Part shown: positions 1 to 64,000 of the stretch, in pieces
Layout: each line of letters begins with the position of its first letter
Position numbering within the stretch: the stretch's first letter is position 1
Program-made: the position numbers and the translations under genes
The notes under the pieces: generated by a model
Database searches by the model: none
The model's input: the letters and a program-made list of their open reading frames with translations, nothing else
What the model was told of the DNA's origin: nothing
NCBI RefSeq assembly: GCF_002067035.1
Contig: NZ_MVQB01000028.1
Location: forward strand, 1-64,000
Source: Methanoregula sp. PtaB.Bin085
GTDB taxonomy: Archaea; Halobacteriota; Methanomicrobia; Methanomicrobiales; Methanospirillaceae
Direction: 5' to 3'
Length of the DNA stretch: 64,000 nucleotides

Positions 1-55
1 GTATCATCTTTTCTCTTGATCGTTTCCTGAAAAATCAAAGGGTGTTCAATGTTCT

Positions 56-604
56 TTGAGCATTTCAACAGGGCCCATCGATCAGAATCTTCAGATATTG
101 CCAAACCAAAAGACCGGTTGCGGAGGTCTTGCCGGGTTAAAATCGATAGTACGGGATCAAAATTCCCTGAATAATTACAAGGATCTTCCTCAAGAGTTAA
201 AGAAAGTTTTAGATTCGATTAAATTTTCTCATCTGTTCGCAACAAGCAGATTAGATATCGATTCGATTAACCAATCAATCACAATTTATACATATAGCAT
301 CCGTGATGAACATGCGATGAAGAGCTTTGATCACCGTAGGGTGAATAATTATACAATCCGAATGGTTCATGACACCGAATTCGAAGCAACGGTAAAAGAT
401 GTGAAAAAGCATTTAACCAAATTCCAGGATAATCCAGACTACCAGATAAGTCGGATCTCGATGCTTACAGACCCATTCGGGGATCCACCGGGATATTATG
501 TTGAAATGTGGGTTAATCAATTGACTCCGGAGAACAAGGAACTGGATTATACTGTGATCGATGGGTGGATAATTCAGGTTTATCCGGAATCCCATAACAA
601 TTAA
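56..604 (+). CDS. Hypothetical protein, paralogue of the next gene
   Basis: I do not recognise a family. Residues from about 45 to the end align with the C-terminal half of the following gene: both have a charged helix, then a segment like YTIRMVHDTEFE, then DPFG, then a TPENxxLDxTxxDGW block near the end. The start is uncertain. The only upstream initiator in frame is the TTG at 56 and no clear ribosome site precedes it. Unlike its neighbour it has no N-terminal membrane anchor, so it may be a truncated copy or a soluble form. The DNA is distinctly AT-rich compared with the metabolic genes further on, which suggests accessory DNA. Confidence 0.6.
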   Translation: MSISTGPIDQNLQILPNQKTGCGGLAGLKSIVRDQNSLNNYKDLPQELKKVLDSIKFSHLFATSRLDIDSINQSITIYTYSIRDEHAMKSFDHRRVNNYTIRMVHDTEFEATVKDVKKHLTKFQDNPDYQISRISMLTDPFGDPPGYYVEMWVNQLTPENKELDYTVIDGWIIQVYPESHNN

Positions 605-667
605 TTTATATTAACCATAATCTAGAAAAAATACCCCAGAATAGAATCAAAGGAGAGTGCAATAATC

Positions 668-1282
668 ATGAAAAACCGGATATCGCTGGTTGTTATCGGA
701 ATAATTATCATCTCCGTTATTGGTCTTGTGTATTACGGCATGACGGGTGTTCATGGTATAGGGGGGGCAACAGCAACAGAAAATCCGACGTCAGCTGTTC
801 CGATGAATTTGATACAACAGAACACTCCACAAGAAAAAACACCAACTCCTGAATTATTAGACAAGTTGAGAACATTGAGTTTTAAAAATCGTTTTTTATT
901 TGTCCATAAATGGAAGTTTGGCCCGAATCCCGATGAAATAACGCTCTATGCATATGCGATAAAAAATGAAAGCCAGATCGAAAGTCTTCAGGGAACACGC
1001 GTTCAAAATTATTCGATTAGGATTGTCCGTGACACAGAATTTGAGAAAAACCAGCGCAACCTCACACAAAAACTGACCCTGCTCCAGCAGGATCCCGGAT
1101 ATCAGATCGATCACTTTTACACTGTTGTTGATCCATTCGGAAACCACCCTGAAGATACGATAGAATTGTGGGTTGTTGCATCGACACCAGAGAACAGGAA
1201 ACTGGATAATACGGAAATGGACGGATGGAAAGTCCGGGTCTATCCAATGACTCCGTTACCTGCCGAATCGGAAAAAACATGA
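668..1282 (+). CDS. Membrane-anchored hypothetical protein
   Basis: No family is recognised. Residues 5-25 form one hydrophobic helix after a short basic start (MKNR), so the protein is probably anchored with the rest outside the cell. A Thr/Pro-rich linker (about 36-62) leads to a domain shared with the upstream gene, including the NYSIRIVRDTEFE, DPFG and TPEN-LDN-DGW blocks. The ATG is well supported by an AAGGAG ribosome site about ten bases upstream. The gap between the paralogues is about 60 bases, so they may be co-transcribed. The region is AT-rich. Confidence 0.7.
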   Translation: MKNRISLVVIGIIIISVIGLVYYGMTGVHGIGGATATENPTSAVPMNLIQQNTPQEKTPTPELLDKLRTLSFKNRFLFVHKWKFGPNPDEITLYAYAIKNESQIESLQGTRVQNYSIRIVRDTEFEKNQRNLTQKLTLLQQDPGYQIDHFYTVVDPFGNHPEDTIELWVVASTPENRKLDNTEMDGWKVRVYPMTPLPAESEKT

Positions 1283-1289
1283 GAATAAT

Positions 1290-1889
1290 CTAAAAGAACA
1301 CTTCTTCCCTTGGCAGCCGCCACTTCGGCGGGGCCTTGTCGGCGGCATAGCCGATGGCGCAAAGGACCACGGGGACGTACTCCTCTGGCAGGAAAAGAGC
1401 TTCTGCATACCCGGCCGGGTCGAAGCCGCCCATGGGGCAGGAGTCGAGGCCGAGCGACTTTGCGCCGTTGATGGCATTGGCAAGCGCGATGTGGATCTGC
1501 TCGCGGGCAAAGGCCATCCGCTGCTCCGGGGTCATCGACCCGATATAGGCCTTGATCATGGCCGCATACTGACTGACCGTCTCCGGGGAAAGGCCGCTCT
1601 TGACCAGCCCCTCCACCGCCTTGTCCACGAGCGGTTCGAGCTCGGTGTTGGCGCAGAAGACGAGCAGGTGCGAGCACGTGGTCACCTGCGGCTGGTTATT
1701 GGTGTGGGGAAGCAGGTTCTTCTTGATCTTGCTTGCCGACACGATCTTGATCTTCCACGGCTGCAGGTTGAAAGCCGACGGCGAATAGCGGATGATGTCG
1801 AGCAGCACAAAAAGCGTCTGCTCGTCGATCATCCGGCCGTCAAACAGCTTGACCGCGTACCGCTGCATGACGATATCCCTGAATTCCAT
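1290..1889 (-). CDS. Nitroreductase family protein
   Basis: An FMN-dependent NAD(P)H oxidoreductase of the nitroreductase fold; the natural substrate cannot be told. The N-terminus has the typical R-x-A-V-K-x-F segment (residues 10-16). The stretch RYSPSAFNLQPWKI (34-47) is the FMN and dimer-interface signature. A GLDSCPMGGFDP block (about 145-156) is followed by the PVVLCAIGYA strand near the end, as in NfsB/YdgI-type enzymes. At 199 residues it is of normal length. It runs opposite to the preceding paralogue pair and ends 8 bases beyond it. It appears to be a single-gene unit. Confidence 0.9.
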   Translation of the reverse strand: MEFRDIVMQRYAVKLFDGRMIDEQTLFVLLDIIRYSPSAFNLQPWKIKIVSASKIKKNLLPHTNNQPQVTTCSHLLVFCANTELEPLVDKAVEGLVKSGLSPETVSQYAAMIKAYIGSMTPEQRMAFAREQIHIALANAINGAKSLGLDSCPMGGFDPAGYAEALFLPEEYVPVVLCAIGYAADKAPPKWRLPREEVFF

Positions 1890-1978
1890 GAAAACTCCCT
1901 TTCTCCTGAAAATCCGCTCTCTGCCTGATGCCTATCTATTATGCGTCCCGGGTAAAAAAACGTGGGATGGAGAACCAG

Positions 1979-2644
1979 TCACGGGATTTTCTGCGCAGCC
2001 GTCCGGGCCAGTTCATGGAGGAGCGTTGCATTGGTGCCCGGCCCGGTCATCTTCAGCACTTCGAAGACGTTTTTGCGGAAGACGATGAACTCGGCAAAAT
2101 CGCCCGCGGAATCTGAGGCCGGGGCAGAGATGTTCTTCCCGCCTGCCACCAGGAAGGAGCCTGACGAGGCAGCGGGCACGGCACTCGCGTTGAAGCGTGC
2201 GGAAAAGCCGCTCACGTAAAAGCTCTGGTCCGGGTCGGAGATGTTCTCAAACACGTACCCCTGCGGCCGGTCCTGCCGGTCCACCATGCCGGCGATATTC
2301 AGTACGTTCACCGCAGGATAGACCGCAAGGGAATGGACGATAACGGTCGGCCCGGAACCGGCTGACGGGCAGGTATACACGGCCTCGTACCCGGCCTCCC
2401 ACCCGGCGTTCTTCGCGAGATCGCTGACATCATCCGGGGATTTCACGCGCTCGTCCGACAGGGAGAAGCAGGCCGGCAGCTCGGCCGGGGAAAGGGCGAG
2501 CGCCTTCAGGTCGGGCACCCCGGACGGTAGGGGCGATACGGGACCGGCGGTCGCGGACGGGCCGCGCTGCGCCTCCGTACAGCCGGAGGTAAGGACAAGG
2601 GCGGCAGCGAGAAGAAATATGAGGGAACCGGACAGGATGCGCAT
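1979..2644 (-). CDS. Predicted lipoprotein of unknown function
   Basis: A secreted lipoprotein by sequence. From the chosen Met at 2644 the protein begins MRILSGSLIF, continues with a hydrophobic stretch and reaches the lipobox LTSGC with Cys22. The frame is open 14 codons further upstream, but that would bury the signal peptide, so I prefer this start. A Pro/Ser linker follows. The globular part (about 40-221) contains no motif I recognise; it has an ISDPDQSFYVSGFSARF segment in the middle. It probably faces the outside of the cytoplasmic membrane. Confidence 0.75.
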   Translation of the reverse strand: MRILSGSLIFLLAAALVLTSGCTEAQRGPSATAGPVSPLPSGVPDLKALALSPAELPACFSLSDERVKSPDDVSDLAKNAGWEAGYEAVYTCPSAGSGPTVIVHSLAVYPAVNVLNIAGMVDRQDRPQGYVFENISDPDQSFYVSGFSARFNASAVPAASSGSFLVAGGKNISAPASDSAGDFAEFIVFRKNVFEVLKMTGPGTNATLLHELARTAAQKIP

Positions 2645-2710
2645 TCTCAGAATAGTGACGGCAGCGGCAAAAAAACCTGCCATCATGCCGGCTGATGCGG
2701 GATTGGGCTG

Positions 2711-2956
2711 TCAGCCCTGATCTGCGGCGCTGCCTCTGATGCAGGAGAACGCTCTCTTCAGTCCGAGCGTTTTTATCACCGGGCAGGTCGGGCAGAGGCA
2801 GTCCTTCGGATCGAACGTACAGTTCTCCGCCTTGCCGACAACACAGAAGAGCAGGCTCTCTGCCGCCCGCATGCATTCGTTGTAGGTCGGGCACGTCCCG
2901 CAGATGCACCGTGCCCGGTTCTTTCGGATGAGTTGTTCAGCAGTTCCCGCCATCAT
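2711..2956 (-). CDS. DUF2769-like cysteine-rich small protein
   Basis: A cysteine-rich protein of about 81 residues. It contains CICGTCPTYNEC, then FCVVGKAENC, then CLCPTCPV and a final SCIRG. Two C-x-C-x2-C groups separated by about 30 residues is the pattern of the DUF2769 family of archaeal proteins; it suggests binding of a metal or Fe-S cluster, but the function is not known. I place the start at the Met-Met pair (2956/2953), because the upstream extension is Arg/Gly-rich and looks non-coding. It lies 66 bases upstream of the lipoprotein gene on the same strand. Confidence 0.7.
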   Translation of the reverse strand: MMAGTAEQLIRKNRARCICGTCPTYNECMRAAESLLFCVVGKAENCTFDPKDCLCPTCPVIKTLGLKRAFSCIRGSAADQG

Positions 2957-3026
2957 GCCACGTCCCGCCCGGCACCGGCCGGGCCGATCCATAAGTAGAT
3001 TAGACAGGCTCCATGATACTTAAATC

Positions 3027-3761
3027 ATGCCTGCGCCACTGGTCGGGAGGAAGTTCGGGGTGAGTACCATCCCGGTGCCGGACAGGGAGACCTGCCGGGA
3101 GATCCGGGTCCTGGGGCTCTCGGGATCGAGCCGGTACGAACCGGGGATGAGCAAATCCGAGAAACTGCTGCAGCGGGCGCTCGCCCGGTTCGAGGGCTAC
3201 GGGTGCACAACGCAGTTCATCCGTCTGAAAGATTTGAAGATCTACGAGTGTGAGGGGAACTACTCCGAGAACCCGTCGTACTGCACGTATCCCTGCCAGA
3301 GCTCTATGAAGTACGAGGACGACCAGATGCAGGACGTGTACGACGCGGTGCTTGCGTGCGACGTGCTCATCCTCGCGACACCGATCCGGTGGAACAACCA
3401 TTCCGCGCTTGTCCAGAAGTTCGTGGAGCGGATGAACGCGATCGAGAACCAGTACTCGTGGTTCGGCAACCCGATGATCAGGGACAAGGTGGCCGGCCTG
3501 ATCATCATCGGGCACGTTGACGGCGTCCAGCATGTTGCCGGCAACCTGATGAACTTCTTTGCCTGGCTCGGGTTCCACATGCCCGAGGTCGCGATCGCTT
3601 CGTGGGTGGGGGAGAACGACGAAGACACCACAAAGGACTGGGCGCAGATCGAGAGCAACAAATACACGCAGGAGGATCTCGAGGACCTTGTCTCGAGCTC
3701 GCTGCGGCTGGCCTGCGCCCTGAAGCGGCACGGGGCGGAGGAGACCGGCCGGTCAAAGTGA
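3027..3761 (+). CDS. Flavodoxin/NADPH-dependent FMN reductase family protein
   Basis: Likely an FMN-binding electron carrier or reductase related to archaeal iron-sulfur flavoproteins. The Rossmann-like flavodoxin core starts with VLGLSGSSR (about residues 28-36), where SGSSR forms the phosphate loop. YCTYPC (about 87-92) supplies two close cysteines. The strand VLILATPIRWNN (about 113-124) contacts the flavin ring, and a GHVDGVQHVAGNLMNFFAWLG helix region follows. At 244 residues it is longer than plain flavodoxins. The partner is unknown and neighbouring genes do not suggest one. Confidence 0.85.
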   Translation: MPAPLVGRKFGVSTIPVPDRETCREIRVLGLSGSSRYEPGMSKSEKLLQRALARFEGYGCTTQFIRLKDLKIYECEGNYSENPSYCTYPCQSSMKYEDDQMQDVYDAVLACDVLILATPIRWNNHSALVQKFVERMNAIENQYSWFGNPMIRDKVAGLIIIGHVDGVQHVAGNLMNFFAWLGFHMPEVAIASWVGENDEDTTKDWAQIESNKYTQEDLEDLVSSSLRLACALKRHGAEETGRSK

Positions 3762-3980
3762 TGTTCCGGATTTTCCTCAATTCTGCCCGGGCGGAATCAT
3801 TGCACGCCCCCGGGGGCACCACCAGCGCTCTGCCCCTGCCGCTGTGGCAACCCCCCATTCGGATATTCACCCAGAAGGTTTCAGAAAATCCATGAGAGGA
3901 GGTAATTATTCACGATGTCGGTCAGAGAATGATACTCGCGGTGGTTAGGAGGACAATCACCGGCCCGAAAAAACTGCTCA

Positions 3981-4057
3981 CTGAAAGCCGCCGCGGGGCG
4001 TCCTCCGGGGCTGCGGCCGTTCATCGCAACCGGGGGAACGGGGGCATCAGCCCCCAT
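3981..4057 (-). repeat. Intergenic repeat A, copy 1 (short, inverted)
   Basis: About 77 bases that match, as the reverse complement, the left part of copies at 10989 and 31451. They share the 8-bp hairpin ATGGGGGC/GCCCCCAT with loop TGAT, then GATGAACGGCCGCCGC, then the GCGGCGGCTTTCAG block. The second stem of this copy has lost symmetry (CGTCCTCCGGGGCTG in place of the palindromic form). It lacks the right-hand half present in the other copies. Confidence 0.8.
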
Positions 4058-4105
4058 CAAGAGATCCTGAGCTTTTTTTCATCAGAAAAAACCGGCCAGT
4101 TGATA

Positions 4106-4180
4106 TGATCGCCCCCCCATGCGCCAGCCCTGCCCCGTCGGGGGCGGGGACGCTCAGGATTCCGCAGCAGTACCTGGTAT
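4106..4180 (-). repeat. Intergenic repeat B, copy 1 (inverted)
   Basis: Reverse complement matches copy 2 at 8951-9024 over its whole length: ATACC-GGTA, then GCGGAATCCT-AGCG, then CCCCGCCCCCGACGGGG-CAGGG and finally GGGGGGCGATC. The GC-rich core can fold (CCCCGTC/GACGGGG). Confidence 0.8.
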
Positions 4181-4317
4181 CGGCCTTGCATTTTTATGGT
4201 CAGGCATTTTCGGAATTATCCTGACGGAGATGCCACATGGCCGGGATCCGAAGGATTTCATCGGGCCATGGTGAAGAAAAAACCCGGCACCGGCAGGCCC
4301 GCCATCACCATACTCTA

Positions 4318-4329
4318 TCCCTTTATACG
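4318..4329 (+). promoter_or_regulatory. Candidate hemB operon promoter (TATA box)
   Basis: TCCCTTTATACG, with the archaeal box A core TTTATA, lies about 75 bases before the hemB start. That leaves a leader of roughly 50 bases. It is the only good TATA-like element in the preceding 100 bases. Confidence 0.4.
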
Positions 4330-4399
4330 CTAGCAACAAGAAAATGTAATCAAACGACCGGCAGGTGGTGGCAGTACGGGTATCTTTCCCCAGAGACGG

Positions 4400-5359
4400 A
4401 TGAGGAGGATGAGGTCGCGGAACATCCAGCCGCTCCTCCGCGAAGTAACGCTCACAAAGAACGATCTTATCGCCCCGCTTTTCGTGGATGAGAATATCAC
4501 AGCCCCGCGGCCGATCGATGCCATGCCGGGCCAGTTCCGGTATCCCGTGAATGGCATCGCGGGTGCGGTACAGAAACTCTGGGACAAGGGGATCCGGGCG
4601 GTTCTCATCTTCGGCATTCCGAAGGAGAAGGACCCGGAGGCCCGGTCCGCATACGACCCGGACGGGGTTGTCCAGCAGGCTGTCCGCCGGATCAAAGCGG
4701 AAGTCCCGAAGATGGTTGTCATCACCGATGTCTGCGCCTGCGAGTACACCGACCACGGGCACTGCGGGCTCGTGGGCGAGACCCGGGGCGGGATGGATCT
4801 CCTCAACGATCCCTCGCTCGAGCTGATGGACCGGATCGCTATCAGCCACGCGCTGAGCGGGGCCGACATTGTGGCGCCTTCCAGCATGCTGGACGGCGTG
4901 GTCGGCTCGATCCGGGCAGCGCTCGATGCCGAAGGGCTCGAGGAGGTTCTGATCATGGCCTACTCCACCAAGTTCGCCTCGGTGCTCTACGGGCCGTTCC
5001 GGGAAGCAGCGGACTCCGGCTTCTCGTTCGGGGACCGCACCACCTACCAGCTCAACCCCGGCAACAGCCGCGAGGCGATCCTCGAGTCCCAGCTGGACGC
5101 GGACGAGGGGGCCGATATCCTGATGGTGAAACCGGCCGGGTTCTATCTCGACATCCTCTCCGAGATCAGGAACATCGGCCTGCCGGTTGCGGCATACCAG
5201 GTGAGCGGCGAGTATTCCATGATAAAAGCCGCCGCGGCAAACGGCTGGCTGAAAGAGAAGGAGACCGTGATGGAGAGCCTGACCTGCATCAAGCGGGCGG
5301 GCGCCGATCTCATCATCACGTATTTCGCAGAGGACGTGGCCGGGTGGCTGGATGAATAA
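4400..5359 (+). CDS. hemB: Delta-aminolevulinic acid dehydratase (porphobilinogen synthase)
   Basis: Condenses two 5-aminolevulinate molecules into porphobilinogen, feeding F430, cobamide and siroheme. The zinc motif [13 protein letters not shown] is at about residues 111-123. The two active-site lysines are in [14 protein letters not shown] (about 192) and [13 protein letters not shown] (about 245). [15 protein letters not shown] near the end is also family-typical. At 319 residues the length is normal. There are two candidate ATGs (4400 and 4409); a GAGGAGG tract lies between them, so the start is uncertain by three codons. It overlaps hemL by 8 bases and heads the operon. Confidence 0.97.
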
Positions 5360-6623
5360 GCAGAACGACGAGAGGGAGAGGGTCTCGAGCGCCGGCCTTT
5401 TCGAACGGGCAAAGACCCTGATGCCCGGCGGCGTATCGAGCCCGGTCCGGGCGATTCAACCCTACCCGTTCTACACGGAACGGGCGGAGGGCTCCCGGCT
5501 GAAGACCGTTGACGGCGACGACCTCATCGACTGCTGCTGTGCCTACGGCCCGATGATCCTCGGGCACGCGCACCCGGCAGTCAGAAAAGCGATCGCGGAG
5601 CAGCTGGAGAAGGGGTGGCTGTACGGGACGCCCACGCCGCTCGAACCGGCGTACGCCAGGATGATCACGGCCGACCACCCGGGCATGCAGATGATCCGGT
5701 TCGTGTCGAGCGGCTCGGAAGCAACGATGGCCGCGATCCGGCTCGCCCGCGGGTTTACCGGAAAGACGGATATCGTGAAGATCGAGGGCGGGTTTCACGG
5801 CGCCCACGACGCGGTGCTGGTGAAGGCAGGCTCCGGCGCAACCACGATGGGTGTACCGGATTCGGCCGGCATCCCCGCGGACGTTGTCGCCCACACGCGG
5901 CAGGTGCCCTACAATGATCCCGAAGGTCTCGAATCGATCCTGGCAAGGAACGAAAACATTGCGGCGTTCATCCTCGAGCCGGTGCTCGGCAATATCGGCC
6001 CCGTCATCCCGCAGGACAATTACCTCCGCGAGGTCCGGGCGATTACCAAAGCCCACGACGTCCTCCTGATCTTCGATGAAGTGATCACCGGCTACCGGCT
6101 CGGCATCGGCGGGGCGCAGGTAAAGTACGGCATCAAGCCCGACATCACCACGCTCGGCAAGATCATCGGTGGCGGCCTGCCCGTCGGGGCATTTGGCGGA
6201 CGGCGCGAGATCATGGAGCTCGTTGCCCCGCAGGGCCCGGTGTACCAGGCCGGGACCTACTCGGGCAACCCGCTCTCGCTCGCGGCCGGCATGGCCACGA
6301 TCGGGTGGATCCACGACCACCCGGATATATACCGTCATCTTGATGACAGAACCCGGGCCATTGAAGAATCGCTGGGCAGTGACGGCAAGGGATCGTTTGT
6401 CCGGCTCGGCTCAATGTTCAAGTATTTCTTCCGGAGCGCTCCCCCGCAGAACTACCGCGAGGTGAAGGAGTGCGACACCGCCGCCTTCGGCAAATTCCGG
6501 GAACGGATGCTGGCGGCAAAGATCTTCATCCCTCCCTCCCAGTTCGAGACCAACTTCCTCTCGGCAGCGCACACGGACAGCGACATCCAGACACTCATAC
6601 AGGCGTACCAGACATGTCGATAA
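5352..6623 (+). CDS. hemL: Glutamate-1-semialdehyde 2,1-aminomutase
   Basis: A PLP enzyme that converts glutamate-1-semialdehyde to 5-aminolevulinate, the substrate of HemB. The N-terminus [13 protein letters not shown] is diagnostic. [17 protein letters not shown] binds the cofactor phosphate, [11 protein letters not shown] holds the aspartate contacting the pyridine ring, and [18 protein letters not shown] (about 262-279) carries the PLP lysine. At 423 residues it is full length. The start codon lies inside the end of hemB and the stop lies inside hemC, so the operon is translationally coupled. Confidence 0.97.
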
Positions 6624-7507
6624 GAATCGGAACACGGGGCTCGAAGCTCGCGCTCATCCAGACGGAGATCGTGGCAAAGAAGCTCGCTGAACTTGGCATC
6701 GCAACCGAACAGACCGTCATCAGCACTGCCGGCGACACGACCACGCAGGTCCCGCTCCACGAGATCGGCGGGCAGGGTGTCTTTGTCCGGGCGCTGGACG
6801 ATGCAATCCTTGCCGGGGAGATCGATTGTGCCGTGCACAGCATGAAGGACATCCCGGCCTACCGCCCGAGCGGGCTTGTCACGGCAGCCATCCTGAAGCG
6901 GGACCCGCCGGCCGATTTCCTTGCGTACCGGGGATCCCTCTCTGCCGTCAAGATCGTGGGCACCTCCAGCACCCGGCGGCGTGCCCAGCTGCTCCGGCAC
7001 GATCCCTCGGTCACCATACAGGATCTCCGGGGCAACGTGGACACGCGGATCCGGAAACTGGGCGCCGGGGAGTACGATGCGATCGTGCTCGCCGAGGCCG
7101 GGCTCCGGAGGATGGATATCCGTATCCAGGGCGAGCGGCTGCCGCCGGAGAAATTCGTGCCCTCTCCCAACCAGGGCACCATCGCGGTGGTCTGCCGGGC
7201 CGACCCGTCGCTCCGCGAGGTGCTCTCGGTACTCGACCACCCGCAGACGCGGACCGATGTCATGATCGAACGGGCGGTCATGGAGCAGCTCGGCGGGGGA
7301 TGCTTCACCCCGCTCGGGATCTACTGCAACGGCGGACACCTGATTGCCGAAGTGCTCTCCCTTGACGGCGCACGGGCGGAGCGGATCGAGACGGACATAA
7401 CGACCATCGAAGAGGCGCGGGAGCAGGGCCGCCAGCTGAAAGCGCGGGCGCAGGGCCTGATCGACGAGGCGTACCAGAGACTGGGGATTGCGGCGGGACC
7501 ATCATGA
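6614..7507 (+). CDS. hemC: Porphobilinogen deaminase (hydroxymethylbilane synthase)
   Basis: Polymerises four porphobilinogens into hydroxymethylbilane. I start it at the ATG 6614, giving [16 protein letters not shown], the usual N-terminus; the frame is open further upstream, but that part is hemL sequence. Other signatures are [33 protein letters not shown] and GGGCFTPLG (about 228-236), whose Cys carries the dipyrromethane cofactor. The length of 297 is normal. It overlaps hemL by 10 bases and cobA by 4 (ATGA). Confidence 0.96.
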
Positions 7508-8265
7508 CGGGAAAGGTGTACCTGGTGGGATCCGGCCCGGGAGGGACGGCGTTCCTGACACGGCGCGGCCGGGAGGTCATCGACAGGGCGGATGTCGTTC
7601 TCTACGACCAGCTGCCGGGCGAGGAGATCCTTGCGTCGCTGCCGGAGCGGGCGGAGAAGATCGACTGCGGGAAATATGGCGGGAAACACACGCTCGAGCA
7701 GGACGCGATCGAGGCCCTGATGGTGGACCGCGCCCGCAAAGGGAAGATCGTTGTCCGGCTCAAGGGTGGCGACCCGTTCCTGTTCGGCCGGGGCGGCGAG
7801 GAACTGGAGACTGTCCGGGCAGCGGGCATTGCGATCGAGATGGTGCCGGGGATCACGAGCGCCCTTGCGGTCCCGGCATCGGTCGGCATCCCGCTCACAC
7901 ACCGGAAGTACGCGTCGCAGGTCACGGTCCTGACCGGCAACGAGGACCCGACAAAGCCCGGGCCGGCCCTTGACTGGGAGCTGCTGGCAAAGAGCCGGGG
8001 CACCATCGTCATCCTTATGGGTGTTGCGAACCTTGCAAAGATCGCGGATGCACTGGTGAAGAACGGCAAGGAGAAGACCACCCCGGTTGCCATCATCGAG
8101 CGGGGTCTCCGGGCTGACCGCCGTGTGACCACCGGGACGCTTGCGGACATCGCCGCCGTGGCGAAAAAAACCGGGGTGAAACCTCCGGCCGTCATCGTCA
8201 TTGGTAATGTTGTGAAACTCTACGATCCGGATACCCCGGACCTGATACCGGTTGAGGAGGACTGA
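7504..8265 (+). CDS. cobA: Uroporphyrinogen-III C-methyltransferase
   Basis: Uses two S-adenosylmethionines to make precorrin-2 from uroporphyrinogen III, the branch point to F430, cobamide and siroheme. The N-terminal VYLVGSGPGG and the VVRLKGGDPFLFGRGGEE block (about 83-100) are the two SUMT signatures. VPGITSALAVPASVGIPLTHR and VILMGVANL follow. At 253 residues it is the single-domain form with no fused uroporphyrinogen-III synthase. No hemD follows in this cluster, so that enzyme must be encoded elsewhere. Confidence 0.95.
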   Translation: MTGKVYLVGSGPGGTAFLTRRGREVIDRADVVLYDQLPGEEILASLPERAEKIDCGKYGGKHTLEQDAIEALMVDRARKGKIVVRLKGGDPFLFGRGGEELETVRAAGIAIEMVPGITSALAVPASVGIPLTHRKYASQVTVLTGNEDPTKPGPALDWELLAKSRGTIVILMGVANLAKIADALVKNGKEKTTPVAIIERGLRADRRVTTGTLADIAAVAKKTGVKPPAVIVIGNVVKLYDPDTPDLIPVEED

Positions 8266-8267
8266 AT

Positions 8268-8711
8268 ATGCTCGAGATTATCAACAAGATCGAGAAGGTC
8301 ATCTATGCTGCGCTGATGGTCATGCTCATCGTGGTGCTCATCGCTGCCATGGCCGACCTTGCATATATCCTGGTGACGTCGCTGACCAACATCTCCCCGT
8401 GGCTGCTGGAATCCCACGAGATGATCACGGTTCTCGGCGGGTTCCTGCTGGTACTGATTGGTGTCGAACTCCTTGAAACCATCAAGGCGTACTTCCGCGA
8501 GAACTCGGTCCACGTCGAGATCGTTGTCCTTCTCGCCATCATCGCCATTGCACGAAAGGTAATCCTGTTCGATCCCACCGGCATGACGGCTTCCGAGTTC
8601 GGGCTCCAGCTCATCGGCACCGGTGTGCTCGTTGCGGGGCTTGCTGCCGGGTATTACATGATCAAGAAGGCCGGGATCACGGTCGGCAGTGACCACGAGA
8701 ACGGGAAGTAA
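8268..8711 (+). CDS. PsiE-family membrane protein
   Basis: A four-helix membrane protein of 147 residues resembling the phosphate-starvation-inducible PsiE family. Helices lie at about 12-36, 52-74, 82-99 and 112-130. The loop LLESHEMITVLGGFLLVLIG and the VELLETIKAYF segment with acidic residues at the membrane edge fit the family. It begins two bases after the cobA stop, so it is almost surely co-transcribed with the tetrapyrrole genes. Why it is there is not evident; the function of the family is unknown. Confidence 0.8.
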   Translation: MLEIINKIEKVIYAALMVMLIVVLIAAMADLAYILVTSLTNISPWLLESHEMITVLGGFLLVLIGVELLETIKAYFRENSVHVEIVVLLAIIAIARKVILFDPTGMTASEFGLQLIGTGVLVAGLAAGYYMIKKAGITVGSDHENGK

Positions 8712-9153
8712 GGCCCGGCCTCAACAATTGCGGCGAAGGAATAACGCACCGGCGACATTTTTTTCAAAAAGGATGTGACGGGTATAAAGGGGTTCGAACG
8801 GGCATTTATCACCCGATGATGAAAAATATACTCTGGAGAAAAACGCAGTTCTGACGCTTTCAGGGGCGTTGCCAGGCGGCTTCGCCCCCGCCGCTCTGGC
8901 ATCCCGTCAGGATAGTGCTGCAGTACCGTACAATAAAAACAGACAGACTGATACCTGGTAATGCCGCGGAATCCTCAGCGCCCCCGCCCCCGACGGGGGC
9001 AGGGATGGGGCAAGGGGGGCGATCTCACCACATTAACATGATTTCTCCAGAACGGATAATTACATTAAGCCACGGTCTTCCCCGCACGCTGTTTTCGTGT
9101 ACCGTATCAGCATCATTAAAAAGCAACGACAGTCTTAATTATTTCCGGATAGT
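8712..9153. other. Intergenic region with repeat B
   Basis: 442 bases without a supported gene. It contains a GC-rich hairpin-prone stretch at 8870-8912, partly like bases 3825-3855, and one copy of repeat B. An AT-rich stretch around 9110-9150 precedes the PEGA gene and may hold its promoter. Confidence 0.6.
8951..9024 (+). repeat. Intergenic repeat B, copy 2
   Basis: Same arrangement as copy 1: ATACCTGGTA, GCGGAATCCTCAGCG, the hairpin core CCCCCGACGGGGGC, AGGG, then CAAGGGGGGCGATC. Copies 1 and 2 agree in the left arm that copies 3-5 lack. Confidence 0.8.
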
Positions 9154-10920
9154 ATGAGAACCATTGTCCTTCTTACCTGCTTTCTTCTTGCCTTCCTGCT
9201 GGCCGCACCCGCGATGGCCGCCGTTGCAGAACCGGCAGAAACCGACGAGATCATCCATGGGGTAACCCTGGAGCCGGTGACGGAAACCACATACATAATT
9301 ACATCTGCACCACCAACCGAACAACCTGCCGAACGGCCGGTCACCCGGGAACCGGAGACGCCTGTCACCGATATTCCCGGGCCGAAGGTCGGCTGGCTGA
9401 CCATCATCTCAACGCCATCCGGCGCCGAAGTCACGATTGACGGTGAAGCCGCAGGTGCAACGCCCATCACCGGCCGTGAAGTGGGAGCCGGAAGCCACAG
9501 CGTTTCGATTTCCATGCCCGGCTTCGAGACGTACCAGACCGAGAAGTCCGTCGGCGCCGGCGAACAGGCGGCAGTCGATGCAACGCTGAATGAGATCGTC
9601 ATCCCGACCACGGCACCGACAACCCGGGTCACCATACACCCTGAGCCGACTGTCACCGATGTTCCGTGCATCGGCTGCGACAGGGGCTGGATCCGGGTGT
9701 ACTGCAACGTGAACGGGGCAACGGTCTCCTTTGATCAGCTCTCCTCCGGCTGCACGATTGCGAACGGGTACTGCGATACCGATGTCGCGACAACCGGGAC
9801 AGCCTTCAGGTCCTTTACCGTCCAGAAGCCCGGCTACGAGATCTTCACGGGCAGTGTGAGCTCATGGCCTGCAAGGGGCCAGACCGTGAGCCTGTACTCA
9901 ACCCTCATTCCCGTCCAGTCGTACGGGAACATCCAGGTGGACTCCCGCCCCCAGGGTGCGGTCGTTACTCTTGACGGCAGCATCTGGCAGAACACCCCCA
10001 CCACCTTCACGTCCGTGAGCGCCGGGACACACACCCTCCAGATCTCCATGAACGGCTACCAGCCGTACGGGACCTCGGTGTACGTGACTGCCGGAAAGAC
10101 TGCCTCGGTCAATGCATATCTCGTGCCCAACCCGCCGCAGCCCCGCACCGGGTCGCTCAACATCGTCACGTCCCCCAAAGGCGCTGACATCTACGTTGAC
10201 GGGACCTACTATGCCGAGACACCCTACATTGTCACCAGCCTTGCCCCGGGCCCGCACAACCTCCGCATGTACAAGGCGGGATACGACGAGTACATGTCCA
10301 CGGTCACGGTGAATGCGGGCCAGCAGACCCCGATCTCCTGGACGTTCACCCCCCAGCAGGGCTCCGTGGGATCCATCGATGTGTACTCGACACCGGCAGG
10401 ATCCGCGGTCTACCTTGACGGGAACTACATGGGCCAGACCCCGTACGGCGGCTCGCTCGATATCCCGAGCGTCCTTGCCGGCACCCATACGGTCTCCCTC
10501 CGGCTGCAGGATTACAAGAGCTACACGCAGACCGTGACCGTCAGGGCAGGGGAGGTCGTGACGGTCAACGCCCAGCTGACCCCCAGCACACCGTCCCCGG
10601 TACCGGACACGACAGGCCAGATCATGGTCGTCTCGACCCCCGCGGGCGCCGAGCTCTTCATTGACAACACCTTCCGCGGGATAACGCCAGCAACCATCCC
10701 CGATATCCCGGCCGGTTCGCATGTCGTCATGGTGCGGCAGGCCGGTTATACTGATGCGACCCAGACCGTGACGGTGACGGGAGGCCAGAGCACGCCGGTT
10801 GCGCTCAGCCTTGCACCGGTGCCGGTCACGACAACAAAGACGCCCATGAGCCCGGTGGCTGGGCTTGGTGCGGTTGCACTGGCGGGGCTTGCGGTTCTGT
10901 ATCTGGGGAAGCGGGAATAA
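9154..10920 (+). CDS. Multi-domain PEGA surface protein with C-terminal anchor
   Basis: A secreted cell-surface protein. It has a signal peptide (1-23, cut after AMA), a Thr/Pro linker, then repeated PEGA domains at about 78-135, 256-325, 332-400, 407-478 and 488-552, each starting G-x-(I/L)-x-V-x-(S/T)-x-P-x-G-A. A sixth, divergent unit at about 183-250 carries five cysteines. A hydrophobic helix (about 565-583) and a final GKRE form a C-terminal membrane tail, preceded by TKTPMSPVAG. PEGA domains occur in archaeal and bacterial envelope proteins; the ligand here is unknown. It could be processed by the archaeosortase encoded at 61.7 kb, which is a guess. Confidence 0.9.
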   Translation: MRTIVLLTCFLLAFLLAAPAMAAVAEPAETDEIIHGVTLEPVTETTYIITSAPPTEQPAERPVTREPETPVTDIPGPKVGWLTIISTPSGAEVTIDGEAAGATPITGREVGAGSHSVSISMPGFETYQTEKSVGAGEQAAVDATLNEIVIPTTAPTTRVTIHPEPTVTDVPCIGCDRGWIRVYCNVNGATVSFDQLSSGCTIANGYCDTDVATTGTAFRSFTVQKPGYEIFTGSVSSWPARGQTVSLYSTLIPVQSYGNIQVDSRPQGAVVTLDGSIWQNTPTTFTSVSAGTHTLQISMNGYQPYGTSVYVTAGKTASVNAYLVPNPPQPRTGSLNIVTSPKGADIYVDGTYYAETPYIVTSLAPGPHNLRMYKAGYDEYMSTVTVNAGQQTPISWTFTPQQGSVGSIDVYSTPAGSAVYLDGNYMGQTPYGGSLDIPSVLAGTHTVSLRLQDYKSYTQTVTVRAGEVVTVNAQLTPSTPSPVPDTTGQIMVVSTPAGAELFIDNTFRGITPATIPDIPAGSHVVMVRQAGYTDATQTVTVTGGQSTPVALSLAPVPVTTTKTPMSPVAGLGAVALAGLAVLYLGKRE

Positions 10921-11228
10921 TCCCGGCACTACCATTTTTTAAACATCGGGTTTTGGAAAAATCTGTTCTGTGCACTCAGGGAATAATGATGGGGGCTGAT
11001 GCCCCCATACCCCCAAGTACGATGAACGGCCGCCGCCCCGAAGGGCGCCCCGCGGCGGCTTTCAGTTACCGGTTTTCCCGACCTGCTCTGGCCCCGCCGT
11101 GCCCCGCGAGGCATCGAATCCCGAAGGGATGAGATGCGAGAAGAACCATCAGGTTCTTCGAGTGTCCTGAGGCGGGGAGGACTCGTAAATATCCCGAATC
11201 TGCCGGGAATGTCTATGAAAATATTGGA
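10921..11228. other. Intergenic region mostly occupied by repeat A
   Basis: 308 bases between two convergent genes. Most of it is repeat A copy 2. No gene is supported. Confidence 0.6.
10989..11179 (+). repeat. Intergenic repeat A, copy 2 (with internal insertion)
   Basis: It begins with the ATGGGGGC-TGAT-GCCCCCAT hairpin, then GATGAACGG, then a GCCGCCGC/GCGGCGGC stem around CCCGAAGGGCGCCCC, then GACCTGCTCTGGCCCCGCCG and CCTGAGGCGGGGAG. It matches copy 3 along its length. About 58 bases at 11107-11165 are absent from copy 3. Confidence 0.85.
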
Positions 11229-12653
11229 TTATAAATCGCTGATACGGACCGGGCCGCGACCACACTGGGTCACTTCATTACTGTTCCATAACTCATAGAG
11301 TGTAAGCTGCCCTTCCTCCTTGTTGAATGCCATAAAGAGAGAGCTGGAATTTCCACCGGCACCGTAAGATATTCCATACCATTTGTCGATGCCCCCGCCA
11401 CTGACAGACATATGTTGTTCATCAAACTCAGGATAACGATCCCTGACGATAGCCGTAACCAGATTTCTGGCATGCTCCGGATCAGAACCAACAAGCGTTG
11501 AAAGATTGTGGATCTTCACATTCGAACAGGATTTATTCATCACTGCGAAGAGGATTGTCCCGGTGTATGTCTCCACCTTGAATTCACAATCCGGCGAGGT
11601 AAAGTCGTAATAATTCCAGAAATACACCCGCCCGCATTCATTGTGTTCGATAAACCTGCCGTTGTACGTCAGATTGATATCCGGGTTATTCGTGAAATTC
11701 CGGATCGATTCCAATGCGGCCTGATTGCCAATGGGACCATTTGTACCGATCAGGACGTTTGACACCATGGTCACATCCGGTTGCGGGACTTTACCCGAAA
11801 CCTGAGAGAAATTACGAACCGGTGCAGGTATAAGGGATTTGGATACTACAGCCCTGCCGGAATCTGTCCCGGCAGGAACATAGAGTCTCAAGGATTTATT
11901 CTGGATCTCATCGGTCGCGTTGATGATCCATACAGGTTCGAGGTATGAGGATTTAGTGACATTATCAGGGGCATAGTACCCCGGTTTCATATCATGAATG
12001 GTCAGGTTCAGGACTCGAGGGGGCAGGTTTTTTCCCTCACCGTTCTTCAGTCGTTCAATCGCTTGTGATGCAGGGATGATCCGTTCGAGGCCCTGTTCCT
12101 CGATGGAAAACCAGTGCTTCCGTAATATTGTAACATTCCCGCCGAAGCTTAACTCTATCTCTAACCACCCGGTTTTTCCATGAATCGGCATGCCATAACG
12201 AGTCTGCCGGTAATTTAATCGGCGCGTTCCAACTGCAGACCGGAATCCGGGATCTCCTTCTCTTCCGATAGACCACGTCGATGAATCCATGATGGACGTA
12301 AAAACAGCATCGGGGGGCATTCCTCCATAGGTATTCATCGCTTGTACTGCCAGAATTTTACAGTCTTCTGGTGACGGCGCGGCGTCGAAAGTCTCCGCTG
12401 AAAAATTTGTAAAACCAATGCTGTTGTTCGTACCATTCACAATTTTAAACACCGGCACACAGGGATCCACGAGCGTTCCCGTCCAGTCAATCCGGCAGCC
12501 GGAATCTCCTGGACCGGGTTTGTTGGAGATTTTTGTATCAGGTAACAGGAAAAAAACGACCACAATAACCGCTGCAATCAGAACCACAATTCCAAGCACG
12601 CTGAAGAGAAATTGTCGGTTATCTTTTTGCATACCTTTCATAGCATCACTCAA
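11229..12653 (-). CDS. Membrane-anchored extracytoplasmic protein, unknown function
   Basis: One N-terminal transmembrane helix (about 17-37) after a charged start anchors a large outside domain of about 430 residues. The middle (about 180-255) runs from FSIEEQGLERIIPASQAIERL through VLNLTIHDMKPGYYA to YLEPVWIINA. This resembles the second domain of YycI/PepSY-like bacterial envelope proteins; that is a structural guess, not an assignment. Several cysteines (C53, C64, C87 and later ones) could form disulfides. Codon use is more AT-rich than in the neighbouring core genes. It stands alone. Confidence 0.7.
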   Translation of the reverse strand: MSDAMKGMQKDNRQFLFSVLGIVVLIAAVIVVVFFLLPDTKISNKPGPGDSGCRIDWTGTLVDPCVPVFKIVNGTNNSIGFTNFSAETFDAAPSPEDCKILAVQAMNTYGGMPPDAVFTSIMDSSTWSIGREGDPGFRSAVGTRRLNYRQTRYGMPIHGKTGWLEIELSFGGNVTILRKHWFSIEEQGLERIIPASQAIERLKNGEGKNLPPRVLNLTIHDMKPGYYAPDNVTKSSYLEPVWIINATDEIQNKSLRLYVPAGTDSGRAVVSKSLIPAPVRNFSQVSGKVPQPDVTMVSNVLIGTNGPIGNQAALESIRNFTNNPDINLTYNGRFIEHNECGRVYFWNYYDFTSPDCEFKVETYTGTILFAVMNKSCSNVKIHNLSTLVGSDPEHARNLVTAIVRDRYPEFDEQHMSVSGGGIDKWYGISYGAGGNSSSLFMAFNKEEGQLTLYELWNSNEVTQCGRGPVRISDL

Positions 12654-12760
12654 AAACGAGGCTCTATCTTTCAGTTCGTTATCTGATCTATTTTTTCGGA
12701 TCTATAAAAAATTCCCGTTTTGATCCTGATGAGAGTATCATGTGATTACATCATCGATCA

Positions 12761-14035
12761 TTACGGAGAACTCAGCCGTTTCCGGCTCCCCTGCGCCGCA
12801 AGATACCCGGTCGAGAACGCGGCCTGCAGGTTGTAGCCGCCGGTATCGCCGTCAATGTCCAGCACCTCCCCGGCAAAGAAGAGGCCGGGGACGAGCTTCG
12901 ATTCCATGGTCTTCTGGTTGACGGTATCCAGCGCAATTCCGCCGCGTGTCACCATCGCGACCCGCTCGTCTCCCAGGGATTCAACGTCCATGGGGAACTC
13001 CGTGCAGGTCGCGGCAAGGGCCGAGCGTTGTGCTGCGGAGAAGTGGGCGCACGTCAGCTTCTCCGGGATCCCGGATATCCCGAGCAGTATCCGGTTGAGC
13101 CGCTCCGGGATCGGGTACTTCGCCAGGATCGTGCCGACCCACCAGCCGGGATTCTCCGGCGCCCGCTTCGCAAGGTCTGCTGCCAGTTCGTTGCGCCGGA
13201 CCGGGCCGGCAAATCCGAGCTTCACGGTGTCGCCGGGCCTGATCCAGCGCGATGCATCGAGAATGCCGGGGCCGGAGAGGCCGGTATGGGTCAAGAGGAC
13301 ATCACCGGTGCAGTCCCGCACCTTTTTCCCGTCCCGCCAGATCGAGAAGGGCATTGCGGCAAACGAGATCCCGGCAAGGCCGGCGAACGGGTAGTTCCGG
13401 ATATTAAGGGGCGTCAGCGCCGGGGCAGTCTCCGTTACCGGCTGGCCGAGCGATGCCGCGAGCCGGTACCCGTCGCCGGTTGTGCCGCACTGAGGGTATG
13501 AAGCCCCGCCGGTGGTGATGGCAACCGTTGCGGCATGGTACATCCCGGCGCCGGTTGAGACAACGAATACACCCTCTTCACGTGTAATCCCGGTCACCGG
13601 CTCGCTGCACCGGATAGTGACCCCCTGTTTATCGCATTCCGCCAGCAGCACGGCAAGGACATCTGCCGATTTCCGGGATGCGGGGAAGACCTTGCCTCCC
13701 TCTTCCGCCCGCAGGGCAAGGCCGCGGGCGGCAAAATAGTGCATGAGATCGGTGTTGGTAAACGACATCAGGGCAGGCCGGATGAATTTCCCGTGGTCGC
13801 CGTACCGGGAGACGAACGAGCGGATATCCCCATCGTGTGTGATGTTGCACTGGCCGGTCCCGGCCACCAGGATCTTGGCGCCGGGCCTCGTGTTCTTCTC
13901 CAGAAGCAGGACGCGGCATCCTGCAGCAGCGGCATGGATTGCACAGAAGAGCCCGGCCGGGCCCCCGCCAATCACGATACTGTCCCAGCGTGCCACCTGC
14001 TGCACCCGCTCAGGTATTCTCATCCCATCGCTCAT
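12761..14035 (-). CDS. FAD-dependent oxidoreductase, HI0933/YhiN family
   Basis: A flavoprotein of the HI0933 (BaiN/RdsA-like) family. The N-terminal dinucleotide fold is IVIGGGPAGLFCAIHAAAAG (about 21-40), followed by LLLEKNTRPGAKILVAGTGQCN, whose GTGQCN is typical. ATVAITTGGASYPQCGTTGDGY is the second family block, and GLFFAGEVLDIDGDTGGYN near the C-terminus is the FAD-binding end motif. At 424 residues it is full length. The substrate is not known for archaeal members. It is divergent from the MFS gene and about 77 bases from it. Confidence 0.92.
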   Translation of the reverse strand: MSDGMRIPERVQQVARWDSIVIGGGPAGLFCAIHAAAAGCRVLLLEKNTRPGAKILVAGTGQCNITHDGDIRSFVSRYGDHGKFIRPALMSFTNTDLMHYFAARGLALRAEEGGKVFPASRKSADVLAVLLAECDKQGVTIRCSEPVTGITREEGVFVVSTGAGMYHAATVAITTGGASYPQCGTTGDGYRLAASLGQPVTETAPALTPLNIRNYPFAGLAGISFAAMPFSIWRDGKKVRDCTGDVLLTHTGLSGPGILDASRWIRPGDTVKLGFAGPVRRNELAADLAKRAPENPGWWVGTILAKYPIPERLNRILLGISGIPEKLTCAHFSAAQRSALAATCTEFPMDVESLGDERVAMVTRGGIALDTVNQKTMESKLVPGLFFAGEVLDIDGDTGGYNLQAAFSTGYLAAQGSRKRLSSP

Positions 14036-14112
14036 GAAGCATTCCCCGCGGGGCCGGGATCCTGCCGGAGTGCAATATCCTTAATCCCGATCAGCACCAA
14101 CGCCGTACACCC

Positions 14113-15489
14113 ATGGCTGACGAACGCGAAAAGAGGATCATCCTCCTTGTCGCATCGCTCTCCTCGTTCCTCGTCCCGTACACGGGCTCATCCATCACCG
14201 TTGCCCTGCCCGCGATGGCATCGCAGTTCTCCGCCGATGCCGTCACGCTGGGATGGATCACCTCCGCGTACATTATCGCCGCCGCTGTCTTCATCGTCCC
14301 GTTCGGGCGGTACGCGGATATTGTCGGCCGCAAGAAGGTCTTCCTTACCGGCGTCCTTGTCTTCACGCTCGCATCCCTTGCCTGCGCCTTTTCGCCGACG
14401 GCAGGGATCCTGATCGCGTTCCGGTTCGTGCAGGGCATCGGGGGCGCGATGCTCTTTGCCACGTCCGTTGCCATTGTGACGCAGGTGTACGGCCCGGGCG
14501 AGCGGGGGGCTGCACTCGGCATCACCATCGCAACGGTCTATGCCGGCCTCTCCATCGGCCCGTTCATCGGAGGGGTCCTCACCGACCTTGCCGGCTGGCC
14601 CGCTATCTTTTTTGTCAACGTCCCCATTGGTCTTGTCACCATCGCCATGACTCTTCAGGGAGTCCGTGACGAGTGGGCCGATGCAGCCGGCGAACGGTTC
14701 GACTGGCCCGGGGCGGCCATCTACGGGGTCATTCTCTTCTCCCTCATCTATGGCATGCTCCTGCTGCCGGACACGGCCGGGCTCGCGTGGATCGCGTGCG
14801 CTGCTGTCGGAGCCGTCATCTTTTACCGGCAGGAGACGCGGTCGGCAAGCCCGCTCATGGACCTCGCGGTCTTCTCCGGCAACCGGACCTTTGTCTTCTC
14901 CAACATCGCCGCGATGATCAATTACGGCGCAACGTACGGCGTGGGTGTCCTGCTCTCCCTCTACCTCCAGTACATCCAGGGGTTCACTGCCGCCGCTGCC
15001 GGCCTCATTCTCGTAGCCCAGCCAATAGTCCAGTGCGTCTTCTCGCCCATTGCCGGCCGGCTCTCCGATCGCATGGAGCCGCGGATCGTCTCCACGGCCG
15101 GCATGGCGATCACGACCGCCGGCCTTGCGCCCTTCATCTTCCTTTCCCCGCAGACCCCGGTCTGGATCATCGTCGCGAGCCTGATGGTGATGGGTCTCGG
15201 CTACGGTCTCTTCTCCTCCCCCAACACCAACGCAATCATGAGCTCGGTGGCAAACCGTCATCTCGGCATCGCGGCCGGCATGAACGCGACCGTCCGCTCG
15301 CTTGGCCAGCTGCTCTCCATGGCTATCGTCATGTTCTGTTTTGCCGTGTTCATCGGGACGGCCGTGATCACGCCGTCAGCCTACACAGCCCTCATGACGA
15401 GCGTCACGGTCGCGTTCATTGTGTTCACTGCCCTCTGCATCACCGGGATCGCGGCATCGTATGTACGGGGAACGATCCACGGGGAGTGA
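14113..15489 (+). CDS. MFS transporter, 14-helix DHA2 drug-efflux type
   Basis: A proton-driven exporter by family. It has 458 residues and 14 predicted membrane helices. Motif A is present as GRYADIVGRKKVF (about 71-83). The helix-4 region reads RFVQGIGGAMLFATSVAIVTQVY. Motif C-like GLSIGPFIGGVLTD (about 143-156) marks the efflux (antiporter) class, and FFVNVPIGL is the DHA2 signature at the start of helix 6. The exported compound cannot be told. It is a single-gene unit. Confidence 0.92.
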   Translation: MADEREKRIILLVASLSSFLVPYTGSSITVALPAMASQFSADAVTLGWITSAYIIAAAVFIVPFGRYADIVGRKKVFLTGVLVFTLASLACAFSPTAGILIAFRFVQGIGGAMLFATSVAIVTQVYGPGERGAALGITIATVYAGLSIGPFIGGVLTDLAGWPAIFFVNVPIGLVTIAMTLQGVRDEWADAAGERFDWPGAAIYGVILFSLIYGMLLLPDTAGLAWIACAAVGAVIFYRQETRSASPLMDLAVFSGNRTFVFSNIAAMINYGATYGVGVLLSLYLQYIQGFTAAAAGLILVAQPIVQCVFSPIAGRLSDRMEPRIVSTAGMAITTAGLAPFIFLSPQTPVWIIVASLMVMGLGYGLFSSPNTNAIMSSVANRHLGIAAGMNATVRSLGQLLSMAIVMFCFAVFIGTAVITPSAYTALMTSVTVAFIVFTALCITGIAASYVRGTIHGE

Positions 15490-15722
15490 TGCCACGATAT
15501 TGTCGGAGGATTTTCAGCGTGAAAAAAACCGATGAATAAATCCCGGGGAAATCGTGATTTGTCGTGCGATGGGACCACGGGCGCTCGCCGCCTCGTCGGG
15601 GCTCGCCCCGTCGAGCATGGCCGTGGACAGGAATCTGTGTGAAACATTTTTCAGGAAGGGGGGTCACCTTCACAAATTCTGCTGAATGCGTAACATGACA
15701 GATTCAACAAATCCGGAAAAGA

Positions 15723-16007
15723 TCACTGCACCGGCGTCCCGCGGCCGCGTTTCCGGAGCGCTTCCGTGTAGTGGTGGCGGAGCTCGGCCGTTTCCTCGGG
15801 GGAGAAGTCTTTCTTTTTGACTGCCTGCAGGTGCTTCTGCATCTGCTTCACGATGTGTTCGGCCTCGTGGAAGTCCTCGACATCCAGGTATGCCGGAGTC
15901 CGGGCGATCTCCTGGGCATGGCCGCACTGCGGGCAGAGCTTCCATTTCTGGTAGCGGTCCACGTACGTGAACGTGCTGCACGAGGGGCACCGGATGATGA
16001 GGTACAT
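15723..16007 (-). CDS. DUF1922-like zinc-ribbon protein
   Basis: A 94-residue protein. The start at 16007 gives MYLIIRCPSCSTFTYVD, matching the DUF1922 N-terminal zinc-ribbon layout; upstream codons look non-coding. Two CxxC pairs (CPSC at 7-10 and CPQC at about 26-29) would bind one zinc. A helical charged C-terminus follows (EDFHEAEHIVKQMQKHL). The function of the family is unknown; nucleic acid binding is possible. It faces the MFS gene tail to tail. Confidence 0.75.
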   Translation of the reverse strand: MYLIIRCPSCSTFTYVDRYQKWKLCPQCGHAQEIARTPAYLDVEDFHEAEHIVKQMQKHLQAVKKKDFSPEETAELRHHYTEALRKRGRGTPVQ

Positions 16008-16185
16008 ATTATTCAGGTGATCGGCATTGTCGTTATAAATACATATCGTCGTTTCGCAGAATTTCCGGACGACGGGGGAACATCCCGGGAGGGAGTCCGG
16101 GGTACCGGAAGTAACTGCAGGAGGTAATTGCCCGGTGTCGTCGATAAAAAACACCGAAGATAACCGGGATTGTCGGGTTAATCAG

Positions 16186-16461
16186 TTACTGTTTCCCGTC
16201 TTTCTGGTCAGACTCCCCGGTCTCTTCTTTTTTCCTTTCCGGTGTCCGGGGTAGCCCAAAGTATTGAGGAAAAAGTTTCATACCAAGGACTAATATTACT
16301 CCCAGAGCTGCATAATGTAAAAACCCGCCAGAGTCAGCAAGAATCGGGTAACCGGAAAAAAGCATGCCGTAAACAAACCCGCCAAGAATCCCGATAAGTA
16401 AGAAAATACCTGCGATTATCAACACATTCCGGATAGTTACCTTACTCTCCATATTGTTCAA
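16186..16461 (-). CDS. Small two-helix membrane protein
   Basis: 91 residues with two hydrophobic helices (about 12-34 and 47-64) and a hydrophilic tail ending ESDQKDGKQ. A similar stretch, KEADRKDGK, occurs inside the 236-residue protein encoded just upstream. Bases ahead of both genes are also alike. I recognise no family. The region is AT-rich. Confidence 0.6.
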   Translation of the reverse strand: MNNMESKVTIRNVLIIAGIFLLIGILGGFVYGMLFSGYPILADSGGFLHYAALGVILVLGMKLFPQYFGLPRTPERKKEETGESDQKDGKQ

Positions 16462-16462
16462 C

Positions 16463-16515
16463 AGATTCTTGTTTTTGAATAATATATTAATCTTCAGCTG
16501 CTGTTCATTGCATCA
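16463..16515 (-). repeat. Duplicated upstream element, copy 1
   Basis: On the minus strand, AGCAGCTGAAGATTAATATAT and following T/A-rich bases precede the 91-residue gene. A closely similar stretch (AGCAGCTGAATTTTAATATAT, split here only for description) precedes the 236-residue gene. The TTAATATAT part could serve as the TATA box for each. Confidence 0.5.
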
Positions 16516-16566
16516 ATATGATACCTGAATTATCGTATTAAAAAGACAGAAGGAGAAAAGAATACG

Positions 16567-17277
16567 TTATTCCAACGTTACCTCGTCCCCCAGTTTTTCC
16601 CTGAACCGTAAGTAGATTTTTGCGATGATATCGGAATTGTAAAAAACCAGCCCGTATATTTTTTGTGTTCCAATCGTGGATATCACCATCCGATGCCTGG
16701 CGTCCACACCCCACAGGGTACCTTTCATTGCCGGATCAGGACTCACCGACGATATATCCGCATACCTGATTACTGTTTTCCTGTCAATGCCCAAGAGGTA
16801 CAACGGATGTGATTTGATCTGCACCGAATCCTCTGTAAAGACAAAAACAGGCACATTATACCAAATCCAGATGAAAAATATTCCAACCCCTGTTATGGCA
16901 ATAGTCAGACCAATATCCTCTTTATCCGGGGTAAACTGACTGATAATTGAAAATAAAGGCATAGCTATGAAGATCAAAAACAAAACAGATACCCCGGTAG
17001 TTGGTTTGAACAGCAACGGTTTCCCGTCTTTCCGGTCAGCCTCCTTTGCCTCTTCTTCCTTCATCTCCTGCGCCAGCGGTTTCATATAAATATCATAAAC
17101 AATTTTCAGCACAAGGGGAGTGACCGTGACAAAAAACACAATACGCTGGAATTCACGAATTGCTCCGGAAAGACCTGGATCCTGTATGCCAAAAACTGAA
17201 GCCCATGGGATAACTGTCAGAATGCAGATACAGAAAAAGATCAATAAATACCTGAGAATTTCCTTCCGCTGAATCAT
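16567..17277 (-). CDS. Membrane protein with PH-like C-terminal domain
   Basis: 236 residues. Helices at about 8-28 and 44-62, a charged cytoplasmic loop (EEEAKEADRKDGKP), then helices at about 97-116 and 125-143. The soluble C-terminus (about 145-236) starts VFVFTEDSVQIKSHPLYLLG and continues IRYADISSVSPDP; this looks like the bacterial PH-like fold that follows membrane helices, where a reference strand is followed by I-x-(Y/W)-x-(D/E)-I. It is on the same strand as the 91-residue protein, 105 bases ahead of it. Confidence 0.65.
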   Translation of the reverse strand: MIQRKEILRYLLIFFCICILTVIPWASVFGIQDPGLSGAIREFQRIVFFVTVTPLVLKIVYDIYMKPLAQEMKEEEAKEADRKDGKPLLFKPTTGVSVLFLIFIAMPLFSIISQFTPDKEDIGLTIAITGVGIFFIWIWYNVPVFVFTEDSVQIKSHPLYLLGIDRKTVIRYADISSVSPDPAMKGTLWGVDARHRMVISTIGTQKIYGLVFYNSDIIAKIYLRFREKLGDEVTLE

Positions 17278-17279
17278 CC

Positions 17280-17332
17280 TTGATACTACCTTATTTTGAA
17301 AAATATATTAAAATTCAGCTGCTCGTTCACTG
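17280..17332 (-). repeat. Duplicated upstream element, copy 2
   Basis: It precedes the 236-residue membrane gene and resembles 16463-16515, sharing CAGCTGAA and TTAATATAT with a similar spacing to the start codon. It lies in a 288-base stretch (17278-17565) in which I see no supported gene. Confidence 0.5.
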
Positions 17333-17565
17333 ATTCATCCGTTGATTCCTGCGGAATTTTGTGATCGTACAGGAAAACGAGGATATGCCCACAACCACAA
17401 ACTGCCGGATATTTCACCGGACCAGGGGACAGGAAACCTGCGGGCAGTCTGCCCGATGAATCATGTTCATGAACCCGGACCACTGCACCTTTCCGGAAAA
17501 ATACCGGTGGCAGGGCAGGACAATTCCGAAATCCCAATATCGCCTGCCCGGCTCATAGAGATGCT

Positions 17566-18285
17566 ATGGAGAACATCACGGTCATAGGCGTACGGGTCTC
17601 CCGCTCATCCGGAAGAGAGACGACATCGCGGCGCAGGTCTGCGGGAAGGTGAAGTTCCAGGATGGCGATATCCTCTGCGTTGCCTCGACCATCTGGTCCA
17701 AGTCAAAAGGGTATACGAAAAAACTTACCGATATCACGGCATCCGAACGGGCGATCCGGCTCGGAAAACTGAACGGCGAGGACCCGCGGTTCTTGCAGGG
17801 CGTGCTCGATGCTTTTACCGACATCATCATGGAGCACCCGTTCATCCTCTCCGAAATGTCGTTTTGCCACATCGGTGTCCGGGCCGGTGTTGACCAGTCC
17901 AGTATCGACGACGGCATGGTGATCTTCCTCCCGCCCGACCAATGAAGTCTGCGGCAGAACTGCGGAAGGATATTAAAAAGCTCTCAGGAAAGAATGTCGG
18001 CACGATCATCACCGACCCCTGCGGCCGGTCGTTGCGGCGCGGCGAGACCGGCAACGTGATCCGTGACTTCCGGGGCGATACCGACCTCTTCGGTTATTTC
18101 CTGAAGATCACCGGGGAGGCGGTCGTGGACGAGATCGCCGGGTTCTCGAACTGTGTTATGGGCGAGAGCAACAATGGCGTTCCCGCAGCCGTCTTCCGGA
18201 ACTGCGGCCGGTGGCCGGCCACGACAATATCTTCACGACTGCTGAAGATATTACGAAACACGTGCTGAAAAAAGAATATTACTAA
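17566..18285 (+). pseudogene. cofE: Broken coenzyme F420:L-glutamate ligase-like gene (CofE family)
   Basis: Three reading frames joined in order give one CofE-like protein: MENITVIGVR, then GLPLIRKRDDIAAQ through HIGVRAGVDQSSIDDG to LPPDQ, then MKSAAELRKDIKKLSGKNVG with ITDPCGRSLRRG, and finally GHDNIFTTAED to the TAA at 18283. The three joins each need one extra base: near 17594-17596 (GGG), near 17940-17942 (CAATGA), and near 18210-18222 (GGCCGGCC). Between TGNV and DFRGD about a dozen residues usual in this family also seem missing. CofE adds glutamates to coenzyme F420. Either the gene has decayed or the assembly has indel errors; the internal gap favours decay. It overlaps the end of the Sec61-beta gene by 4 bases. 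Confidence 0.75.
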
Positions 18286-18449
18286 GCGGACCGGAACCAC
18301 AGGTCCAAGATGTAAATGACGATACCGATCGCCGCGGCAACGATGATGACCGTGACAGGGCTGATATGGACTGCCCTGCGGTCCTCGCTCTCGTAATAGT
18401 TGACGAGACCCGCGGATGAGAGTAATCTTCCACCTTGCTTCTTTGCCAT
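18282..18449 (-). CDS. Preprotein translocase subunit Sec61-beta (archaeal SecG)
   Basis: A 55-residue tail-anchored subunit of the SecYE-beta channel. It begins MAKKQGGRLLSSAGLVNYYE, where the SSAGL-x-x-YY segment is the archaeal Sec61-beta signature. HISPVTVIIVAAAIGIVIYIL follows as the single membrane helix (about 31-50), and the protein ends WFRSA. The start at 18449 fits family length; the frame stays open far upstream only because it is antisense to the amidohydrolase gene. A TATA-like TTTATATAACGG lies just upstream on this strand. It is divergent from the amidohydrolase gene. Confidence 0.92.
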   Translation of the reverse strand: MAKKQGGRLLSSAGLVNYYESEDRRAVHISPVTVIIVAAAIGIVIYILDLWFRSA

Positions 18450-18494
18450 GCAACATATATTTGGTTTCCCGTTATATAAAGGAGATAGCGCACC

Positions 18495-19535
18495 ATGAAA
18501 ATGCCCGAAAAGAAAGTCTCCGGTTACGCACTGCTCGATGAGGAGCTTGCGCTCTCCCCGGTCGATATGTACATTGAGAACGGGACCGTTACGGCAATCG
18601 AGGAGAATTCCCGGGCGCCGCAGATCTGGATCTTCCCGGCGCTGTACAATGCCCACACGCACCTTGGCGACACCATTGCAATGGACTGCGGGACGACCGG
18701 CAGTCTTGCGGATCTCGTCGCCCCGCCCGACGGGCTGAAACACCGGCTCCTGCGGGCTGCCCCGCGTGAGGATATCGTGGGAGGTATGCGGGCCGGCATG
18801 GAGGGGATGATCGCGGCCGGCACGGCAGGATGCGCCGATTTCCGGGAAGGGGGTATTGACGGCGTCCGGATGCTGGAGGAGGCCGCCCGTGGCCTTCCCT
18901 TCCGGCCCTTTGCCTTCGGCCGCGAAGGCGGCGAGACCGTTGCCGGCGGCCTCGGGATCAGCAGCACGCGGGATGTGCCGGATGCCGGACGGCTGGTTGC
19001 GGCAGCAAAAAAGGCAGGAAAGAAGATCGCGTTCCACGCGGGCGAACGGGATTCCGCGGATATCGATGACGCCATTGGGTACGGGCCGGATCTCCTCGTC
19101 CACATGACCCATGCAACAAAGAAGCAGCTCCGCGAATGCGCCGAGAGAGATATCCCGATCGCGGTCTGCCCGAGATCGAACTGGATCCTCGGCGTGACAT
19201 CCACGTCCCGCTGCCCGCCCCTCGCCCTCATGGAGGACCTGGGCTGCACTGTCTGCCTCGGCACGGACAACGCCATGTTTGTCCCGCCGGACCTCTTCTC
19301 CGAGATGGCATTCGTCTCGGCCGTGTACCGCCTTCCCCCCCCGGCCATCCTCCGGGCAGCGGTGCGGGGCTCGGCCGTCACCGGTCCTTCGTTCTTCATC
19401 CGGAAGGGCGGGCGGGCAAACCTTTTTACCGTGGATCCGGCCCGGTCGGCCCTCCGGTTCTCGCGCGATCCGCTCGCAACGCTGGTAAAACGGGCTGATC
19501 GGGCAATTATCAGGACAAACGTTTTTACTTTGTAA
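18495..19535 (+). CDS. Amidohydrolase-family metal-dependent hydrolase
   Basis: A TIM-barrel hydrolase of the cytosine deaminase/chlorohydrolase-like group. The metal ligands are all visible: NAHTH (H54, H56), FHAGE (H181), VHMTHAT (H203 or H206) and CLGTDN (D258). At 346 residues it is shorter than most members, with small beta-sandwich flanks. GGAGAT about ten bases before the ATG is a reasonable ribosome site. The substrate is not evident; deamination of a purine or pyrimidine-like ring is the usual reaction. Sec61-beta is divergent from it. Confidence 0.88.
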   Translation: MKMPEKKVSGYALLDEELALSPVDMYIENGTVTAIEENSRAPQIWIFPALYNAHTHLGDTIAMDCGTTGSLADLVAPPDGLKHRLLRAAPREDIVGGMRAGMEGMIAAGTAGCADFREGGIDGVRMLEEAARGLPFRPFAFGREGGETVAGGLGISSTRDVPDAGRLVAAAKKAGKKIAFHAGERDSADIDDAIGYGPDLLVHMTHATKKQLRECAERDIPIAVCPRSNWILGVTSTSRCPPLALMEDLGCTVCLGTDNAMFVPPDLFSEMAFVSAVYRLPPPAILRAAVRGSAVTGPSFFIRKGGRANLFTVDPARSALRFSRDPLATLVKRADRAIIRTNVFTL

Positions 19536-19567
19536 ATCCAACAAAACAGGCATGTTTGTTTTGGGTG

Positions 19568-20002
19568 ATGCCGGTGTTTTCTAATATCCTTGTCGCGGTC
19601 GATGGCTCGGATGCCAGCCAGCGCGCATTGATCCGCGCTGTTGAAGAAGCAAAGGTGTGGAATGCCAGGCTCCATATCATCTACACGGTGGAGACCGGGC
19701 TCTTCTCCTCGCTCCCTGCCGACAGCACGGTCGAGATCATGTACCGTGTCCTTGAGACCGAAGGGAACACGGTCCTCGAAAAAGCAAAAAAATATGCCAC
19801 AGAGAAAGGCGTTACCGCAATAACACACATACAGCAGGGCCATGCGGCAAGCGAGATCGTCTCCCTTGCCGAGAAAGAGAAAGCCGATCTGATCGTTGTA
19901 GGTTCGCACGGCAAGAGCCAGGCCGACCGCCTCCTTATCGGGAGCGTGAGCGCCCATGTCGTCAACCACAGCAGAATCACAACCATGGTGGTGAGATCAT
20001 AA
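19568..20002 (+). CDS. Universal stress protein (UspA family)
   Basis: A single-domain UspA-type ATP-binding protein of 144 residues. The start MPVFSNILVAVDGSDAS is typical, with the DGS at the end of strand 1. The ATP loop VVGSHGKSQADRLLIGSVS fits G-x2-G-x9-G-S exactly. I chose the ATG at 19568 and not the upstream TTG (19556), because it gives the usual short strand-1 start. It is 5 bases upstream of the CBS gene and likely in one operon with it. Confidence 0.93.
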   Translation: MPVFSNILVAVDGSDASQRALIRAVEEAKVWNARLHIIYTVETGLFSSLPADSTVEIMYRVLETEGNTVLEKAKKYATEKGVTAITHIQQGHAASEIVSLAEKEKADLIVVGSHGKSQADRLLIGSVSAHVVNHSRITTMVVRS

Positions 20003-20007
20003 CAGAA

Positions 20008-20856
20008 ATGATTGTCAGGGACTACATGACATCCGACGTGGTCCACGTCGAGATCCCCGGAAACCGGGACGATGTCCTCAAGATCCTCAAACGGACGGGC
20101 ATTTCCGGTGTTCCGGTCATCAAGCACAAGAAGATCGTCGGCATCATCACCCGTAAGGACCTTCTCCGCAAGCCCGAGGAGACCCAGCTTGGCCTCCTGA
20201 TGACCTCAAAGCCTGTCACCATCGGTCCCGACACCACCGTGAGCGATGCGGCACGTATCCTCGTTGAGAAGAAGATCCGCCGCCTGCCGGTTGTCGAGGA
20301 CGGCCACCTGCTCGGCCTGCTCTCGGTCGCCGACCTCATCCACGCGATCGCCCAGAAGAAGATCAAGGACGAGATCAAGGACAGTTACATGAGCCAGACC
20401 TTTGCACTCTGGGAAGAGACACCGCTGCCGGTTGTCGGCCGGGTCATGGAGATATCCGGTGTCGATGCAATCCCGATCCTTGATGCCGAGAACCGGCTGC
20501 AGGGGATCATCTCGGAACGCGATCTCATCCGCAGCTCCTCCATCGAGGACAGCGTCGGCGTCTCCGACTTCTCGAACGGTACTGATGACGACGAGTGGAC
20601 CTGGGAGAGCATCCGGGACAACCACACCATCAGCTTCGGCATCTCCAGGGTCCAGCTCCCGAACCGCCCCGTCAAGCTTGCCATGGTCAAGAACGTGGTC
20701 GCGGTCCCGGCGAACGCCGAGGTCAGCGAGTGCGCACTCAAGATGCGGAGGGCACGGGTCGATCAGCTGCCGGTGGTCAATGGCGACAAGCGGCTCGTTG
20801 CCATGCTCTATGACCGCGAGCTCATCAGGTCGCTCTGCCGTGATGGGCAGGAATGA
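20008..20856 (+). CDS. CBS-domain protein with four CBS repeats
   Basis: 282 residues composed almost wholly of two Bateman modules. CBS units start at about residues 5 (RDYMTSDVV), 65 (LLMTSKPVTI), 127 (MSQTFALW) and 222 (LAMVKNVVAVP). Each has the G-(I/V)-P-V or LPVV core and an LxGLLSVADL or LQGIISERDL end. There is an acidic loop (TDDDEWTWE) in the third-fourth linker. Such proteins sense adenine nucleotides and adjust partner enzymes; the partner is unknown. It follows uspA by 5 bases. Confidence 0.93.
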   Translation: MIVRDYMTSDVVHVEIPGNRDDVLKILKRTGISGVPVIKHKKIVGIITRKDLLRKPEETQLGLLMTSKPVTIGPDTTVSDAARILVEKKIRRLPVVEDGHLLGLLSVADLIHAIAQKKIKDEIKDSYMSQTFALWEETPLPVVGRVMEISGVDAIPILDAENRLQGIISERDLIRSSSIEDSVGVSDFSNGTDDDEWTWESIRDNHTISFGISRVQLPNRPVKLAMVKNVVAVPANAEVSECALKMRRARVDQLPVVNGDKRLVAMLYDRELIRSLCRDGQE

Positions 20857-20897
20857 CAACCTTTAAATTTCCTGATATCACCTAATACTTTACAGCG

Positions 20898-20907
20898 CTT
20901 TTATAAT
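20898..20907 (+). promoter_or_regulatory. Candidate psmB promoter (TATA box)
   Basis: CTTTTATAAT lies 34-43 bases before the psmB ATG. A GGGAG ribosome site follows at 20931-20935. Confidence 0.5.
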
Positions 20908-20940
20908 CATCCAGCGTTTGTTTGTTTTTAGGGAGTTACC

Positions 20941-21582
20941 ATGCCCGAACAGTTACAGGAGTCCATGAAGGGGACAACAACGATAGGCATTGTTTTTGCC
21001 GGCGGTGTTGTCCTTGCAACCGAGAAGCGGGCGACCATGGGCTACATGATCGCAAGCAAGAAAGCCAAGAAAGTCTACCAGGTAGCCGAGCGAATCGGGA
21101 TGACCACCGCCGGAGGAGTGGGCGACGCACAGCAGCTTGCACGCATCCTGACCGTTGAATGCAACCTGTATCAGATCCGCAGGTCCCGGGCCATCACGGT
21201 CGGCGCAGCAGCAACCCTGCTCTCGAATTACCTGAACCAGAACCGGTATTTCCCGTACTATGTCCAGCTGCTGGTCGGCGGCATTGACGAGAACGGCCCG
21301 AGCGTCTACTCAGTGGACGCGATGGGTGGTGCAACGAAGGAGGAGGAGATCGTTGCAACCGGTTCCGGCTCGCCCATGGCATACGGTGTGCTCGAGGACC
21401 GGTTCCGGAAGGATATGCCCCGCGACGAGGCGATCGAGCTTGCGGTCCGGTCACTGAAGTCCGCGATGAAACGTGATGCAGGATCAGGGGAAGGGATCCA
21501 GGTCGTTGTGATCACAAAGGAGAAATACGAGGTGCTGGGCGAGGACGCCCTCAAGAAGTATTCTGCCACGAACGGCGCCTAA
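20941..21582 (+). CDS. psmB: Proteasome subunit beta
   Basis: The catalytic subunit of the archaeal 20S proteasome. A short propeptide (MPEQLQESMKG) is cut to expose Thr12 in TTTIGIVFAGGVVLATEKRA. Asp/Lys partners of the catalytic Thr (E-K-R in ATEKRA) and the SVDAMGG and GSGSPMAYG blocks match the family. Length 213 is normal. It lies directly ahead of the FttA gene. Two U-rich tracts fill the 24-base gap. Confidence 0.97.
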   Translation: MPEQLQESMKGTTTIGIVFAGGVVLATEKRATMGYMIASKKAKKVYQVAERIGMTTAGGVGDAQQLARILTVECNLYQIRRSRAITVGAAATLLSNYLNQNRYFPYYVQLLVGGIDENGPSVYSVDAMGGATKEEEIVATGSGSPMAYGVLEDRFRKDMPRDEAIELAVRSLKSAMKRDAGSGEGIQVVVITKEKYEVLGEDALKKYSATNGA

Positions 21583-21586
21583 CCTC

Positions 21587-21606
21587 TTTTTTGGGAAGAC
21601 TTTTTT
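21587..21606 (+). terminator. Paired U-tracts between psmB and fttA
   Basis: T6 at 21587-21592 follows the psmB stop by four bases, and T6 at 21601-21606 ends directly before the fttA ATG. U-rich tracts serve as archaeal terminators. The sequence GGGAAG between them can be the fttA ribosome site. Confidence 0.5.
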
Positions 21607-23526
21607 ATGCTGATTGAAGAACGGCTCAAGGAGCTCAAAGATAAAATCAATGAGAAGGTGCCCCGCGGCATCACCGTGACGCAGGTCGAGTTCGAAGGAC
21701 CCGAGCTGGTCATTTACACTGACGACCCGAAACGCTTTGCCGATGAGGCAGACCTCATCAAGATCCTTGCCCGCGACCTGCGAAAAAGGATCGTAGTCCG
21801 GCCGACTATCCTGGAGGATCCCGAGAAGGCAAACACCGAGATCAAGGCCGTGGTACCGGAGACCGCCGGCATCACGGACATCTTCTTCGATGCCGATACC
21901 GGCGAAGTGCTGATCGAGGCCGAGAAGCCCGGTGTGGTCATTGGCAAGAACGGGACAACGCTCCGGGACATTACCCGGCATATCGGCTGGACGCCCAAGG
22001 TCGTCCGGACACCGCCGATCGAGAGCTCCACGGTCAAGCAGATCCGGCAGTACCTCCGGTCCGTGAACGAGGACCGCAAGCAGTTCCTCCGGACCATCGG
22101 CAGGCGGATCCACCGGGATATCCCCGGCCGCGAGGAGATGGGGAAGGATGCCACCCGGAAGGACCAGTGGATCCGGGTGACGATGCTCGGCTGCTGCCGG
22201 GAAGTCGGCCGCGCCGCGTTCCTCCTGACAACACAGAACAGCCGGATCCTGATCGACTGCGGGGAAAAGCCGGACAATGCCGGGGGCACGCCCTATCTCT
22301 ACGTACCGGAGATCCACCCGCTCGCCTCGCTCGATGCGGTGGTCCTCACCCACGCCCACCTCGACCACTGCGCCCTGATCCCGCTGCTGTACAAGTACGG
22401 GTACGAGGGGCCGGTCTACTCCACGCCGCCGACCCGCGATCTCTCCGCGATGCTCCAGCTCGATTACCTCGACGTGATTAACAAGGAAGGCCGGAAGATC
22501 CCGTATTCGTCGCAGGAGGTCAAGACCTACATCCAGCACTCCATCACGCTCAACTACGGCAGCGTGACCGATATCGCACCGGACGTCAAGCTCACCTTCC
22601 ACAACGCCGGTCACATCCTCGGCTCGGCCATCGCCCACTTCCATGTCGGTGACGGGATGTACAATATCGCGTTCACGGGCGACTTCAACTATGCCAAGAG
22701 CCGGCTCTTCAACCCGGCCATCAACCAGTTCCCCCGGCTCGAGGCGCTCTTCATGGAGAGCACATATGGCGGCAGCAACGACTTCCAGCAGCCCCGCTCG
22801 GATGCCGAAGGCCTCCTGTACGAGACCATCAACAGGGTGCTTTCCCGCGGCGGCAAGGTCATCATCCCGGCCTTTGCTGTCGGGCGTTCGCAGGAGGTCA
22901 TGCTCGCCCTTGAGGAAGGCATGCGCCTTGGCAAGATCCCGAAGGTGAAGATCTACCTTGACGGTATGATCCGCGAGGCGACCGCTATCCACACAACGTA
23001 CCCGGAGTACCTGAACACCGAGCTGCGCAACCTCATCTTCCGGGAGGGCATGAACCCGTTCCTTGCCGAGTGCTTCCAGCAGGTGGACTCCTCCGAGCTC
23101 CGCGAGAAGGTCATCTCAGGCGACCCCTGTGTCATCATCTCTACAAGCGGCATGCTGAACGGCGGGCCGGTCATGGAGTACCTGCTGAGCCTTGCGCAGG
23201 ACGAGAAGAACGCGCTCGTCTTTGTCGGGTACCAGGCGGATGGCACCTACGGCCGGCGCATCCAGAAGGGCTGGCGCGAGGTCCCGATGGGCCGCAAGGG
23301 GACCATCACCATCAACCTCGAGATCACGACAGTCGACGGGTTCAGCGGTCACTCCGACCGCCGGCAACTGATGAACTACATCGGCCAGATCCAGCCGCGT
23401 CCCGAGAAGATCTTCTGTGTCCACGGTGACGAGAACAATACCATCGACCTTGCCAGTTCTATCTACAAGCGCTACCATATCGAGACGCATTCGCCGATGA
23501 ACCTCGAGACATACCGCATGCTCTGA
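21607..23526 (+). CDS. fttA: Beta-CASP ribonuclease aCPSF1/FttA, transcription termination factor
   Basis: Archaeal CPSF73-like nuclease that cleaves RNA at U-rich 3' ends and drives transcription termination. It has two N-terminal KH-type domains (about 1-140; GVVIGKNGTTLRDITRHIGW is the clear KH loop), then a metallo-beta-lactamase core with LTHAHLDHC (about 248-256), FTGDFNYAKSRL, and the beta-CASP part with PAFAVGRSQEV. FSGHSDRRQL and CVHGD near the end carry the last metal histidines. At 639 residues it is full length. The gene order psmB-fttA is common in methanogens as far as I know. Confidence 0.96.
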   Translation: MLIEERLKELKDKINEKVPRGITVTQVEFEGPELVIYTDDPKRFADEADLIKILARDLRKRIVVRPTILEDPEKANTEIKAVVPETAGITDIFFDADTGEVLIEAEKPGVVIGKNGTTLRDITRHIGWTPKVVRTPPIESSTVKQIRQYLRSVNEDRKQFLRTIGRRIHRDIPGREEMGKDATRKDQWIRVTMLGCCREVGRAAFLLTTQNSRILIDCGEKPDNAGGTPYLYVPEIHPLASLDAVVLTHAHLDHCALIPLLYKYGYEGPVYSTPPTRDLSAMLQLDYLDVINKEGRKIPYSSQEVKTYIQHSITLNYGSVTDIAPDVKLTFHNAGHILGSAIAHFHVGDGMYNIAFTGDFNYAKSRLFNPAINQFPRLEALFMESTYGGSNDFQQPRSDAEGLLYETINRVLSRGGKVIIPAFAVGRSQEVMLALEEGMRLGKIPKVKIYLDGMIREATAIHTTYPEYLNTELRNLIFREGMNPFLAECFQQVDSSELREKVISGDPCVIISTSGMLNGGPVMEYLLSLAQDEKNALVFVGYQADGTYGRRIQKGWREVPMGRKGTITINLEITTVDGFSGHSDRRQLMNYIGQIQPRPEKIFCVHGDENNTIDLASSIYKRYHIETHSPMNLETYRML

Positions 23527-23537
23527 CGGGCTCGGTT

Positions 23538-24653
23538 ATGCGCCGGTATCTCCCCCTTTTTATCGGATACTTCACCGTTATGGCGCTCTCCAATGCCATT
23601 GTCCCGGTTCTCCCCGCGTACTCTCCCGATGCATCGGCCCACGGGCTCATCTATGCCGGGTATTTCCTCGGCGCCTTCCTCGTCACGCTCCCGGCCGGCA
23701 TCCTGACAGACCGGTACGGGCGCCTCCCGTTTGTCCGGCTCGGCCTCCTCATCTCGCTTGCGAGCGGCCTCTTCCTTACGGTGACCTCAGATCCTGTTCC
23801 TGTCATCACTGCCCGTTTTGTCGAGGGGGTCGGGGCAGGCCTCTTTGTCGCTGCTGCAATGGCCATGGTCAATGCCGATCCCGGCCATGTCCGGCTGAGC
23901 GGGTGGCTGATGGCATCGCAGAACGCCGGGCTCGTCACGGGCCTTGCCCTTGCCGGCTGGCTCGCTGCATACCTCGGCACACCTCCCGCCGGGATCGCCC
24001 TCTTCACCCTCCTGCTCGCCGTGCCGGCTGTTGCGAGCCTGCTGGTCCGCGAACCTGCGGCAACAGCGGCTCCGGCCGGCATAACCGGCAGGGAAATTTT
24101 CCATATAGCCCGGCACCACCGCTGGCTCTGGTACTCGACCATCATCATCGGTATTACCGGCGTTGTCACCGCCCTGTACCCGAAACACTCCGGCGCGGGT
24201 TCCGGCGAGCTGGGGACCTGGATGGCCATGATGGGGATTGCAACGATCATCGCGGTAATCGCCAGTGCCCGCATGGCACCGGAGCCGGTGACCGCCATCC
24301 GGTGGGGAGCGATCCTCATGGCCGGCGGGATCGTCCTCCTGTTCTTCTCCCCGGCCGGGTTCCTTGTCATCGGGGCAGTGGCCGGTGTCGTCATCATCTC
24401 CCAGATGGCGTTCCTTGCCGGAACAACGGGGAACCAGGGCACGGTCATGGGCCTGTACTCCGCCTTCGCGTACCTCGGCATGGCCCTCCTGCCGGCTGCC
24501 GCCGGTTTCTGTGCCGACGGGCTCGGGTTTCCGGCAGCGTTCCTCACAGCGGCCCTTGCCGCGATCTCGGTAGCGGCGACCATCGGCCTCTGTTCCTGCG
24601 TCACGGCCGGAAGAGATGCAGAAATCCTGCCTGCCCGTGAAAATAAGCAATAG
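23538..24653 (+). CDS. MFS transporter, 12-helix type
   Basis: A membrane transporter of 371 residues with about 11-12 helices. Motif A is partly preserved in GILTDRYGRLPFVRLG (about 53-68). The helix-4 stretch RFVEGVGAGLFVAAAMAMV resembles sugar and drug exporters. The substrate is unknown. It starts 12 bases after fttA and may be read through. Its last 38 bases overlap an open extension of the next gene, but the true start of that gene is further on. Confidence 0.85.
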   Translation: MRRYLPLFIGYFTVMALSNAIVPVLPAYSPDASAHGLIYAGYFLGAFLVTLPAGILTDRYGRLPFVRLGLLISLASGLFLTVTSDPVPVITARFVEGVGAGLFVAAAMAMVNADPGHVRLSGWLMASQNAGLVTGLALAGWLAAYLGTPPAGIALFTLLLAVPAVASLLVREPAATAAPAGITGREIFHIARHHRWLWYSTIIIGITGVVTALYPKHSGAGSGELGTWMAMMGIATIIAVIASARMAPEPVTAIRWGAILMAGGIVLLFFSPAGFLVIGAVAGVVIISQMAFLAGTTGNQGTVMGLYSAFAYLGMALLPAAAGFCADGLGFPAAFLTAALAAISVAATIGLCSCVTAGRDAEILPARENKQ

Positions 24654-24690
24654 ATTCATCTGCGATCAAGGGAAATTTCGTCATGTGAAT

Positions 24691-25680
24691 ATGAGATCCT
24701 CAACCCTGGTCCTAATCCTCTTCTTATCGTTCCTGCTCATCCCAGCGCTTCCTGCGGAGGATGCCGTGGAATGGTACACAAAGGGGCAGGATGCCCTCAA
24801 GGTCAATGACCCCGCTGCAGCCATTACGTTTTTCAACAATGCCCTAAAACAGGACAGCAGGTTCGCCCAGGCCTATGCCGGGAGGGCTGCAGCGCTCAAT
24901 ATGCAGGGAAAATATTCCGAGGCCATCGATTCAGCGGACGATGCTCTTGCGATTAAATCAATGGACCCGGTAGCGCTCAATGCCCGGGCATATGCCTTTT
25001 TCAAACTCGGGCAATACGAGACCGCAATCACCGCATACGACAACCTCTTTATTGTCGAACAGAACCGCAAGGACGCGTACTGCAACCAGGCAAACGCATA
25101 CCTGATGCTCAACGATACGTCCGCGCCGGCTCTCGTGGCATCCGACCGCTGTACAATGCTCAATTCCGATGATTTCATGGCATGGAACAACAAGGGAGCG
25201 ATGCTTATGCTGGCAAAAAAGTACGAAGCAGCGCTCGCTGCATTCGACCGTGCAACGGAGATCACCATCAAAAATGCAACGGTCTGGAATAACAAGGGGA
25301 AGGCGCTGGTCGCAGTTGGCAAACCCAACGATGCGCTGGAGTGTTTCAACAAGGCCCTCGGGATCGATCCTAATTTTGCGGAAGCAAAGGCGAACAAGGC
25401 TGATGCGCTTGGCAGGCAGCAGTCCTTCACGATCGCGGGCACGATTACGCCGAAGGAGACCGTCAGCCGCATCGGCACGCTCTTCACCATTGTCACAACC
25501 CCGCCGGAAGTGACAGCGGACGTAACCGGAGAGCCACAGGCTGAGACACCCACGGAATCCGCTGCCCCCGCAAAGACAACGATCCCGAAAAAGACGACCT
25601 ATTCACCTGTTTCCCCCGTGACCGTGCTCTTTGCGCTTGCGGTTATTGCGGGGCTGGCTGTTGTGATGAGACGGGAGTAA
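24691..25680 (+). CDS. Secreted TPR-repeat protein with C-terminal membrane tail
   Basis: A signal peptide (MRSSTLVLILFLSFLLIPALPA) directs export, so I start at 24691; the open frame upstream would place the signal internally. About six TPR units follow (from EWYTKGQDALKVNDPAAAI to ALECFNKALGIDPNFAEA, residues about 28-225). A Thr/Pro-rich linker leads to a hydrophobic helix (about 305-325) and a final VVMRRE. The tail is preceded by TYSPVSPVT, similar to tails of other surface proteins here. It probably serves in protein contacts at the cell surface. Confidence 0.85.
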   Translation: MRSSTLVLILFLSFLLIPALPAEDAVEWYTKGQDALKVNDPAAAITFFNNALKQDSRFAQAYAGRAAALNMQGKYSEAIDSADDALAIKSMDPVALNARAYAFFKLGQYETAITAYDNLFIVEQNRKDAYCNQANAYLMLNDTSAPALVASDRCTMLNSDDFMAWNNKGAMLMLAKKYEAALAAFDRATEITIKNATVWNNKGKALVAVGKPNDALECFNKALGIDPNFAEAKANKADALGRQQSFTIAGTITPKETVSRIGTLFTIVTTPPEVTADVTGEPQAETPTESAAPAKTTIPKKTTYSPVSPVTVLFALAVIAGLAVVMRRE

Positions 25681-25755
25681 TTTTTTTTCTGGACGGGACC
25701 GGAACGCCGGGACGAGATCTGACATTTTTATCCCATATAATTCCTGTTTTCGAAC

Positions 25756-25818
25756 ATGAAAACCCCCCTCTTTCGCCACCAGTCCCCCCAATGGGGGGAC
25801 GGGGCGCAGATGCGATAG
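25756..25818 (-). repeat. Intergenic repeat B, copy 3 (inverted)
   Basis: The reverse complement reads TATCGCA, TGCGCCCCG, a CCCCCATTGGGGG hairpin, ACTGGTGGCG, AAGAGGGGGG. It matches copy 5 (44703) best, and copy 4 in outline. Confidence 0.7.
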
Positions 25819-25865
25819 CGGATAATTCCCGATTCTCATGAATTTCCCAAAAACATTCTGAGTAG

Positions 25866-25925
25866 CAATCGCAATGCGCCCCCGCCCCCAACGGGGGCAG
25901 GGCTGGCGCAAGGGGGGCGATCATA
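25866..25925 (+). repeat. Intergenic repeat B, copy 4
   Basis: It contains ATCGCAATGCGCCCCCGCC, the hairpin CCCCCAACGGGGG, CAGGGCTGGCGCAAGG and GGGGCGATCAT. It agrees with copies 1 and 2 in the right half and with copy 5 at the left edge. Confidence 0.75.
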
Positions 25926-25980
25926 TCTGCTGATAGAGAATTTCTTCTGATGAAAAATCTCCGGTTTTGATATCTCTGTA

Positions 25981-27159
25981 CTAATTGCCCATCCCCGCGT
26001 AGCGCTCCATGATCCCGCGGTACACGAGCGCAGCCTTCCCGAGCGATTCGATGGTGACCCGCTCATTGACGGCATGCAGGGTTTTTATCTCGCCGGGCCC
26101 GTATTCGAGCACACTGAAGCCATGGAGCCGGAGGTGGCGGGCGTCGCTTGCGGCCCACTGGACAAAGGGAAAGACCTCTCCTCCCCAGACCTTTTCTATC
26201 TCTTCGCAGGTGGTCTTCACAAGAGTCCCCGACGGATCGGTCATCGAGGGTTCGTGGCTCTCCTCGAGGATCACCTTCGCGTTCCCTGCATGAGCCATGA
26301 TCTCCGATTTCAGGTCCTGCAGCGGGCATCCCCACGGAACCCGCATCTCGAGTTCGAGGACGCAATGCTCTGCAACGACATTGGACTTCTCGCCGCCGCG
26401 GATTGTTCCCGGGTTGTAGGTCAGGTGCCGGAGGATATCCGTGCTGCCATTGAGATCGAATTCAGACCTCATCACGTCAGCGGAACGGGCCAGGATCTCT
26501 TCAAGATCCGGGCTGAGCGGGAAATTCCGGGAATGGAGTGTGTCGACATATTGAATCAGGGAAAACGCTTCCATGATCGCGCTCGTTCCCACGGCCGGGT
26601 AGAGCGAGCCATGGGCCGGGACACCAGTGAATTCAAATCCGAACCGGCAGAGCCCTTTCTGCCCGATGGCCGGGTTCCGGCAGGGAGTGGGCTCCGCGAT
26701 GATGCAGTCAGCAGGAGCAAGGATGCGGTCGGCAAGAATGCGCCGGATCCCGCTCTGTCCACCGGTCTCCTCGTCACAGACAAAGACCAGCGTAGCCGGG
26801 ATCTCCTGCCCGGCATCCGCCATCATTTTACAGGCAGAAAGGATCGATGCACACCCGCCTTTCATATCCGTGGAACCGCGCCCGTGTACATATTTTTTAT
26901 CGATCTTCCCGGAGAAGGGAGGATACGTCCACGCCGCATCGCGTGCCGGGACGACATCGACATGCCCGGACAGGATGAGAGGCTGGCGTGCCGGGTCCGT
27001 GACCAGGTTGCACATGCCCCGGTCATCGCCATAGACCCGCGACCGTATCCCGATACTGTCGAGGAACGACCTTATGTACCCGATGACCTCATCGGTCCTG
27101 CCGGGAGGATTTTCGCTGTTGATCTTCACGAGGTCCGAACAGATCCGGCGTACATGCAT
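25981..27159 (-). CDS. M20-family metallopeptidase (ArgE/DapE/ACY1-like)
   Basis: A di-zinc hydrolase. LILSGHVDVVPA (62-72) gives the first metal His66 and catalytic Asp68. GRGSTDMKGG (93-102) holds the bridging Asp98, and CDEETGG (128-134) holds the catalytic Glu. AEPTP follows for the next ligand. The dimerisation domain starts around GVPAHGSLYPAVG. At 392 residues it has normal length. The specific substrate (acetyl-ornithine, succinyl-DAP or a dipeptide) cannot be read from the sequence; the window carries dapA and dapB elsewhere, but they are not adjacent. It shares an operon with the 167-residue gene upstream. Confidence 0.9.
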   Translation of the reverse strand: MHVRRICSDLVKINSENPPGRTDEVIGYIRSFLDSIGIRSRVYGDDRGMCNLVTDPARQPLILSGHVDVVPARDAAWTYPPFSGKIDKKYVHGRGSTDMKGGCASILSACKMMADAGQEIPATLVFVCDEETGGQSGIRRILADRILAPADCIIAEPTPCRNPAIGQKGLCRFGFEFTGVPAHGSLYPAVGTSAIMEAFSLIQYVDTLHSRNFPLSPDLEEILARSADVMRSEFDLNGSTDILRHLTYNPGTIRGGEKSNVVAEHCVLELEMRVPWGCPLQDLKSEIMAHAGNAKVILEESHEPSMTDPSGTLVKTTCEEIEKVWGGEVFPFVQWAASDARHLRLHGFSVLEYGPGEIKTLHAVNERVTIESLGKAALVYRGIMERYAGMGN

Positions 27160-27177
27160 GACAGTATCCCCGTACCG

Positions 27178-27681
27178 TCAGCCCTGGCTGAGGTATTCCC
27201 GGAAGAGCTTTGCGAGCGATCCTTCCTCATACAGGCTTTTCAGGAACTCCGGTTCAAAGAACTCGTCGATCATCGCATGGAGATAATCTGCCGGGACCGG
27301 CTTCCTGCTGTCGGGATCGAGGACGATCCGGAAGCTGCGGTAACAGGCAGGGTCCTCGGTATCGTAGATCATCTGCCAGAGAGAGGGCAGTTTCCCGAAC
27401 CGTTCGGGTTTCTTCTCCCGCAGCCAGTTGACAAAACCGGGGAATTTTGCACGATCTCCCTTCTGTTCTTCGTCGATCCGCCAGCGAAGGTATTCCGCGC
27501 CCATGATATTCTTCGGCGACTCGTAGTTCCAGACGGAAAGGCTCAGCGTGTAATCGATGTGGGCGAGCGCGTCGATGAAGTAGAAGTAAAGTACCTTGTC
27601 AAAAGCCCCGGGATCGTGGAGCACCAGGGATTTCCCGTACAGGTGCCGGAGCACCGGCATGTACTCGCTGTCATCCTGCAT
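27178..27681 (-). CDS. Conserved-looking hypothetical protein
   Basis: 167 residues, no signal peptide, no membrane helix. It is rich in aromatic residues and reads like a folded soluble protein (LYFYFIDALAHIDYTLSLSV, YLRWRIDEEQKGD, FVNWLREKKPERFG, VPADYLHAMIDEFFEPEF). I recognise no family. It is 18 bases upstream of the M20 peptidase gene on the same strand, so the two are probably translated from one message. Confidence 0.75.
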   Translation of the reverse strand: MQDDSEYMPVLRHLYGKSLVLHDPGAFDKVLYFYFIDALAHIDYTLSLSVWNYESPKNIMGAEYLRWRIDEEQKGDRAKFPGFVNWLREKKPERFGKLPSLWQMIYDTEDPACYRSFRIVLDPDSRKPVPADYLHAMIDEFFEPEFLKSLYEEGSLAKLFREYLSQG

Positions 27682-27777
27682 GTCCGGTTAGTTGGCAACG
27701 GCATCGTAAATATATTCGCTTCGTGCCGGAGGGGTGTATCCGGCACACGACGAAGATACGGGGGGCCGGTTGGAGGT

Positions 27778-28656
27778 TCAGGTAAAAAACGGCTGGCGCC
27801 GTTTCACCGCTTCGATAAAAAGGTCCTCGAGTGCTTTTCCCATTGTGCCCCGGATGTCGACATGGTTGTCGGTCCGCAGCAGGCATGGCTTCAGTTTGCC
27901 ATCAGAGGTGAGACGGAGGCGGTTACAGTACGCACAGAACTCGGTGTTATGGAGCGGCCGGACCACTTCCACTTCCGCCCCGTCAAGACAGTACTTCTTC
28001 CGGTGGTGCATCCGGCGGGTCACGATCTGCTTCGACCGGGCGGCAAGGGAGGCCTCGAGGCCGTTCAGCTCACCGTGATGATCGCAGTCATTGAAGTGCA
28101 TCAGCTCTATCAGCTGGAGCACGAGGTCACGATTGCCCCGGACGTACGCAAGAAAGTCGTCAACCTCGTGATCATTGATCCCTTTGAGGACAACCATGTT
28201 CAGCTTGACCGGTGTCAGGCCGTGCCCGAGCGCGGCATCGATCCCCTCCAGCACATCAGAGAGCCGGTCGGTGCCGGCGATCTTCCTGTATGTATCCGGG
28301 TTCAGGCTGTCAATACTCACGTTTACCCGACGGAGGCCAGCTTCTTTGAGATCGGCAGCAGAACCGGCAAGGAGCGTACCGTTGGTGGTCATAGACGATT
28401 CCATACCGTCAGGGACGGACCGGATGATATCGGCAAGGTCCGGACGGAGCAGCGGTTCGCCGCCGGTGAATTTAACGCTCCGGATCCCGAAACCTGCTGC
28501 AACCCTCAGGACCTCGGCGATCTCTGCAGCGGTCAGGGACGTCCCCGGGGCATCTTCGCCCTCGCGGTGGCAGTAGATGCAGGAGAGGTTGCACCGCGGG
28601 GTCAGGCTGACCCGGAGGTTACTGACCGGGCGGCCATGGGGATCCTTCAGCGTCAT
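27778..28656 (-). CDS. moaA: GTP 3',8-cyclase (molybdopterin biosynthesis, radical SAM)
   Basis: First enzyme of molybdopterin (tungstopterin) synthesis. The radical-SAM cluster is in TPRCNLSCIYCH (Cys22, Cys26, Cys29). The SAM-binding FTGGEPLLRPDL and MTTNGTLL segments follow. The C-terminal second [4Fe-4S] site is in FCAYCNRLRLTSDGKLKPC, which is MoaA-specific. The usual C-terminal GG pair is absent; the protein ends RRQPFFT, as in some archaeal forms. At 292 residues it is somewhat short, as expected for archaea. Its start overlaps the rlmE stop by 4 bases. Confidence 0.94.
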   Translation of the reverse strand: MTLKDPHGRPVSNLRVSLTPRCNLSCIYCHREGEDAPGTSLTAAEIAEVLRVAAGFGIRSVKFTGGEPLLRPDLADIIRSVPDGMESSMTTNGTLLAGSAADLKEAGLRRVNVSIDSLNPDTYRKIAGTDRLSDVLEGIDAALGHGLTPVKLNMVVLKGINDHEVDDFLAYVRGNRDLVLQLIELMHFNDCDHHGELNGLEASLAARSKQIVTRRMHHRKKYCLDGAEVEVVRPLHNTEFCAYCNRLRLTSDGKLKPCLLRTDNHVDIRGTMGKALEDLFIEAVKRRQPFFT

Positions 28657-29249
28657 TCTGTGCCTTCCGTACCGATAAAATTCTTTGCAACGATATACAG
28701 TTCCGTGCTTCCCTTGCGCGAGGATTTTGTATTGCAGGTCTTGACAGAATAGAAATATCTCTTGCAGTCCGCATACAGTTCCGGGAAATCCGTCCCCTGG
28801 AATGATTTGATCGCGAAATTGCCTCCCTGTTTCAGGACCCTGCTCGCAAAGGCAAGCGCCTGTTCGTTCAGCTCGATGATCCGTGCCTGGTCGTAGCTTT
28901 TGTGACCGGAAAGTTTGGGGGCTGCATCGCAGAGGACCACGTTCACGATCGGAAGTTTCTCCCGCACCAGTGCCAGCACGTCCGGATCGTTCAGGTCTCC
29001 TTCGATCGTCTCCACCCCGGCAAGCTCGGCAATCGGGTTGAGATCGATCCCGAGCACCCGTGCGTTTGTGAGAGCACGCTCAACCTGGAGCCAGCTGCCG
29101 GGAGCAGCCCCGAGGTCGACGATATTGTCTGTCGGCCGTATGATAGAAAATTTTTTCTGGATCTCCAGGAGCTTGTACGCTGCACGCGATCGGTATCCTT
29201 CGTGCTTTGCCCGCAGGTACGTCCTGTCGGTTCCCCACTGCGATCCCAT
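28653..29249 (-). CDS. rlmE: 23S rRNA (uridine-2'-O)-methyltransferase RlmE/FtsJ
   Basis: A SAM-dependent 2'-O-methyltransferase of 198 residues. The K-D-K-E catalytic set is visible: Lys26 in SRAAYKLLEI, Asp in VVLCDAAPKLSGHK, Lys in FAIKSFQG and Glu in GSTELYIVAK. The SAM loop is VDLGAAPGSWLQV. The short form without the yeast-like C-terminal extension fits RlmE/RrmJ. The gene is divergent from pcn and overlaps moaA by 4 bases. Confidence 0.94.
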   Translation of the reverse strand: MGSQWGTDRTYLRAKHEGYRSRAAYKLLEIQKKFSIIRPTDNIVDLGAAPGSWLQVERALTNARVLGIDLNPIAELAGVETIEGDLNDPDVLALVREKLPIVNVVLCDAAPKLSGHKSYDQARIIELNEQALAFASRVLKQGGNFAIKSFQGTDFPELYADCKRYFYSVKTCNTKSSRKGSTELYIVAKNFIGTEGTE

Positions 29250-29293
29250 GTGCCTGACCGTCCCTGAAAAATGCCCGGGCTAAACCCAAAACA

Positions 29294-29305
29294 CTATAAT
29301 TAAAG
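29294..29305 (+). promoter_or_regulatory. Candidate pcn promoter (TATA box)
   Basis: CTATAATTAAAG lies about 45 bases before the pcn ATG, in the 99-base gap between divergent genes. The pcn ribosome site AAGGGGT is at 29337-29343. Confidence 0.45.
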
Positions 29306-29348
29306 TATGACGATATACTGTATAAGACAGTTTGTTAAGGGGTAAGCG

Positions 29349-30092
29349 ATGTTAAAAGCAACGATAGACGCAGACATGTTCAGGGAAGCAATCGATGCGA
29401 TCTCGGCTCTCATCCCTGAGTGCCGGCTCCATACGGACGACAGCGGTTTTTCAACCCGTGCGGTTGACACGGCAAACGTCGCGATGGTTGCACTCACCCT
29501 CAAGAAGGAAGCGTTCGAGACCTACAAGGCAACAAAAGGCCAGCTGGGCATCGACCTGATGAAGATGAAGAACATCTTCGGCATGGCCACCAAAGGTGAT
29601 GTCATCAGCATCGAGATGGCTGACAATGCCCAGAAGATGTCGGTCTCTGTCCACGGGTACCACTACTCCATCACCCTCCTTGACACCAACACGATCCGGA
29701 AGGATCCGAACCCGCCCACCATCAACCTCCCGGGCAAGATCGTTATCAAGGGCGAGGATCTGAACAATGCGATGAAAGCAGCCGCGGTGATCTCCGACAA
29801 GATCGCGCTGGGGATCAACCCGAAGGACCAGACCTTCTACCTGGTTGCCGAAGGCGACACAGACCATATCCGTCGCGAATTCTCAAAAGACGAACTGGTA
29901 TCCCTTACCCCGGTCGAAGCCCGGTCACTCTTCAGCCTCGATTATCTCAAGGACATGGGCAAGGTCATGAGCAGGGCCGAGCAGGTCGAGATCTTCCTTG
30001 GCATCGACCACCCGGTCCGCTTCTCGTTCGACATTGCCGGCGGAAACGGCCATGTCGAGTACCTCCTCGCTCCCCGGATCGAGGCTGACTGA
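29349..30092 (+). CDS. pcn: DNA polymerase sliding clamp (PCNA)
   Basis: Ring-forming processivity factor for the replicative polymerases. The N-terminus MLKATIDADMFREAIDAISAL, with SGFSTRAVDTANVAMVALTL, matches archaeal PCNA. The interdomain segment around PPTINLPGKIVIKGEDLNNAM and the C-terminal HPVRFSFDIAGGNGHVEYLLAPRIE end are both diagnostic. At 247 residues it has normal length. The stop overlaps the priL start by one base, so clamp and primase large subunit are translationally coupled. Confidence 0.97.
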   Translation: MLKATIDADMFREAIDAISALIPECRLHTDDSGFSTRAVDTANVAMVALTLKKEAFETYKATKGQLGIDLMKMKNIFGMATKGDVISIEMADNAQKMSVSVHGYHYSITLLDTNTIRKDPNPPTINLPGKIVIKGEDLNNAMKAAAVISDKIALGINPKDQTFYLVAEGDTDHIRREFSKDELVSLTPVEARSLFSLDYLKDMGKVMSRAEQVEIFLGIDHPVRFSFDIAGGNGHVEYLLAPRIEAD

Positions 30093-31189
30093 TGGACTAT
30101 TCCCCATCGGCCAAGGAACTTTCCCATTTCCCTTTTTTAAAAAAAGCCCAGGACCATATCAAGCGCTCGTTCCCCCCCATCGATCAGCTGCTGAAACAGG
30201 AGAAAGGGGCACTCCTGACCGATCTCGCGGTCCGGCGGATCAACCAGGCGCTGGCGGCTAAGAAGACCATCGCCGCCCATTTCCAGCACCGCGATGACGA
30301 CGAGATCGCAAGTTACGTGCTGGCCCGGATCATTGTCTCCTGCATCCAGGACAAACAGCTCTATGACCGGCTCACCCGGTATGAGGCGGAACGGGCGTAC
30401 TATTTCCTCAACTCCGAGACCGGCTCTGAGTCGGAGAAAGGCTGGAACGAGAATGCCGTACTGGACGACGACCAGAACAGCCGCATTGCACAACACATCG
30501 CTGCCGAGTTCGGAATCGACCTTGCAAGGGACCGGATGCCGCTTGCCGATTATGTCGAGATCGTGTCCGTTCTGCACGAAGACCGGTTCAAGCTCGTCAA
30601 CCGCAGGGTGAGCAAAGGGTTTGTGGAGATAAAAAAAGAGGAACTCCTCGAACTGCTCCGGGAGCGAATCCGCGTCATCCTCCGCCGCGACCTCCCCTAC
30701 CACGTGCCAAAGAGCATCTGCGAGCAGCTGGCGCCCGTTGCTGAATCGATCAAAAAGGAGTACCAGGAGCAGATGCTCCGCCAGTTCGGTGCCATTGAAG
30801 AGAATGCATTCCCGCCCTGCATGCAGGCCCTGATAAAAGCCCTGACCGCCGGCACCAACCTCACCCACGCCGGCCGGTTCTCCCTGACCTCGTTCGTCCA
30901 CACAATCGGGATGGACGTCCCGGCAATCGCCCAGCTCTTTGCACGCTCACCGGACTTCGACCCGGAAAAGACCATGTACCAGGTTGAGCACATTACCGGG
31001 CGCGGGGGATCCGGGACAGAGTACACGGCACCCGCCTGTGCCGCGATGCGCACGACCGGCCTCTGTGTCAACCGCGACCAGCTCTGCGAGCACGTGAACC
31101 ACCCGCTGAGTTACTACAAGGTCAGGAAGAAGGACCTGGCTGCCGGAAAAGGAAAGAAAAAGGAAGCGTTAAAAGCCCCGCCTACGTGA
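30092..31189 (+). CDS. priL: DNA primase large subunit PriL
   Basis: The regulatory Fe-S subunit of the archaeal primase. The C-terminal domain carries four cysteines spaced as in PriL: FPPC, then APACAAM, GLC, and DQLCEHVNHPLSYYK. TGRGGSGTEYTAPAC is strongly conserved. The N-terminal helical half includes LARIIVSC and YEAERAYYFLN. At 365 residues it is of usual size, with a Lys/Ala-rich tail (AAGKGKKKEALKAPPT). It is coupled to pcn. The last 8 bases overlap a small gene on the other strand. Confidence 0.95.
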   Translation: MDYSPSAKELSHFPFLKKAQDHIKRSFPPIDQLLKQEKGALLTDLAVRRINQALAAKKTIAAHFQHRDDDEIASYVLARIIVSCIQDKQLYDRLTRYEAERAYYFLNSETGSESEKGWNENAVLDDDQNSRIAQHIAAEFGIDLARDRMPLADYVEIVSVLHEDRFKLVNRRVSKGFVEIKKEELLELLRERIRVILRRDLPYHVPKSICEQLAPVAESIKKEYQEQMLRQFGAIEENAFPPCMQALIKALTAGTNLTHAGRFSLTSFVHTIGMDVPAIAQLFARSPDFDPEKTMYQVEHITGRGGSGTEYTAPACAAMRTTGLCVNRDQLCEHVNHPLSYYKVRKKDLAAGKGKKKEALKAPPT

Positions 31190-31358
31190 TCTTTGCATTT
31201 ACGAAATACCCGGCACCCGAGAGAAAGAGGATGAATACAATGATTGCCGCCAGGTATGCAGTCCCTGCAGGCATGACCATGGGAAGGACTGCGAGGAGGA
31301 TTATGAGTGTGAGGAATGCGGCAAATCCGATGATCACATCGAGAAGTCGTTCGTCCAT
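31182..31358 (-). CDS. Small two-helix membrane protein (58 residues)
   Basis: A short open frame starts at the ATG 31358 and stops with TAG at 31182. It reads MDERLLDVIIGFAAF, then a hydrophobic helix to about 28, a short MPAGTAY turn, and a second helix from about 34 to 52, ending NAKIT. Two clean membrane helices with a charged start and positive end are unlikely by chance. I know no function. Its end overlaps the end of priL by 8 bases. Confidence 0.65.
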   Translation of the reverse strand: MDERLLDVIIGFAAFLTLIILLAVLPMVMPAGTAYLAAIIVFILFLSGAGYFVNAKIT

Positions 31359-31731
31359 TACCGCAGATTTTCGCTGCCGGAGGATTTAGGCTTATCCAAG
31401 TTCTTACCGGGGAGCCGGGTTTGATAAAAATCCTGTTAAATGACAGGATTATGGGGGCTGATGCCCCCATGCCCCCGATTGAGATGAACGGCCGCCGCCC
31501 CGAAGGGCGCCCCGCGGCGGCATTCAAATACTGTTTTTCCGGACCTGCTCTGGCCCCGCCGTGCCCCGAGAGGGGCCCTGAGGCGGGGAGCCCTCACAAA
31601 AAATCCTAAATGCTGTATTTTTCATCGTTCCAGTGTGAACAAAACCAGTTCATGCATGTTTCTCCAAGGCAGATATTTTCTGAGAATCGAAAATCGATAC
31701 ACTCATGGTGACATAAGAAAATCATTCTGCC
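31359..31731. other. Intergenic region occupied by repeat A
   Basis: 373 bases. The left part may hold the promoter of the small membrane gene (minus strand). 31451-31590 is repeat A copy 3. Bases 31600-31731 are AT-rich and lead into the HD-domain gene. No other gene is supported. Confidence 0.6.
31451..31590 (+). repeat. Intergenic repeat A, copy 3
   Basis: It contains the ATGGGGGC-TGAT-GCCCCCAT hairpin, GATGAACGG, the GCCGCCGC/GCGGCGGC stem around CCCGAAGGGCGCCCC, GACCTGCTCTGGCCCCGCCG and CCTGAGGCGGGGAG. It has no internal insertion and is the best reference copy. Confidence 0.85.
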
Positions 31732-32283
31732 ATGCAACGATCTGCAGCCATCGCGCTCCTCCGGCAGCACGTGCACGGGGACGCGCTCGTGAAACACTGC
31801 CTCGCAACCGGGGCGATCATGAAAGCGGTTGCCGGTCCGCTAGGCGGCGACCCGGCCCTCTGGGAAGAGATCGGGCTCCTGCACGACATTGATTTCGAAC
31901 AGGTCAACGGCGATATGCAGCAGCACGGGGTTGCCGGGGCCCGGCTTCTGAAAGTTGCCGGTATTCCGGATGACCTCTGCGGGATCATCGCGGGCCATAA
32001 TCATTTCCTTCATACCGCCCCGTACGAGACACCGGTGGAGATCTCACTCCAGGCGGCAGACAGCGCTTCGGGCCTTATCATGGCATGCGCCCTTGTCAAG
32101 GGCGGCCGGCTTTCCGATGTTTCGGTGAAGACGATAACGAAAAAAGCAAAGGAGAAGTCCTTTGCTGCCGGATGCGACCGCAACCGGATCGCCCTCATCG
32201 GCGGCCTGATGGAGATCCCGGTCTTCTACGGTCACGCGCTGGCAGGCCTGATGGAGATCCGCACGGAACTCGGGCTGGAATAA
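31732..32283 (+). CDS. HD-domain phosphohydrolase-like protein
   Basis: 183 residues of the HD superfamily. VKHCLATGAIMKAVA gives the first His (H22), EEIGLLHDIDFEQV gives the paired HD (H51-D52), MQQHGVAGARLL adds another His, and SLQAADSASGL gives the last Asp (about 109). All metal ligands are therefore present. Members hydrolyse nucleotide or other phosphate esters; the substrate here is unknown. The ATG is at the start of the open frame. It is 44 bases from the ThiN gene. Confidence 0.88.
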   Translation: MQRSAAIALLRQHVHGDALVKHCLATGAIMKAVAGPLGGDPALWEEIGLLHDIDFEQVNGDMQQHGVAGARLLKVAGIPDDLCGIIAGHNHFLHTAPYETPVEISLQAADSASGLIMACALVKGGRLSDVSVKTITKKAKEKSFAAGCDRNRIALIGGLMEIPVFYGHALAGLMEIRTELGLE

Positions 32284-32327
32284 TCACGTTTTAAGAACAG
32301 CGACGCCAAGTACTGGATGATCGATCC

Positions 32328-32867
32328 ATGGACCCGGTACAGGAACGGAGCAATACGCTCGCAGCGCTGCAGGCTGCGGTGACGCAGACGGAAGGATCGG
32401 CCAGTCCCCGGCTTGTCCCGCCCGAGGGCATCTCGTTCGGGTACGCCCTCAGGGGTGCCCGGGACGCCGGGAGCGTTGCCGCTGCCGCCGGGGGGATACG
32501 GAAGGGTGCCGGGGGCAGTGCCGCTGCATCCTGCTCATTCGGGACCGGTGAACCGGTTGTCCCGGTCATCCTGACTATCATGAAATTCGACCCGGCCATT
32601 CGGAGCGCTGCAATCCTGCAGTATTCCGACCGTGCGCTCAGGGTGTTTGAAAACGACCTGTTCCTCGAATGCGCTCTTTTGGATGCCGCATCATCGCAGA
32701 AAGGGATCAGCACCATGGACTGGGGTATAGCATCGTGCTGCAAAGAAGAGATCCCCGACGTCATTTACCGGAGAGGCACAACCGCTGCGGACTCGCGCAT
32801 CATCCTGCCCGGTGAGGATCCGGCCGACGTTCTCAACAATATCATTATCTGCTCCAACCGCATTTAA
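32328..32867 (+). CDS. thiN: ThiN-type thiamine-phosphate synthase domain protein
   Basis: A stand-alone ThiN-like protein (179 residues). In archaea ThiN can replace ThiE in making thiamine phosphate. The pattern fits well: LVPPEGISFGYALRGARD near the start, PVILTIMKFDPAIRSA in the middle, then ILQYSDRALRVFE, GISTMDWGIASCC, PDVIYRRG and a final DPADVLNNIIICSNRI. It is not fused to ThiD or to a DNA-binding domain, so it could also be a ligand-sensing relative. The usual MxHDP is MKFDP here, which may affect function. Confidence 0.75.
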   Translation: MDPVQERSNTLAALQAAVTQTEGSASPRLVPPEGISFGYALRGARDAGSVAAAAGGIRKGAGGSAAASCSFGTGEPVVPVILTIMKFDPAIRSAAILQYSDRALRVFENDLFLECALLDAASSQKGISTMDWGIASCCKEEIPDVIYRRGTTAADSRIILPGEDPADVLNNIIICSNRI

Positions 32868-32893
32868 CATAATGCACTTTGCGAGGAAACTCC

Positions 32894-33085
32894 ATGGGAA
32901 TCAAGCCATCCTATATCAAGACTATCGGAACTGAACTTGTCACCAAGCAGCGGGCAGGTTTCTCGAACAATTTTGAAGAGAACAAGCAGCAGCTTGAGAA
33001 GTCCGCGGTTATCGACAGCAAGCGGGTCCGGAACCGCATCGCCGGATACATTACAAGAAAAATAAATACCAAGAAACATTCATAA
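32894..33085 (+). CDS. rps17e: 30S ribosomal protein S17e
   Basis: Small archaeal/eukaryal-type ribosomal protein, 63 residues. MGIKPSYIKTIGTELVTKQ and VIDSKRVRNRIAGYITRKI are family signatures. I start at ATG 32894, preceded by GAGGAA; the five upstream codons in frame are not part of the family. It is 8 bases ahead of dapA and probably in the same transcript. Confidence 0.95.
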   Translation: MGIKPSYIKTIGTELVTKQRAGFSNNFEENKQQLEKSAVIDSKRVRNRIAGYITRKINTKKHS

Positions 33086-33093
33086 CCCTATTC

Positions 33094-34047
33094 ATGTTTG
33101 AAGGTGTCCTTCCAGCGATTATTACCCCTTTTAAAAGAAACCCCGCGATGGGCCTGGACATCCCCGGCCTTCAGAAAAACATCGGGTTTCTGCTGTCTCG
33201 TGGCGTCCACGGGATTGTGCCCTGCGGTTCGACCGGCGAATCAGCCACCCTTTCCTTTGATGAACACGAGAAGGTCATCGAGGTCACGGTCGATGCGGTC
33301 AATGGCAAGGTACCGGTCCTTGCCGGTACCGGTTCCAACAACACGGTAGAAGCGATCCGGCTGACGAAAGCTGCGAAGGACATCGGTGCAGACGGTGTGC
33401 TCGTCATCAGCCCGTACGGCAACAAGCCCAACCGGACTGGTCTTGTGAAGCACTACACGAAACTCGCCGACCTCGATATCCCGGTCGTCATCTACAATAT
33501 CCCCGGCAGGACCGGCCAGAACCTGGAGCCGGACCTGATCGCAGAACTGGCGCAGCACCCCAATATCGTCGGGGTTAAGGAAGCCAGCGGCAACATCGGC
33601 CAGATGTCCCGCGTCATCGAGGAGACGCAGGACGAGGACTTCGTGCTCATCTCCGGCGACGACAATATCACCATCCCCGTCATGGCGCTGGGCGGAGCGG
33701 GGGTTATCTCGGTTGCGGCCAACATCGACCCGGCCCGGATGGTCGCCATGTGCGACGCGATGAGGAAGGGAGACTACCAGAAGGCGCTCGTGCTCCATTA
33801 CGCGATGTCGCCGCTGTTCCGGTCCATGTTCATAGATACGAACCCAATCCCGGTCAAGAAAGCGGCCGAACTGATGGGGCTGGCCGGCGGACCTGTCCGA
33901 CTCCCGCTTGACGATCTTGACGCGGCGAAGACCGAGCAGCTGAAAAAGGTCCTTGCAACCATCCCGAAATCCGGAGCACGTGCGGTACCGAAGAAGCCGG
34001 CCAAATCCCCGGCAAAGAAGCCCGCCGCAAAAGGCCGGAGACGGTGA
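33094..34047 (+). CDS. dapA: 4-hydroxy-tetrahydrodipicolinate synthase with basic C-terminal tail
   Basis: Condenses pyruvate with aspartate semialdehyde in lysine/DAP synthesis. PCGSTGESATLS (43-54) binds pyruvate, VVIYNIPGRTGQ holds Tyr134, and NIVGVKEASGN holds the Schiff-base Lys162. The core ends near residue 291 as usual. A lysine/alanine/proline-rich tail then follows (VPKKPAKSPAKKPAAKGRRR), about 20-25 residues beyond the family length. It is in a cluster with dapB and asd, which supply the next and previous steps. Confidence 0.96.
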   Translation: MFEGVLPAIITPFKRNPAMGLDIPGLQKNIGFLLSRGVHGIVPCGSTGESATLSFDEHEKVIEVTVDAVNGKVPVLAGTGSNNTVEAIRLTKAAKDIGADGVLVISPYGNKPNRTGLVKHYTKLADLDIPVVIYNIPGRTGQNLEPDLIAELAQHPNIVGVKEASGNIGQMSRVIEETQDEDFVLISGDDNITIPVMALGGAGVISVAANIDPARMVAMCDAMRKGDYQKALVLHYAMSPLFRSMFIDTNPIPVKKAAELMGLAGGPVRLPLDDLDAAKTEQLKKVLATIPKSGARAVPKKPAKSPAKKPAAKGRRR

Positions 34048-34053
34048 GATCCG

Positions 34054-34818
34054 ATGGCAAAGGTCGTTGTCTGCGGCGCCTCCGGCCGCATGGGCCAGAT
34101 CATCGGCCGCATGGTGCATGAGTCGAAAGATCTCGAGCTGGTAGGGGGTATCAACCTCAAGCCGGCGTCTTTCTTCGGTGCCGAGATCGTTGCGGCCAAA
34201 GATGCGGATGCCTTCCTGAAAAAGACGAAAGCGGATGTGCTGATCGATTTCACGGTCGCCTCGGCAGTCGTGGACAACGTGAAGCTGGCAGCCCGGAACA
34301 ACTGCGCCCTCGTGGTGGGGACGACCGGCATCTCCGCGGAACAGAGGACGGAGATGGAGAAAGCGATCAGCGGCCATGTCCCGGCCGTCATCTCCACCAA
34401 CTTCTCGATAGGCATGAACATCTTCCAGCAGCTTGTCCGGCAGTCGGCAAAACTTCTGAAGGAGTACGATATTGAGGTGATCGAAGCCCACCACCGGAAC
34501 AAGAAGGATGCACCGAGCGGGACGGCAAAGACCCTTCTTCAGATCATCGAGGAGGAGGCGGGCGCCCGCGACAAGATGTACGGGCGCGAGGGCATGACCG
34601 AACGGAAAAATGAGATCGGCGTGCATGTCATCCGCGGCGGGGATATCGTCGGCGACCACACGGTGATGTTCTCGAAGAACTTCGAAACAATCGAGCTCTC
34701 CCACCGGGCGTACGACCGGTCGGTCTTTGCCAGCGGTGCCGTCATGGCAGCACGCTGGGTCGTGGGTAAAAAGCCCGGCATCTACGGCATGAACGACGTG
34801 CTGGCGCTGAAGAAGTGA
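34054..34818 (+). CDS. dapB: 4-hydroxy-tetrahydrodipicolinate reductase
   Basis: NAD(P)H-dependent reductase following DapA in the lysine/DAP pathway. The dinucleotide loop is VVVCGASGRMGQ (4-15). VVGTTGIS and STNFSIGMN follow. The catalytic block is IEAHHRNKKDAPSGTA (143-158), with the H146-H147 pair and Lys150. At 254 residues it is normal. It begins 6 bases after dapA. Confidence 0.97.
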   Translation: MAKVVVCGASGRMGQIIGRMVHESKDLELVGGINLKPASFFGAEIVAAKDADAFLKKTKADVLIDFTVASAVVDNVKLAARNNCALVVGTTGISAEQRTEMEKAISGHVPAVISTNFSIGMNIFQQLVRQSAKLLKEYDIEVIEAHHRNKKDAPSGTAKTLLQIIEEEAGARDKMYGREGMTERKNEIGVHVIRGGDIVGDHTVMFSKNFETIELSHRAYDRSVFASGAVMAARWVVGKKPGIYGMNDVLALKK

Positions 34819-35060
34819 GACTCAATTTTCCGGTTCTGTACAGGTTGGAGAACGTAATTGAATCTTGTGCCTGCCTGATTTACAGAGGAATCTGACCCAT
34901 TTGTCCGGAGTGGAAGACCCATGACACGTTCTTCTTCTTTGTCGGATCTGTCGACCCCCGTTATGTCGAAGACGCTTTGCGTTCTTCTCCTGACTCGCCT
35001 CTGATGAGGCTCGTCAAATAGAAACCCTTTTTTTCCTTCCGCCAAAACATATAGAGCGGA

Positions 35061-35243
35061 GTGAACGAGTTGGTAGCAGTCGTTGACAAAGAGAAGTGTA
35101 CCGGATGCGAAACCTGCGTGAGTGAATGTCCTGCCTCGGCAATAACGCTCGAGAACGAGAAGGCAAAGGTCGATAAGGACATGTGCGTTGACTGCCAGAC
35201 CTGCGTTGACGTCTGCCCGTCGGAAGCAATCCACATGGAATAA
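35061..35243 (+). CDS. Ferredoxin, 2[4Fe-4S]
   Basis: A 60-residue (or 57-residue) bacterial-type ferredoxin. Two clusters are bound by CTGCETCVSECP and CVDCQTCVDVCP, giving all eight cysteines. There is no ATG: the frame opens with GTG at 35061, but a GGAGTGA ribosome-site-like stretch at 35057-35063 fits better a TTG start at 35070. It is placed between dapB and asd, as a possible electron donor to an unknown partner. Confidence 0.92.
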   Translation: MNELVAVVDKEKCTGCETCVSECPASAITLENEKAKVDKDMCVDCQTCVDVCPSEAIHME

Positions 35244-35506
35244 GCCCGGATATAAGACTCCGGCACCAGTACACTGTTTTTCCTGTCCCCCGGGACTGGC
35301 GGGGCGCTTTGTATCCGGTATCCCGATCGGGGATTATCGTTTTTCCCAAACAGGACCACAGGGCATATTCGGAATACTCCGGAAGACATCTGGAGCGGGA
35401 AAATCGTACAAAAAACAATGTTTTTATCATCACAGATGAAATGGGACACTATTATCCGCCATACCTGATATGGCGGAACGAGACAGACACACAGGACCTG
35501 ACACCT

Positions 35507-36526
35507 ATGATCAATGTTGCAGTACTCGGAGCCACGGGAAATGTCGGCCAGCGGTTCGTCGAAGAGCTGGCAGATCACCCCTGGTTCAACCTTACGACAC
35601 TCGCCGCTTCCGACCGCAGTGCGGGAAAACCCTATGGTTCGATCGTCAAATGGCGGCTTGACACTCCTTTCCCGGAGAAGATCGGGAAGATCAAAGTCGT
35701 TCCGACCTCGCCAAAGGCGATGAAGAACGTGGACCTTGTCTTCTCGGCCCTGCCGGCCGAGATCGCTACCAGCGTGGAGCAGGAATTTGCCGACGCAGGC
35801 ATAGCGGTATGCAGCAATGCAAGTTCCCACCGGATGAATCCCATCATTCCCCTGGTGGTTCCCGAAGTAAACCCGGAACACCTGGGCCTTATCGACGTCC
35901 AGAAGGATACCGGCCGTGACGGGTTCATCGTTACGAACCCGAACTGTTCCACCATCATGATGGTCACTGCGCTCGCTCCCCTGCGCAAATTTAAGTTCAC
36001 TGATGTCCGCGTTGCCACCATGCAGGCGATCTCCGGCGCCGGGTTCGAAGGTGTTGCAGCGATGGCCATCTATGACAATGTCATCCCCTACATCGGCAAG
36101 GAAGAAGAGAAGATGGAGACCGAGACCCTCAAGATCATGGGCACGCTGAAGGGCAGGAAAGTGGTCAATGCCCCGTTCAAAGTCAGCGCCAGCTGCCACC
36201 GCGTGCCCGTTATTGACGGCCATACGATGGCGGTCTGGGTGGACATCAAAGAGCCGGTCGAGAAGCTGAAGAAGGCGTTCCGGGACTACAAGCCGCCCAT
36301 CAGAGGACTGCCGACGCAGCCCAAAGAGTCGATCCACTTCTTTGACGAGGAACAGGACCGGCCCCAGCCGCGCCTCGACCGTATGCGGGGCAACGGGATG
36401 ACCGTCTCGGTCGGCCGCCTGCGGGAAGGCATCCGCTTTATTGCCATGGGGCACAATACCATCCGCGGCGCTGCCGGCGCAAGCGTGCTCAACGCGGAAC
36501 TGATCGTGAAGAAGAAGTATCTCTGA
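35507..36526 (+). CDS. asd: Aspartate-semialdehyde dehydrogenase
   Basis: Reduces aspartyl phosphate to aspartate semialdehyde, the shared precursor of lysine, threonine and methionine. From the ATG at 35507 it begins [20 protein letters not shown], the NADP loop. The active Cys147 is in [14 protein letters not shown], typical of the archaeal/fungal class. [14 protein letters not shown] and the late [18 protein letters not shown] also fit. At 339 residues the length is normal; the open frame upstream is not coding. It follows the ferredoxin after a 263-base gap in which I see no gene. Confidence 0.96.
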
Positions 36527-36540
36527 CAGCGGAGGACACC

Positions 36541-36822
36541 ATGCAGCAGGTAAAAGAGAACACCGTGTTTGTCGGGAACAAGCCGGTCATGAATTACGTT
36601 CTTGCCGTCGTGACGCAGTTCAACAATGGCGCGGAGGAAGTGGCGATCAAGGCACGCGGCAAGGCGATCTCCCGGGCTGTTGATACCGCCGAGATATCCC
36701 TCAACCGGTTTCTTGAGGGGGTTGTGAAAAAGGAGATTATCACCTCGACTGAGATCATCGATACCGATACCGGCAAGACCAATGTCTCCAGCATTGAGAT
36801 CATCCTTGCCAGCAAGAAATAA
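36541..36822 (+). CDS. albA: Chromatin protein Alba
   Basis: A dimeric nucleic-acid-binding protein, 93 residues. The N-terminal [20 protein letters not shown] and the central [19 protein letters not shown] are diagnostic for Alba; the Lys in GNKPVMNY corresponds to the residue acetylated in Sulfolobus. It starts 14 bases after asd and may be co-transcribed. Confidence 0.96.
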
Positions 36823-36863
36823 ATTTTTGCATTTTTCAGACGGCGATAGTACCCGACCCAAAA

Positions 36864-36873
36864 CGATTTAAAC
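36864..36873 (+). promoter_or_regulatory. Candidate promoter of the 171-residue secreted protein gene
   Basis: CGATTTAAAC contains a TTTAAA box about 24-33 bases before the ATG at 36897. This spacing would give an almost leaderless message. Confidence 0.4.
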
Positions 36874-36896
36874 AGAATTCACGTACTTATTCAGCA

Positions 36897-37412
36897 ATGC
36901 GAGCCTATGCTCTGGCTTTCCTGATGCTCGTCCTCGCGGGGTGTGCAGCCCCGGCCATGGCGGCAGACAATGACCGGTACAGTTATATCACGGTCGAGGA
37001 CATCCATATCAGGCTCGATAACGGAACAGCGGTTATCCATGTCAATTATACCGTTGACGAAGGGACCCGGTTTATCTTCTTCCTGCTGGGCAAACAGGAT
37101 CTCAAAACCAAACTGCTGAAGATCCTGAACTACGAGGATGCCAGGATCCAGAGAATCGACCTCTCGAGCGCGGATTTTACCGTATACAATGCTTCGCAGT
37201 CCTACGGAAACGGGGTATACTGGTATCCCTCCCATGAGTTCAATGTCGTCATCCCGTTCCTCACCGTTCAGTCACCGCAGGCCACCAAGCGGTTCAACAA
37301 TACAAAACAATTCCCCGGGGGGATGGGATTCTTTACGGATATGGATGTGCAGGGACCAGGAATAAAAGCAGAGTCACAGACCAACGCTCCGGTTCCTCCG
37401 CAACAAAACTGA
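36897..37412 (+). CDS. Secreted protein of unknown function
   Basis: Begins with a signal peptide (MRAYALAFLMLVLAGCAAPAMA). The VLAGC could be a lipobox with Cys15, or cleavage may follow AMA at residue 22. The mature part (about 23-171) is a compact domain with HIRLDNGTAVIHVNYTVDEG, FIFFLLGKQDLKTKLLKIL and YWYPSHEFNVVIPFLTV. I recognise no named family, although the look is that of a conserved archaeal surface protein. The C-terminus is Gln/Pro-rich. It is a single gene. Confidence 0.75.
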   Translation: MRAYALAFLMLVLAGCAAPAMAADNDRYSYITVEDIHIRLDNGTAVIHVNYTVDEGTRFIFFLLGKQDLKTKLLKILNYEDARIQRIDLSSADFTVYNASQSYGNGVYWYPSHEFNVVIPFLTVQSPQATKRFNNTKQFPGGMGFFTDMDVQGPGIKAESQTNAPVPPQQN

Positions 37413-37506
37413 TTCAGTCCATACCGTGTTTTCTTTTGCAGGCCTCCTTTTATCATTTCACGATGAACGAAAAATGCACCGGCATGCCTGAAAACGGTAC
37501 CGTATG

Positions 37507-38634
37507 TTAAATCGTCTCGATGATCTCCTGGTTGCGGAGCGCTGCCAGTCTCCGGTTGATGAAGAACTGGGCAATGACACCGGAGACCGCCGAGATGATG
37601 CCGGCAATCGCAAAGTAGACGATCTGTGATGCGGCCGCTTCCGGAGTAAGTGGGAAGTGGGACATCTCTTTTACCGGGAGGAGGAAGAGGCTCGCACAGT
37701 AGAGGATCAGGCCGATAGCCGTGATGAAGAAGGGGAACACGATCACTTTCCCAAGCCCCTCCCGTTCATTGGAGTACACGTCGATGATGATCCCGACCGA
37801 CAGAACAAGGCCTCCAGCGATCATCCACTCAATCGCCCCGTAGATGAAGAGCATGACGAAATGCAGGACCCCGAAGTCCGTGGAGTAATACTGGAGCATC
37901 GTGATGAACCCGTTGACGATTCCCATGAGGACGAGCAGGATCGTGATGGTATACGTGACAAACGAGAAACGCCCGCGCTGCAGTGAGAGCCGGAGAGCGT
38001 CGATGATACCGTGAGTAATCTCGTCAAGCCCGAAGCCCTTGTACAGCATGTAGAACCCGATAACCCCGATAACGATGAATGTCGCGATACCGGGGAAGTT
38101 CAGGAGGTAGGCGATCGCGTACAGCAGCATCGCAAGACCCAGCGGGATGAAGATCATCCGGGATATCTTGGGATCATCGAGCAGTTTTTTCAGGATATAA
38201 TAGGTGCCTTCGAGGTTCGGCATCTGGTTGACGATAACCCTCCGGATGCTCGAGACCGGGATGAACGACTGGATGATCGGGATGACGTACTCGTCCTCCG
38301 CCCCGTCGGTGACGAGGATGCAGTTCGTTGCCCTGGTTTCGCTGATGACCTGCTCGAGGGACCTCGCGATCCTCCGGTCGCCATCGATCATGTGGAGGTG
38401 ATTTCCGGCAACAACGGCGATTACCGTATCTTCGCCTTTGGCGCTCAGCTCATCGAATATTTTGACAGCGGAGAAGATCGCGTTGACATCGGAGTCTTCG
38501 GGATCGACAAGGGCAAGCGTGTTCGCCGCTTTCAGGCATGCTTCCCTGCCAACCGCCGGGCTCTCGATCTTTGCTTTCCACCCGATATCGTCGTCCCGAT
38601 CAACACTCAGGACCAGCGTTCGTCCCTGCGTCAT
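37507..38634 (-). CDS. DUF373-family membrane protein
   Basis: Archaeal DUF373 protein, 375 residues. The soluble N-terminus (about 1-135) has the recognisable LVLSVDRDDDIGWKA and VAVVAGNHLHMIDGDRRIA blocks, and CILVTDGAEDEYVIPIIQS. About six to seven helices follow from residue 155 on. The N-terminal D-x-D-D and G-D pattern suggests metal or nucleotide binding, but no function has been shown that I know of. It is likely single, in front of the coiled-coil gene on the same strand. Confidence 0.9.
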   Translation of the reverse strand: MTQGRTLVLSVDRDDDIGWKAKIESPAVGREACLKAANTLALVDPEDSDVNAIFSAVKIFDELSAKGEDTVIAVVAGNHLHMIDGDRRIARSLEQVISETRATNCILVTDGAEDEYVIPIIQSFIPVSSIRRVIVNQMPNLEGTYYILKKLLDDPKISRMIFIPLGLAMLLYAIAYLLNFPGIATFIVIGVIGFYMLYKGFGLDEITHGIIDALRLSLQRGRFSFVTYTITILLVLMGIVNGFITMLQYYSTDFGVLHFVMLFIYGAIEWMIAGGLVLSVGIIIDVYSNEREGLGKVIVFPFFITAIGLILYCASLFLLPVKEMSHFPLTPEAAASQIVYFAIAGIISAVSGVIAQFFINRRLAALRNQEIIETI

Positions 38635-38708
38635 TCGTTTAAATATAAAATTGCCGTAAATCTATTAAATCATTCCTCACGGCAGGAGAACTGTTAAAAA
38701 AAAGGGAA

Positions 38709-39569
38709 TCAGATGAGTTTTGAGCGCTGGAGGAGGAGGATATCGTCGGTTGTGAGCTTTTCGCCTGCGCGGAAATTCTTGAACAGGCTCTCGGCTTCCT
38801 TCCTGACAGCCTTCTGTTCTTTGGTGACCTTGACCTTCTTGGTCTTCTTGCGCAGGCCTGATATTACCTTGTCATAATCGCGGAGTTCCTTCTGGCAGGC
38901 GATGAAGAACTTGTGCTCGGCATCGGCCGATTCCTGTGCCTCGACAAAACTCTTGTGGGCCGCGTCAGCAGCCTCACGGGACTTATCGGCTTTCCGGTAG
39001 GATTCGACCATGAGGTCGTGGTGCTTCTGGGCAAGCTCTGCAACCTCAGTGACCTTCGCGTGCAGGTCGGATGCCTGCTTGCGGAATTCACGGGCTTCGG
39101 AGACCTTCGTGCGCATCTCCTTGTTCTGTTCGAGCTCGGCTTCCTGCTCGCGGACCTGGCTCTTCATCTGCTTGATCTTGTCGATCAGCTCACGTTCCTT
39201 ATCGGTGGTGAAGACCTCAGTCTGCTGGCGGTACTCCATGTACTCGATCTGCTTCTGGAGTTCCTTGACACCCCGGTTCTTCTGGGTACCGTGCTCCTTC
39301 TTGAACGCCTCGATCTCCTCGAAGAGGACGTTCGCCTTGTCGTTGAGCTCGTTGCGCTTTGCCTTGATATCCAGGACTTCCTGGTTATACTTGTCCCTGA
39401 GGTCCTTGTTCTTCTGGGCTTCTTCAACGAACTCGCGGGTCTGGTTGTTTAAGGTGTTCCGGTCACGGGCAAACTTGCTTGCCAATGCGTTCAGTTCGTT
39501 GCGGCGGTTTTTGTGTTCTTCAGACTCTGCAAGGGTTTTTTTCCTTTTTTCCATCAGGTCATTCAACAT
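38709..39569 (-). CDS. Archaeal coiled-coil protein (COG1340-like)
   Basis: 286 residues, nearly all charged coiled coil. Heptad-like stretches run from MLNDLMEKRKKTLAESEEHK to about residue 225, with frequent Lys/Glu/Gln. FKNFRAGEKLTTDDILLLQR is the conserved end of this archaeal family. No membrane segment is seen. The role is unknown; structural or translation-linked functions have been suggested for related proteins. It lies downstream of ftsZ on the same strand, separated by 476 bases. Confidence 0.85.
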   Translation of the reverse strand: MLNDLMEKRKKTLAESEEHKNRRNELNALASKFARDRNTLNNQTREFVEEAQKNKDLRDKYNQEVLDIKAKRNELNDKANVLFEEIEAFKKEHGTQKNRGVKELQKQIEYMEYRQQTEVFTTDKERELIDKIKQMKSQVREQEAELEQNKEMRTKVSEAREFRKQASDLHAKVTEVAELAQKHHDLMVESYRKADKSREAADAAHKSFVEAQESADAEHKFFIACQKELRDYDKVISGLRKKTKKVKVTKEQKAVRKEAESLFKNFRAGEKLTTDDILLLQRSKLI

Positions 39570-40045
39570 GCGTTACCACTCCTCACCAGATTCTCCTTTG
39601 CGGGGTGCGCAGGAAATGCGCCTGCGAGGTATCGGGAGGATCCACGAACAGATCCTTCCGTCCCGTTCACAGGACAGTTCTGCATGCAGCATGCAGGATG
39701 GAAAACATCAGAAAAGGCAATCAGTGGAGAATTATTGCAAGACTTCGCACCGAAGTCTTTGTTCAACACTCTGTTCATGATGTTCAACTCCCGATACCAG
39801 GCCTGCCCGCTCCGGGGCGTGTGGCCGTGACCACCCGGCAAAGGATTGGCCGAATGTACTATATATTAGAGGCAGGGGAGCGTATTAATGATTTCGCCGA
39901 AGGCGGAAAACGCGATCGAAAAACAAACCCTCCGGAACGGATGAAATGAAAAACCGGGCAAAAAGGAAGTTGGTGGTTGGGCTTACCAACTGTTCCCTGA
40001 TGATTCCTGTTGGGTTGCGATATTTTTATTCGTGGTTTTCGGTGT
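39570..40045. other. Intergenic region between ftsZ and the coiled-coil gene
   Basis: 476 bases without a supported gene. It contains a perfect 9-bp inverted repeat (39739-39759), an AT-rich ACTATATATTA at about 39856 usable as a TATA box on either strand, and a TTTCGCCG/CGGCGAAA-like hairpin near 39891. An unrecognised small RNA is possible. Confidence 0.45.
39739..39759. repeat. Perfect inverted repeat (9-bp stem, 3-base loop)
   Basis: AAGACTTCG and CGAAGTCTT flank CAC. No clear U-tract follows on the minus strand, so it is not a plain terminator there; on the plus strand TTTG follows. Confidence 0.6.
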
Positions 40046-41215
40046 TTATCCGACCCATTCAAGGACGCCGCCGCCACTGGGCTGGTCCCTGCCGCCGCTG
40101 CGCTTGGACACCGGCATCTCGACTGCCTTGGGGTTGGCGCGCTTGTTCTCCATCTCGGAGATGACCGTCTTGTAGGACTGGCGGGTTCCGAGGATCTGCG
40201 CGCTCTTGACACCGGTCATGATTGCCAGAACACGTACCTTGCCTTCCATGTCGGTCCTGACACGGGCGCCCCAGATGACATCTGCGTGGGGATCAAGCTC
40301 GTACGTGAGCGAGGTTGCGATCTCCTCTGCGTCCTGCAGGGTGAGGTCCGTGCCACCGGTGATGTGGATCAGGCTGCCGGTTGCGCCGCGGTAGTCGATG
40401 TCAAGCATCGGGTTGCTTAAGCATTCGCGGACAACGCTCTCTGCCTTGTTCTGCTGCTTGCTCTCACCGACGAGCATAACGGCAACGCCTCCCTTGGACA
40501 TGATTGCCCGGACATCGGCGTAGTCGATGTTGATGAGCGAGGGCTCGGTGATGGTCTCGGAGATTCCCTTGACGGTTTCACCGATCAGCTGGTCCATGAC
40601 GGAAAACGCCTGGCCGAGCGGGAGGTTCGGCACGAAGTTCTTCAGCCGGTTGTTATCGAGGACGATCACGGAGTCGGCTGCGGATGCGAGTGCTTCGAGA
40701 CCTTCCTCTGCACGGATCAGGCGGGCCTTTTCAACCTGGAACGGGTAGCTGACCATGCCGACGACAATGGCGCCCTGTTCCTTTGCGATCTGTGCTACAA
40801 CGGGTGCGGAACCGGTACCGGTACCTCCTCCCATACCTGCCGTGATGAAGACCAGGTCTGCCGATTCAAGAATTGCTTCAAGGGTCGGCCGGGCCATCTC
40901 GGCTGCACGCTTACCGACATCGGGATACCCGCCTGCGCCGAGACCCTTGGTCAGGGACTTGCCGATCAGGATGCGCTTGTCGGCCTGGATCATGTCCAGG
41001 TGCTGCTTGTCCGTGTTGATCGCGATCGTCTCTGCACCGGATACACCCATGTGGTGGATACGGTTCACGGTGTTGTTGCCTGCGCCTCCGCAGCCGATGA
41101 TGACGATACGCGGCTGTCCCACGAAATCGTCTTCGGCAGCATTGGTGGTGCCGGGCTTGGTCATCTCTTTCTCAAGCTCGGCGTTTTTTAAAGCGTCGTT
41201 GATAATGCTCTGCAT
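40046..41215 (-). CDS. ftsZ: Cell division protein FtsZ
   Basis: Tubulin-like GTPase that forms the division ring. The GTP loop is [16 protein letters not shown] (38-53), and the tubulin signature is [12 protein letters not shown] (127-138). NxDxAD is replaced by the usual archaeal [19 protein letters not shown] as T7 loop region. A 30-residue N-terminal extension precedes the core. The C-terminus is a flexible linker ending in a VLEWVG-type peptide, probably the binding site for membrane partners. At 389 residues it is normal. GAGAGGG is its ribosome site. It is 14 bases downstream of the RHH gene. Confidence 0.97.
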
Positions 41216-41229
41216 TTCTTTCTACCCTC

Positions 41230-41409
41230 TCAAACCTTGAATGAAACCTGGTCGCTTTCCTTCAGGACACGGCTGGCACGTTTTTCAACGAGGTCGCGCA
41301 CTGCTGCCCTCACAGCCTCGGAGACATTGGGATACTCCCCTGAATCAACCAGCTGCTGGAGCATGTTGATCTGCTGTTCGGGTAACCGGAGCGTGATCCT
41401 TTGCATCAT
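41230..41409 (-). CDS. Ribbon-helix-helix regulator upstream of ftsZ (CdrS-like)
   Basis: A 59-residue RHH DNA-binding protein. The beta strand is [10 protein letters not shown], then helix A ([12 protein letters not shown]) and helix B ([18 protein letters not shown]). I start at the Met-Met pair (41409/41406); the open frame upstream lies over putative operator DNA. In haloarchaea a comparable small RHH protein, CdrS, is encoded ahead of ftsZ2 and controls cell division; equivalence here is inferred from position and size. It is likely to control its own operon. Confidence 0.88.
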
Positions 41410-41421
41410 TTTTCTCACATT

Positions 41422-41482
41422 TCTGACACATGTCTGGCTTATGTCATACATATGTCAGACAAAGAGATTTTCCGTGTCTGAC
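41422..41482. promoter_or_regulatory. Candidate operator of the RHH-ftsZ operon
   Basis: TCTGACACATGT (41422-41433) and ACATATGTCAGA (41448-41459) form an inverted repeat with one mismatch per arm. A further half-site GTGTCTGAC lies at 41474-41482. On the minus strand a TATA-like GTTTTATCTGG (about 41488-41498) is just upstream, so bound protein would sit at the transcription start and leader. Confidence 0.55.
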
Positions 41483-41604
41483 TTAACCAGATAAAACAGA
41501 ATAACACAGTTGAATATAAAAACTTTCTTCTTTGCAGGTACGGCACACCGCACAACGCATTTATGACTGTTAAACCAAATATTTGAGAAAAAGAGCGGAT
41601 TTTC

Positions 41605-42609
41605 ATGGCTGTTGGCTTTCCGAAAAAAGTGATTCACGGAGGAACAGGAAAGCTGCAGCGTGAAAAAACCCAAAAAAACGTGCTGGATTTCAGCGCGAGC
41701 GTGAACCCGTTCCCCCCAGAGATCGACTGGCATTGCGATACCGCCGACCTGTCTGCATACCCTGATGACAATTATTCGGCACTCAAGGAACGGATTGGAT
41801 CTGTTTTCTCACGGGATCCTGAGGAGATTTGCGTTGGCAACGGCTCTATCGAGATCATCCGGGTATTCTGTTCTGTCGCACTGGGTCGTACAAAGGGATC
41901 GCGGTTCTTCACTGATACACCGACCTTTGGAGAGTACGAGCTTTCAGCCAGCCTGGCCGGCGCACGTCGTACGGAAAAACCGGAGAAAACTACCGTCCGT
42001 TTTGTCTGTAATCCGAACAACCCGACCGGTACGCTTCAGCGCCGGGCAGAACTGCTTGAACTGCTCACAGCCACAAAACAACAGGACGGAATACTTTTCT
42101 GCGACGAAGCCTTCATCGCGCTCGCGGATGATGCCGAGAGCCTCGCGGACGTCCGGGACCCAAACCTCTTCGTTCTCCATTCACTGACAAAATCATTCGC
42201 AGTCCCCGGCATCCGTTTCGGGTTCGGGTTCGGGGACCGCGATCTCGTGGAGAAGATCGAGACCGCCCGGTCCCCCTGGTGCGTCAACGCGTATGCGGAA
42301 GCTTTTGCCATGGAAGCTCTTCTGCACCTTGAGGACCTGGCCGGTTCCCGCAGAAAGATAGAACAGGAACGACAACGGCTGACTTCCGGCATGACGGGTC
42401 TCGGCCTGTCATGTACTGCGTCATCCGCGAATTTCATTCTCGCTGACTATGGCAGGGATGTTGCCCCGCTCTGTGAAAAACTCGCACATAAGAATATCCT
42501 TGTCCGGGATTGTACGTCATTCGGGCTCCCGACCTGCATCCGTATCGCGGTACGGAAACCGGAGGAGAACACGCAACTTTTGGAGGTGCTGGGTTCATGC
42601 GTGCGTTGA
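41605..42609 (+). CDS. cobD: L-threonine-O-3-phosphate decarboxylase CobD-like
   Basis: A class-I aminotransferase-fold PLP enzyme, 334 residues, likely giving (R)-1-aminopropan-2-ol phosphate for the cobamide side chain. HGG at the N-terminus with LDFSASVNPFPP is the CobD/HisC-like start. NPNNPTG is at 136-142, FCDEAFIAL holds the PLP aspartate, and SLTKSFAVPGIRFG holds Lys196. A HisC assignment cannot be excluded on sequence alone, but the overlap with cobY strongly supports CobD. It is divergent from the RHH-ftsZ operon. Confidence 0.88.
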   Translation: MAVGFPKKVIHGGTGKLQREKTQKNVLDFSASVNPFPPEIDWHCDTADLSAYPDDNYSALKERIGSVFSRDPEEICVGNGSIEIIRVFCSVALGRTKGSRFFTDTPTFGEYELSASLAGARRTEKPEKTTVRFVCNPNNPTGTLQRRAELLELLTATKQQDGILFCDEAFIALADDAESLADVRDPNLFVLHSLTKSFAVPGIRFGFGFGDRDLVEKIETARSPWCVNAYAEAFAMEALLHLEDLAGSRRKIEQERQRLTSGMTGLGLSCTASSANFILADYGRDVAPLCEKLAHKNILVRDCTSFGLPTCIRIAVRKPEENTQLLEVLGSCVR

Positions 42610-43199
42610 TCATGGCAGGCGGCGAAGGAAGCCGTCTTGGCAGGGGGGAGAAACCGCTCACGCTTATCTGCGGCAGGCCGATGATATCCTTCGTCGTCGA
42701 TGCGTTCCGCAAGGCCGGGTGCGAGCCGGTTGTCGTTATTTCCCCAAAAACCACCATGACCGCCAACTGGTGCCGGGCTCACGGCATCGCGATCGTCCGG
42801 ACGGAGGGCTGCGGATATATCGAAGACATGGTCAGCGCTGCCCGGTACCTGGATGAGGATCAGCCTCTCATTGTCAGCGTTTCTGATATTCCCTGCATCG
42901 GGCCGGACATTATCAGCACGATCATGAAGACTTATAGCGAATGCGGGATGGATGCCCTGTCGACATGGATCCCCGCAGGCCTGGTACAATCCTGCCGGGG
43001 AGGTATGCCGTACAGGGAACTGGTCGGCGGGATCGAATCCTGCCCTGCGGGCGTGAATATCCTCCGGGGAGACCATATCGGTTCGGGGCAGGAAGAGTAT
43101 GCACTCCTGCTTGACGAGCCCCGGCTGGCCCTGAATGTCAATACACCGGCGGACCTTGCCCGGGCCGTGGCGATTATCTCGGCAGAACCTGCACGCTGA
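42597..43199 (+). CDS. cobY: Adenosylcobinamide-phosphate guanylyltransferase CobY
   Basis: The archaeal, non-CobU enzyme that transfers GMP to adenosylcobinamide phosphate in cobamide nucleotide-loop assembly. The nucleotidyltransferase start MRALIMAGGEGSRLGRGEKP is clear, followed by SVSDIPCIGPDI for the metal and LALNVNTPADL near the end. I start at ATG 42597, preceded by GGAGGTG with 8 bases spacing. It overlaps the end of cobD by 13 bases. Length 200 is normal. Confidence 0.93.
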   Translation: MRALIMAGGEGSRLGRGEKPLTLICGRPMISFVVDAFRKAGCEPVVVISPKTTMTANWCRAHGIAIVRTEGCGYIEDMVSAARYLDEDQPLIVSVSDIPCIGPDIISTIMKTYSECGMDALSTWIPAGLVQSCRGGMPYRELVGGIESCPAGVNILRGDHIGSGQEEYALLLDEPRLALNVNTPADLARAVAIISAEPAR

Positions 43200-43324
43200 G
43201 ATGGTTCCAGAAATCGCAGAATTCCCATTCCATCCCGTTTTGTCCGGATAGCCGGAAAATACTGGCAATTCCGTCGTTTTCCGAGGTAACGCATATTAAG
43301 GTTGCTCGCCAATATCCGGGTATT

Positions 43325-44563
43325 ATGGGAGAATCGCAGGAGATAGAGCTGCGCGGTCATATAATAGACTCGGGGATCATGACCCAGCTCTTCGACCGGG
43401 TCATGGACATGGGCGGGAACTTCGAGATCCTTGTCTTCGATATCGGCAAGAAGAAGACCGACCCGAGTTATGCCCGGCTCCGGATCAATGCATCAGGCAA
43501 GGAGAAACTGCGTTCAATCCTCTCGGAAGTCCACCGACTCGGCGCCCGCCCGGTTGAAGTCAAGGACGTCCACCTTGTCGCCGCTGAGGCCGACCGGGTT
43601 GTTCCCAAGGGTTTCTATACCACCTCCAACCACCCGACCCAGGTCAAGGTCGGCGGCGAATGGATCGATGTCTCGGGGATCGAAATGGATTTCCTGGTTG
43701 TCGTCGACCCGGCAAAAAAGACGGCAACGGCCCGGGCACTCGGAAAGATACGGAAAGGAGACCTTGTGGTTGTCGGTGAACAGGGTGTGAGCGTCATCTA
43801 CCCCGAACGTCCCCGGGAGCAGAGCACGTTCGAGTTCATGCACGGGACGGTATCGCCTGAACGCCCCAGCGAGACCCTGATCGCCAAGATCGCCAAGGAG
43901 ATCCTCGAGGTGCGGAAGAAGGGCGGCAGGATTGCCGTTGTCGGAGGCCCGGCCATCATTCACACCGGTGCCGATAAGGCACTCGCGTCCATGATACGGA
44001 ACGGGTATATCGATGTCCTCTTTGCCGGAAACGCCCTCGCGACCCACGACATCGAGTACAACCTCTACGGAACCTCGCTTGGGATGGACATCGCCACCGG
44101 CAACACCGTGATGGGGGGCCACAAGCACCACCTCTATGCCATCAGCGAGATCATGCGGGCCGGATCGATTAAAAATGCAGTGGACAAGGGCGTTGTCAAG
44201 GGAGGGATCATGTACGAATGCATAAAGAAGAACATCCCGTTCGTCCTTGCCGGTTCCATACGCGACGACGGCCCGCTGCCGGACGTTATTGTCGACGTGA
44301 TGCAGGCGCAGGACGAGATGCGCAAACATATCGACGGGTGCAGCATGGTGCTGATGATCGCAACCCTCCTCCACTCCATCGCGGTCGGCAACTGCCTTCC
44401 CTCGAACGTGAAGACGGTCTGTGTCGATATCAATCCCGCCCACCTGACCAAGCTGATGGACCGCGGCACAACGCAGGCGATTGGCATCGTTTCCGATGCC
44501 GGGACATTCCTGCCCCTCCTCACCCGCCAGCTTGAGATCCAGAGCGGCCAGCAGAAAAAATAA
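43325..44563 (+). CDS. LOR/SDH-domain protein (TIGR00300-like, possible ornithine cyclodeaminase)
   Basis: 412 residues. The N-terminal part (about 1-100) with HIIDSGIMTQLFDRVMDMGGNFEIL, and the C-terminal NAD-binding part with VGGPAIIHTGADKALASMIRNGYIDVLFAGN, are those of the archaeal LOR/SDH family. GTSLGMDIATGN and GGHKHHLYAISEI are also typical. A methanococcal member has been described as ornithine cyclodeaminase, so proline formation from ornithine is a reasonable but unproven role. It is a single gene following cobY after 125 bases. Confidence 0.88.
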   Translation: MGESQEIELRGHIIDSGIMTQLFDRVMDMGGNFEILVFDIGKKKTDPSYARLRINASGKEKLRSILSEVHRLGARPVEVKDVHLVAAEADRVVPKGFYTTSNHPTQVKVGGEWIDVSGIEMDFLVVVDPAKKTATARALGKIRKGDLVVVGEQGVSVIYPERPREQSTFEFMHGTVSPERPSETLIAKIAKEILEVRKKGGRIAVVGGPAIIHTGADKALASMIRNGYIDVLFAGNALATHDIEYNLYGTSLGMDIATGNTVMGGHKHHLYAISEIMRAGSIKNAVDKGVVKGGIMYECIKKNIPFVLAGSIRDDGPLPDVIVDVMQAQDEMRKHIDGCSMVLMIATLLHSIAVGNCLPSNVKTVCVDINPAHLTKLMDRGTTQAIGIVSDAGTFLPLLTRQLEIQSGQQKK

Positions 44564-44702
44564 AAAAAACCTGCTCTGGAGACAATATTAGCTCCACGCT
44601 CGTGGGGCTCCGCGAACCCTCCCCCCGCAACTGTAGCCACCCCAGCATTTCGATAGCATATCTGCAGGTTTTCGCGAACTCAAGAGAAACGTAGTTTTTC
44701 AC

Positions 44703-44760
44703 TATCGCAATACGCCCCGTTCCCTGACCGGGGACTGGTGGCGCAAGAGGCGGGCTTCAT
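44703..44760 (+). repeat. Intergenic repeat B, copy 5 (degenerate)
   Basis: TATCGCAATACGCCCCG, then a CCCTGACCGGGG hairpin, ACTGGTGGCGCAAGAGG and CGGGCTTCAT. It matches the reverse complement of copy 3 and, less well, copy 4. Confidence 0.65.
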
Positions 44761-44799
44761 TTCCCAAAATAAGATTTACTACAGAGCTGCAACCTGGTA

Positions 44800-45792
44800 T
44801 TACCGCGTCAGCGGCATGCAGTACGGTTTTTCATTCTCGAGCACGAATTCCCATTCCTGCCTGCACCGGCAGGAGATGTCGAGCAGGGCACCGATAAGGT
44901 CGCGATCGCCGTTCAGGGAGTAATCCCGGATCCCTTTGACGATCTCGTAATCGCAGGTACCGCAGTTGTGCGGACCGCGCTTCTGCCCGCCACCAAGCGG
45001 ATCGCAGGTGACGTGGACCGGTGCCGCTTCGAGGAGTGCAAGCACGCTCCAGAGATAGGGTGGCCGGTATGCCCCCCGTTTCCAGTAATACTCGAGTTCG
45101 GTATTCTTCTGGACCGTGCAGGGATTCATCGAGATCATGTCGGCAAGGGGGACTGTGTCGGCAAAGGACGATTTCATATCGTCGACCGCCTCCCGTTCGG
45201 ATAAAAAGAGCGGCTTGAAGAGCAGATACGCTTTTACACCGGCTCCTGCTGTGCGGGCACGCCCCGCAGCATCCCGGAAATCCCGGAAGGTGAAGCCCTT
45301 GTTGATGCACTTCTCCCTGATTGCATCACTGCTTGTCTCAAGGCCCATGGCGCAATACAGGGGTTTTTTCCAGCTGCCGTCATCCAGGATTTCTATGAAC
45401 GGCGCAAGCGTCTCCTCCCGGATGAATTCCGGGCGGGTCTCGGCGATGACGAGTTTTCCGCGGAATGCCGTCGCAACATCGGCGAGAAATGCCGGGGGGA
45501 CTTCCTGCGGATCGAAAAAACTCCCCGAGGTGAAGATCTTGACCATCCGGAAGGACCCGGTGTCATACTCGTTCATCACCCAGGCGAGCTGTGCCCGGAG
45601 ACGGCCAAGAAGGGCATCGCAGGACTCCGCCCTGTACCGCTCGTGACGGTAACTGCACATGCGGCAGCCGGACCACGAGCAGCCGCCGCTTTTGAAAATA
45701 ACCGTCAGGCATTCGAGCAGTTCGTTTTCATACCGCTCCTTCCCCCGCCACGACGCAAGGGGTTTTTCCGGCCGTTCAGAAATCATTAACAT
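44800..45792 (-). CDS. Archaeosine biosynthesis radical SAM protein (RaSEA-like)
   Basis: A radical-SAM enzyme of the TIGR01210 type, paired with ArcS to convert preQ0-derived tRNA to archaeosine at G15. The cluster cysteines are in GGCSWSGCRMCSYRHERY (C-x4-C-x2-C). SGSFFDPQEVP, ETRPEFI, AMGLETSSDAIREKCINKGF and MNPCTVQKNTELEYYWKRG are strongly family-like. CDYEIVKGIRDYS and CRCRQEW near the end add further cysteines. I start at 45792 (another Met at 45786); upstream codons overlap the divergent promoter. It probably is a single-gene unit. Confidence 0.9.
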   Translation of the reverse strand: MLMISERPEKPLASWRGKERYENELLECLTVIFKSGGCSWSGCRMCSYRHERYRAESCDALLGRLRAQLAWVMNEYDTGSFRMVKIFTSGSFFDPQEVPPAFLADVATAFRGKLVIAETRPEFIREETLAPFIEILDDGSWKKPLYCAMGLETSSDAIREKCINKGFTFRDFRDAAGRARTAGAGVKAYLLFKPLFLSEREAVDDMKSSFADTVPLADMISMNPCTVQKNTELEYYWKRGAYRPPYLWSVLALLEAAPVHVTCDPLGGGQKRGPHNCGTCDYEIVKGIRDYSLNGDRDLIGALLDISCRCRQEWEFVLENEKPYCMPLTR

Positions 45793-45814
45793 CCTATTAG
45801 TTGATCTGATATAG

Positions 45815-46891
45815 ATGAAAAAGATCGTCCTGCTGGTGATAGGACTGCTCTTTTTGCCGGCAATCACCCTTGCCTACCAGGTGAATATCGATGCCCCGGA
45901 GACTCTCACGGTAGGAAAACCTCTCGTCGTGTCCGGCGTGACAACATTTCCCCCGGGGATGTCGGTGGACGTGGTCCTGTATTACCAGCTGACGACGACA
46001 ACAGAGATCAAGCGACAGGTTGTCAGCATCAAGCCGGATAAGACCTTCAAGGTCGTTTTCGATACGACGGGCCTGACAACCGGGACCTACAAGGTCGAGG
46101 TTCCGGTCAACGGCATGGGGGATTCTGTAACAATGCGGCTTGTCCGGATTGTTGACCGTTCTGATGAGATCCGCATGGATTCCGATACAACCCAGGAATT
46201 TAACGGAACGCTTGTCATCGCCGGCACAATCGAGGGTGACGAAAATTCCGGTGTCCAGGTAGAGATCGTCGGCCCCGATGGATCAGTAGTTTTCGGCCCG
46301 CAGTTTGTGAATACCGATTCCGAAGGTTCGTTTTCCACGAATGTACCGATCCGTGTTCCCGGGAAATACGAAGTCAGCTTTACGGATGCAAAAGGATTCA
46401 TCGGGACCCGTGTACTTATTGCAGAGGGCCCGCAGACGCCGGTCCCGACCCTGTCCGAGGCCGCTGCGTCCCGCAAGGTCGTATCCGCACATACTGTATC
46501 TTCTCAAAACACCCCGGCATTCTTTTCAGTAAAAACGATACCCGGGCCGGTGATGCTGTACACATCATCGTCGGCTGACTGGGTTATCGAATACTCTGAT
46601 GACAACGGCGTCCTGCACCGTGAGAATAACCAGGATGCCCGGAATCCTGAAAAAGCCGCATTCACCGGAACGGGAAGCACGGTTTTTGTCAGCGTCTATC
46701 CCAATGACCCGGCCGTGCAGGGCGAGGTGTATCTTTATGCAGAGAATGCGGAATCCGTTTCCGTAAGCCCGACGAAACCAGCTCCCTTTGCAACCGCATC
46801 GTCCCGGGCATCCGGGGGATTACCGGCCCTGTCGCTGACGCCATTGGCCGGGCTTGCAGCTCTCGCCGCTGCCCTGTTCCTCCGCAGATAG
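45815..46891 (+). CDS. Secreted surface protein with C-terminal membrane tail
   Basis: A signal peptide (1-20, MKKIVLLVIGLLFLPAITLA) is followed by beta-rich Ig-like repeats: residues about 22-115 (VNIDAPETLTVGKPLVVSG...) and about 120-205 (TQEFNGTLVIAGTIEG...). A third domain lies at 225-315. The Ser/Pro linker and a hydrophobic helix (about 338-355) ending FLRR make a C-terminal anchor, preceded by LPALSLTPLAG. It is likely an envelope or S-layer-associated protein. It is divergent from the archaeosine gene with only 22 bases between. Confidence 0.82.
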   Translation: MKKIVLLVIGLLFLPAITLAYQVNIDAPETLTVGKPLVVSGVTTFPPGMSVDVVLYYQLTTTTEIKRQVVSIKPDKTFKVVFDTTGLTTGTYKVEVPVNGMGDSVTMRLVRIVDRSDEIRMDSDTTQEFNGTLVIAGTIEGDENSGVQVEIVGPDGSVVFGPQFVNTDSEGSFSTNVPIRVPGKYEVSFTDAKGFIGTRVLIAEGPQTPVPTLSEAAASRKVVSAHTVSSQNTPAFFSVKTIPGPVMLYTSSSADWVIEYSDDNGVLHRENNQDARNPEKAAFTGTGSTVFVSVYPNDPAVQGEVYLYAENAESVSVSPTKPAPFATASSRASGGLPALSLTPLAGLAALAAALFLRR

Positions 46892-46942
46892 TTTGCCGAC
46901 GACAGAAAACCTGTTTTACGGATACACCTGCCAAAGAAGCCT

Positions 46943-46951
46943 TTTTTATAT
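46943..46951 (+). promoter_or_regulatory. TATA box of the tRNA-Ser gene
   Basis: TTTTTATAT lies 25-33 bases before the first base of the tRNA, as expected for an archaeal tRNA promoter. Confidence 0.65.
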
Positions 46952-46975
46952 CGCAGATCCAACATATGCAGCACT

Positions 46976-47060
46976 GCCGGGGTAGTCTAGTCCGGGAAGG
47001 CGGTAGCCTTGAAAGCTACTGGTGCCCTGCACCTCAAGAGTTCAAATCTCTTCCCCGGCG
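46976..47060 (+). tRNA. tRNA-Ser (anticodon UGA)
   Basis: The acceptor stem is GCCGGGG/CCCCGGC with discriminator G. The anticodon arm is GTAGC-CTTGAAA-GCTAC, so the anticodon is TGA, which reads UCA. A long variable arm (about 14 bases around GGTGCCCTGCACC) confirms the serine class. The T arm is AGAG-TTCAAAT-CTCT. CCA is not encoded. Its 3' end serves as the attachment site of the element downstream. Confidence 0.93.
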
Positions 47061-47061
47061 T
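47050..47061 (+). mobile_element. attL core of the integrative element (tRNA side)
   Basis: CTTCCCCGGCGT, which is the last 11 bases of the tRNA-Ser gene plus one. The same 12 bases occur at 51851-51862. Confidence 0.7.
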
Positions 47062-47125
47062 AAACACAGACGGTACCTAATTCTGACATTTATTTAAATA
47101 GGGGTTAATCTCACCCCTTTAACAG

Positions 47126-48226
47126 ATGCCAACGAACGCCTCTATCACAACACCTTTGAACCGTTTTCATAAACCCGACGAAACTCATGCCGAATACATC
47201 GAAACGATTCTGCACCGGGCTCGCAACGGGATCCCGACAAAAAAAACCCATGTGATGCTTCCAGGCATCACCGATGACGACCTGACACTCCTCCGAGAAT
47301 ACTTTGCCGAAGTTCAGGCAACGCACAATATCACCGTCAAAAGACTGTACAAATACAGCTACATTCTGGTCCACTGGCGGGAATTCATCGGAGAATTCAG
47401 GCAGAATGCCATCGGAGACCTGCACGCAGGGATAAACAAGATCCAGATGGCCCGGGATGCGAATGGGAACCCCCGGTATGCGAAGAATACACTTGCCGAC
47501 TATATCGGGTTCCTGAAACGATTTTACCTCTGGCTGAATGAGAACGAGTATACGTCAATCGAGGAGCGGAAAATCAACAAGATCCGTGTTCCTACTGCAC
47601 CGCTGATGACAAAAACTGCGGAGATGCTCGTGTCCAAGCAGGATGTTTTCAACATGATTGCCGCATGCCGCAATTCCCGCGACCGAGCATTCATCAGTGT
47701 CCTGTACGAAGGGGGGTTCCGGATTGGTGAACTCGGGTCCCTGAGATGGAACCAGGTAAAATTTTCCGACTGGAACGTCGCAATCAACGTTGACTGCAAG
47801 ACGGGGAAGCCCCGTTACATCCCCCTGGTGATGTCGCGCCAATATCTTGCGCAATGGAGAAATGACTACCCCCTACCGATGGCGGATGATGGTTATGTCT
47901 TCCTGACCGCGGGACGACACCAGCAACTCCAGTACCGGGGCGTCACAAAACAATTCGAGAAAATTGCCCGCCGCGCTGGAATACAAAAACACATCACGCC
48001 CCATCTCCTGCGACACAGCCGGATCACCCATTTGATCAACGATGGAGTCAAGGAGTCAATGATAAAAATGATGATGTGGGGATCCGTGGATTCCGAGATG
48101 TTCAAAGCCTACGCCCACCTAACCGCTGGCGACATTGATGCGGAAATGGCCAAACACGCCGGGATTGTCATACCTGACCGGAAAGATGAACTGTATGGCC
48201 AGAGCCAGGACCATCCAAGAGCTTGA
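47126..48226 (+). CDS. Tyrosine recombinase/integrase
   Basis: 366 residues. The N-terminal SAM-like DNA-binding domain spans about 50-150 (DLTLLREYFAEVQATHNITV to FLKRFYLWLNENEY). The catalytic domain has Arg199 in EGGFRIGELGSLRW, the HLLRHSRITHL box with His293 and Arg296, and Tyr329 in MFKAYAHLTAGD, so it appears active. It begins 65 bases after the tRNA, the usual place for an integrase acting on a tRNA site. A PolB-thumb-like gene overlaps its last 32 bases. Confidence 0.94.
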   Translation: MPTNASITTPLNRFHKPDETHAEYIETILHRARNGIPTKKTHVMLPGITDDDLTLLREYFAEVQATHNITVKRLYKYSYILVHWREFIGEFRQNAIGDLHAGINKIQMARDANGNPRYAKNTLADYIGFLKRFYLWLNENEYTSIEERKINKIRVPTAPLMTKTAEMLVSKQDVFNMIAACRNSRDRAFISVLYEGGFRIGELGSLRWNQVKFSDWNVAINVDCKTGKPRYIPLVMSRQYLAQWRNDYPLPMADDGYVFLTAGRHQQLQYRGVTKQFEKIARRAGIQKHITPHLLRHSRITHLINDGVKESMIKMMMWGSVDSEMFKAYAHLTAGDIDAEMAKHAGIVIPDRKDELYGQSQDHPRA

Positions 48227-48551
48227 AAGACAAAAACCAGACCTGGAAAGAATGTACCTGGAAACAATTGAGTCGTTGCCAACTGCCGATCCGAAAACAT
48301 TGGCCATATCCCGGAGGATCAGCAAATTGCAGTATTCTCACCGGTGTCTGGAAGGTGCTGCAGTAGAAGCGTACAAACAGCAGGGTGTTGAGATCGCCCC
48401 AGGTATGAAAATACAGTACGTGGTGAAAGATGCTCGAAGATATCAGGTCGAACCTTCATGGTGCGAAAGTACGATAGATGTCTCATTCTATCGTGGTCTT
48501 GTTGACAAAGCGTGGGCGGAGATTGCCTTTGCATTTGGCCACGGAAAATGA
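48195..48551 (+). CDS. Stand-alone PolB C-terminal (thumb)-like domain protein
   Basis: 118 residues that resemble only the end of archaeal family-B DNA polymerases. LAISRRISK (36-44) matches the LVIxRRVSR box, GVEIAPGMKIQYVV (64-77) matches the G(I/V)x-PGxxxxYVV motif, and IDVSFYRGLVDKAWAEI (94-110) matches the YDxxFYRxLLxxAAExx helix, followed by AFAFG. No exonuclease, palm or finger motif is present, so it is not a polymerase. It might bind the primer-template duplex or the clamp-like surface. I start at ATG 48195; it overlaps the integrase gene, implying joint translation. The similarity is by eye and needs confirmation. Confidence 0.7.
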   Translation: MARARTIQELERQKPDLERMYLETIESLPTADPKTLAISRRISKLQYSHRCLEGAAVEAYKQQGVEIAPGMKIQYVVKDARRYQVEPSWCESTIDVSFYRGLVDKAWAEIAFAFGHGK

Positions 48552-48589
48552 ATAACACTAATAAAAAGATGATAGATCTTCTAGTGGCA

Positions 48590-49231
48590 TCAGTATCGTG
48601 GTGATTCGGTCAAATAGTATCTATATTCTATTGGTGTGGTTCTCGGTATATAGATCGGTTCAAAATCCTTAAGATTTATTTCTTCGTGGTACTTCAAGCG
48701 ATCTCCCGTATCGGCAACTAAGTCCCCCGTTTTGCTATCATAATGCCAGATAAATTGAGCGAGATCCTGCATCGCGTCATTCTGAGTTCCAGTTTTTGAC
48801 GGATCCCAACGGAGTATCATCTGAAATGTATCAGTCGATGTTGGGATGATAACCCCACTTAGATATGTTATGTGGTAGTCGCCTTCGTCGTATTTTGGTC
48901 TGATAGTTAAGGAGAAACTATGCTTTGAATCGTTATTAATTTGATATATACTCCATGAATCCCTGGCCTCAAGACTCCAATTTCCTTTAATCTGGTCAGA
49001 TCTTTTGAAATCAGGAAATGAAATATTTTCTCTGATAGCTGAGGAACTCGTTGGAGCGATTGTCGTTTGTGTTATTGTTGTCGTTTGAATGATTGTGGGT
49101 GAAGAAGTAGGGACTGTGGTCAGGTCTGTAGTAGGGATGGGATCTGGTGTTTTAGTTTTTTCATTATCACCAACACATCCTGTTAAAAAAACGATAAGGA
49201 AAACCACTACAACAACAAGAATCTTCTTCAT
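48590..49231 (-). CDS. Predicted lipoprotein, element cargo
   Basis: 213 residues with a lipoprotein signal: MKKILVVVVVFLIVFLTGC, Cys19. A Thr/Ser/Pro-rich stalk (about 26-68) is followed by a domain with GNWSLEARDSWSIYQINNDSKHS, SLTIRPKYDEGDYHITYLSG and FIWHYDSKTGDLVADTGDRLKYHEEI. No named family. It is AT-rich, faces the PolB-thumb-like gene tail to tail, and lies downstream of the winged-helix gene on the same strand. Confidence 0.75.
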   Translation of the reverse strand: MKKILVVVVVFLIVFLTGCVGDNEKTKTPDPIPTTDLTTVPTSSPTIIQTTTITQTTIAPTSSSAIRENISFPDFKRSDQIKGNWSLEARDSWSIYQINNDSKHSFSLTIRPKYDEGDYHITYLSGVIIPTSTDTFQMILRWDPSKTGTQNDAMQDLAQFIWHYDSKTGDLVADTGDRLKYHEEINLKDFEPIYIPRTTPIEYRYYLTESPRY

Positions 49232-49322
49232 GTTTCTCTTCCACGTATGATTGACAAGCTTTAAGGATAAAAAACCTGTGATTCTTTAAGGAAAAAATCC
49301 ATAATGTCAATAATCGGAAATG

Positions 49323-49697
49323 TCATTTAAAGGAATCACGGATTTTTCTGACCAATTTTATCTGATCGCAAGCTTCATTCCGATTATCCTTTTCGATGCT
49401 CTCAATAATTTCTGTCAACGGCATTGCATGTTCATATTTTTTAAACCAATATGGCTTTTCTTCCATCGGAATTTGGATACTCCGTAGCCACCCTTGTTCA
49501 ATCATATAGTTGACTGCTCTGCTAGCATCCGATTGTCGAAGATCGATTCCACGACTAAAATCGTTCACTGTTGCATCGGTTTTTTTTGAAAGAAAAATGA
49601 TAATTTTTCCAACGTTCTTTGGAACACACGCATCTATCAGGAGGCCAAGAAATTTTTCCTCTTTTTCAGCGAAGTGCCGAACGCTCTTTTTTATCAT
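49323..49697 (-). CDS. Winged-helix transcriptional regulator (element-borne)
   Basis: 124 residues. It is a clear paralogue of the chromosomal regulator at 57829-58203: both begin F-x-EKEE-F, contain a DLRQ-x-x-x-S-x-A box in the recognition helix (GIDLRQSDASRAVNYMIEQGW), and end with IxxSIEKxxxxEAxxQxxLVxKxR. The fold looks like a TrmB/ArsR-type winged helix plus a C-terminal coiled coil for dimerisation. It may control the element genes. An inserted YWFKKYEH segment differs from the chromosomal copy. Confidence 0.82.
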   Translation of the reverse strand: MIKKSVRHFAEKEEKFLGLLIDACVPKNVGKIIIFLSKKTDATVNDFSRGIDLRQSDASRAVNYMIEQGWLRSIQIPMEEKPYWFKKYEHAMPLTEIIESIEKDNRNEACDQIKLVRKIRDSFK

Positions 49698-49708
49698 AGT
49701 GTTGCATT

Positions 49709-51577
49709 TTATTGTTTAATCGATGCGTTTTTTCTTGAAATTCGTTTAATTTTTTTGGCGTTCTCATTATCAGGTTCAAAATTCAGAATTTGGTCACATA
49801 CAATCTGGATTTCATCATATTTTTTGTATTGATTTAAGATCCAACAGTAATTCAAGAGACACTCAATTTTCGTAGGATGAATTGAGATGACCTTATCAAG
49901 TATCGTTTTTGCTTCAGAAATATCTCCGATTTTTCCGAGAGCAACTGCTTTATTATTTAAGGCATTCTCGTCGTTCGAAAATAATTTCAATCCATTGTTG
50001 ATAGACTGAATCGCTTCTCGATGATATCCTAAAATTTCATATGTTAAACCATTATCAAATGAGGTTTGAGCATCTGAAATATTTTTCAAATCTCCATCTG
50101 AATGAGATTTCTCTTGATCTAATGATGATCGCAATAGGATTGAGTAATCCCATTCAACGGTTTTTGATTGGTAAGAATCATCCAATTCTTCACCATAGCA
50201 GTTCTCCACCGATCCAGTCCCAATGCTCTCCAGACAGTTCAACATTATTCTTCTTTTTTCGTCTAACGATAACGCGGATGCTGGATCTTTTTTAGAAACG
50301 GGTTTGTCTAATACTTGTTCAACCAGTTCAATAGATCTATTCAGGCGATCCCGACTGTCTGATGCTGATATCAAAGATTTTTTTGCTTCTTTATTATTAG
50401 GATCAGTCTTTACTGCATTTTCAAAAGATTTCATCCCTTCTTCGAAGTTTAATTGTAATACTAATGATTTCCCCCGCAGATGCCAAGCATCGGAATTTTC
50501 TGGGTTCGCGGATAAGGATTTTTCGAAAGCAAGTTCCGCATTTTTAAAATCGCCCGATGAATAATAGTCTTTCCCCTTTTGGTACCACGAAAAAGCATCC
50601 CGGTTTTTATTCAGATTTTCAAGGGCAATCTCTCGGTTGTTTCGTGCCAAGGTATAATTCGGGTCAATTGATAACGCCCTATCATAGCAAAGGAGTGCTT
50701 CCTGAGTTATTCCGATTTTTTCAAGTGCAGCCCCTTTATTATTCCAAATAGAAGGATTATTTTGATCGATTGAGAGAGCTCGGTCATAAGCATTCAATGC
50801 CTGTTGATTCTTGCCAAGTTCATAGAATGTGGACCCTTTATGACACCATACTCCTGAATTATCAGAATCAATTGTTAAAGCATGATCGAAGGCTTCTATA
50901 GCTTCATCGAACTTACCGAGCATATGAAAAGCAATCCCTTGCCCATCCCATGATTGAATATCATTTGGATCGATAGACAATGCTTTTTCATAGATCGCTA
51001 AAGCATCATCATATCGAGACAATTCACACAATACATGGCCGATTCCATGATATGCTGCGGCATTGCAGGGATCAAGAGATAGTGCTTTGTTATATGAGTC
51101 AAGAGCGTCCTGAAGAATTCCGAGACTTTCCATCGTTTCGGCTTTTTTATTCCAAAGTGAAGCATTATCTGGAGCGAGTGTTATTGCTTGATTGTATGCA
51201 TTGATTGCTTCGGGAAATTTTCCAAGGAGGTTAAATGCGACCGCTCTTCCATTCCATGCTGTTACGTCTTCGGGATCCAATGATATTGCCTTATCAAAAG
51301 CATCAACCCCATCTCCATATTTACCAAAAATTAGGAAAACCATTCCTTTTCCAATCCAGGGGGCCGCAAACTCAGAATCGTTTGATAATGCCTGTTCATA
51401 GGAATCAAACGCTTCTTGAAACTTATTGAGATTCTGAAGAGCAAGTCCCTTCCCATACCATGCCTGAGCCGAATTTGGTTCAAGTAATAATACTTGATTA
51501 AAAGCATCAACCGCCTCTTGATACCGCCCGAGACTGTAGAGGGTTTCTCCTTCCTGTTGATAATCATCAGCATCCAT
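49709..51577 (-). CDS. Large TPR-repeat protein, element cargo
   Basis: 622 residues. About ten to twelve TPR units fill residues 1-390, each like Y-x-x-A-x-x-x-(Y/F)-(D/E)-x-A-L-x-(I/L)-x-P-x-(N/D). A middle section (about 400-500) rich in Ser and Asp breaks the series (LNRSIELVEQVLDKPVSKKD), and three to four further TPR units follow (about 515-610). No signal peptide or membrane helix, so it is cytoplasmic. Codon use is strongly AT-biased compared with the host TPR gene at 24.7 kb. Its partner is unknown. The stop lies 11 bases before the winged-helix gene. Confidence 0.88.
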   Translation of the reverse strand: MDADDYQQEGETLYSLGRYQEAVDAFNQVLLLEPNSAQAWYGKGLALQNLNKFQEAFDSYEQALSNDSEFAAPWIGKGMVFLIFGKYGDGVDAFDKAISLDPEDVTAWNGRAVAFNLLGKFPEAINAYNQAITLAPDNASLWNKKAETMESLGILQDALDSYNKALSLDPCNAAAYHGIGHVLCELSRYDDALAIYEKALSIDPNDIQSWDGQGIAFHMLGKFDEAIEAFDHALTIDSDNSGVWCHKGSTFYELGKNQQALNAYDRALSIDQNNPSIWNNKGAALEKIGITQEALLCYDRALSIDPNYTLARNNREIALENLNKNRDAFSWYQKGKDYYSSGDFKNAELAFEKSLSANPENSDAWHLRGKSLVLQLNFEEGMKSFENAVKTDPNNKEAKKSLISASDSRDRLNRSIELVEQVLDKPVSKKDPASALSLDEKRRIMLNCLESIGTGSVENCYGEELDDSYQSKTVEWDYSILLRSSLDQEKSHSDGDLKNISDAQTSFDNGLTYEILGYHREAIQSINNGLKLFSNDENALNNKAVALGKIGDISEAKTILDKVISIHPTKIECLLNYCWILNQYKKYDEIQIVCDQILNFEPDNENAKKIKRISRKNASIKQ

Positions 51578-51891
51578 GAAAAAAATGCAACCCTTAATGT
51601 AATTTATCTAAATTCTCAAGTTATGCAAAATAAGTCTATTGAATAAAATATTTTTTCATTTGAGATCGCAGATGTCAATGGGGAATGAATCAAGCGATTC
51701 TCGCTCGGAGTTATTGTAGAATACAAAAAATACACAATGCGGCCGAGCTCCACATATGATTCAAAAAAAATTAGAAATCCGCGCGCTTACCAAAAAACGC
51801 TCAATTTAGCCTTAAAATCGGGGGGATTAGGTACCACCTATTCGGTCTCCCTTCCCCGGCGTTGTTCCTTTTCCAAAAAAACTGCCACGCT
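51578..51891. other. AT-rich intergenic region with right element end
   Basis: 314 bases. Bases up to 51862 belong to the element and probably include the promoter of the TPR gene (minus strand). The rest is original chromosomal sequence. No gene is supported. Confidence 0.55.
51851..51862 (+). mobile_element. attR core of the integrative element
   Basis: CTTCCCCGGCGT, identical to the tRNA-Ser 3' end at 47050-47061. The bases before it do not continue the tRNA match, as expected at the far end. Confidence 0.65.
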
Positions 51892-52305
51892 TTATACATT
51901 CCAAATCCGTGCAAACAGGATTCCTGCCGAGAGAAAACCGGTGACAGCCCAGATCATGTTGCCGATATAGAACGAAACCGGCCAGTCCATGGAGGTATAC
52001 ATGGCGAAGTTCGAGGGTATGGCAATGATGACAAGCAGGATGACCCCGAATGACACGCCTTTCTGCATGACAGATCCGGAGAGAACCGGGGAAAGGATAT
52101 CAAAGAGATATGCCGCAGCAACCGCAACAACAAAGGGGTATACAAAAAAGAGCAGCATGACCGGGTCTTCCATGGAGCGCATGCCGGGGAATCGGGCGAT
52201 ATCGAAGGGAATGATCTGGTTCATGATCACGTTCAGGCCAAAAAGGAGGACGAAGAGGAGCGTTCCGCCGGCAAGACCGGCAATCGCGATGTTCTTTTGA
52301 TTCAT
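51892..52305 (-). CDS. Four-helix membrane protein
   Basis: 137 residues from ATG 52305. Four hydrophobic helices lie at about 6-28, 46-69, 78-96 and 106-131. MNQKNIAIAGLAGGTLLFVLLFGL starts it; IPFDIARFPGMRSMEDPVMLLFF is the hydrophilic loop. The family is not recognised, though the composition is like uncharacterised archaeal membrane proteins. Its end is 30 bases from attR, so before insertion it would have faced the tRNA gene closely. Confidence 0.75.
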   Translation of the reverse strand: MNQKNIAIAGLAGGTLLFVLLFGLNVIMNQIIPFDIARFPGMRSMEDPVMLLFFVYPFVVAVAAAYLFDILSPVLSGSVMQKGVSFGVILLVIIAIPSNFAMYTSMDWPVSFYIGNMIWAVTGFLSAGILFARIWNV

Positions 52306-52506
52306 ACAGAATACCTGCAGGCCGGAGGTATAAAGACATGGAATGGGCACGGTGAAAGTAACGGGGTTGCAGATGCGGTGAATCGGGGTTGATACAGGCA
52401 TCCGGCAGATCCCGACAGTCCTGCAATCCGGCCAATTCCGTTCATCATCATTGTTTTTATCTGTTCCAAGCGCCAACATTGCCTGTCAGGAACGTGAGGG
52501 CAGATT

Positions 52507-52731
52507 ATGTGCGTTGCAGTCCCGGCTGAAGTCATCGAGATTAAAGAGGGAAACATCGGGGTTGTCGATTACGGGGAACTCCGCCAGGAAGTACGGCTGG
52601 ATCTTGTGGACGTGAAAGTCGGCGAATTTGTCCTTGTCCACGTCGGTTTTGCCATCCAGCGCCTCTCACGAGAGGAGGGGCTGGAGACCCGGGAACTGTT
52701 CAGGGAAGTCTTTACCGCGATGGAAAACTGA
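52507..52731 (+). CDS. hypC: Hydrogenase maturation chaperone HypC
   Basis: 74-residue chaperone for Fe(CN)2CO insertion into [NiFe] hydrogenases. The N-terminus MCVAVPAEVIEI has the essential Cys2. VDYGELRQEVRLDLV and GEFVLVHVGFAIQRLS are family blocks. It is followed directly by hypA (stop TGA next to ATG), so hypC-hypA-hypE form one unit. Methanogen F420-reducing and membrane hydrogenases are the expected targets. Confidence 0.96.
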   Translation: MCVAVPAEVIEIKEGNIGVVDYGELRQEVRLDLVDVKVGEFVLVHVGFAIQRLSREEGLETRELFREVFTAMEN

Positions 52732-53070
52732 ATGCACGAGTACACCATCGCGTATGACCTGTATGCAACAGCACGGACTGCTGCCCTCGAGCACCATGCA
52801 AAGAACGTAAAGAAGATCAATGTAGAAGTCGGAAAGATGGCAATGGTCAACCCGGAACAGGTTGTGTTCCTGTTCAATACCATCAAGGAGGAGGACCCCC
52901 TTTTTAAGGATGCTGTTCTCGAATGCAATGAAACGGATCCCCAGACGAAATGCCCCTGCGGCTATTCAGGATCTGAAATCTATGTTTGCCCGAAATGCGG
53001 CGCATTACCAGAACTGGTGAAGGGCCGGGAGATCGTTGTCACCAACGTTGAGATTGAGGTGGATGATTAG
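52732..53070 (+). CDS. hypA: Hydrogenase nickel insertion protein HypA
   Basis: 112 residues. Nickel is bound by the N-terminal MHEYTIAYDL (His2), and zinc by the four cysteines in TKCPCGYSG and YVCPKCGALPEL. The spacing of the first pair, C-x-C instead of C-x2-C, is slightly unusual. VVTNVEIEVDD is a common end. It is between hypC and hypE without gaps. Confidence 0.95.
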   Translation: MHEYTIAYDLYATARTAALEHHAKNVKKINVEVGKMAMVNPEQVVFLFNTIKEEDPLFKDAVLECNETDPQTKCPCGYSGSEIYVCPKCGALPELVKGREIVVTNVEIEVDD

Positions 53071-54066
53071 ATGAAAGTGAACATGATGCACGGGGCCGGG
53101 GGCGAAGTCATGGGGGAACTCCTCCGGATCCTCACGAAGGTACGGCACAATAACGCCGGCGGTATAGGGCTGGAGGCCCTTGACGATGGCGCGGTAATCC
53201 CGTTCAGGGGTGAAAACCTTGTCTTCACAACGGATTCACATATTATCCGGCCCATCTTTTTTCCAGGCGGGGATATCGGCAGGATCTCGGTCTGTGGCAC
53301 TATCAATGACCTTGCGATGATGGGGGGGAAACCTGTCGCACTCTCCTGCGGCATGATCATTGAAGAAGGGTTTGAAACAGACGATCTTGCACGGATCGTT
53401 GCATCCATGGACGAGGCGCTGGGCGAGGCGGGAGCGAACCTTGTCACCGGAGACACAAAGGTGATGGAGCGGGGTGCTCTGGACGGGATCGTCATCAACA
53501 CAGCCGGTATCGGGGTTGCAAAGACTATCGTCCGCGACAACGGGCTTGTTCCCGGCGATGTCATCATCGTCTCCGGCACGCTGGGGGATCACGGTCTTGC
53601 CATCATGGCCCACCGCGAGGGATTCGACCTCGGGGAACAGATCAAATCGGACGTTTCGCCGCTCTGGGGGATGGTCGAGAAAGTGCTCGACGCCGGCACG
53701 GTCCATGCCATGAAGGATCCTACGAGGGGGGGTTTTGCCAGCACCATCAACGAGATGGCACGGAAAAGCGGGGTCTGTGTCCGGGTCCAGGAAGAGAAGA
53801 TACCGATCCGGAAAAACGTCCGGAGTGCTGCCGGTATGCTCGGCATCGATCCCCTCGAAGTGGCAAACGAGGGAAAGGTTGTCATGGGAGTGCCGGCGTC
53901 CTCCGCCAGTGCAATCCTCGATGCCCTCCATTCGCACAAGTACGGGAAGGACGCTGCGATTATTGGTACCGTGACAAAAGGCTCTCACGTTATCATGGAG
54001 ACCTCGATAGGCGGCGAGCGGTTCATCGAGCCCCCGATGGGCGATCCCGTTCCGAGAGTCTGCTGA
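53071..54066 (+). CDS. hypE: Hydrogenase maturation factor HypE
   Basis: Makes the cyanide ligand by dehydrating a carbamoylated C-terminal cysteine. The N-terminal MMHGAGGEVMGELL, the LDDGAVIPF and FTTDSHIIRPIFFPGGDIG blocks and GTINDLAMMGGKP all match. The protein ends GDPVPRVC with the essential last Cys. At 331 residues it is normal. It starts directly after the hypA stop. Confidence 0.97.
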   Translation: MKVNMMHGAGGEVMGELLRILTKVRHNNAGGIGLEALDDGAVIPFRGENLVFTTDSHIIRPIFFPGGDIGRISVCGTINDLAMMGGKPVALSCGMIIEEGFETDDLARIVASMDEALGEAGANLVTGDTKVMERGALDGIVINTAGIGVAKTIVRDNGLVPGDVIIVSGTLGDHGLAIMAHREGFDLGEQIKSDVSPLWGMVEKVLDAGTVHAMKDPTRGGFASTINEMARKSGVCVRVQEEKIPIRKNVRSAAGMLGIDPLEVANEGKVVMGVPASSASAILDALHSHKYGKDAAIIGTVTKGSHVIMETSIGGERFIEPPMGDPVPRVC

Positions 54067-54093
54067 AAAATTCGAAAATACCCCGGATCCTTT

Positions 54094-54342
54094 CTATCCT
54101 TTTCCGGTTTCACCACAGGCGGAATCTTCAAGCTGGGACGCATCATACGGACAGAAGCGTTCGCTGCCGGAGGTTTCCCACCCGCAGACCGGGCATCGCC
54201 GTCTCTGCCGGGACCCGGTGAACAGCGGGATCAGCGGGATGAAGAGGAAAAGGAAGAAGAACGGAAGCCCGAACATCCAGAAGAATCCTGTCAGGACCAG
54301 GGAGCCGGCAAAGAGTATGAGGCTGATCTTCCATGGTTTCAC
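54094..54342 (-). CDS. Small membrane protein with C-terminal zinc ribbon
   Basis: 82 residues. Two hydrophobic helices (about 5-22 and 24-41), a basic GSRQRRR turn, then CPVCGWETSGSERFCPYD, a three-cysteine ribbon that may use a later Cys as fourth ligand. No family is recognised. It lies 30 bases downstream of mfnF on the same strand, so it is probably in the same transcript. Confidence 0.72.
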   Translation of the reverse strand: MKPWKISLILFAGSLVLTGFFWMFGLPFFFLFLFIPLIPLFTGSRQRRRCPVCGWETSGSERFCPYDASQLEDSACGETGKG

Positions 54343-54372
54343 GACAGCATCTCCGGATCTGTGAGCCCCCTG

Positions 54373-55305
54373 TCAGAGATCATTCGCTTTTCCCAGTTCA
54401 CGCACAGCAAACGCGGGGAGCGCATCCGCTGCCGGCCCGAGTTCGCGGGTAAGATCGATCCCCCCGAGTTCCGCACAGAACAGGGGGGCACCGATCCCGG
54501 CAACGATAATCTCCCTTGCACCGGATATCTGTGAAACCCGCCGGGCCGTGCCGCAGACAATATCCCGCTGGACCTTCCAGAACTGTTCGGCCACCTGCAT
54601 TGCACCGGAGATCCCGATCTCGTCGAGGTCTGCACAGACCACGCGGGCGAGCCGGCGGAACGCAGCTTCATTGGTCTTTTCCTTACGGTCGGGAGTGTCG
54701 CAGGTATAGAGCGAAGGCGTGATATGCCCGAGGACCAAGTGGGCATCCGCGCTCGTTGCGAAATATTCGCTGCTGACCGGAGTAGGTACTCCTGCGAGAT
54801 CAACGGTCTGGATGAGCGTTGCCACGTTCGTCCGGAGCATGCCGGTATAGACAAGATACCCGGCCTGCAGCCGTTGTGTATCGGTCAGGCCGAGAAGGCG
54901 GTCGAACCGGCCGAGCGGGATGATATCTGCTGTTGTACTGCCAATATCCAGGAGCAGGGCATCCGGATACCGCGTCCGTAGATAATCGGCGGAGGCCAGC
55001 CAGTTGGCTGCAGCCAGCTGGGGGACCGCATGGTTATGGAAGCAGGCATCAGTACCGTAAAACCTGGCGCGGGGAATTGCCTTCCTCACCGCATCAACAA
55101 TGAACGAGATTCCCTGGAGCTTGTTCTCAAAACAATCGGCAAGCTCCCCGCTCATCACGACAAATGCAGGATCACCTGTTCCCGCTGCATAGGACACGAG
55201 CAGCTCCGGTATAGGAGCCCCCTCCCAGAGCGGGCAGTAGTGGATGTGAACACCGGTATCGTCGACCACCTTGAGGTTTGCCCCGCCAACGTCGATCCCG
55301 ATCAT
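54373..55305 (-). CDS. mfnF: MfnF-like methanofuran biosynthesis enzyme (F1-tyramine coupling)
   Basis: Couples the furan unit to gamma-glutamyltyramine in methanofuran synthesis. I start at ATG 55305, giving MIGIDVGGANLKVVDD, the ASKHA nucleotide-binding start. The other landmarks are VVMSGELADCFENKLQGI, GTDACFHNHAVPQLAAANWLASADYL and LLLDIGSTTADIIPL, all typical of the H4MPT-linked one_C group that was later named MfnF. At 310 residues it is normal. It overlaps mfnD by 4 bases. Confidence 0.92.
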   Translation of the reverse strand: MIGIDVGGANLKVVDDTGVHIHYCPLWEGAPIPELLVSYAAGTGDPAFVVMSGELADCFENKLQGISFIVDAVRKAIPRARFYGTDACFHNHAVPQLAAANWLASADYLRTRYPDALLLDIGSTTADIIPLGRFDRLLGLTDTQRLQAGYLVYTGMLRTNVATLIQTVDLAGVPTPVSSEYFATSADAHLVLGHITPSLYTCDTPDRKEKTNEAAFRRLARVVCADLDEIGISGAMQVAEQFWKVQRDIVCGTARRVSQISGAREIIVAGIGAPLFCAELGGIDLTRELGPAADALPAFAVRELGKANDL

Positions 55306-56189
55306 ACGCGGGTTACCGCCCCGTCCTTGTTGAACCTGACCCTGCCGCTGAGATGAACACGATCGGGGCCCTGGCCTTTTGATGCAGACACCAGTATATC
55401 GGCTATCTCTTCTTTCATGCATGCCGCAATGCCCACGAGACTTGTCGTGATGCGGGGGTTGACCTCAATGACACAGATCCGGTCGCCCGCTACAATATCG
55501 ACACCACAATACCCCTGACAGCCAAGGACTTCTGCAGTTTTGAGTGCGATCGCAATGATCTTGTCCTCCCGGGCCGGATGCACCGGCGTCTCGCCGCCGC
55601 AATAGCGGAAGTGTCCGTCAGGATCGATCCGGATATCCTGCCGGTTGACTGCAAGGACAACCGGGGGTTTTCCGGTGAAGTACTGGCATGCATCGCCAAT
55701 CACCCGGTTGGCAACGATACTGACCGAGAGATGCTCGCCATCGACATATTCCTCAGCGAACTCATCTTTGCCCGGGTTGCCGTCAGCGAACCGGACACCG
55801 AGGGAGCCGCAGCCTTTCACCGGTTTGATCACCCGCTTTCCTGCTCCCGGTTCCCCCGGAACGGGAATGTTGTGCTGCCGGAGGACATTCCGGGTTTTCA
55901 CCTTATTGGCGCAGAGCGCAACGGTCATGAACCCGCAGCCAAGGTTGTGCGTGTGCTGTTCGAGAATCATGGTGTACTTCGAGAGAAGATGATCGGGAGC
56001 TATGACAAGCCCCATGTCACAGGAAGGAGCCAGCCGTTCAATCTCACTGCCAAAATCCCCGTCGCCGGGGAGAACAACCTCATACCCGCACCGTTCGAAA
56101 CTTCCCCTCAGCACACCGAGCATCGCCCTCCCCTCGTGGGCGAGCACCGGATCATGCGCTGTCGTGTATTCCGCGAGCAGTACCTTCAT
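55302..56189 (-). CDS. mfnD: Tyramine-L-glutamate ligase MfnD (ATP-grasp)
   Basis: Adds glutamate to tyramine in methanofuran biosynthesis. The ATP-grasp features are KRVIKPVKGCGSLGVRF (loop), EEYVDGEHLSVSIV and VDIVAGDRICVIEVNPRITTSLVG (metal ligands E and N). The N-terminal region has ALCANKVKTRNVLRQHNIPVP. At 295 residues the length fits. The start of mfnF overlaps its stop. The order mfnD-mfnF on one strand supports both assignments. It is divergent from surE. Confidence 0.93.
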   Translation of the reverse strand: MKVLLAEYTTAHDPVLAHEGRAMLGVLRGSFERCGYEVVLPGDGDFGSEIERLAPSCDMGLVIAPDHLLSKYTMILEQHTHNLGCGFMTVALCANKVKTRNVLRQHNIPVPGEPGAGKRVIKPVKGCGSLGVRFADGNPGKDEFAEEYVDGEHLSVSIVANRVIGDACQYFTGKPPVVLAVNRQDIRIDPDGHFRYCGGETPVHPAREDKIIAIALKTAEVLGCQGYCGVDIVAGDRICVIEVNPRITTSLVGIAACMKEEIADILVSASKGQGPDRVHLSGRVRFNKDGAVTRV

Positions 56190-56271
56190 CCGGATCCATG
56201 TATGCTGCCATGGAAAATTACCCTATCCGATCGGTGATTTATTGGGGGGAAACGTGTAACAGATAGTGAAC

Positions 56272-57051
56272 ATGAAGCCATCGATCCTGCTGACCAACGA
56301 TGACGGCGTAAGCTCTATCGGGCTCTGGGCCGCATTTGAAGCGCTGAAACCCATCGCAGACGTAACGGTTGTTGCCCCCGCTACCCAGCAGAGCGCAGTT
56401 GGCAGATCGATCTCCATCTTTGAGCCACTCAGGGCATCACAGGTGGTCATAAACGGGGAGAACGCATGGGCGGTGGCGGGAAAACCTACCGATGCGGTCA
56501 TCATCGGATTGTATTCCCTCAGGCTGAACCCGACGCTTGTCGTGAGCGGAATCAATATCGGCGAAAATCTCTCAACCGAGTCGATCATGACCTCCGGCAC
56601 CGTCGGGGCTGCGCTCGAAGCCTCCAACCAGGGCACGAAGGCCATCGCCTTCAGCCTGCAGGTCGAGGACCAGGGGGATAAGTTCGATGATCCCCGGTAC
56701 CATGCCCAGAATTTCGATGCTGCAAAAACGATCGTGCGCGATGTCGTGGAGCGCGTCCTGGCACAGGGATTCTGCCCGGACACCGATGTCATCAACGTCA
56801 ATATCCCGTCTCACGTCAAAGGGGGATACGAAGTCACCAGGCTCGCCCACAAGCTCTTCCATACCGGAGTCGAGAAACGCCTCGATCCAAGGGGGCGCCC
56901 CTATTTCTGGATCAACGGACCGCTCGTCGAGGATGCGGAGGAGGGGACCGATGTCCATGCCATCAGGAAAGGCAACATCTCTGTCACGCCAATTACTCTT
57001 GACTGCACTTCTTACAAAGCATGCGAGGATACCAGAAAGGTCTTTTTGTAA
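56272..57051 (+). CDS. surE: 5'/3'-nucleotidase SurE
   Basis: Metal-dependent nucleotide phosphatase. MKPSILLTNDDGV (D10, D11) is the N-terminal metal motif, followed by VVAPATQQSAVGRSIS, VVSGINIGENL and SGTVGAALEA. At 259 residues it is normal. I use ATG 56272; a GTG at 56266 is possible but less likely. It is divergent from mfnD. Confidence 0.95.
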   Translation: MKPSILLTNDDGVSSIGLWAAFEALKPIADVTVVAPATQQSAVGRSISIFEPLRASQVVINGENAWAVAGKPTDAVIIGLYSLRLNPTLVVSGINIGENLSTESIMTSGTVGAALEASNQGTKAIAFSLQVEDQGDKFDDPRYHAQNFDAAKTIVRDVVERVLAQGFCPDTDVINVNIPSHVKGGYEVTRLAHKLFHTGVEKRLDPRGRPYFWINGPLVEDAEEGTDVHAIRKGNISVTPITLDCTSYKACEDTRKVFL

Positions 57052-57075
57052 AGATCCTGTGCTCCCTGTATTGTC

Positions 57076-57109
57076 TTTTTTTACAGACAGATCACCAGTC
57101 TTAATTAAT
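57076..57109 (+). promoter_or_regulatory. surE terminator tract and rpiA TATA box
   Basis: A T7 tract (57076-57082) about 25 bases after surE is a likely termination signal. CTTAATTAAT (57100-57109) lies 24-33 bases before the rpiA ATG and would serve as its TATA box. Confidence 0.45.
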
Positions 57110-57132
57110 CGCGGGCAGAAAATATCCCGGTA

Positions 57133-57849
57133 ATGGAGAAGAAAGCAGAAGATCCCGGACAGGCAAAGCGTGCAGCCGGTTACCGGGCCGCGGAGATGGT
57201 GGAGGACGGGATGGTTGTCGGGCTTGGCACCGGTTCGACCGTGTATTATACCATCGAACGGCTCTCGGAACGGATCAGGGGCGGCCTGGAAATTTCCGGT
57301 ATTCCGACATCCTTCCAGACCGCACTCCGGGCAAAAGCGGCACACATTCCGCTGACCACCCTTGATGACAAACCGGAAATCGACATTGCGATTGACGGTG
57401 CAGACGAGGTCGATCCGAAACTCCGGCTCATCAAGGGACGCGGGGCTGCCCACCTGCGGGAAAAATGCGTGGCGGCAGCAGCGAAGCGCTTCATCGTTGT
57501 TGTTGATGAACAGAAGATGGTAAAAAAACTGGGCGCGGCTGCAGTGCCTGTCGAGGTCCTCCCGTTTGCTGTCATACCGGTCATGCACGAGCTCCGCAGA
57601 CTCGGATGCGAACCCGTCCTCCGCGAGGCTGTAAAAAAAGACGGGCCGGTCATTACGGACAATGGCAATTTCATCGTTGACTGCAGGTTCAGCATAATCC
57701 GTTACCCGGAGAAGCTGGAAACGGCGCTTGCAGCAATCCCCGGGGTTCTCGAAAGCGGACTGTTCACAGGATTGGTAAAGAAGACCACCGTGATTGTCGG
57801 CGGTCCCAAAAAAGTGAAGATACTCTCTTCAGCGGATATATTCGCGTAA
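57133..57849 (+). CDS. rpiA: Ribose-5-phosphate isomerase A
   Basis: Interconverts ribose-5-phosphate and ribulose-5-phosphate. VVGLGTGSTVYYTIE (28-42) binds phosphate, IDIAIDGADEVDPKLRLIKGRGAA carries the catalytic acidic residues (cited in two parts: IDGADEVDP and LIKGRGAA), and VITDNGNFIVDC is the late signature. At 238 residues it is full length. Its end overlaps the winged-helix gene on the other strand by 21 bases. Confidence 0.96.
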   Translation: MEKKAEDPGQAKRAAGYRAAEMVEDGMVVGLGTGSTVYYTIERLSERIRGGLEISGIPTSFQTALRAKAAHIPLTTLDDKPEIDIAIDGADEVDPKLRLIKGRGAAHLREKCVAAAAKRFIVVVDEQKMVKKLGAAAVPVEVLPFAVIPVMHELRRLGCEPVLREAVKKDGPVITDNGNFIVDCRFSIIRYPEKLETALAAIPGVLESGLFTGLVKKTTVIVGGPKKVKILSSADIFA

Positions 57850-58203
57850 TTTCTGCACAAGGGCGAGCTGGTTGTTCGCCTCTTTCTTCTTCTCTTTCTC
57901 GATGCTGTCCATGATCTCGTGGATCGGTTTTGCGAGTTCGTAGATCTTGACCGGGCGTCCCTTGCTCTCTGCCTTGCTCTCGCGGCTGGTAATCCAGTCC
58001 TGATCGATCAGGTACCGCATCGCAATACTGACTTCCGGCTGGCGGAGGTCGGTGCCGCGCTCAATGGCTCGCGAAGTGGCTTCCGGGGTGTTTGCCAGGA
58101 AAACCAGTACTTTTGCCACATTCCGCTTCGTTCCAATCTCGATAAGAAGATTCGCGAACTCCTCTTCTTTCTCGGTAAAATACATTACATTCTCCGTTCT
58201 CAT
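57829..58203 (-). CDS. Winged-helix transcriptional regulator (chromosomal)
   Basis: 124 residues. A winged-helix domain (about 15-90) with the recognition-helix box GTDLRQPEVSIAMRYLIDQDW is followed by a wing (SKAESKGRPVKIYEL) and a C-terminal coiled coil (IMDSIEKEKKKEANNQLALVQKLREYI). It resembles TrmB/ArsR-like regulators of methanogens. It is a clear paralogue of the regulator in the integrative element. It follows tbp on the same strand after 192 bases, though the functional link is unknown. Confidence 0.85.
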   Translation of the reverse strand: MRTENVMYFTEKEEEFANLLIEIGTKRNVAKVLVFLANTPEATSRAIERGTDLRQPEVSIAMRYLIDQDWITSRESKAESKGRPVKIYELAKPIHEIMDSIEKEKKKEANNQLALVQKLREYIR

Positions 58204-58395
58204 ACACTCACATCCACAATATTTTCAGCAAACTGTACATCACTAATTATCCTTTCAAAGATATATAGGCTCTGTTATTGTTAGGCAATGCTCGATGGAT
58301 TTAAATACAACATTTTGCGGATATGGGCAAAAGATGTCTGAAAAATTACAGAACGGTTGAACAAAATAAAAAGTACACAATTTTTGGAAAAAGGA

Positions 58396-58956
58396 TTACA
58401 TCAGGCCAAGGCTGCGGAGATCAGACAGGATCTTGACAACTGCCTTCTTGGCATCTTCCGGCTCTTTGCCTCCGGTAATGATCAGTTTTCCGGAACCAAA
58501 GAGCAGTACCACAACCTTGGGATTGTCAAGGCGGTAGACGAGACCGGGGAACTGTTCCGGCTCGTATTCGATCCGGTCGAGGTTGAAACCTACTGCGATC
58601 TTGTTGAGATTGATTGCTGTTGCAAGATCCGCTGACGTGACAATATTCTGGATCTTGTATTCCAGTATCTTCGGGATATCAATACCCTGCTTGCGCAGCA
58701 GCCCGCCAAGGATATTCAGCCCCTTGCTCAGGCTGTCGATACTCTTGGCGCCGGTCAAAACAACTTTTCCGGATCCGAATACCAGGGCTGCAATCTTCGG
58801 ATCCTGCATCCGGAGCACGACGCCGGGAAACCGTTTCTTGTTGTATTCTGCATCCTTGATGTTTGATGCAAGGACCGGGAGATCCAGATAATCGGTCACC
58901 TTTGCGGAGGCAACGATGTTTTCGATCTTGAGGGAGTCCTCTGGCCTGACCTTCAT
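58396..58956 (-). CDS. tbp: TATA-box-binding protein
   Basis: Basal transcription factor of 186 residues with the two-fold repeat: residues about 8-95 (IENIVASAKVTDYLDLPVLA ... VLRMQDPKIAALVFGSGKVV) and about 99-182 (IQNIVTSADLATAINLNKIA ... VYRLDNPKVVVLLFGSGKLI). The four phenylalanine positions that kink DNA are in the FGSGK and RFPG/QFPG parts. TCACCTT on the plus strand (58966-58972) gives AAGGTGA as ribosome site. Several TATA boxes lie upstream. Confidence 0.97.
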   Translation of the reverse strand: MKVRPEDSLKIENIVASAKVTDYLDLPVLASNIKDAEYNKKRFPGVVLRMQDPKIAALVFGSGKVVLTGAKSIDSLSKGLNILGGLLRKQGIDIPKILEYKIQNIVTSADLATAINLNKIAVGFNLDRIEYEPEQFPGLVYRLDNPKVVVLLFGSGKLIITGGKEPEDAKKAVVKILSDLRSLGLM

Positions 58957-59008
58957 GTGAACAAATCACCTTGTTGTGTGGTTTTTTTAAGATCTTTTGC
59001 AGGGTTTT

Positions 59009-59052
59009 AATTTATAAACTATATAAAGAAGGGAGAGGAGGATATAAAAAAG
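59009..59052 (-). promoter_or_regulatory. tbp promoter region with several TATA boxes
   Basis: On the minus strand three TATA-like boxes follow each other: TTTTTTATATCC (about 59041-59052), CTTTATATAG (59019-59028) and TTTATAAATT (59009-59018). The middle one has the best context. The leader to the ATG would be about 40 bases. Confidence 0.45.
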
Positions 59053-59168
59053 CATCGTTCTATTATTCCGGCCATATTCCACATGGTACGGCCCGTGGCG
59101 CAATTCCGGCCGGATTTTTTTTGAGTCCACAGCATCCGGATGCCTCAGCGGCCGTTGTCCTTCAAGAG

Positions 59169-59174
59169 AAAAAA
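59169..59174 (-). terminator. U-tract after acs
   Basis: Six U residues directly follow the acs stop codon on the minus strand, then CUCUUG. This is a simple archaeal-type terminator. Confidence 0.45.
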
Positions 59175-61067
59175 TTATTCGTCAAGGGTCGAGACGTCAC
59201 CGGGATCCATGCCCATCTCTTTTGCTTTCAGGACCCGCCGCATGATCTTGCCGCTGCGGGTCTTGGGAAGGCTTGTCACAAACTCGATCTCCGAGGGCAT
59301 CGCAATCGGGCCCAGGGTTATCCTGACATGGTACAGGAGCTCGTTTTTCAGTTTCTCGCTTGCAGAATGCCCGAGCCGGAGAATGACAAACGCCTTGATG
59401 ATGTTCCCCTTCACCTCATCCGGTTTGCCGATGACTGCAGCTTCAGCAACGGCTTTGTGCGATACCAGTGCGCTCTCGACCTCGGCCGTCCCGATGTTAT
59501 GGCCGGCAACCACGATGAGATCGTCGGACCGTCCAAGGACCATGATATACCCCTCCTTGTTCTTCACCGCAAGGTCGCCGACAGCGTAACAGTTCGGGAT
59601 CGTGTTCCAGTATTTCCGATAGCGCTCGTCATCCTTATACACCGTGCGCAGCATCGAGGGCCAGGGTTCCCGGATCGCGAGGAAGCCACCGGTTCCGAAA
59701 GGAACCGATTTCCCGTTCTTATCCACAACGTCGGCAACGACCCCCGGGATCGCTTTACCGGCAAAACCCGGGTACATGCGTTCACCGATCATGGTCGTTA
59801 CCATGTGCATGCCGGTCTCGGTCTGCCACCACGTATCGACAATGGGACACTGATTTTTTCCGATGACACGGTAATACCATTCGAATGCCTCGGGATTGAG
59901 GGGTTCCCCGACCGATCCGAGAATGCGCAGGGTACTGAGATTATATTTTCCCGGCCACTGCTCGCCGAGTTTCATGAACATGCGGATTGCTGTCGGGGCA
60001 GTGTAGAAGATCGTGACACCGAACTCTTCAATCATCCGCCAGTACGCACCCGGATCCGGGTAATCCGGCGTTCCTTCCGTAATGATGATCGTTGCACCCA
60101 GGGAGAGAGGTCCGTACACAACATAGGAATGCCCGGTGATCCAGCCGGGATCGGCAGTGCACCAGTAGACATCATTGTCCTTGAGGTCGAACACATTTTT
60201 CGTAGTGTAATACGTACCGACCATGTACCCGCCGCAGGTGTGGACAATGCCTTTGGGGGCACCCGTTGAGCCGCTTGTATAGAGAATGAAGAGCGGATCC
60301 TCGGCATCCATGTCCTCGGGTTCGCAGTCCGGTGTTATATCCCGGATCATATCCTGGAAATCGATCTCCATCTCCTTGTGGATCTCGACCGGCTGTTCAA
60401 GATCCCTGCGGAGGACGACAACGTGTTCAACGCTCGGGGCATTGATGATGGCTTCCTCGATGATATGCTTGAGCGGGATGGACTTCCCGCGCCGGTACGT
60501 GACGTCCGCCGTGATCACGACCTTTGCCTCGGCACCCGCGATGCGGCTGTGGAGTGCCGCCGCACCAAAACCACCGAACACGACGCTGTGAACGGCCCCG
60601 ATCCGGGCGCAGGCGAGCATCGATATGATCTGCTCGGGAACCATCGGCATGTAGATGCAGACCCGGTCTCCCTTCTTCACCCCCAGTTTTTTCAGACCGT
60701 TTGCAACCCGCATCACTTCCCGGAGGAGCTGGCGGTAGGTGAAGATCCGTTCCGTGTCATCCTCCCCTTTCCAGATGAGGGCAACCTTGTTCCGGCGGGC
60801 ATTCTGGACATTGCGGTCGAGACAGTTGTACGTGATGTTCATCCTGCCATCGATGAACCAGCGTGCGTACGGGTAATTCCATTCCTTCACTTTCGAGTAC
60901 GGCGAGAACCAGTGCAGTTCTTTTGCAACCCGGTCCCAGAACGCATCAGGATCCCGGAGGAATTCATCGTATGCCGTCTGGTAATCCCCCAGCCAGCTGT
61001 TCTTCCGGTAGGAGGGATCGGGCGTGTAGTACTTCTCGGTGAGTTTGACGTCAAAATTCTCTGCCAT
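59175..61067 (-). CDS. acs: Acetyl-CoA synthetase (AMP-forming)
   Basis: Activates acetate for biosynthesis, as Methanomicrobiales commonly need acetate as carbon source. The motifs of the adenylate-forming family are present: [17 protein letters not shown] (about 271-287), [10 protein letters not shown], and [15 protein letters not shown]. The C-terminal [12 protein letters not shown] has the catalytic Lys that acetylation may control. At 630 residues it is full length. It is followed by a 218-base gap to tbp. Confidence 0.96.
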
Positions 61068-61191
61068 GGAAAACCCCGATTTAACACTATTAATAATGAG
61101 TGATGGAAATTAAGGATTATGATTTCCTTTCCGGACAGATCATGCCGGGGGAACAGCGGCTGACGGACAGGAAAAAAGAACTGTGCGTGGA

Positions 61192-61506
61192 TTAATCATA
61201 CTGGCGCCAGGTGTGCCCGCACTCCGTGCAACGGAAGAACCGCACCTCGCTCTCATCCGCAGCCCGCAGCTGCCGGAGCCACCAGAACGCAAGGTTGTTC
61301 TCGCATTTCGGGCATTTGATCTGGATAGTGGGCATTGTCTTGATCTTTTCCTCCTCATCATCCACGATCATGATCTCTTTTTCCACCCGTTTTTTCTGCA
61401 CCTTCATCTGGTCTTCCTTTTCAATCTTGCGGATATACCCGCATTTCCGGCATTTGAGCTGACCTGCAGAGGATGTCAGCATGGTCTTGCATTCAGGACA
61501 AAACAT
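61192..61506 (-). CDS. tfs: Transcription factor S (RNA polymerase cleavage factor)
   Basis: TFIIS-like factor that rescues arrested RNA polymerase, 104 residues. The N-terminal ribbon is MFCPECKTML with CRKCGYIRK. The C-terminal ribbon is IKCPKCENNLAFWWLRQLRA, followed by the ADESEVRFFRCTECGHTWR tip. The reactive pair, usually Asp-Glu in RSADE, is present in the ADES loop. It lies between acs and artA. Confidence 0.95.
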   Translation of the reverse strand: MFCPECKTMLTSSAGQLKCRKCGYIRKIEKEDQMKVQKKRVEKEIMIVDDEEEKIKTMPTIQIKCPKCENNLAFWWLRQLRAADESEVRFFRCTECGHTWRQYD

Positions 61507-61681
61507 CTCTGTACCATAGGTAATGATACAAGATTAAGCCTCTTGTATGCGGGGAGATGCCGTGTTTTCCGCATAGAAACACCACAGGTGCCCCCGCGGC
61601 CCGGTACATCCGTTTGCGGCACGTGTCCGGGGACTGTTTCGTTCGGAATCCTTTTTTGGGTATCCGCCGAATAATTCAGTA

Positions 61682-62491
61682 ATGATCGAGTACCTGGTTC
61701 TCTTATCCTGTATTGGATTCCTCCTGTTTCTGGTACCCGGTCGCCACAGGAAGTATGCGGCCATTGCCGGCTGGATATTCATCGTTCTTGCCCTCTTTGC
61801 AAATCTCGATGAATATTTTAAAGAGAACAATTTCCTGTACCCGCTCATGGCAGCGCTTTCGGTCCCTTTCCTGTATATCACGGCGAAATATCTCCTGATA
61901 GACGATGACCGGGCATTCCACCTATCGCGTGCTGCCGCAGTTGCATTCATCATCTACGCCCCGTTCGGGTATATCCCGGAGGTCGGCAACTGGCTCATAA
62001 GCCTTGTTGTCGGCCAGGTCGTCTGGATACTCGACATGCTCCACTTCAGCGTCAGTCTCGCCGACTGGAATATCATCACACGGAATAATTACCGGGTCGA
62101 GATCATTCTCGGGTGTACCGGCATCCAGAGCATCGCAATCCTGCTCGGGGTTGCCGCAGCTGTGCCGACCAATACGCGGCAGAAGATCCTGGCCTTCCTG
62201 ATCGTTGCCCCGACAATATACTTCCTCAACCTGCTCAGGAATGCTTTTGTCATCATGGCATACACAGAGCAGTGGTTCCCGTACTGGCCGGAGATCGCAG
62301 GGAACGGCGAAGCCGGGTACGAGAGTTTCTTCTGGGCGCATAACGTGATCATGGAGCTCACCGCCCTTGTCATCCTGGTGTTCATCGCGTACGGCCTGTT
62401 CTTTGTCATCCCGAAACTGGGGAGTTTTGCCGACGACCTCTACCGGATGTACTCCTGTGAGGTCAGGAAAGCGTTCGGTAAAGATAGATAA
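61682..62491 (+). CDS. artA: Archaeosortase A
   Basis: A membrane transpeptidase-like enzyme that processes C-terminal sorting tails of surface proteins. It has about seven to eight helices. The catalytic residues are visible: IILGCTGIQSIAIL (Cys145), FLNLLRNAFVIMAY (Arg186) and SFFWAHNVIMEL (His220). These three blocks are the exosortase/archaeosortase signature. Length 269 is normal. The end overlaps the CDP-alcohol phosphotransferase gene by 29 bases tail to tail. Confidence 0.92.
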   Translation: MIEYLVLLSCIGFLLFLVPGRHRKYAAIAGWIFIVLALFANLDEYFKENNFLYPLMAALSVPFLYITAKYLLIDDDRAFHLSRAAAVAFIIYAPFGYIPEVGNWLISLVVGQVVWILDMLHFSVSLADWNIITRNNYRVEIILGCTGIQSIAILLGVAAAVPTNTRQKILAFLIVAPTIYFLNLLRNAFVIMAYTEQWFPYWPEIAGNGEAGYESFFWAHNVIMELTALVILVFIAYGLFFVIPKLGSFADDLYRMYSCEVRKAFGKDR

Positions 62492-63095
62492 TCCGCTGGA
62501 TCGCGGACAGGTTCGTGCAGACCGCGATGATGATGACTGCAGCCCAGATAAAACCGGAGATCCCGCCGATGATCAGGACCAGGAATGTCTCCGGCCGGCC
62601 GAAGAATCCAACCCCCTCCAGGGGATCGTCAATCTTGCCCTCTACTTTTTCCCGGTACCCGATCTCCGCATAGACCACCGGTTTGATGAAGGTGTTCATC
62701 AGCGAGCCGATGATCGCGATGGTCACGATGGCAAAATCCGTGCCCGGGGGAACTGCCACGAACTGGCTGACAACCGCAATACCGGAAAGGCCGATCCCGA
62801 GAAGCGCAATCGCATCGACATACTTGTCGACAATCCAGTCGAAGACCGCGCCAAAATCCGTGTGGGCATTGGTCTTCCGTGCAACACTTCCATCGATCAG
62901 GTCGAAGACTGCCGAGACAAAAAGTGCCAGGCTTCCGAGCAGGAACTCGCGCCGGAAGAACAGAAAGGCGCAGGCACCGCCGGCAACCAGGGCGAGGAGC
63001 GAGATCTGGTTGGGGGTGATCCCCAGCCGGACAAAAACCTCTGCCACCGGCTCAAGGTACTTCACGAACCTCGGCCGGAGTGCAGTAATATTCAT
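62463..63095 (-). CDS. CDP-alcohol phosphatidyltransferase, archaetidylinositol phosphate synthase-like
   Basis: Membrane enzyme joining CDP-archaeol to a polar head group. The D-x2-D-G-x2-A-R-x8-G-x3-D-x3-D motif is complete: D65, D68, G69, A72, R73, G82, D86 and D90 in DLIDGSVARKTNAHTDFGAV and FDWIVD. There are about six helices. The length of 210 and the placement beside artA fit archaetidylinositol phosphate synthase, but archaetidylglycerol phosphate synthase is not excluded. It is divergent from the next gene. Confidence 0.85.
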   Translation of the reverse strand: MNITALRPRFVKYLEPVAEVFVRLGITPNQISLLALVAGGACAFLFFRREFLLGSLALFVSAVFDLIDGSVARKTNAHTDFGAVFDWIVDKYVDAIALLGIGLSGIAVVSQFVAVPPGTDFAIVTIAIIGSLMNTFIKPVVYAEIGYREKVEGKIDDPLEGVGFFGRPETFLVLIIGGISGFIWAAVIIIAVCTNLSAIQRIIYLYRTLS

Positions 63096-63185
63096 AACTC
63101 AATTCATGGGCACACGATCCATTAATAGTTGCCTTTTTCGGGCTTGCCCGCGAATCTGACTGATGCTGACTTCCGCTATCATCAC

Positions 63186-63197
63186 TTTATTTATATC
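63186..63197 (+). promoter_or_regulatory. TATA box of the pyrimidine reductase gene
   Basis: TTTATTTATATC lies 34-45 bases before the ATG 63231. It falls inside or just ahead of the longer open frame, supporting the shorter start. Confidence 0.5.
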
Positions 63198-63230
63198 CCC
63201 CACACAATGATACCGGAGAGAAGAGTGGCA

Positions 63231-63917
63231 ATGACACAGAAAACCGACCGGCCGCATGTCCTGATGATGTCGGAGATCACAGCAGACGGGAAACTCACCC
63301 TGAAAAAAGGGGCTTCCTCCAAGATCCTGATGAAATACATGGCGCACGAGACCGAGCTGCTGCTCCATGAAACCCGGGCCGAATACGATGCCATCATGGT
63401 CGGCGCCAATACCATCCGCATCGACAACTCGTTTCTCACTGTCAGGTATGTCAAGGGGAAAAACCCGCTCCGGGTCATCCCGTGCAGCATGGCGGACCTT
63501 CCGCTCGATGCGAACGTCCTGAAGAACGATGCCCCGACCGCGATCGCTGTCTGCGAAGCGGCACCAAAGGACCGCGTCGAGGCGATACACAAGAAGGGGG
63601 CTCACGTCATCGTTGCCGGTAAAAAGCATGTCGAACTCCCGCTCCTCATGAAGATCCTCAAAGAGAAATTTGGTGTAAAGAAACTGATGATCGAGGGCGG
63701 GCCAACCCTGAACTGGCACATGCTGCACGATCGCCTCGTTGACGAGATCCGGCTCATCCACCTGCCGTTCATCGTAGGGGGGTCCGACACACCATCGCTG
63801 GTCGGCGGAATGCACATCGATACCGAAGACCAGATGATCCGGCTCAACCTGAAAAAATTCTACCTGTGCGGCAGCAACCTCGTCTCGGAGTTTGATGTCC
63901 TGTACAGCGAGGCCTGA
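63231..63917 (+). CDS. 2,5-diamino-6-ribosylamino-4(3H)-pyrimidinone 5'-phosphate reductase
   Basis: Reduces the ribose side chain in archaeal riboflavin and F420-precursor synthesis (RibD2/ArfC type). The start at 63231 gives MTQKTDRPHVLMMSEITADG; a GGAGAG ribosome site is about ten bases ahead. The NADPH-binding blocks are TRAEYDAIMVGANTIRIDN and LMIEGGPTLNWHML (cited apart), and the VDEIRLIHLPFIVGG end is typical. Length 228 is normal. The longer frame would start inside the promoter region. Confidence 0.92.
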   Translation: MTQKTDRPHVLMMSEITADGKLTLKKGASSKILMKYMAHETELLLHETRAEYDAIMVGANTIRIDNSFLTVRYVKGKNPLRVIPCSMADLPLDANVLKNDAPTAIAVCEAAPKDRVEAIHKKGAHVIVAGKKHVELPLLMKILKEKFGVKKLMIEGGPTLNWHMLHDRLVDEIRLIHLPFIVGGSDTPSLVGGMHIDTEDQMIRLNLKKFYLCGSNLVSEFDVLYSEA

Positions 63918-63920
63918 TCC

Positions 63921-64000
63921 ATGGACGGAAACGAACACCCCTTCCCTCCGGCACCGGAACCCGGACAGGTATCCGACACGGTTCCCGCAGGTCATTCCCT
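63921..64000 (+). CDS. Start of an unidentified gene (cut by the window)
   Basis: An ATG at 63921, three bases after the previous stop, opens a frame that stays open to the end of the window: MDGNEHPFPPAPEPGQVSD and seven more residues. The start is Pro-rich. Nothing can be said of function. The tight spacing suggests the same transcript as the reductase. Confidence 0.4.
   Translation, partial: MDGNEHPFPPAPEPGQVSDTVPAGHS

Follow-up and report, generated by a model that had tools for sequence, protein, structure and literature searches.

A truncated integrase gene fused to the 3' end of a PolB2 gene within an element at tRNA-Ser in Methanoregula

The window (the whole 64,000-nt stretch of Methanoregula sp. 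PtaB.Bin085 DNA analyzed here) contains a small element integrated at a tRNA-Ser gene, in which a tyrosine integrase gene that has lost its 3' end runs into the 3' end of a family-B DNA polymerase gene of the PolB2 group. Our reading, which we hold with a probability of roughly 80%, is that this element bears the scar of an int/polB2 rearrangement and that the 118-residue ORF beginning just past the join is a relic. The fusion is most likely a recent scar and not a new two-protein machine. The analysis removes a tempting but wrong reading, in which the integrase would bring along a polymerase thumb of its own, and records in Methanoregula a small integrated element, probably damaged, together with a foreign PolB2 remnant.

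Results

An integrated element between tRNA-Ser and hypC

The features of the region are as follows.

46975..47061, + strand: tRNA-Ser(TGA), integration target, intact (ARAGORN; tRNA near hypC in relatives)
47050..47061, + strand: attL core CTTCCCCGGCGT, the 3' end of tRNA-Ser (exact 12-mer)
47126..48226, + strand: tyrosine integrase gene, 3'-truncated (PF00589, E = 9e-28, 97.6 bits)
48185..48190, no strand: int/polB2 junction, approximate (limits of int and polB2 homology)
48188..48551, + strand: polB2 3' end (thumb), with the 118-aa ORF from 48195 (profile, tblastn, tree, and structure model)
48590..49231, - strand: predicted lipoprotein, in the low-GC part of the element
49323..49697, - strand: MreA-like (MarR-type) regulator (NF053756, E = 4e-18, 65 bits, below the curated cut-off of 100)
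49709..51577, - strand: TPR-repeat protein
51851..51862, + strand: attR core CTTCCCCGGCGT (native sequence from there on, GC content back to ~0.52)

The integrated element is ~4.8 kb long (47062–51862) and lies between tRNA-Ser and hypC, with int beside attL. The 12-mer CTTCCCCGGCGT occurs as two exact copies in the window, compared with 0.01 expected, and the sequence past the second copy resembles the DNA that follows the tRNA in relatives. The same tRNA was found near hypC in 18 of the 20 relatives fetched, where the gene order is gene(45815)–tRNA-Ser–hypC–hypA–hypE. The tRNA–hypC spacing is ~100–300 nt in most of these relatives, versus 5.4 kb in the window; some relatives have one additional small gene there, and a few have larger insertions. 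GC content is 0.33–0.42 at ~48.6–51.8 kb versus ~0.52 outside. The segment has the direct repeat at both ends, the empty site in relatives, and the foreign composition that characterize a tRNA-integrated element.

Archaeal att cores of 8–13 bp are on record (PMC8371274), and the 12 bp found here fall within that range. The element resembles the tRNA-targeting elements with archaeal tyrosine recombinases described in the same work in having int beside the tRNA gene, short terminal direct repeats, and an empty site in relatives. It differs from them in that it is just 4.8 kb long, the C-terminal tail of its integrase is gone, and no replication or structural genes were recognized in it.

One relative (G192, locus L091) has 11.7 kb inserted between tRNA-Ser(TGA) and hypC, including PAS/histidine-kinase and HEAT-repeat-like genes, and in two others (G186 and G188) tRNA-Ser(TGA) and the hyp genes are not neighbors. 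The window also carries two similar small MreA/MarR-like regulators, one in the element (49323–49697) and one in the nearby host chromosome (57829–58203).

Identity and predicted fold of the 118-residue ORF

The 118-residue ORF is a detached C-terminal thumb of a family-B polymerase and not a chance resemblance. A preliminary description of this DNA had recognized by eye the last part of an archaeal family-B polymerase, devoid of a catalytic domain, and had proposed a profile search and a structure prediction as checks; both were run and agree with it. The profile search gave a significant match to the NCBIfam profile NF004416 (E = 1.2e-34, 120 bits), which represents type B DNA-directed DNA polymerases; the match covers only profile positions 536–650 of 665, confirming that the catalytic domain is absent. 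The ORF shares 54% identity over 114 aa with the C-terminus of the host's full-length PolB2 (G000:C14), and its closest relative is the full-length PolB2 of another Methanoregula (G162), with 73% identity over 117 aa. An AlphaFold2 model with a mean pLDDT of 91.7 agrees with archaeal PolB thumbs: Foldseek ranked archaeal PolB first with a probability of 1.00 for the top 34 hits and TMq values up to 0.71, at E-values of only ~1e-3. A 32-sequence profile of the thumb likewise matched the Pyrococcus and Thermococcus PolB thumb (best E = 0.002).

Searches of the 118 residues against Pfam, PHROGs, and the PDB (single-sequence) returned no match; neither thumb nor integrase relatives were found in viral contigs, and there were no relatives among phage records. 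A single-sequence scan of genome contigs with the thumb was also negative, and the alignment-based scan returned 37 named loci. Compared with archaeal PolB2, the window piece is the thumb, comprising the last 117 of ~665 residues, and lacks the exonuclease, palm, and fingers. With 120 bits against an NF004416 cut-off of 516, it falls short of a full-length, functional PolB2.

The int/polB2 junction

The window integrase keeps its catalytic domain, with R at ~198–199, H293..R296, and Y at ~328–329. It lacks the CxxC...CxxC zinc-ribbon tail (~50–80 aa) that ~28 of the 30 other integrases compared with it carry; imperfect tails among these ~30 homologues are those of L038, which is one Cys short, and L046, which is disrupted. 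Likeness to the homologues stops at ~codon 353 and the protein ends 13 codons later, its last ~12 codons being polB2 DNA read out of frame. At the DNA level, int homology ends at ~48177. The polB2 tblastn match starts at 48183, with clear similarity from ~48188 (N-C-M-A-R-A versus D-C-M-A-R-A), and the polB2 DNA match starts at 48217. Because PolB2 homology sets in exactly at the point where the integrase likeness stops, each gene must be truncated, and the two are joined at ~48185–48190.

The ORF does start inside the integrase gene, as had been reported: the two reading frames differ and overlap by 32 nt, from 48195 to the integrase end at 48226. PolB2 similarity from ~48188 means that in this overlap the end of int is encoded by polB2 DNA in another frame. 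The overlap is the fusion junction of a 3'-truncated int and a 5'-truncated polB2 and does not mark a designed gene pair. The earlier proposal of a new integrase–thumb arrangement therefore holds for the detached thumb and fails for the arrangement, since the overlap is a fusion junction. Its statement that the two proteins are produced together is not supported, and the start codon is an internal polB Met codon (M551 in the G162 frame).

The suggested survey for the same pair found none in the other genomes searched, an outcome that the preliminary description had named as counting against its proposal. When a 541-bp junction query was searched against the DNA of 108 family genomes, no match spanned the junction; int-side matches end by 48177 and polB-side matches start at 48217 or beyond. 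Among the matches listed from 232 order genomes, no int was seen by eye within ~18 kb of PolB2 elsewhere. The junction itself was seen in one draft assembly of 63 contigs.

Origin of the polymerase fragment

The source of the fragment is the PolB2 group, which in archaea corresponds to the iRadA-PPB2-PolB2 operon (PMC4104785, PMC11791011). The G162 source gene scored 952 bits against NF004416 (cut-off 516). By eye, motif C reads GIVDCLW in both G162 and the host PolB2, the second Asp being missing. ORFs of 81 and 85 aa that start with MGRS lie directly upstream of polB2 in G162 and G172, and they are called PPB2-like from their start motif (an MGRT-like motif taken from PMC11791011), size, and position. 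The altered motif C and the upstream MGRS ORF of the source gene agree with the PolB2-PPB2 pairing (PMC11791011) and the inactivated PolB2 group (PMC4104785) described earlier. Upstream of polB2 in most relatives is a conserved ~175-aa protein, a candidate iRadA, the profile of which matched no RadA structure. In contrast to the archaeal PolB2 operon, neither PPB2 nor iRadA lies next to the window piece.

Phylogenetic analysis placed the fragment as sister to the G162 PolB2 with support of 100/99, and the host's own PolB2 grouped with those of relatives G170 and G174, apart from the fragment. The fragment is thus foreign and is no copy of the host gene. No complementary N-terminal PolB part was found in the host genome, where the only PolB sequences besides this piece are the full-length PolB2 and a distant PolB. 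The split PolB of Methanothermobacter thermautotrophicus (Kelman et al. 1999, as cited in PMC7776575) provides a precedent for a detached PolB part in that the polymerase is distributed over more than one polypeptide. In that system, as the citing paper presents it, the genome encodes both parts and the enzyme is made up of them, whereas the window genome lacks the complementary part and additionally has a separate full-length PolB2.

Codon-position changes along the two branches were similar, with ratios of 8:3:21 at positions 1:2:3 for the fragment and 8:2:15 for the functional G162 PolB2. The third-position share on the fragment branch exceeds one third (p = 2e-4), and 1 of 23 near-invariant residues is altered in the fragment. 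The piece thus shows no visible decay, which is most simply read as a sign of recent severing; that selection has maintained it is less likely.

Discussion

In the sequence of events that we favor, the 4.8-kb element (47062–51862) would have entered beside tRNA-Ser(TGA) via tyrosine recombination, and a non-homologous rearrangement inside it would have joined int, cut before its zinc-ribbon tail, to the end of polB2. The polB2 contribution would be the last 117 codons, from a UBA154-like Methanoregula, and the relic ORF would owe its readability solely to a Met codon that polB2 has at that point. The rearrangement may have been an internal deletion in a larger element on which int and polB2 pointed the same way, or it may have captured a broken polB2 end. 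Among the genomes searched, no parent element was found in which int and polB2 lie near each other. On contig G160:C24, an integrase gene and polB2 lie on one strand ~18 kb apart, a layout that would yield an int'-'polB2 fusion by one deletion, the membership of polB2 in that element being putative.

The preliminary description had offered as a fallback that the ORF is the scar of an element that once lay in polB. The idea of a scar comes close, but the element is located at tRNA-Ser and carries the polB piece inside it; integration into polB is ruled out since the element ends at tRNA-Ser. A native position of polB beside the hyp genes, an idea based on a G171 piece that adjoins hypA and a full gene after hypE in G183, was likewise ruled out as ancestral, with tRNA and hypC adjacent and no polB between them in most fetched relatives.

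Instead of being left by a deletion, the piece could have been inserted into the 3' part of int by a process that spreads polB2 3' ends, with the 3' terminus fixed and the 5' end variably truncated. Loose pieces in G173, G171, G158, G139, and nine Haladaptatus plasmid records mostly reach the exact C-terminus and start at varying positions. In nine or so of the Haladaptatus pieces, the 3' terminus is a common one that includes a strong hairpin and is also found away from polB2, and one Methanoregula piece ends in another dispersed repeat. We consider insertion unlikely for the window piece, however: it lacks a terminus of this kind, the 71 nt downstream of it fold no better than shuffled sequences (z = -0.58), the 255 nt downstream have no convincing match in six relatives, the remainder of int does not resume beyond it, and neither a transposase nor a target duplication was identified. 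Still less credible, to the point of being very improbable, is an assembly chimera in which unrelated contigs were merged at 48.19 kb. The single draft assembly and a composition shift at ~48.55 kb would fit such an error, but the host has no other G162-type polB2 that could have been joined by mistake, and both att sites frame the segment consistently.

It also seems distinctly improbable that the thumb is a working protein made with the integrase and kept either as an accessory that binds duplex DNA or because it interferes dominantly with the host's full-length PolB2. Its fully open ORF, a pattern of constraint like that of functional PolB2 with a single near-invariant residue changed, and a confidently predicted thumb fold would suit this role, as would the detached PolB2 C-terminal ORFs of Haladaptatus, which are annotated as genes and include partial copies with dN/dS values of ~0.1–0.2. 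Low dN/dS is, however, also expected from recent severing and, in Haladaptatus, from exchange with full-length copies. The low Haladaptatus values were ruled out as proof of function, as exchanged polB segments lie beside near-identical flanks at orthologous loci. Further points against a working thumb are that it is unique to the window genome among the genomes searched, that its translation would need a Met codon inherited from the polB interior, that related loose pieces contain stops or frame breaks (G173:C111 and G158), and that polB2 is frequently broken in the family.

PolB2 pieces in relatives and in Haladaptatus

In-place polB2 copies are frame-broken or truncated in G159, G191, G213, and G224. 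The possibility that polB2 is always split near residue 520–540 was rejected, the breaks being frameshifts in place. With a full-length PolB2 query, loose 3' pieces were found in G173 (six), G171 (three), G158, and G139, nearly all of them C-terminal; the six in G173 (a SPRUCE MAG; L064–L069) belong to a single Methanoregulaceae genome. One of the G171 pieces (G171:C3:40104; L063:12102-12377) has hypA on one side and, on the other, a CRISPR array accompanied by a cas1-like gene. The ~75 nt past the stop are common to L063 and L068 and are partly a dispersed repeat.

Haladaptatus megaplasmids (NZ_CP085340, NZ_CP085339, NZ_CP085302, NZ_CP111042, and others; L190–L223) carry dozens of partial PolB2 copies. 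Across nine megaplasmid records, ~28 partial copies with many different starts run to the C-terminus, compared with about six N-terminal copies. The shared 3' terminus of nine or so pieces lies ~125–135 nt past the stop, with a strong hairpin (z = -3.6), and this terminus also occurs without polB2. The genes annotated on these megaplasmids as "DNA polymerase domain-containing protein" resemble the window ORF as detached PolB2 C-terminal ORFs (143–184 aa) but show no integrase fusion, and many end at the common hairpin repeat. At the orthologous loci L198/L200, L203/L209, and L208/L211, one flank is ~92–98% identical, the polB piece is ~83% identical, and the other flank is unrelated. Plasmid segments appear to have been exchanged at the polB pieces, and ectopic exchange would give this divergence between flank and piece.

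One-ended transposition from the hairpin end is our guess at a mechanism for the 3'-anchored pieces. A broader proposal, that detached PolB2 thumbs recur in euryarchaea through such 3'-fixed, 5'-variable spreading, that a number of them are retained as small proteins that bind DNA or regulate PolB2, and that the window ORF is one copy, strikes us as quite unlikely. If the wider pattern holds, a repair-polymerase gene would have been copied around archaeal genomes; the 3'-anchored pieces are more interesting than the window finding and merit a separate look.

The 20-kb contig G160:C24 (L073, L122) has its tyrosine integrase at one end and its polB2, which is frame-broken, at the other, and also encodes a 1052-aa protein that is primase-like by eye (no family hit) and DNA methyltransferase-like genes.
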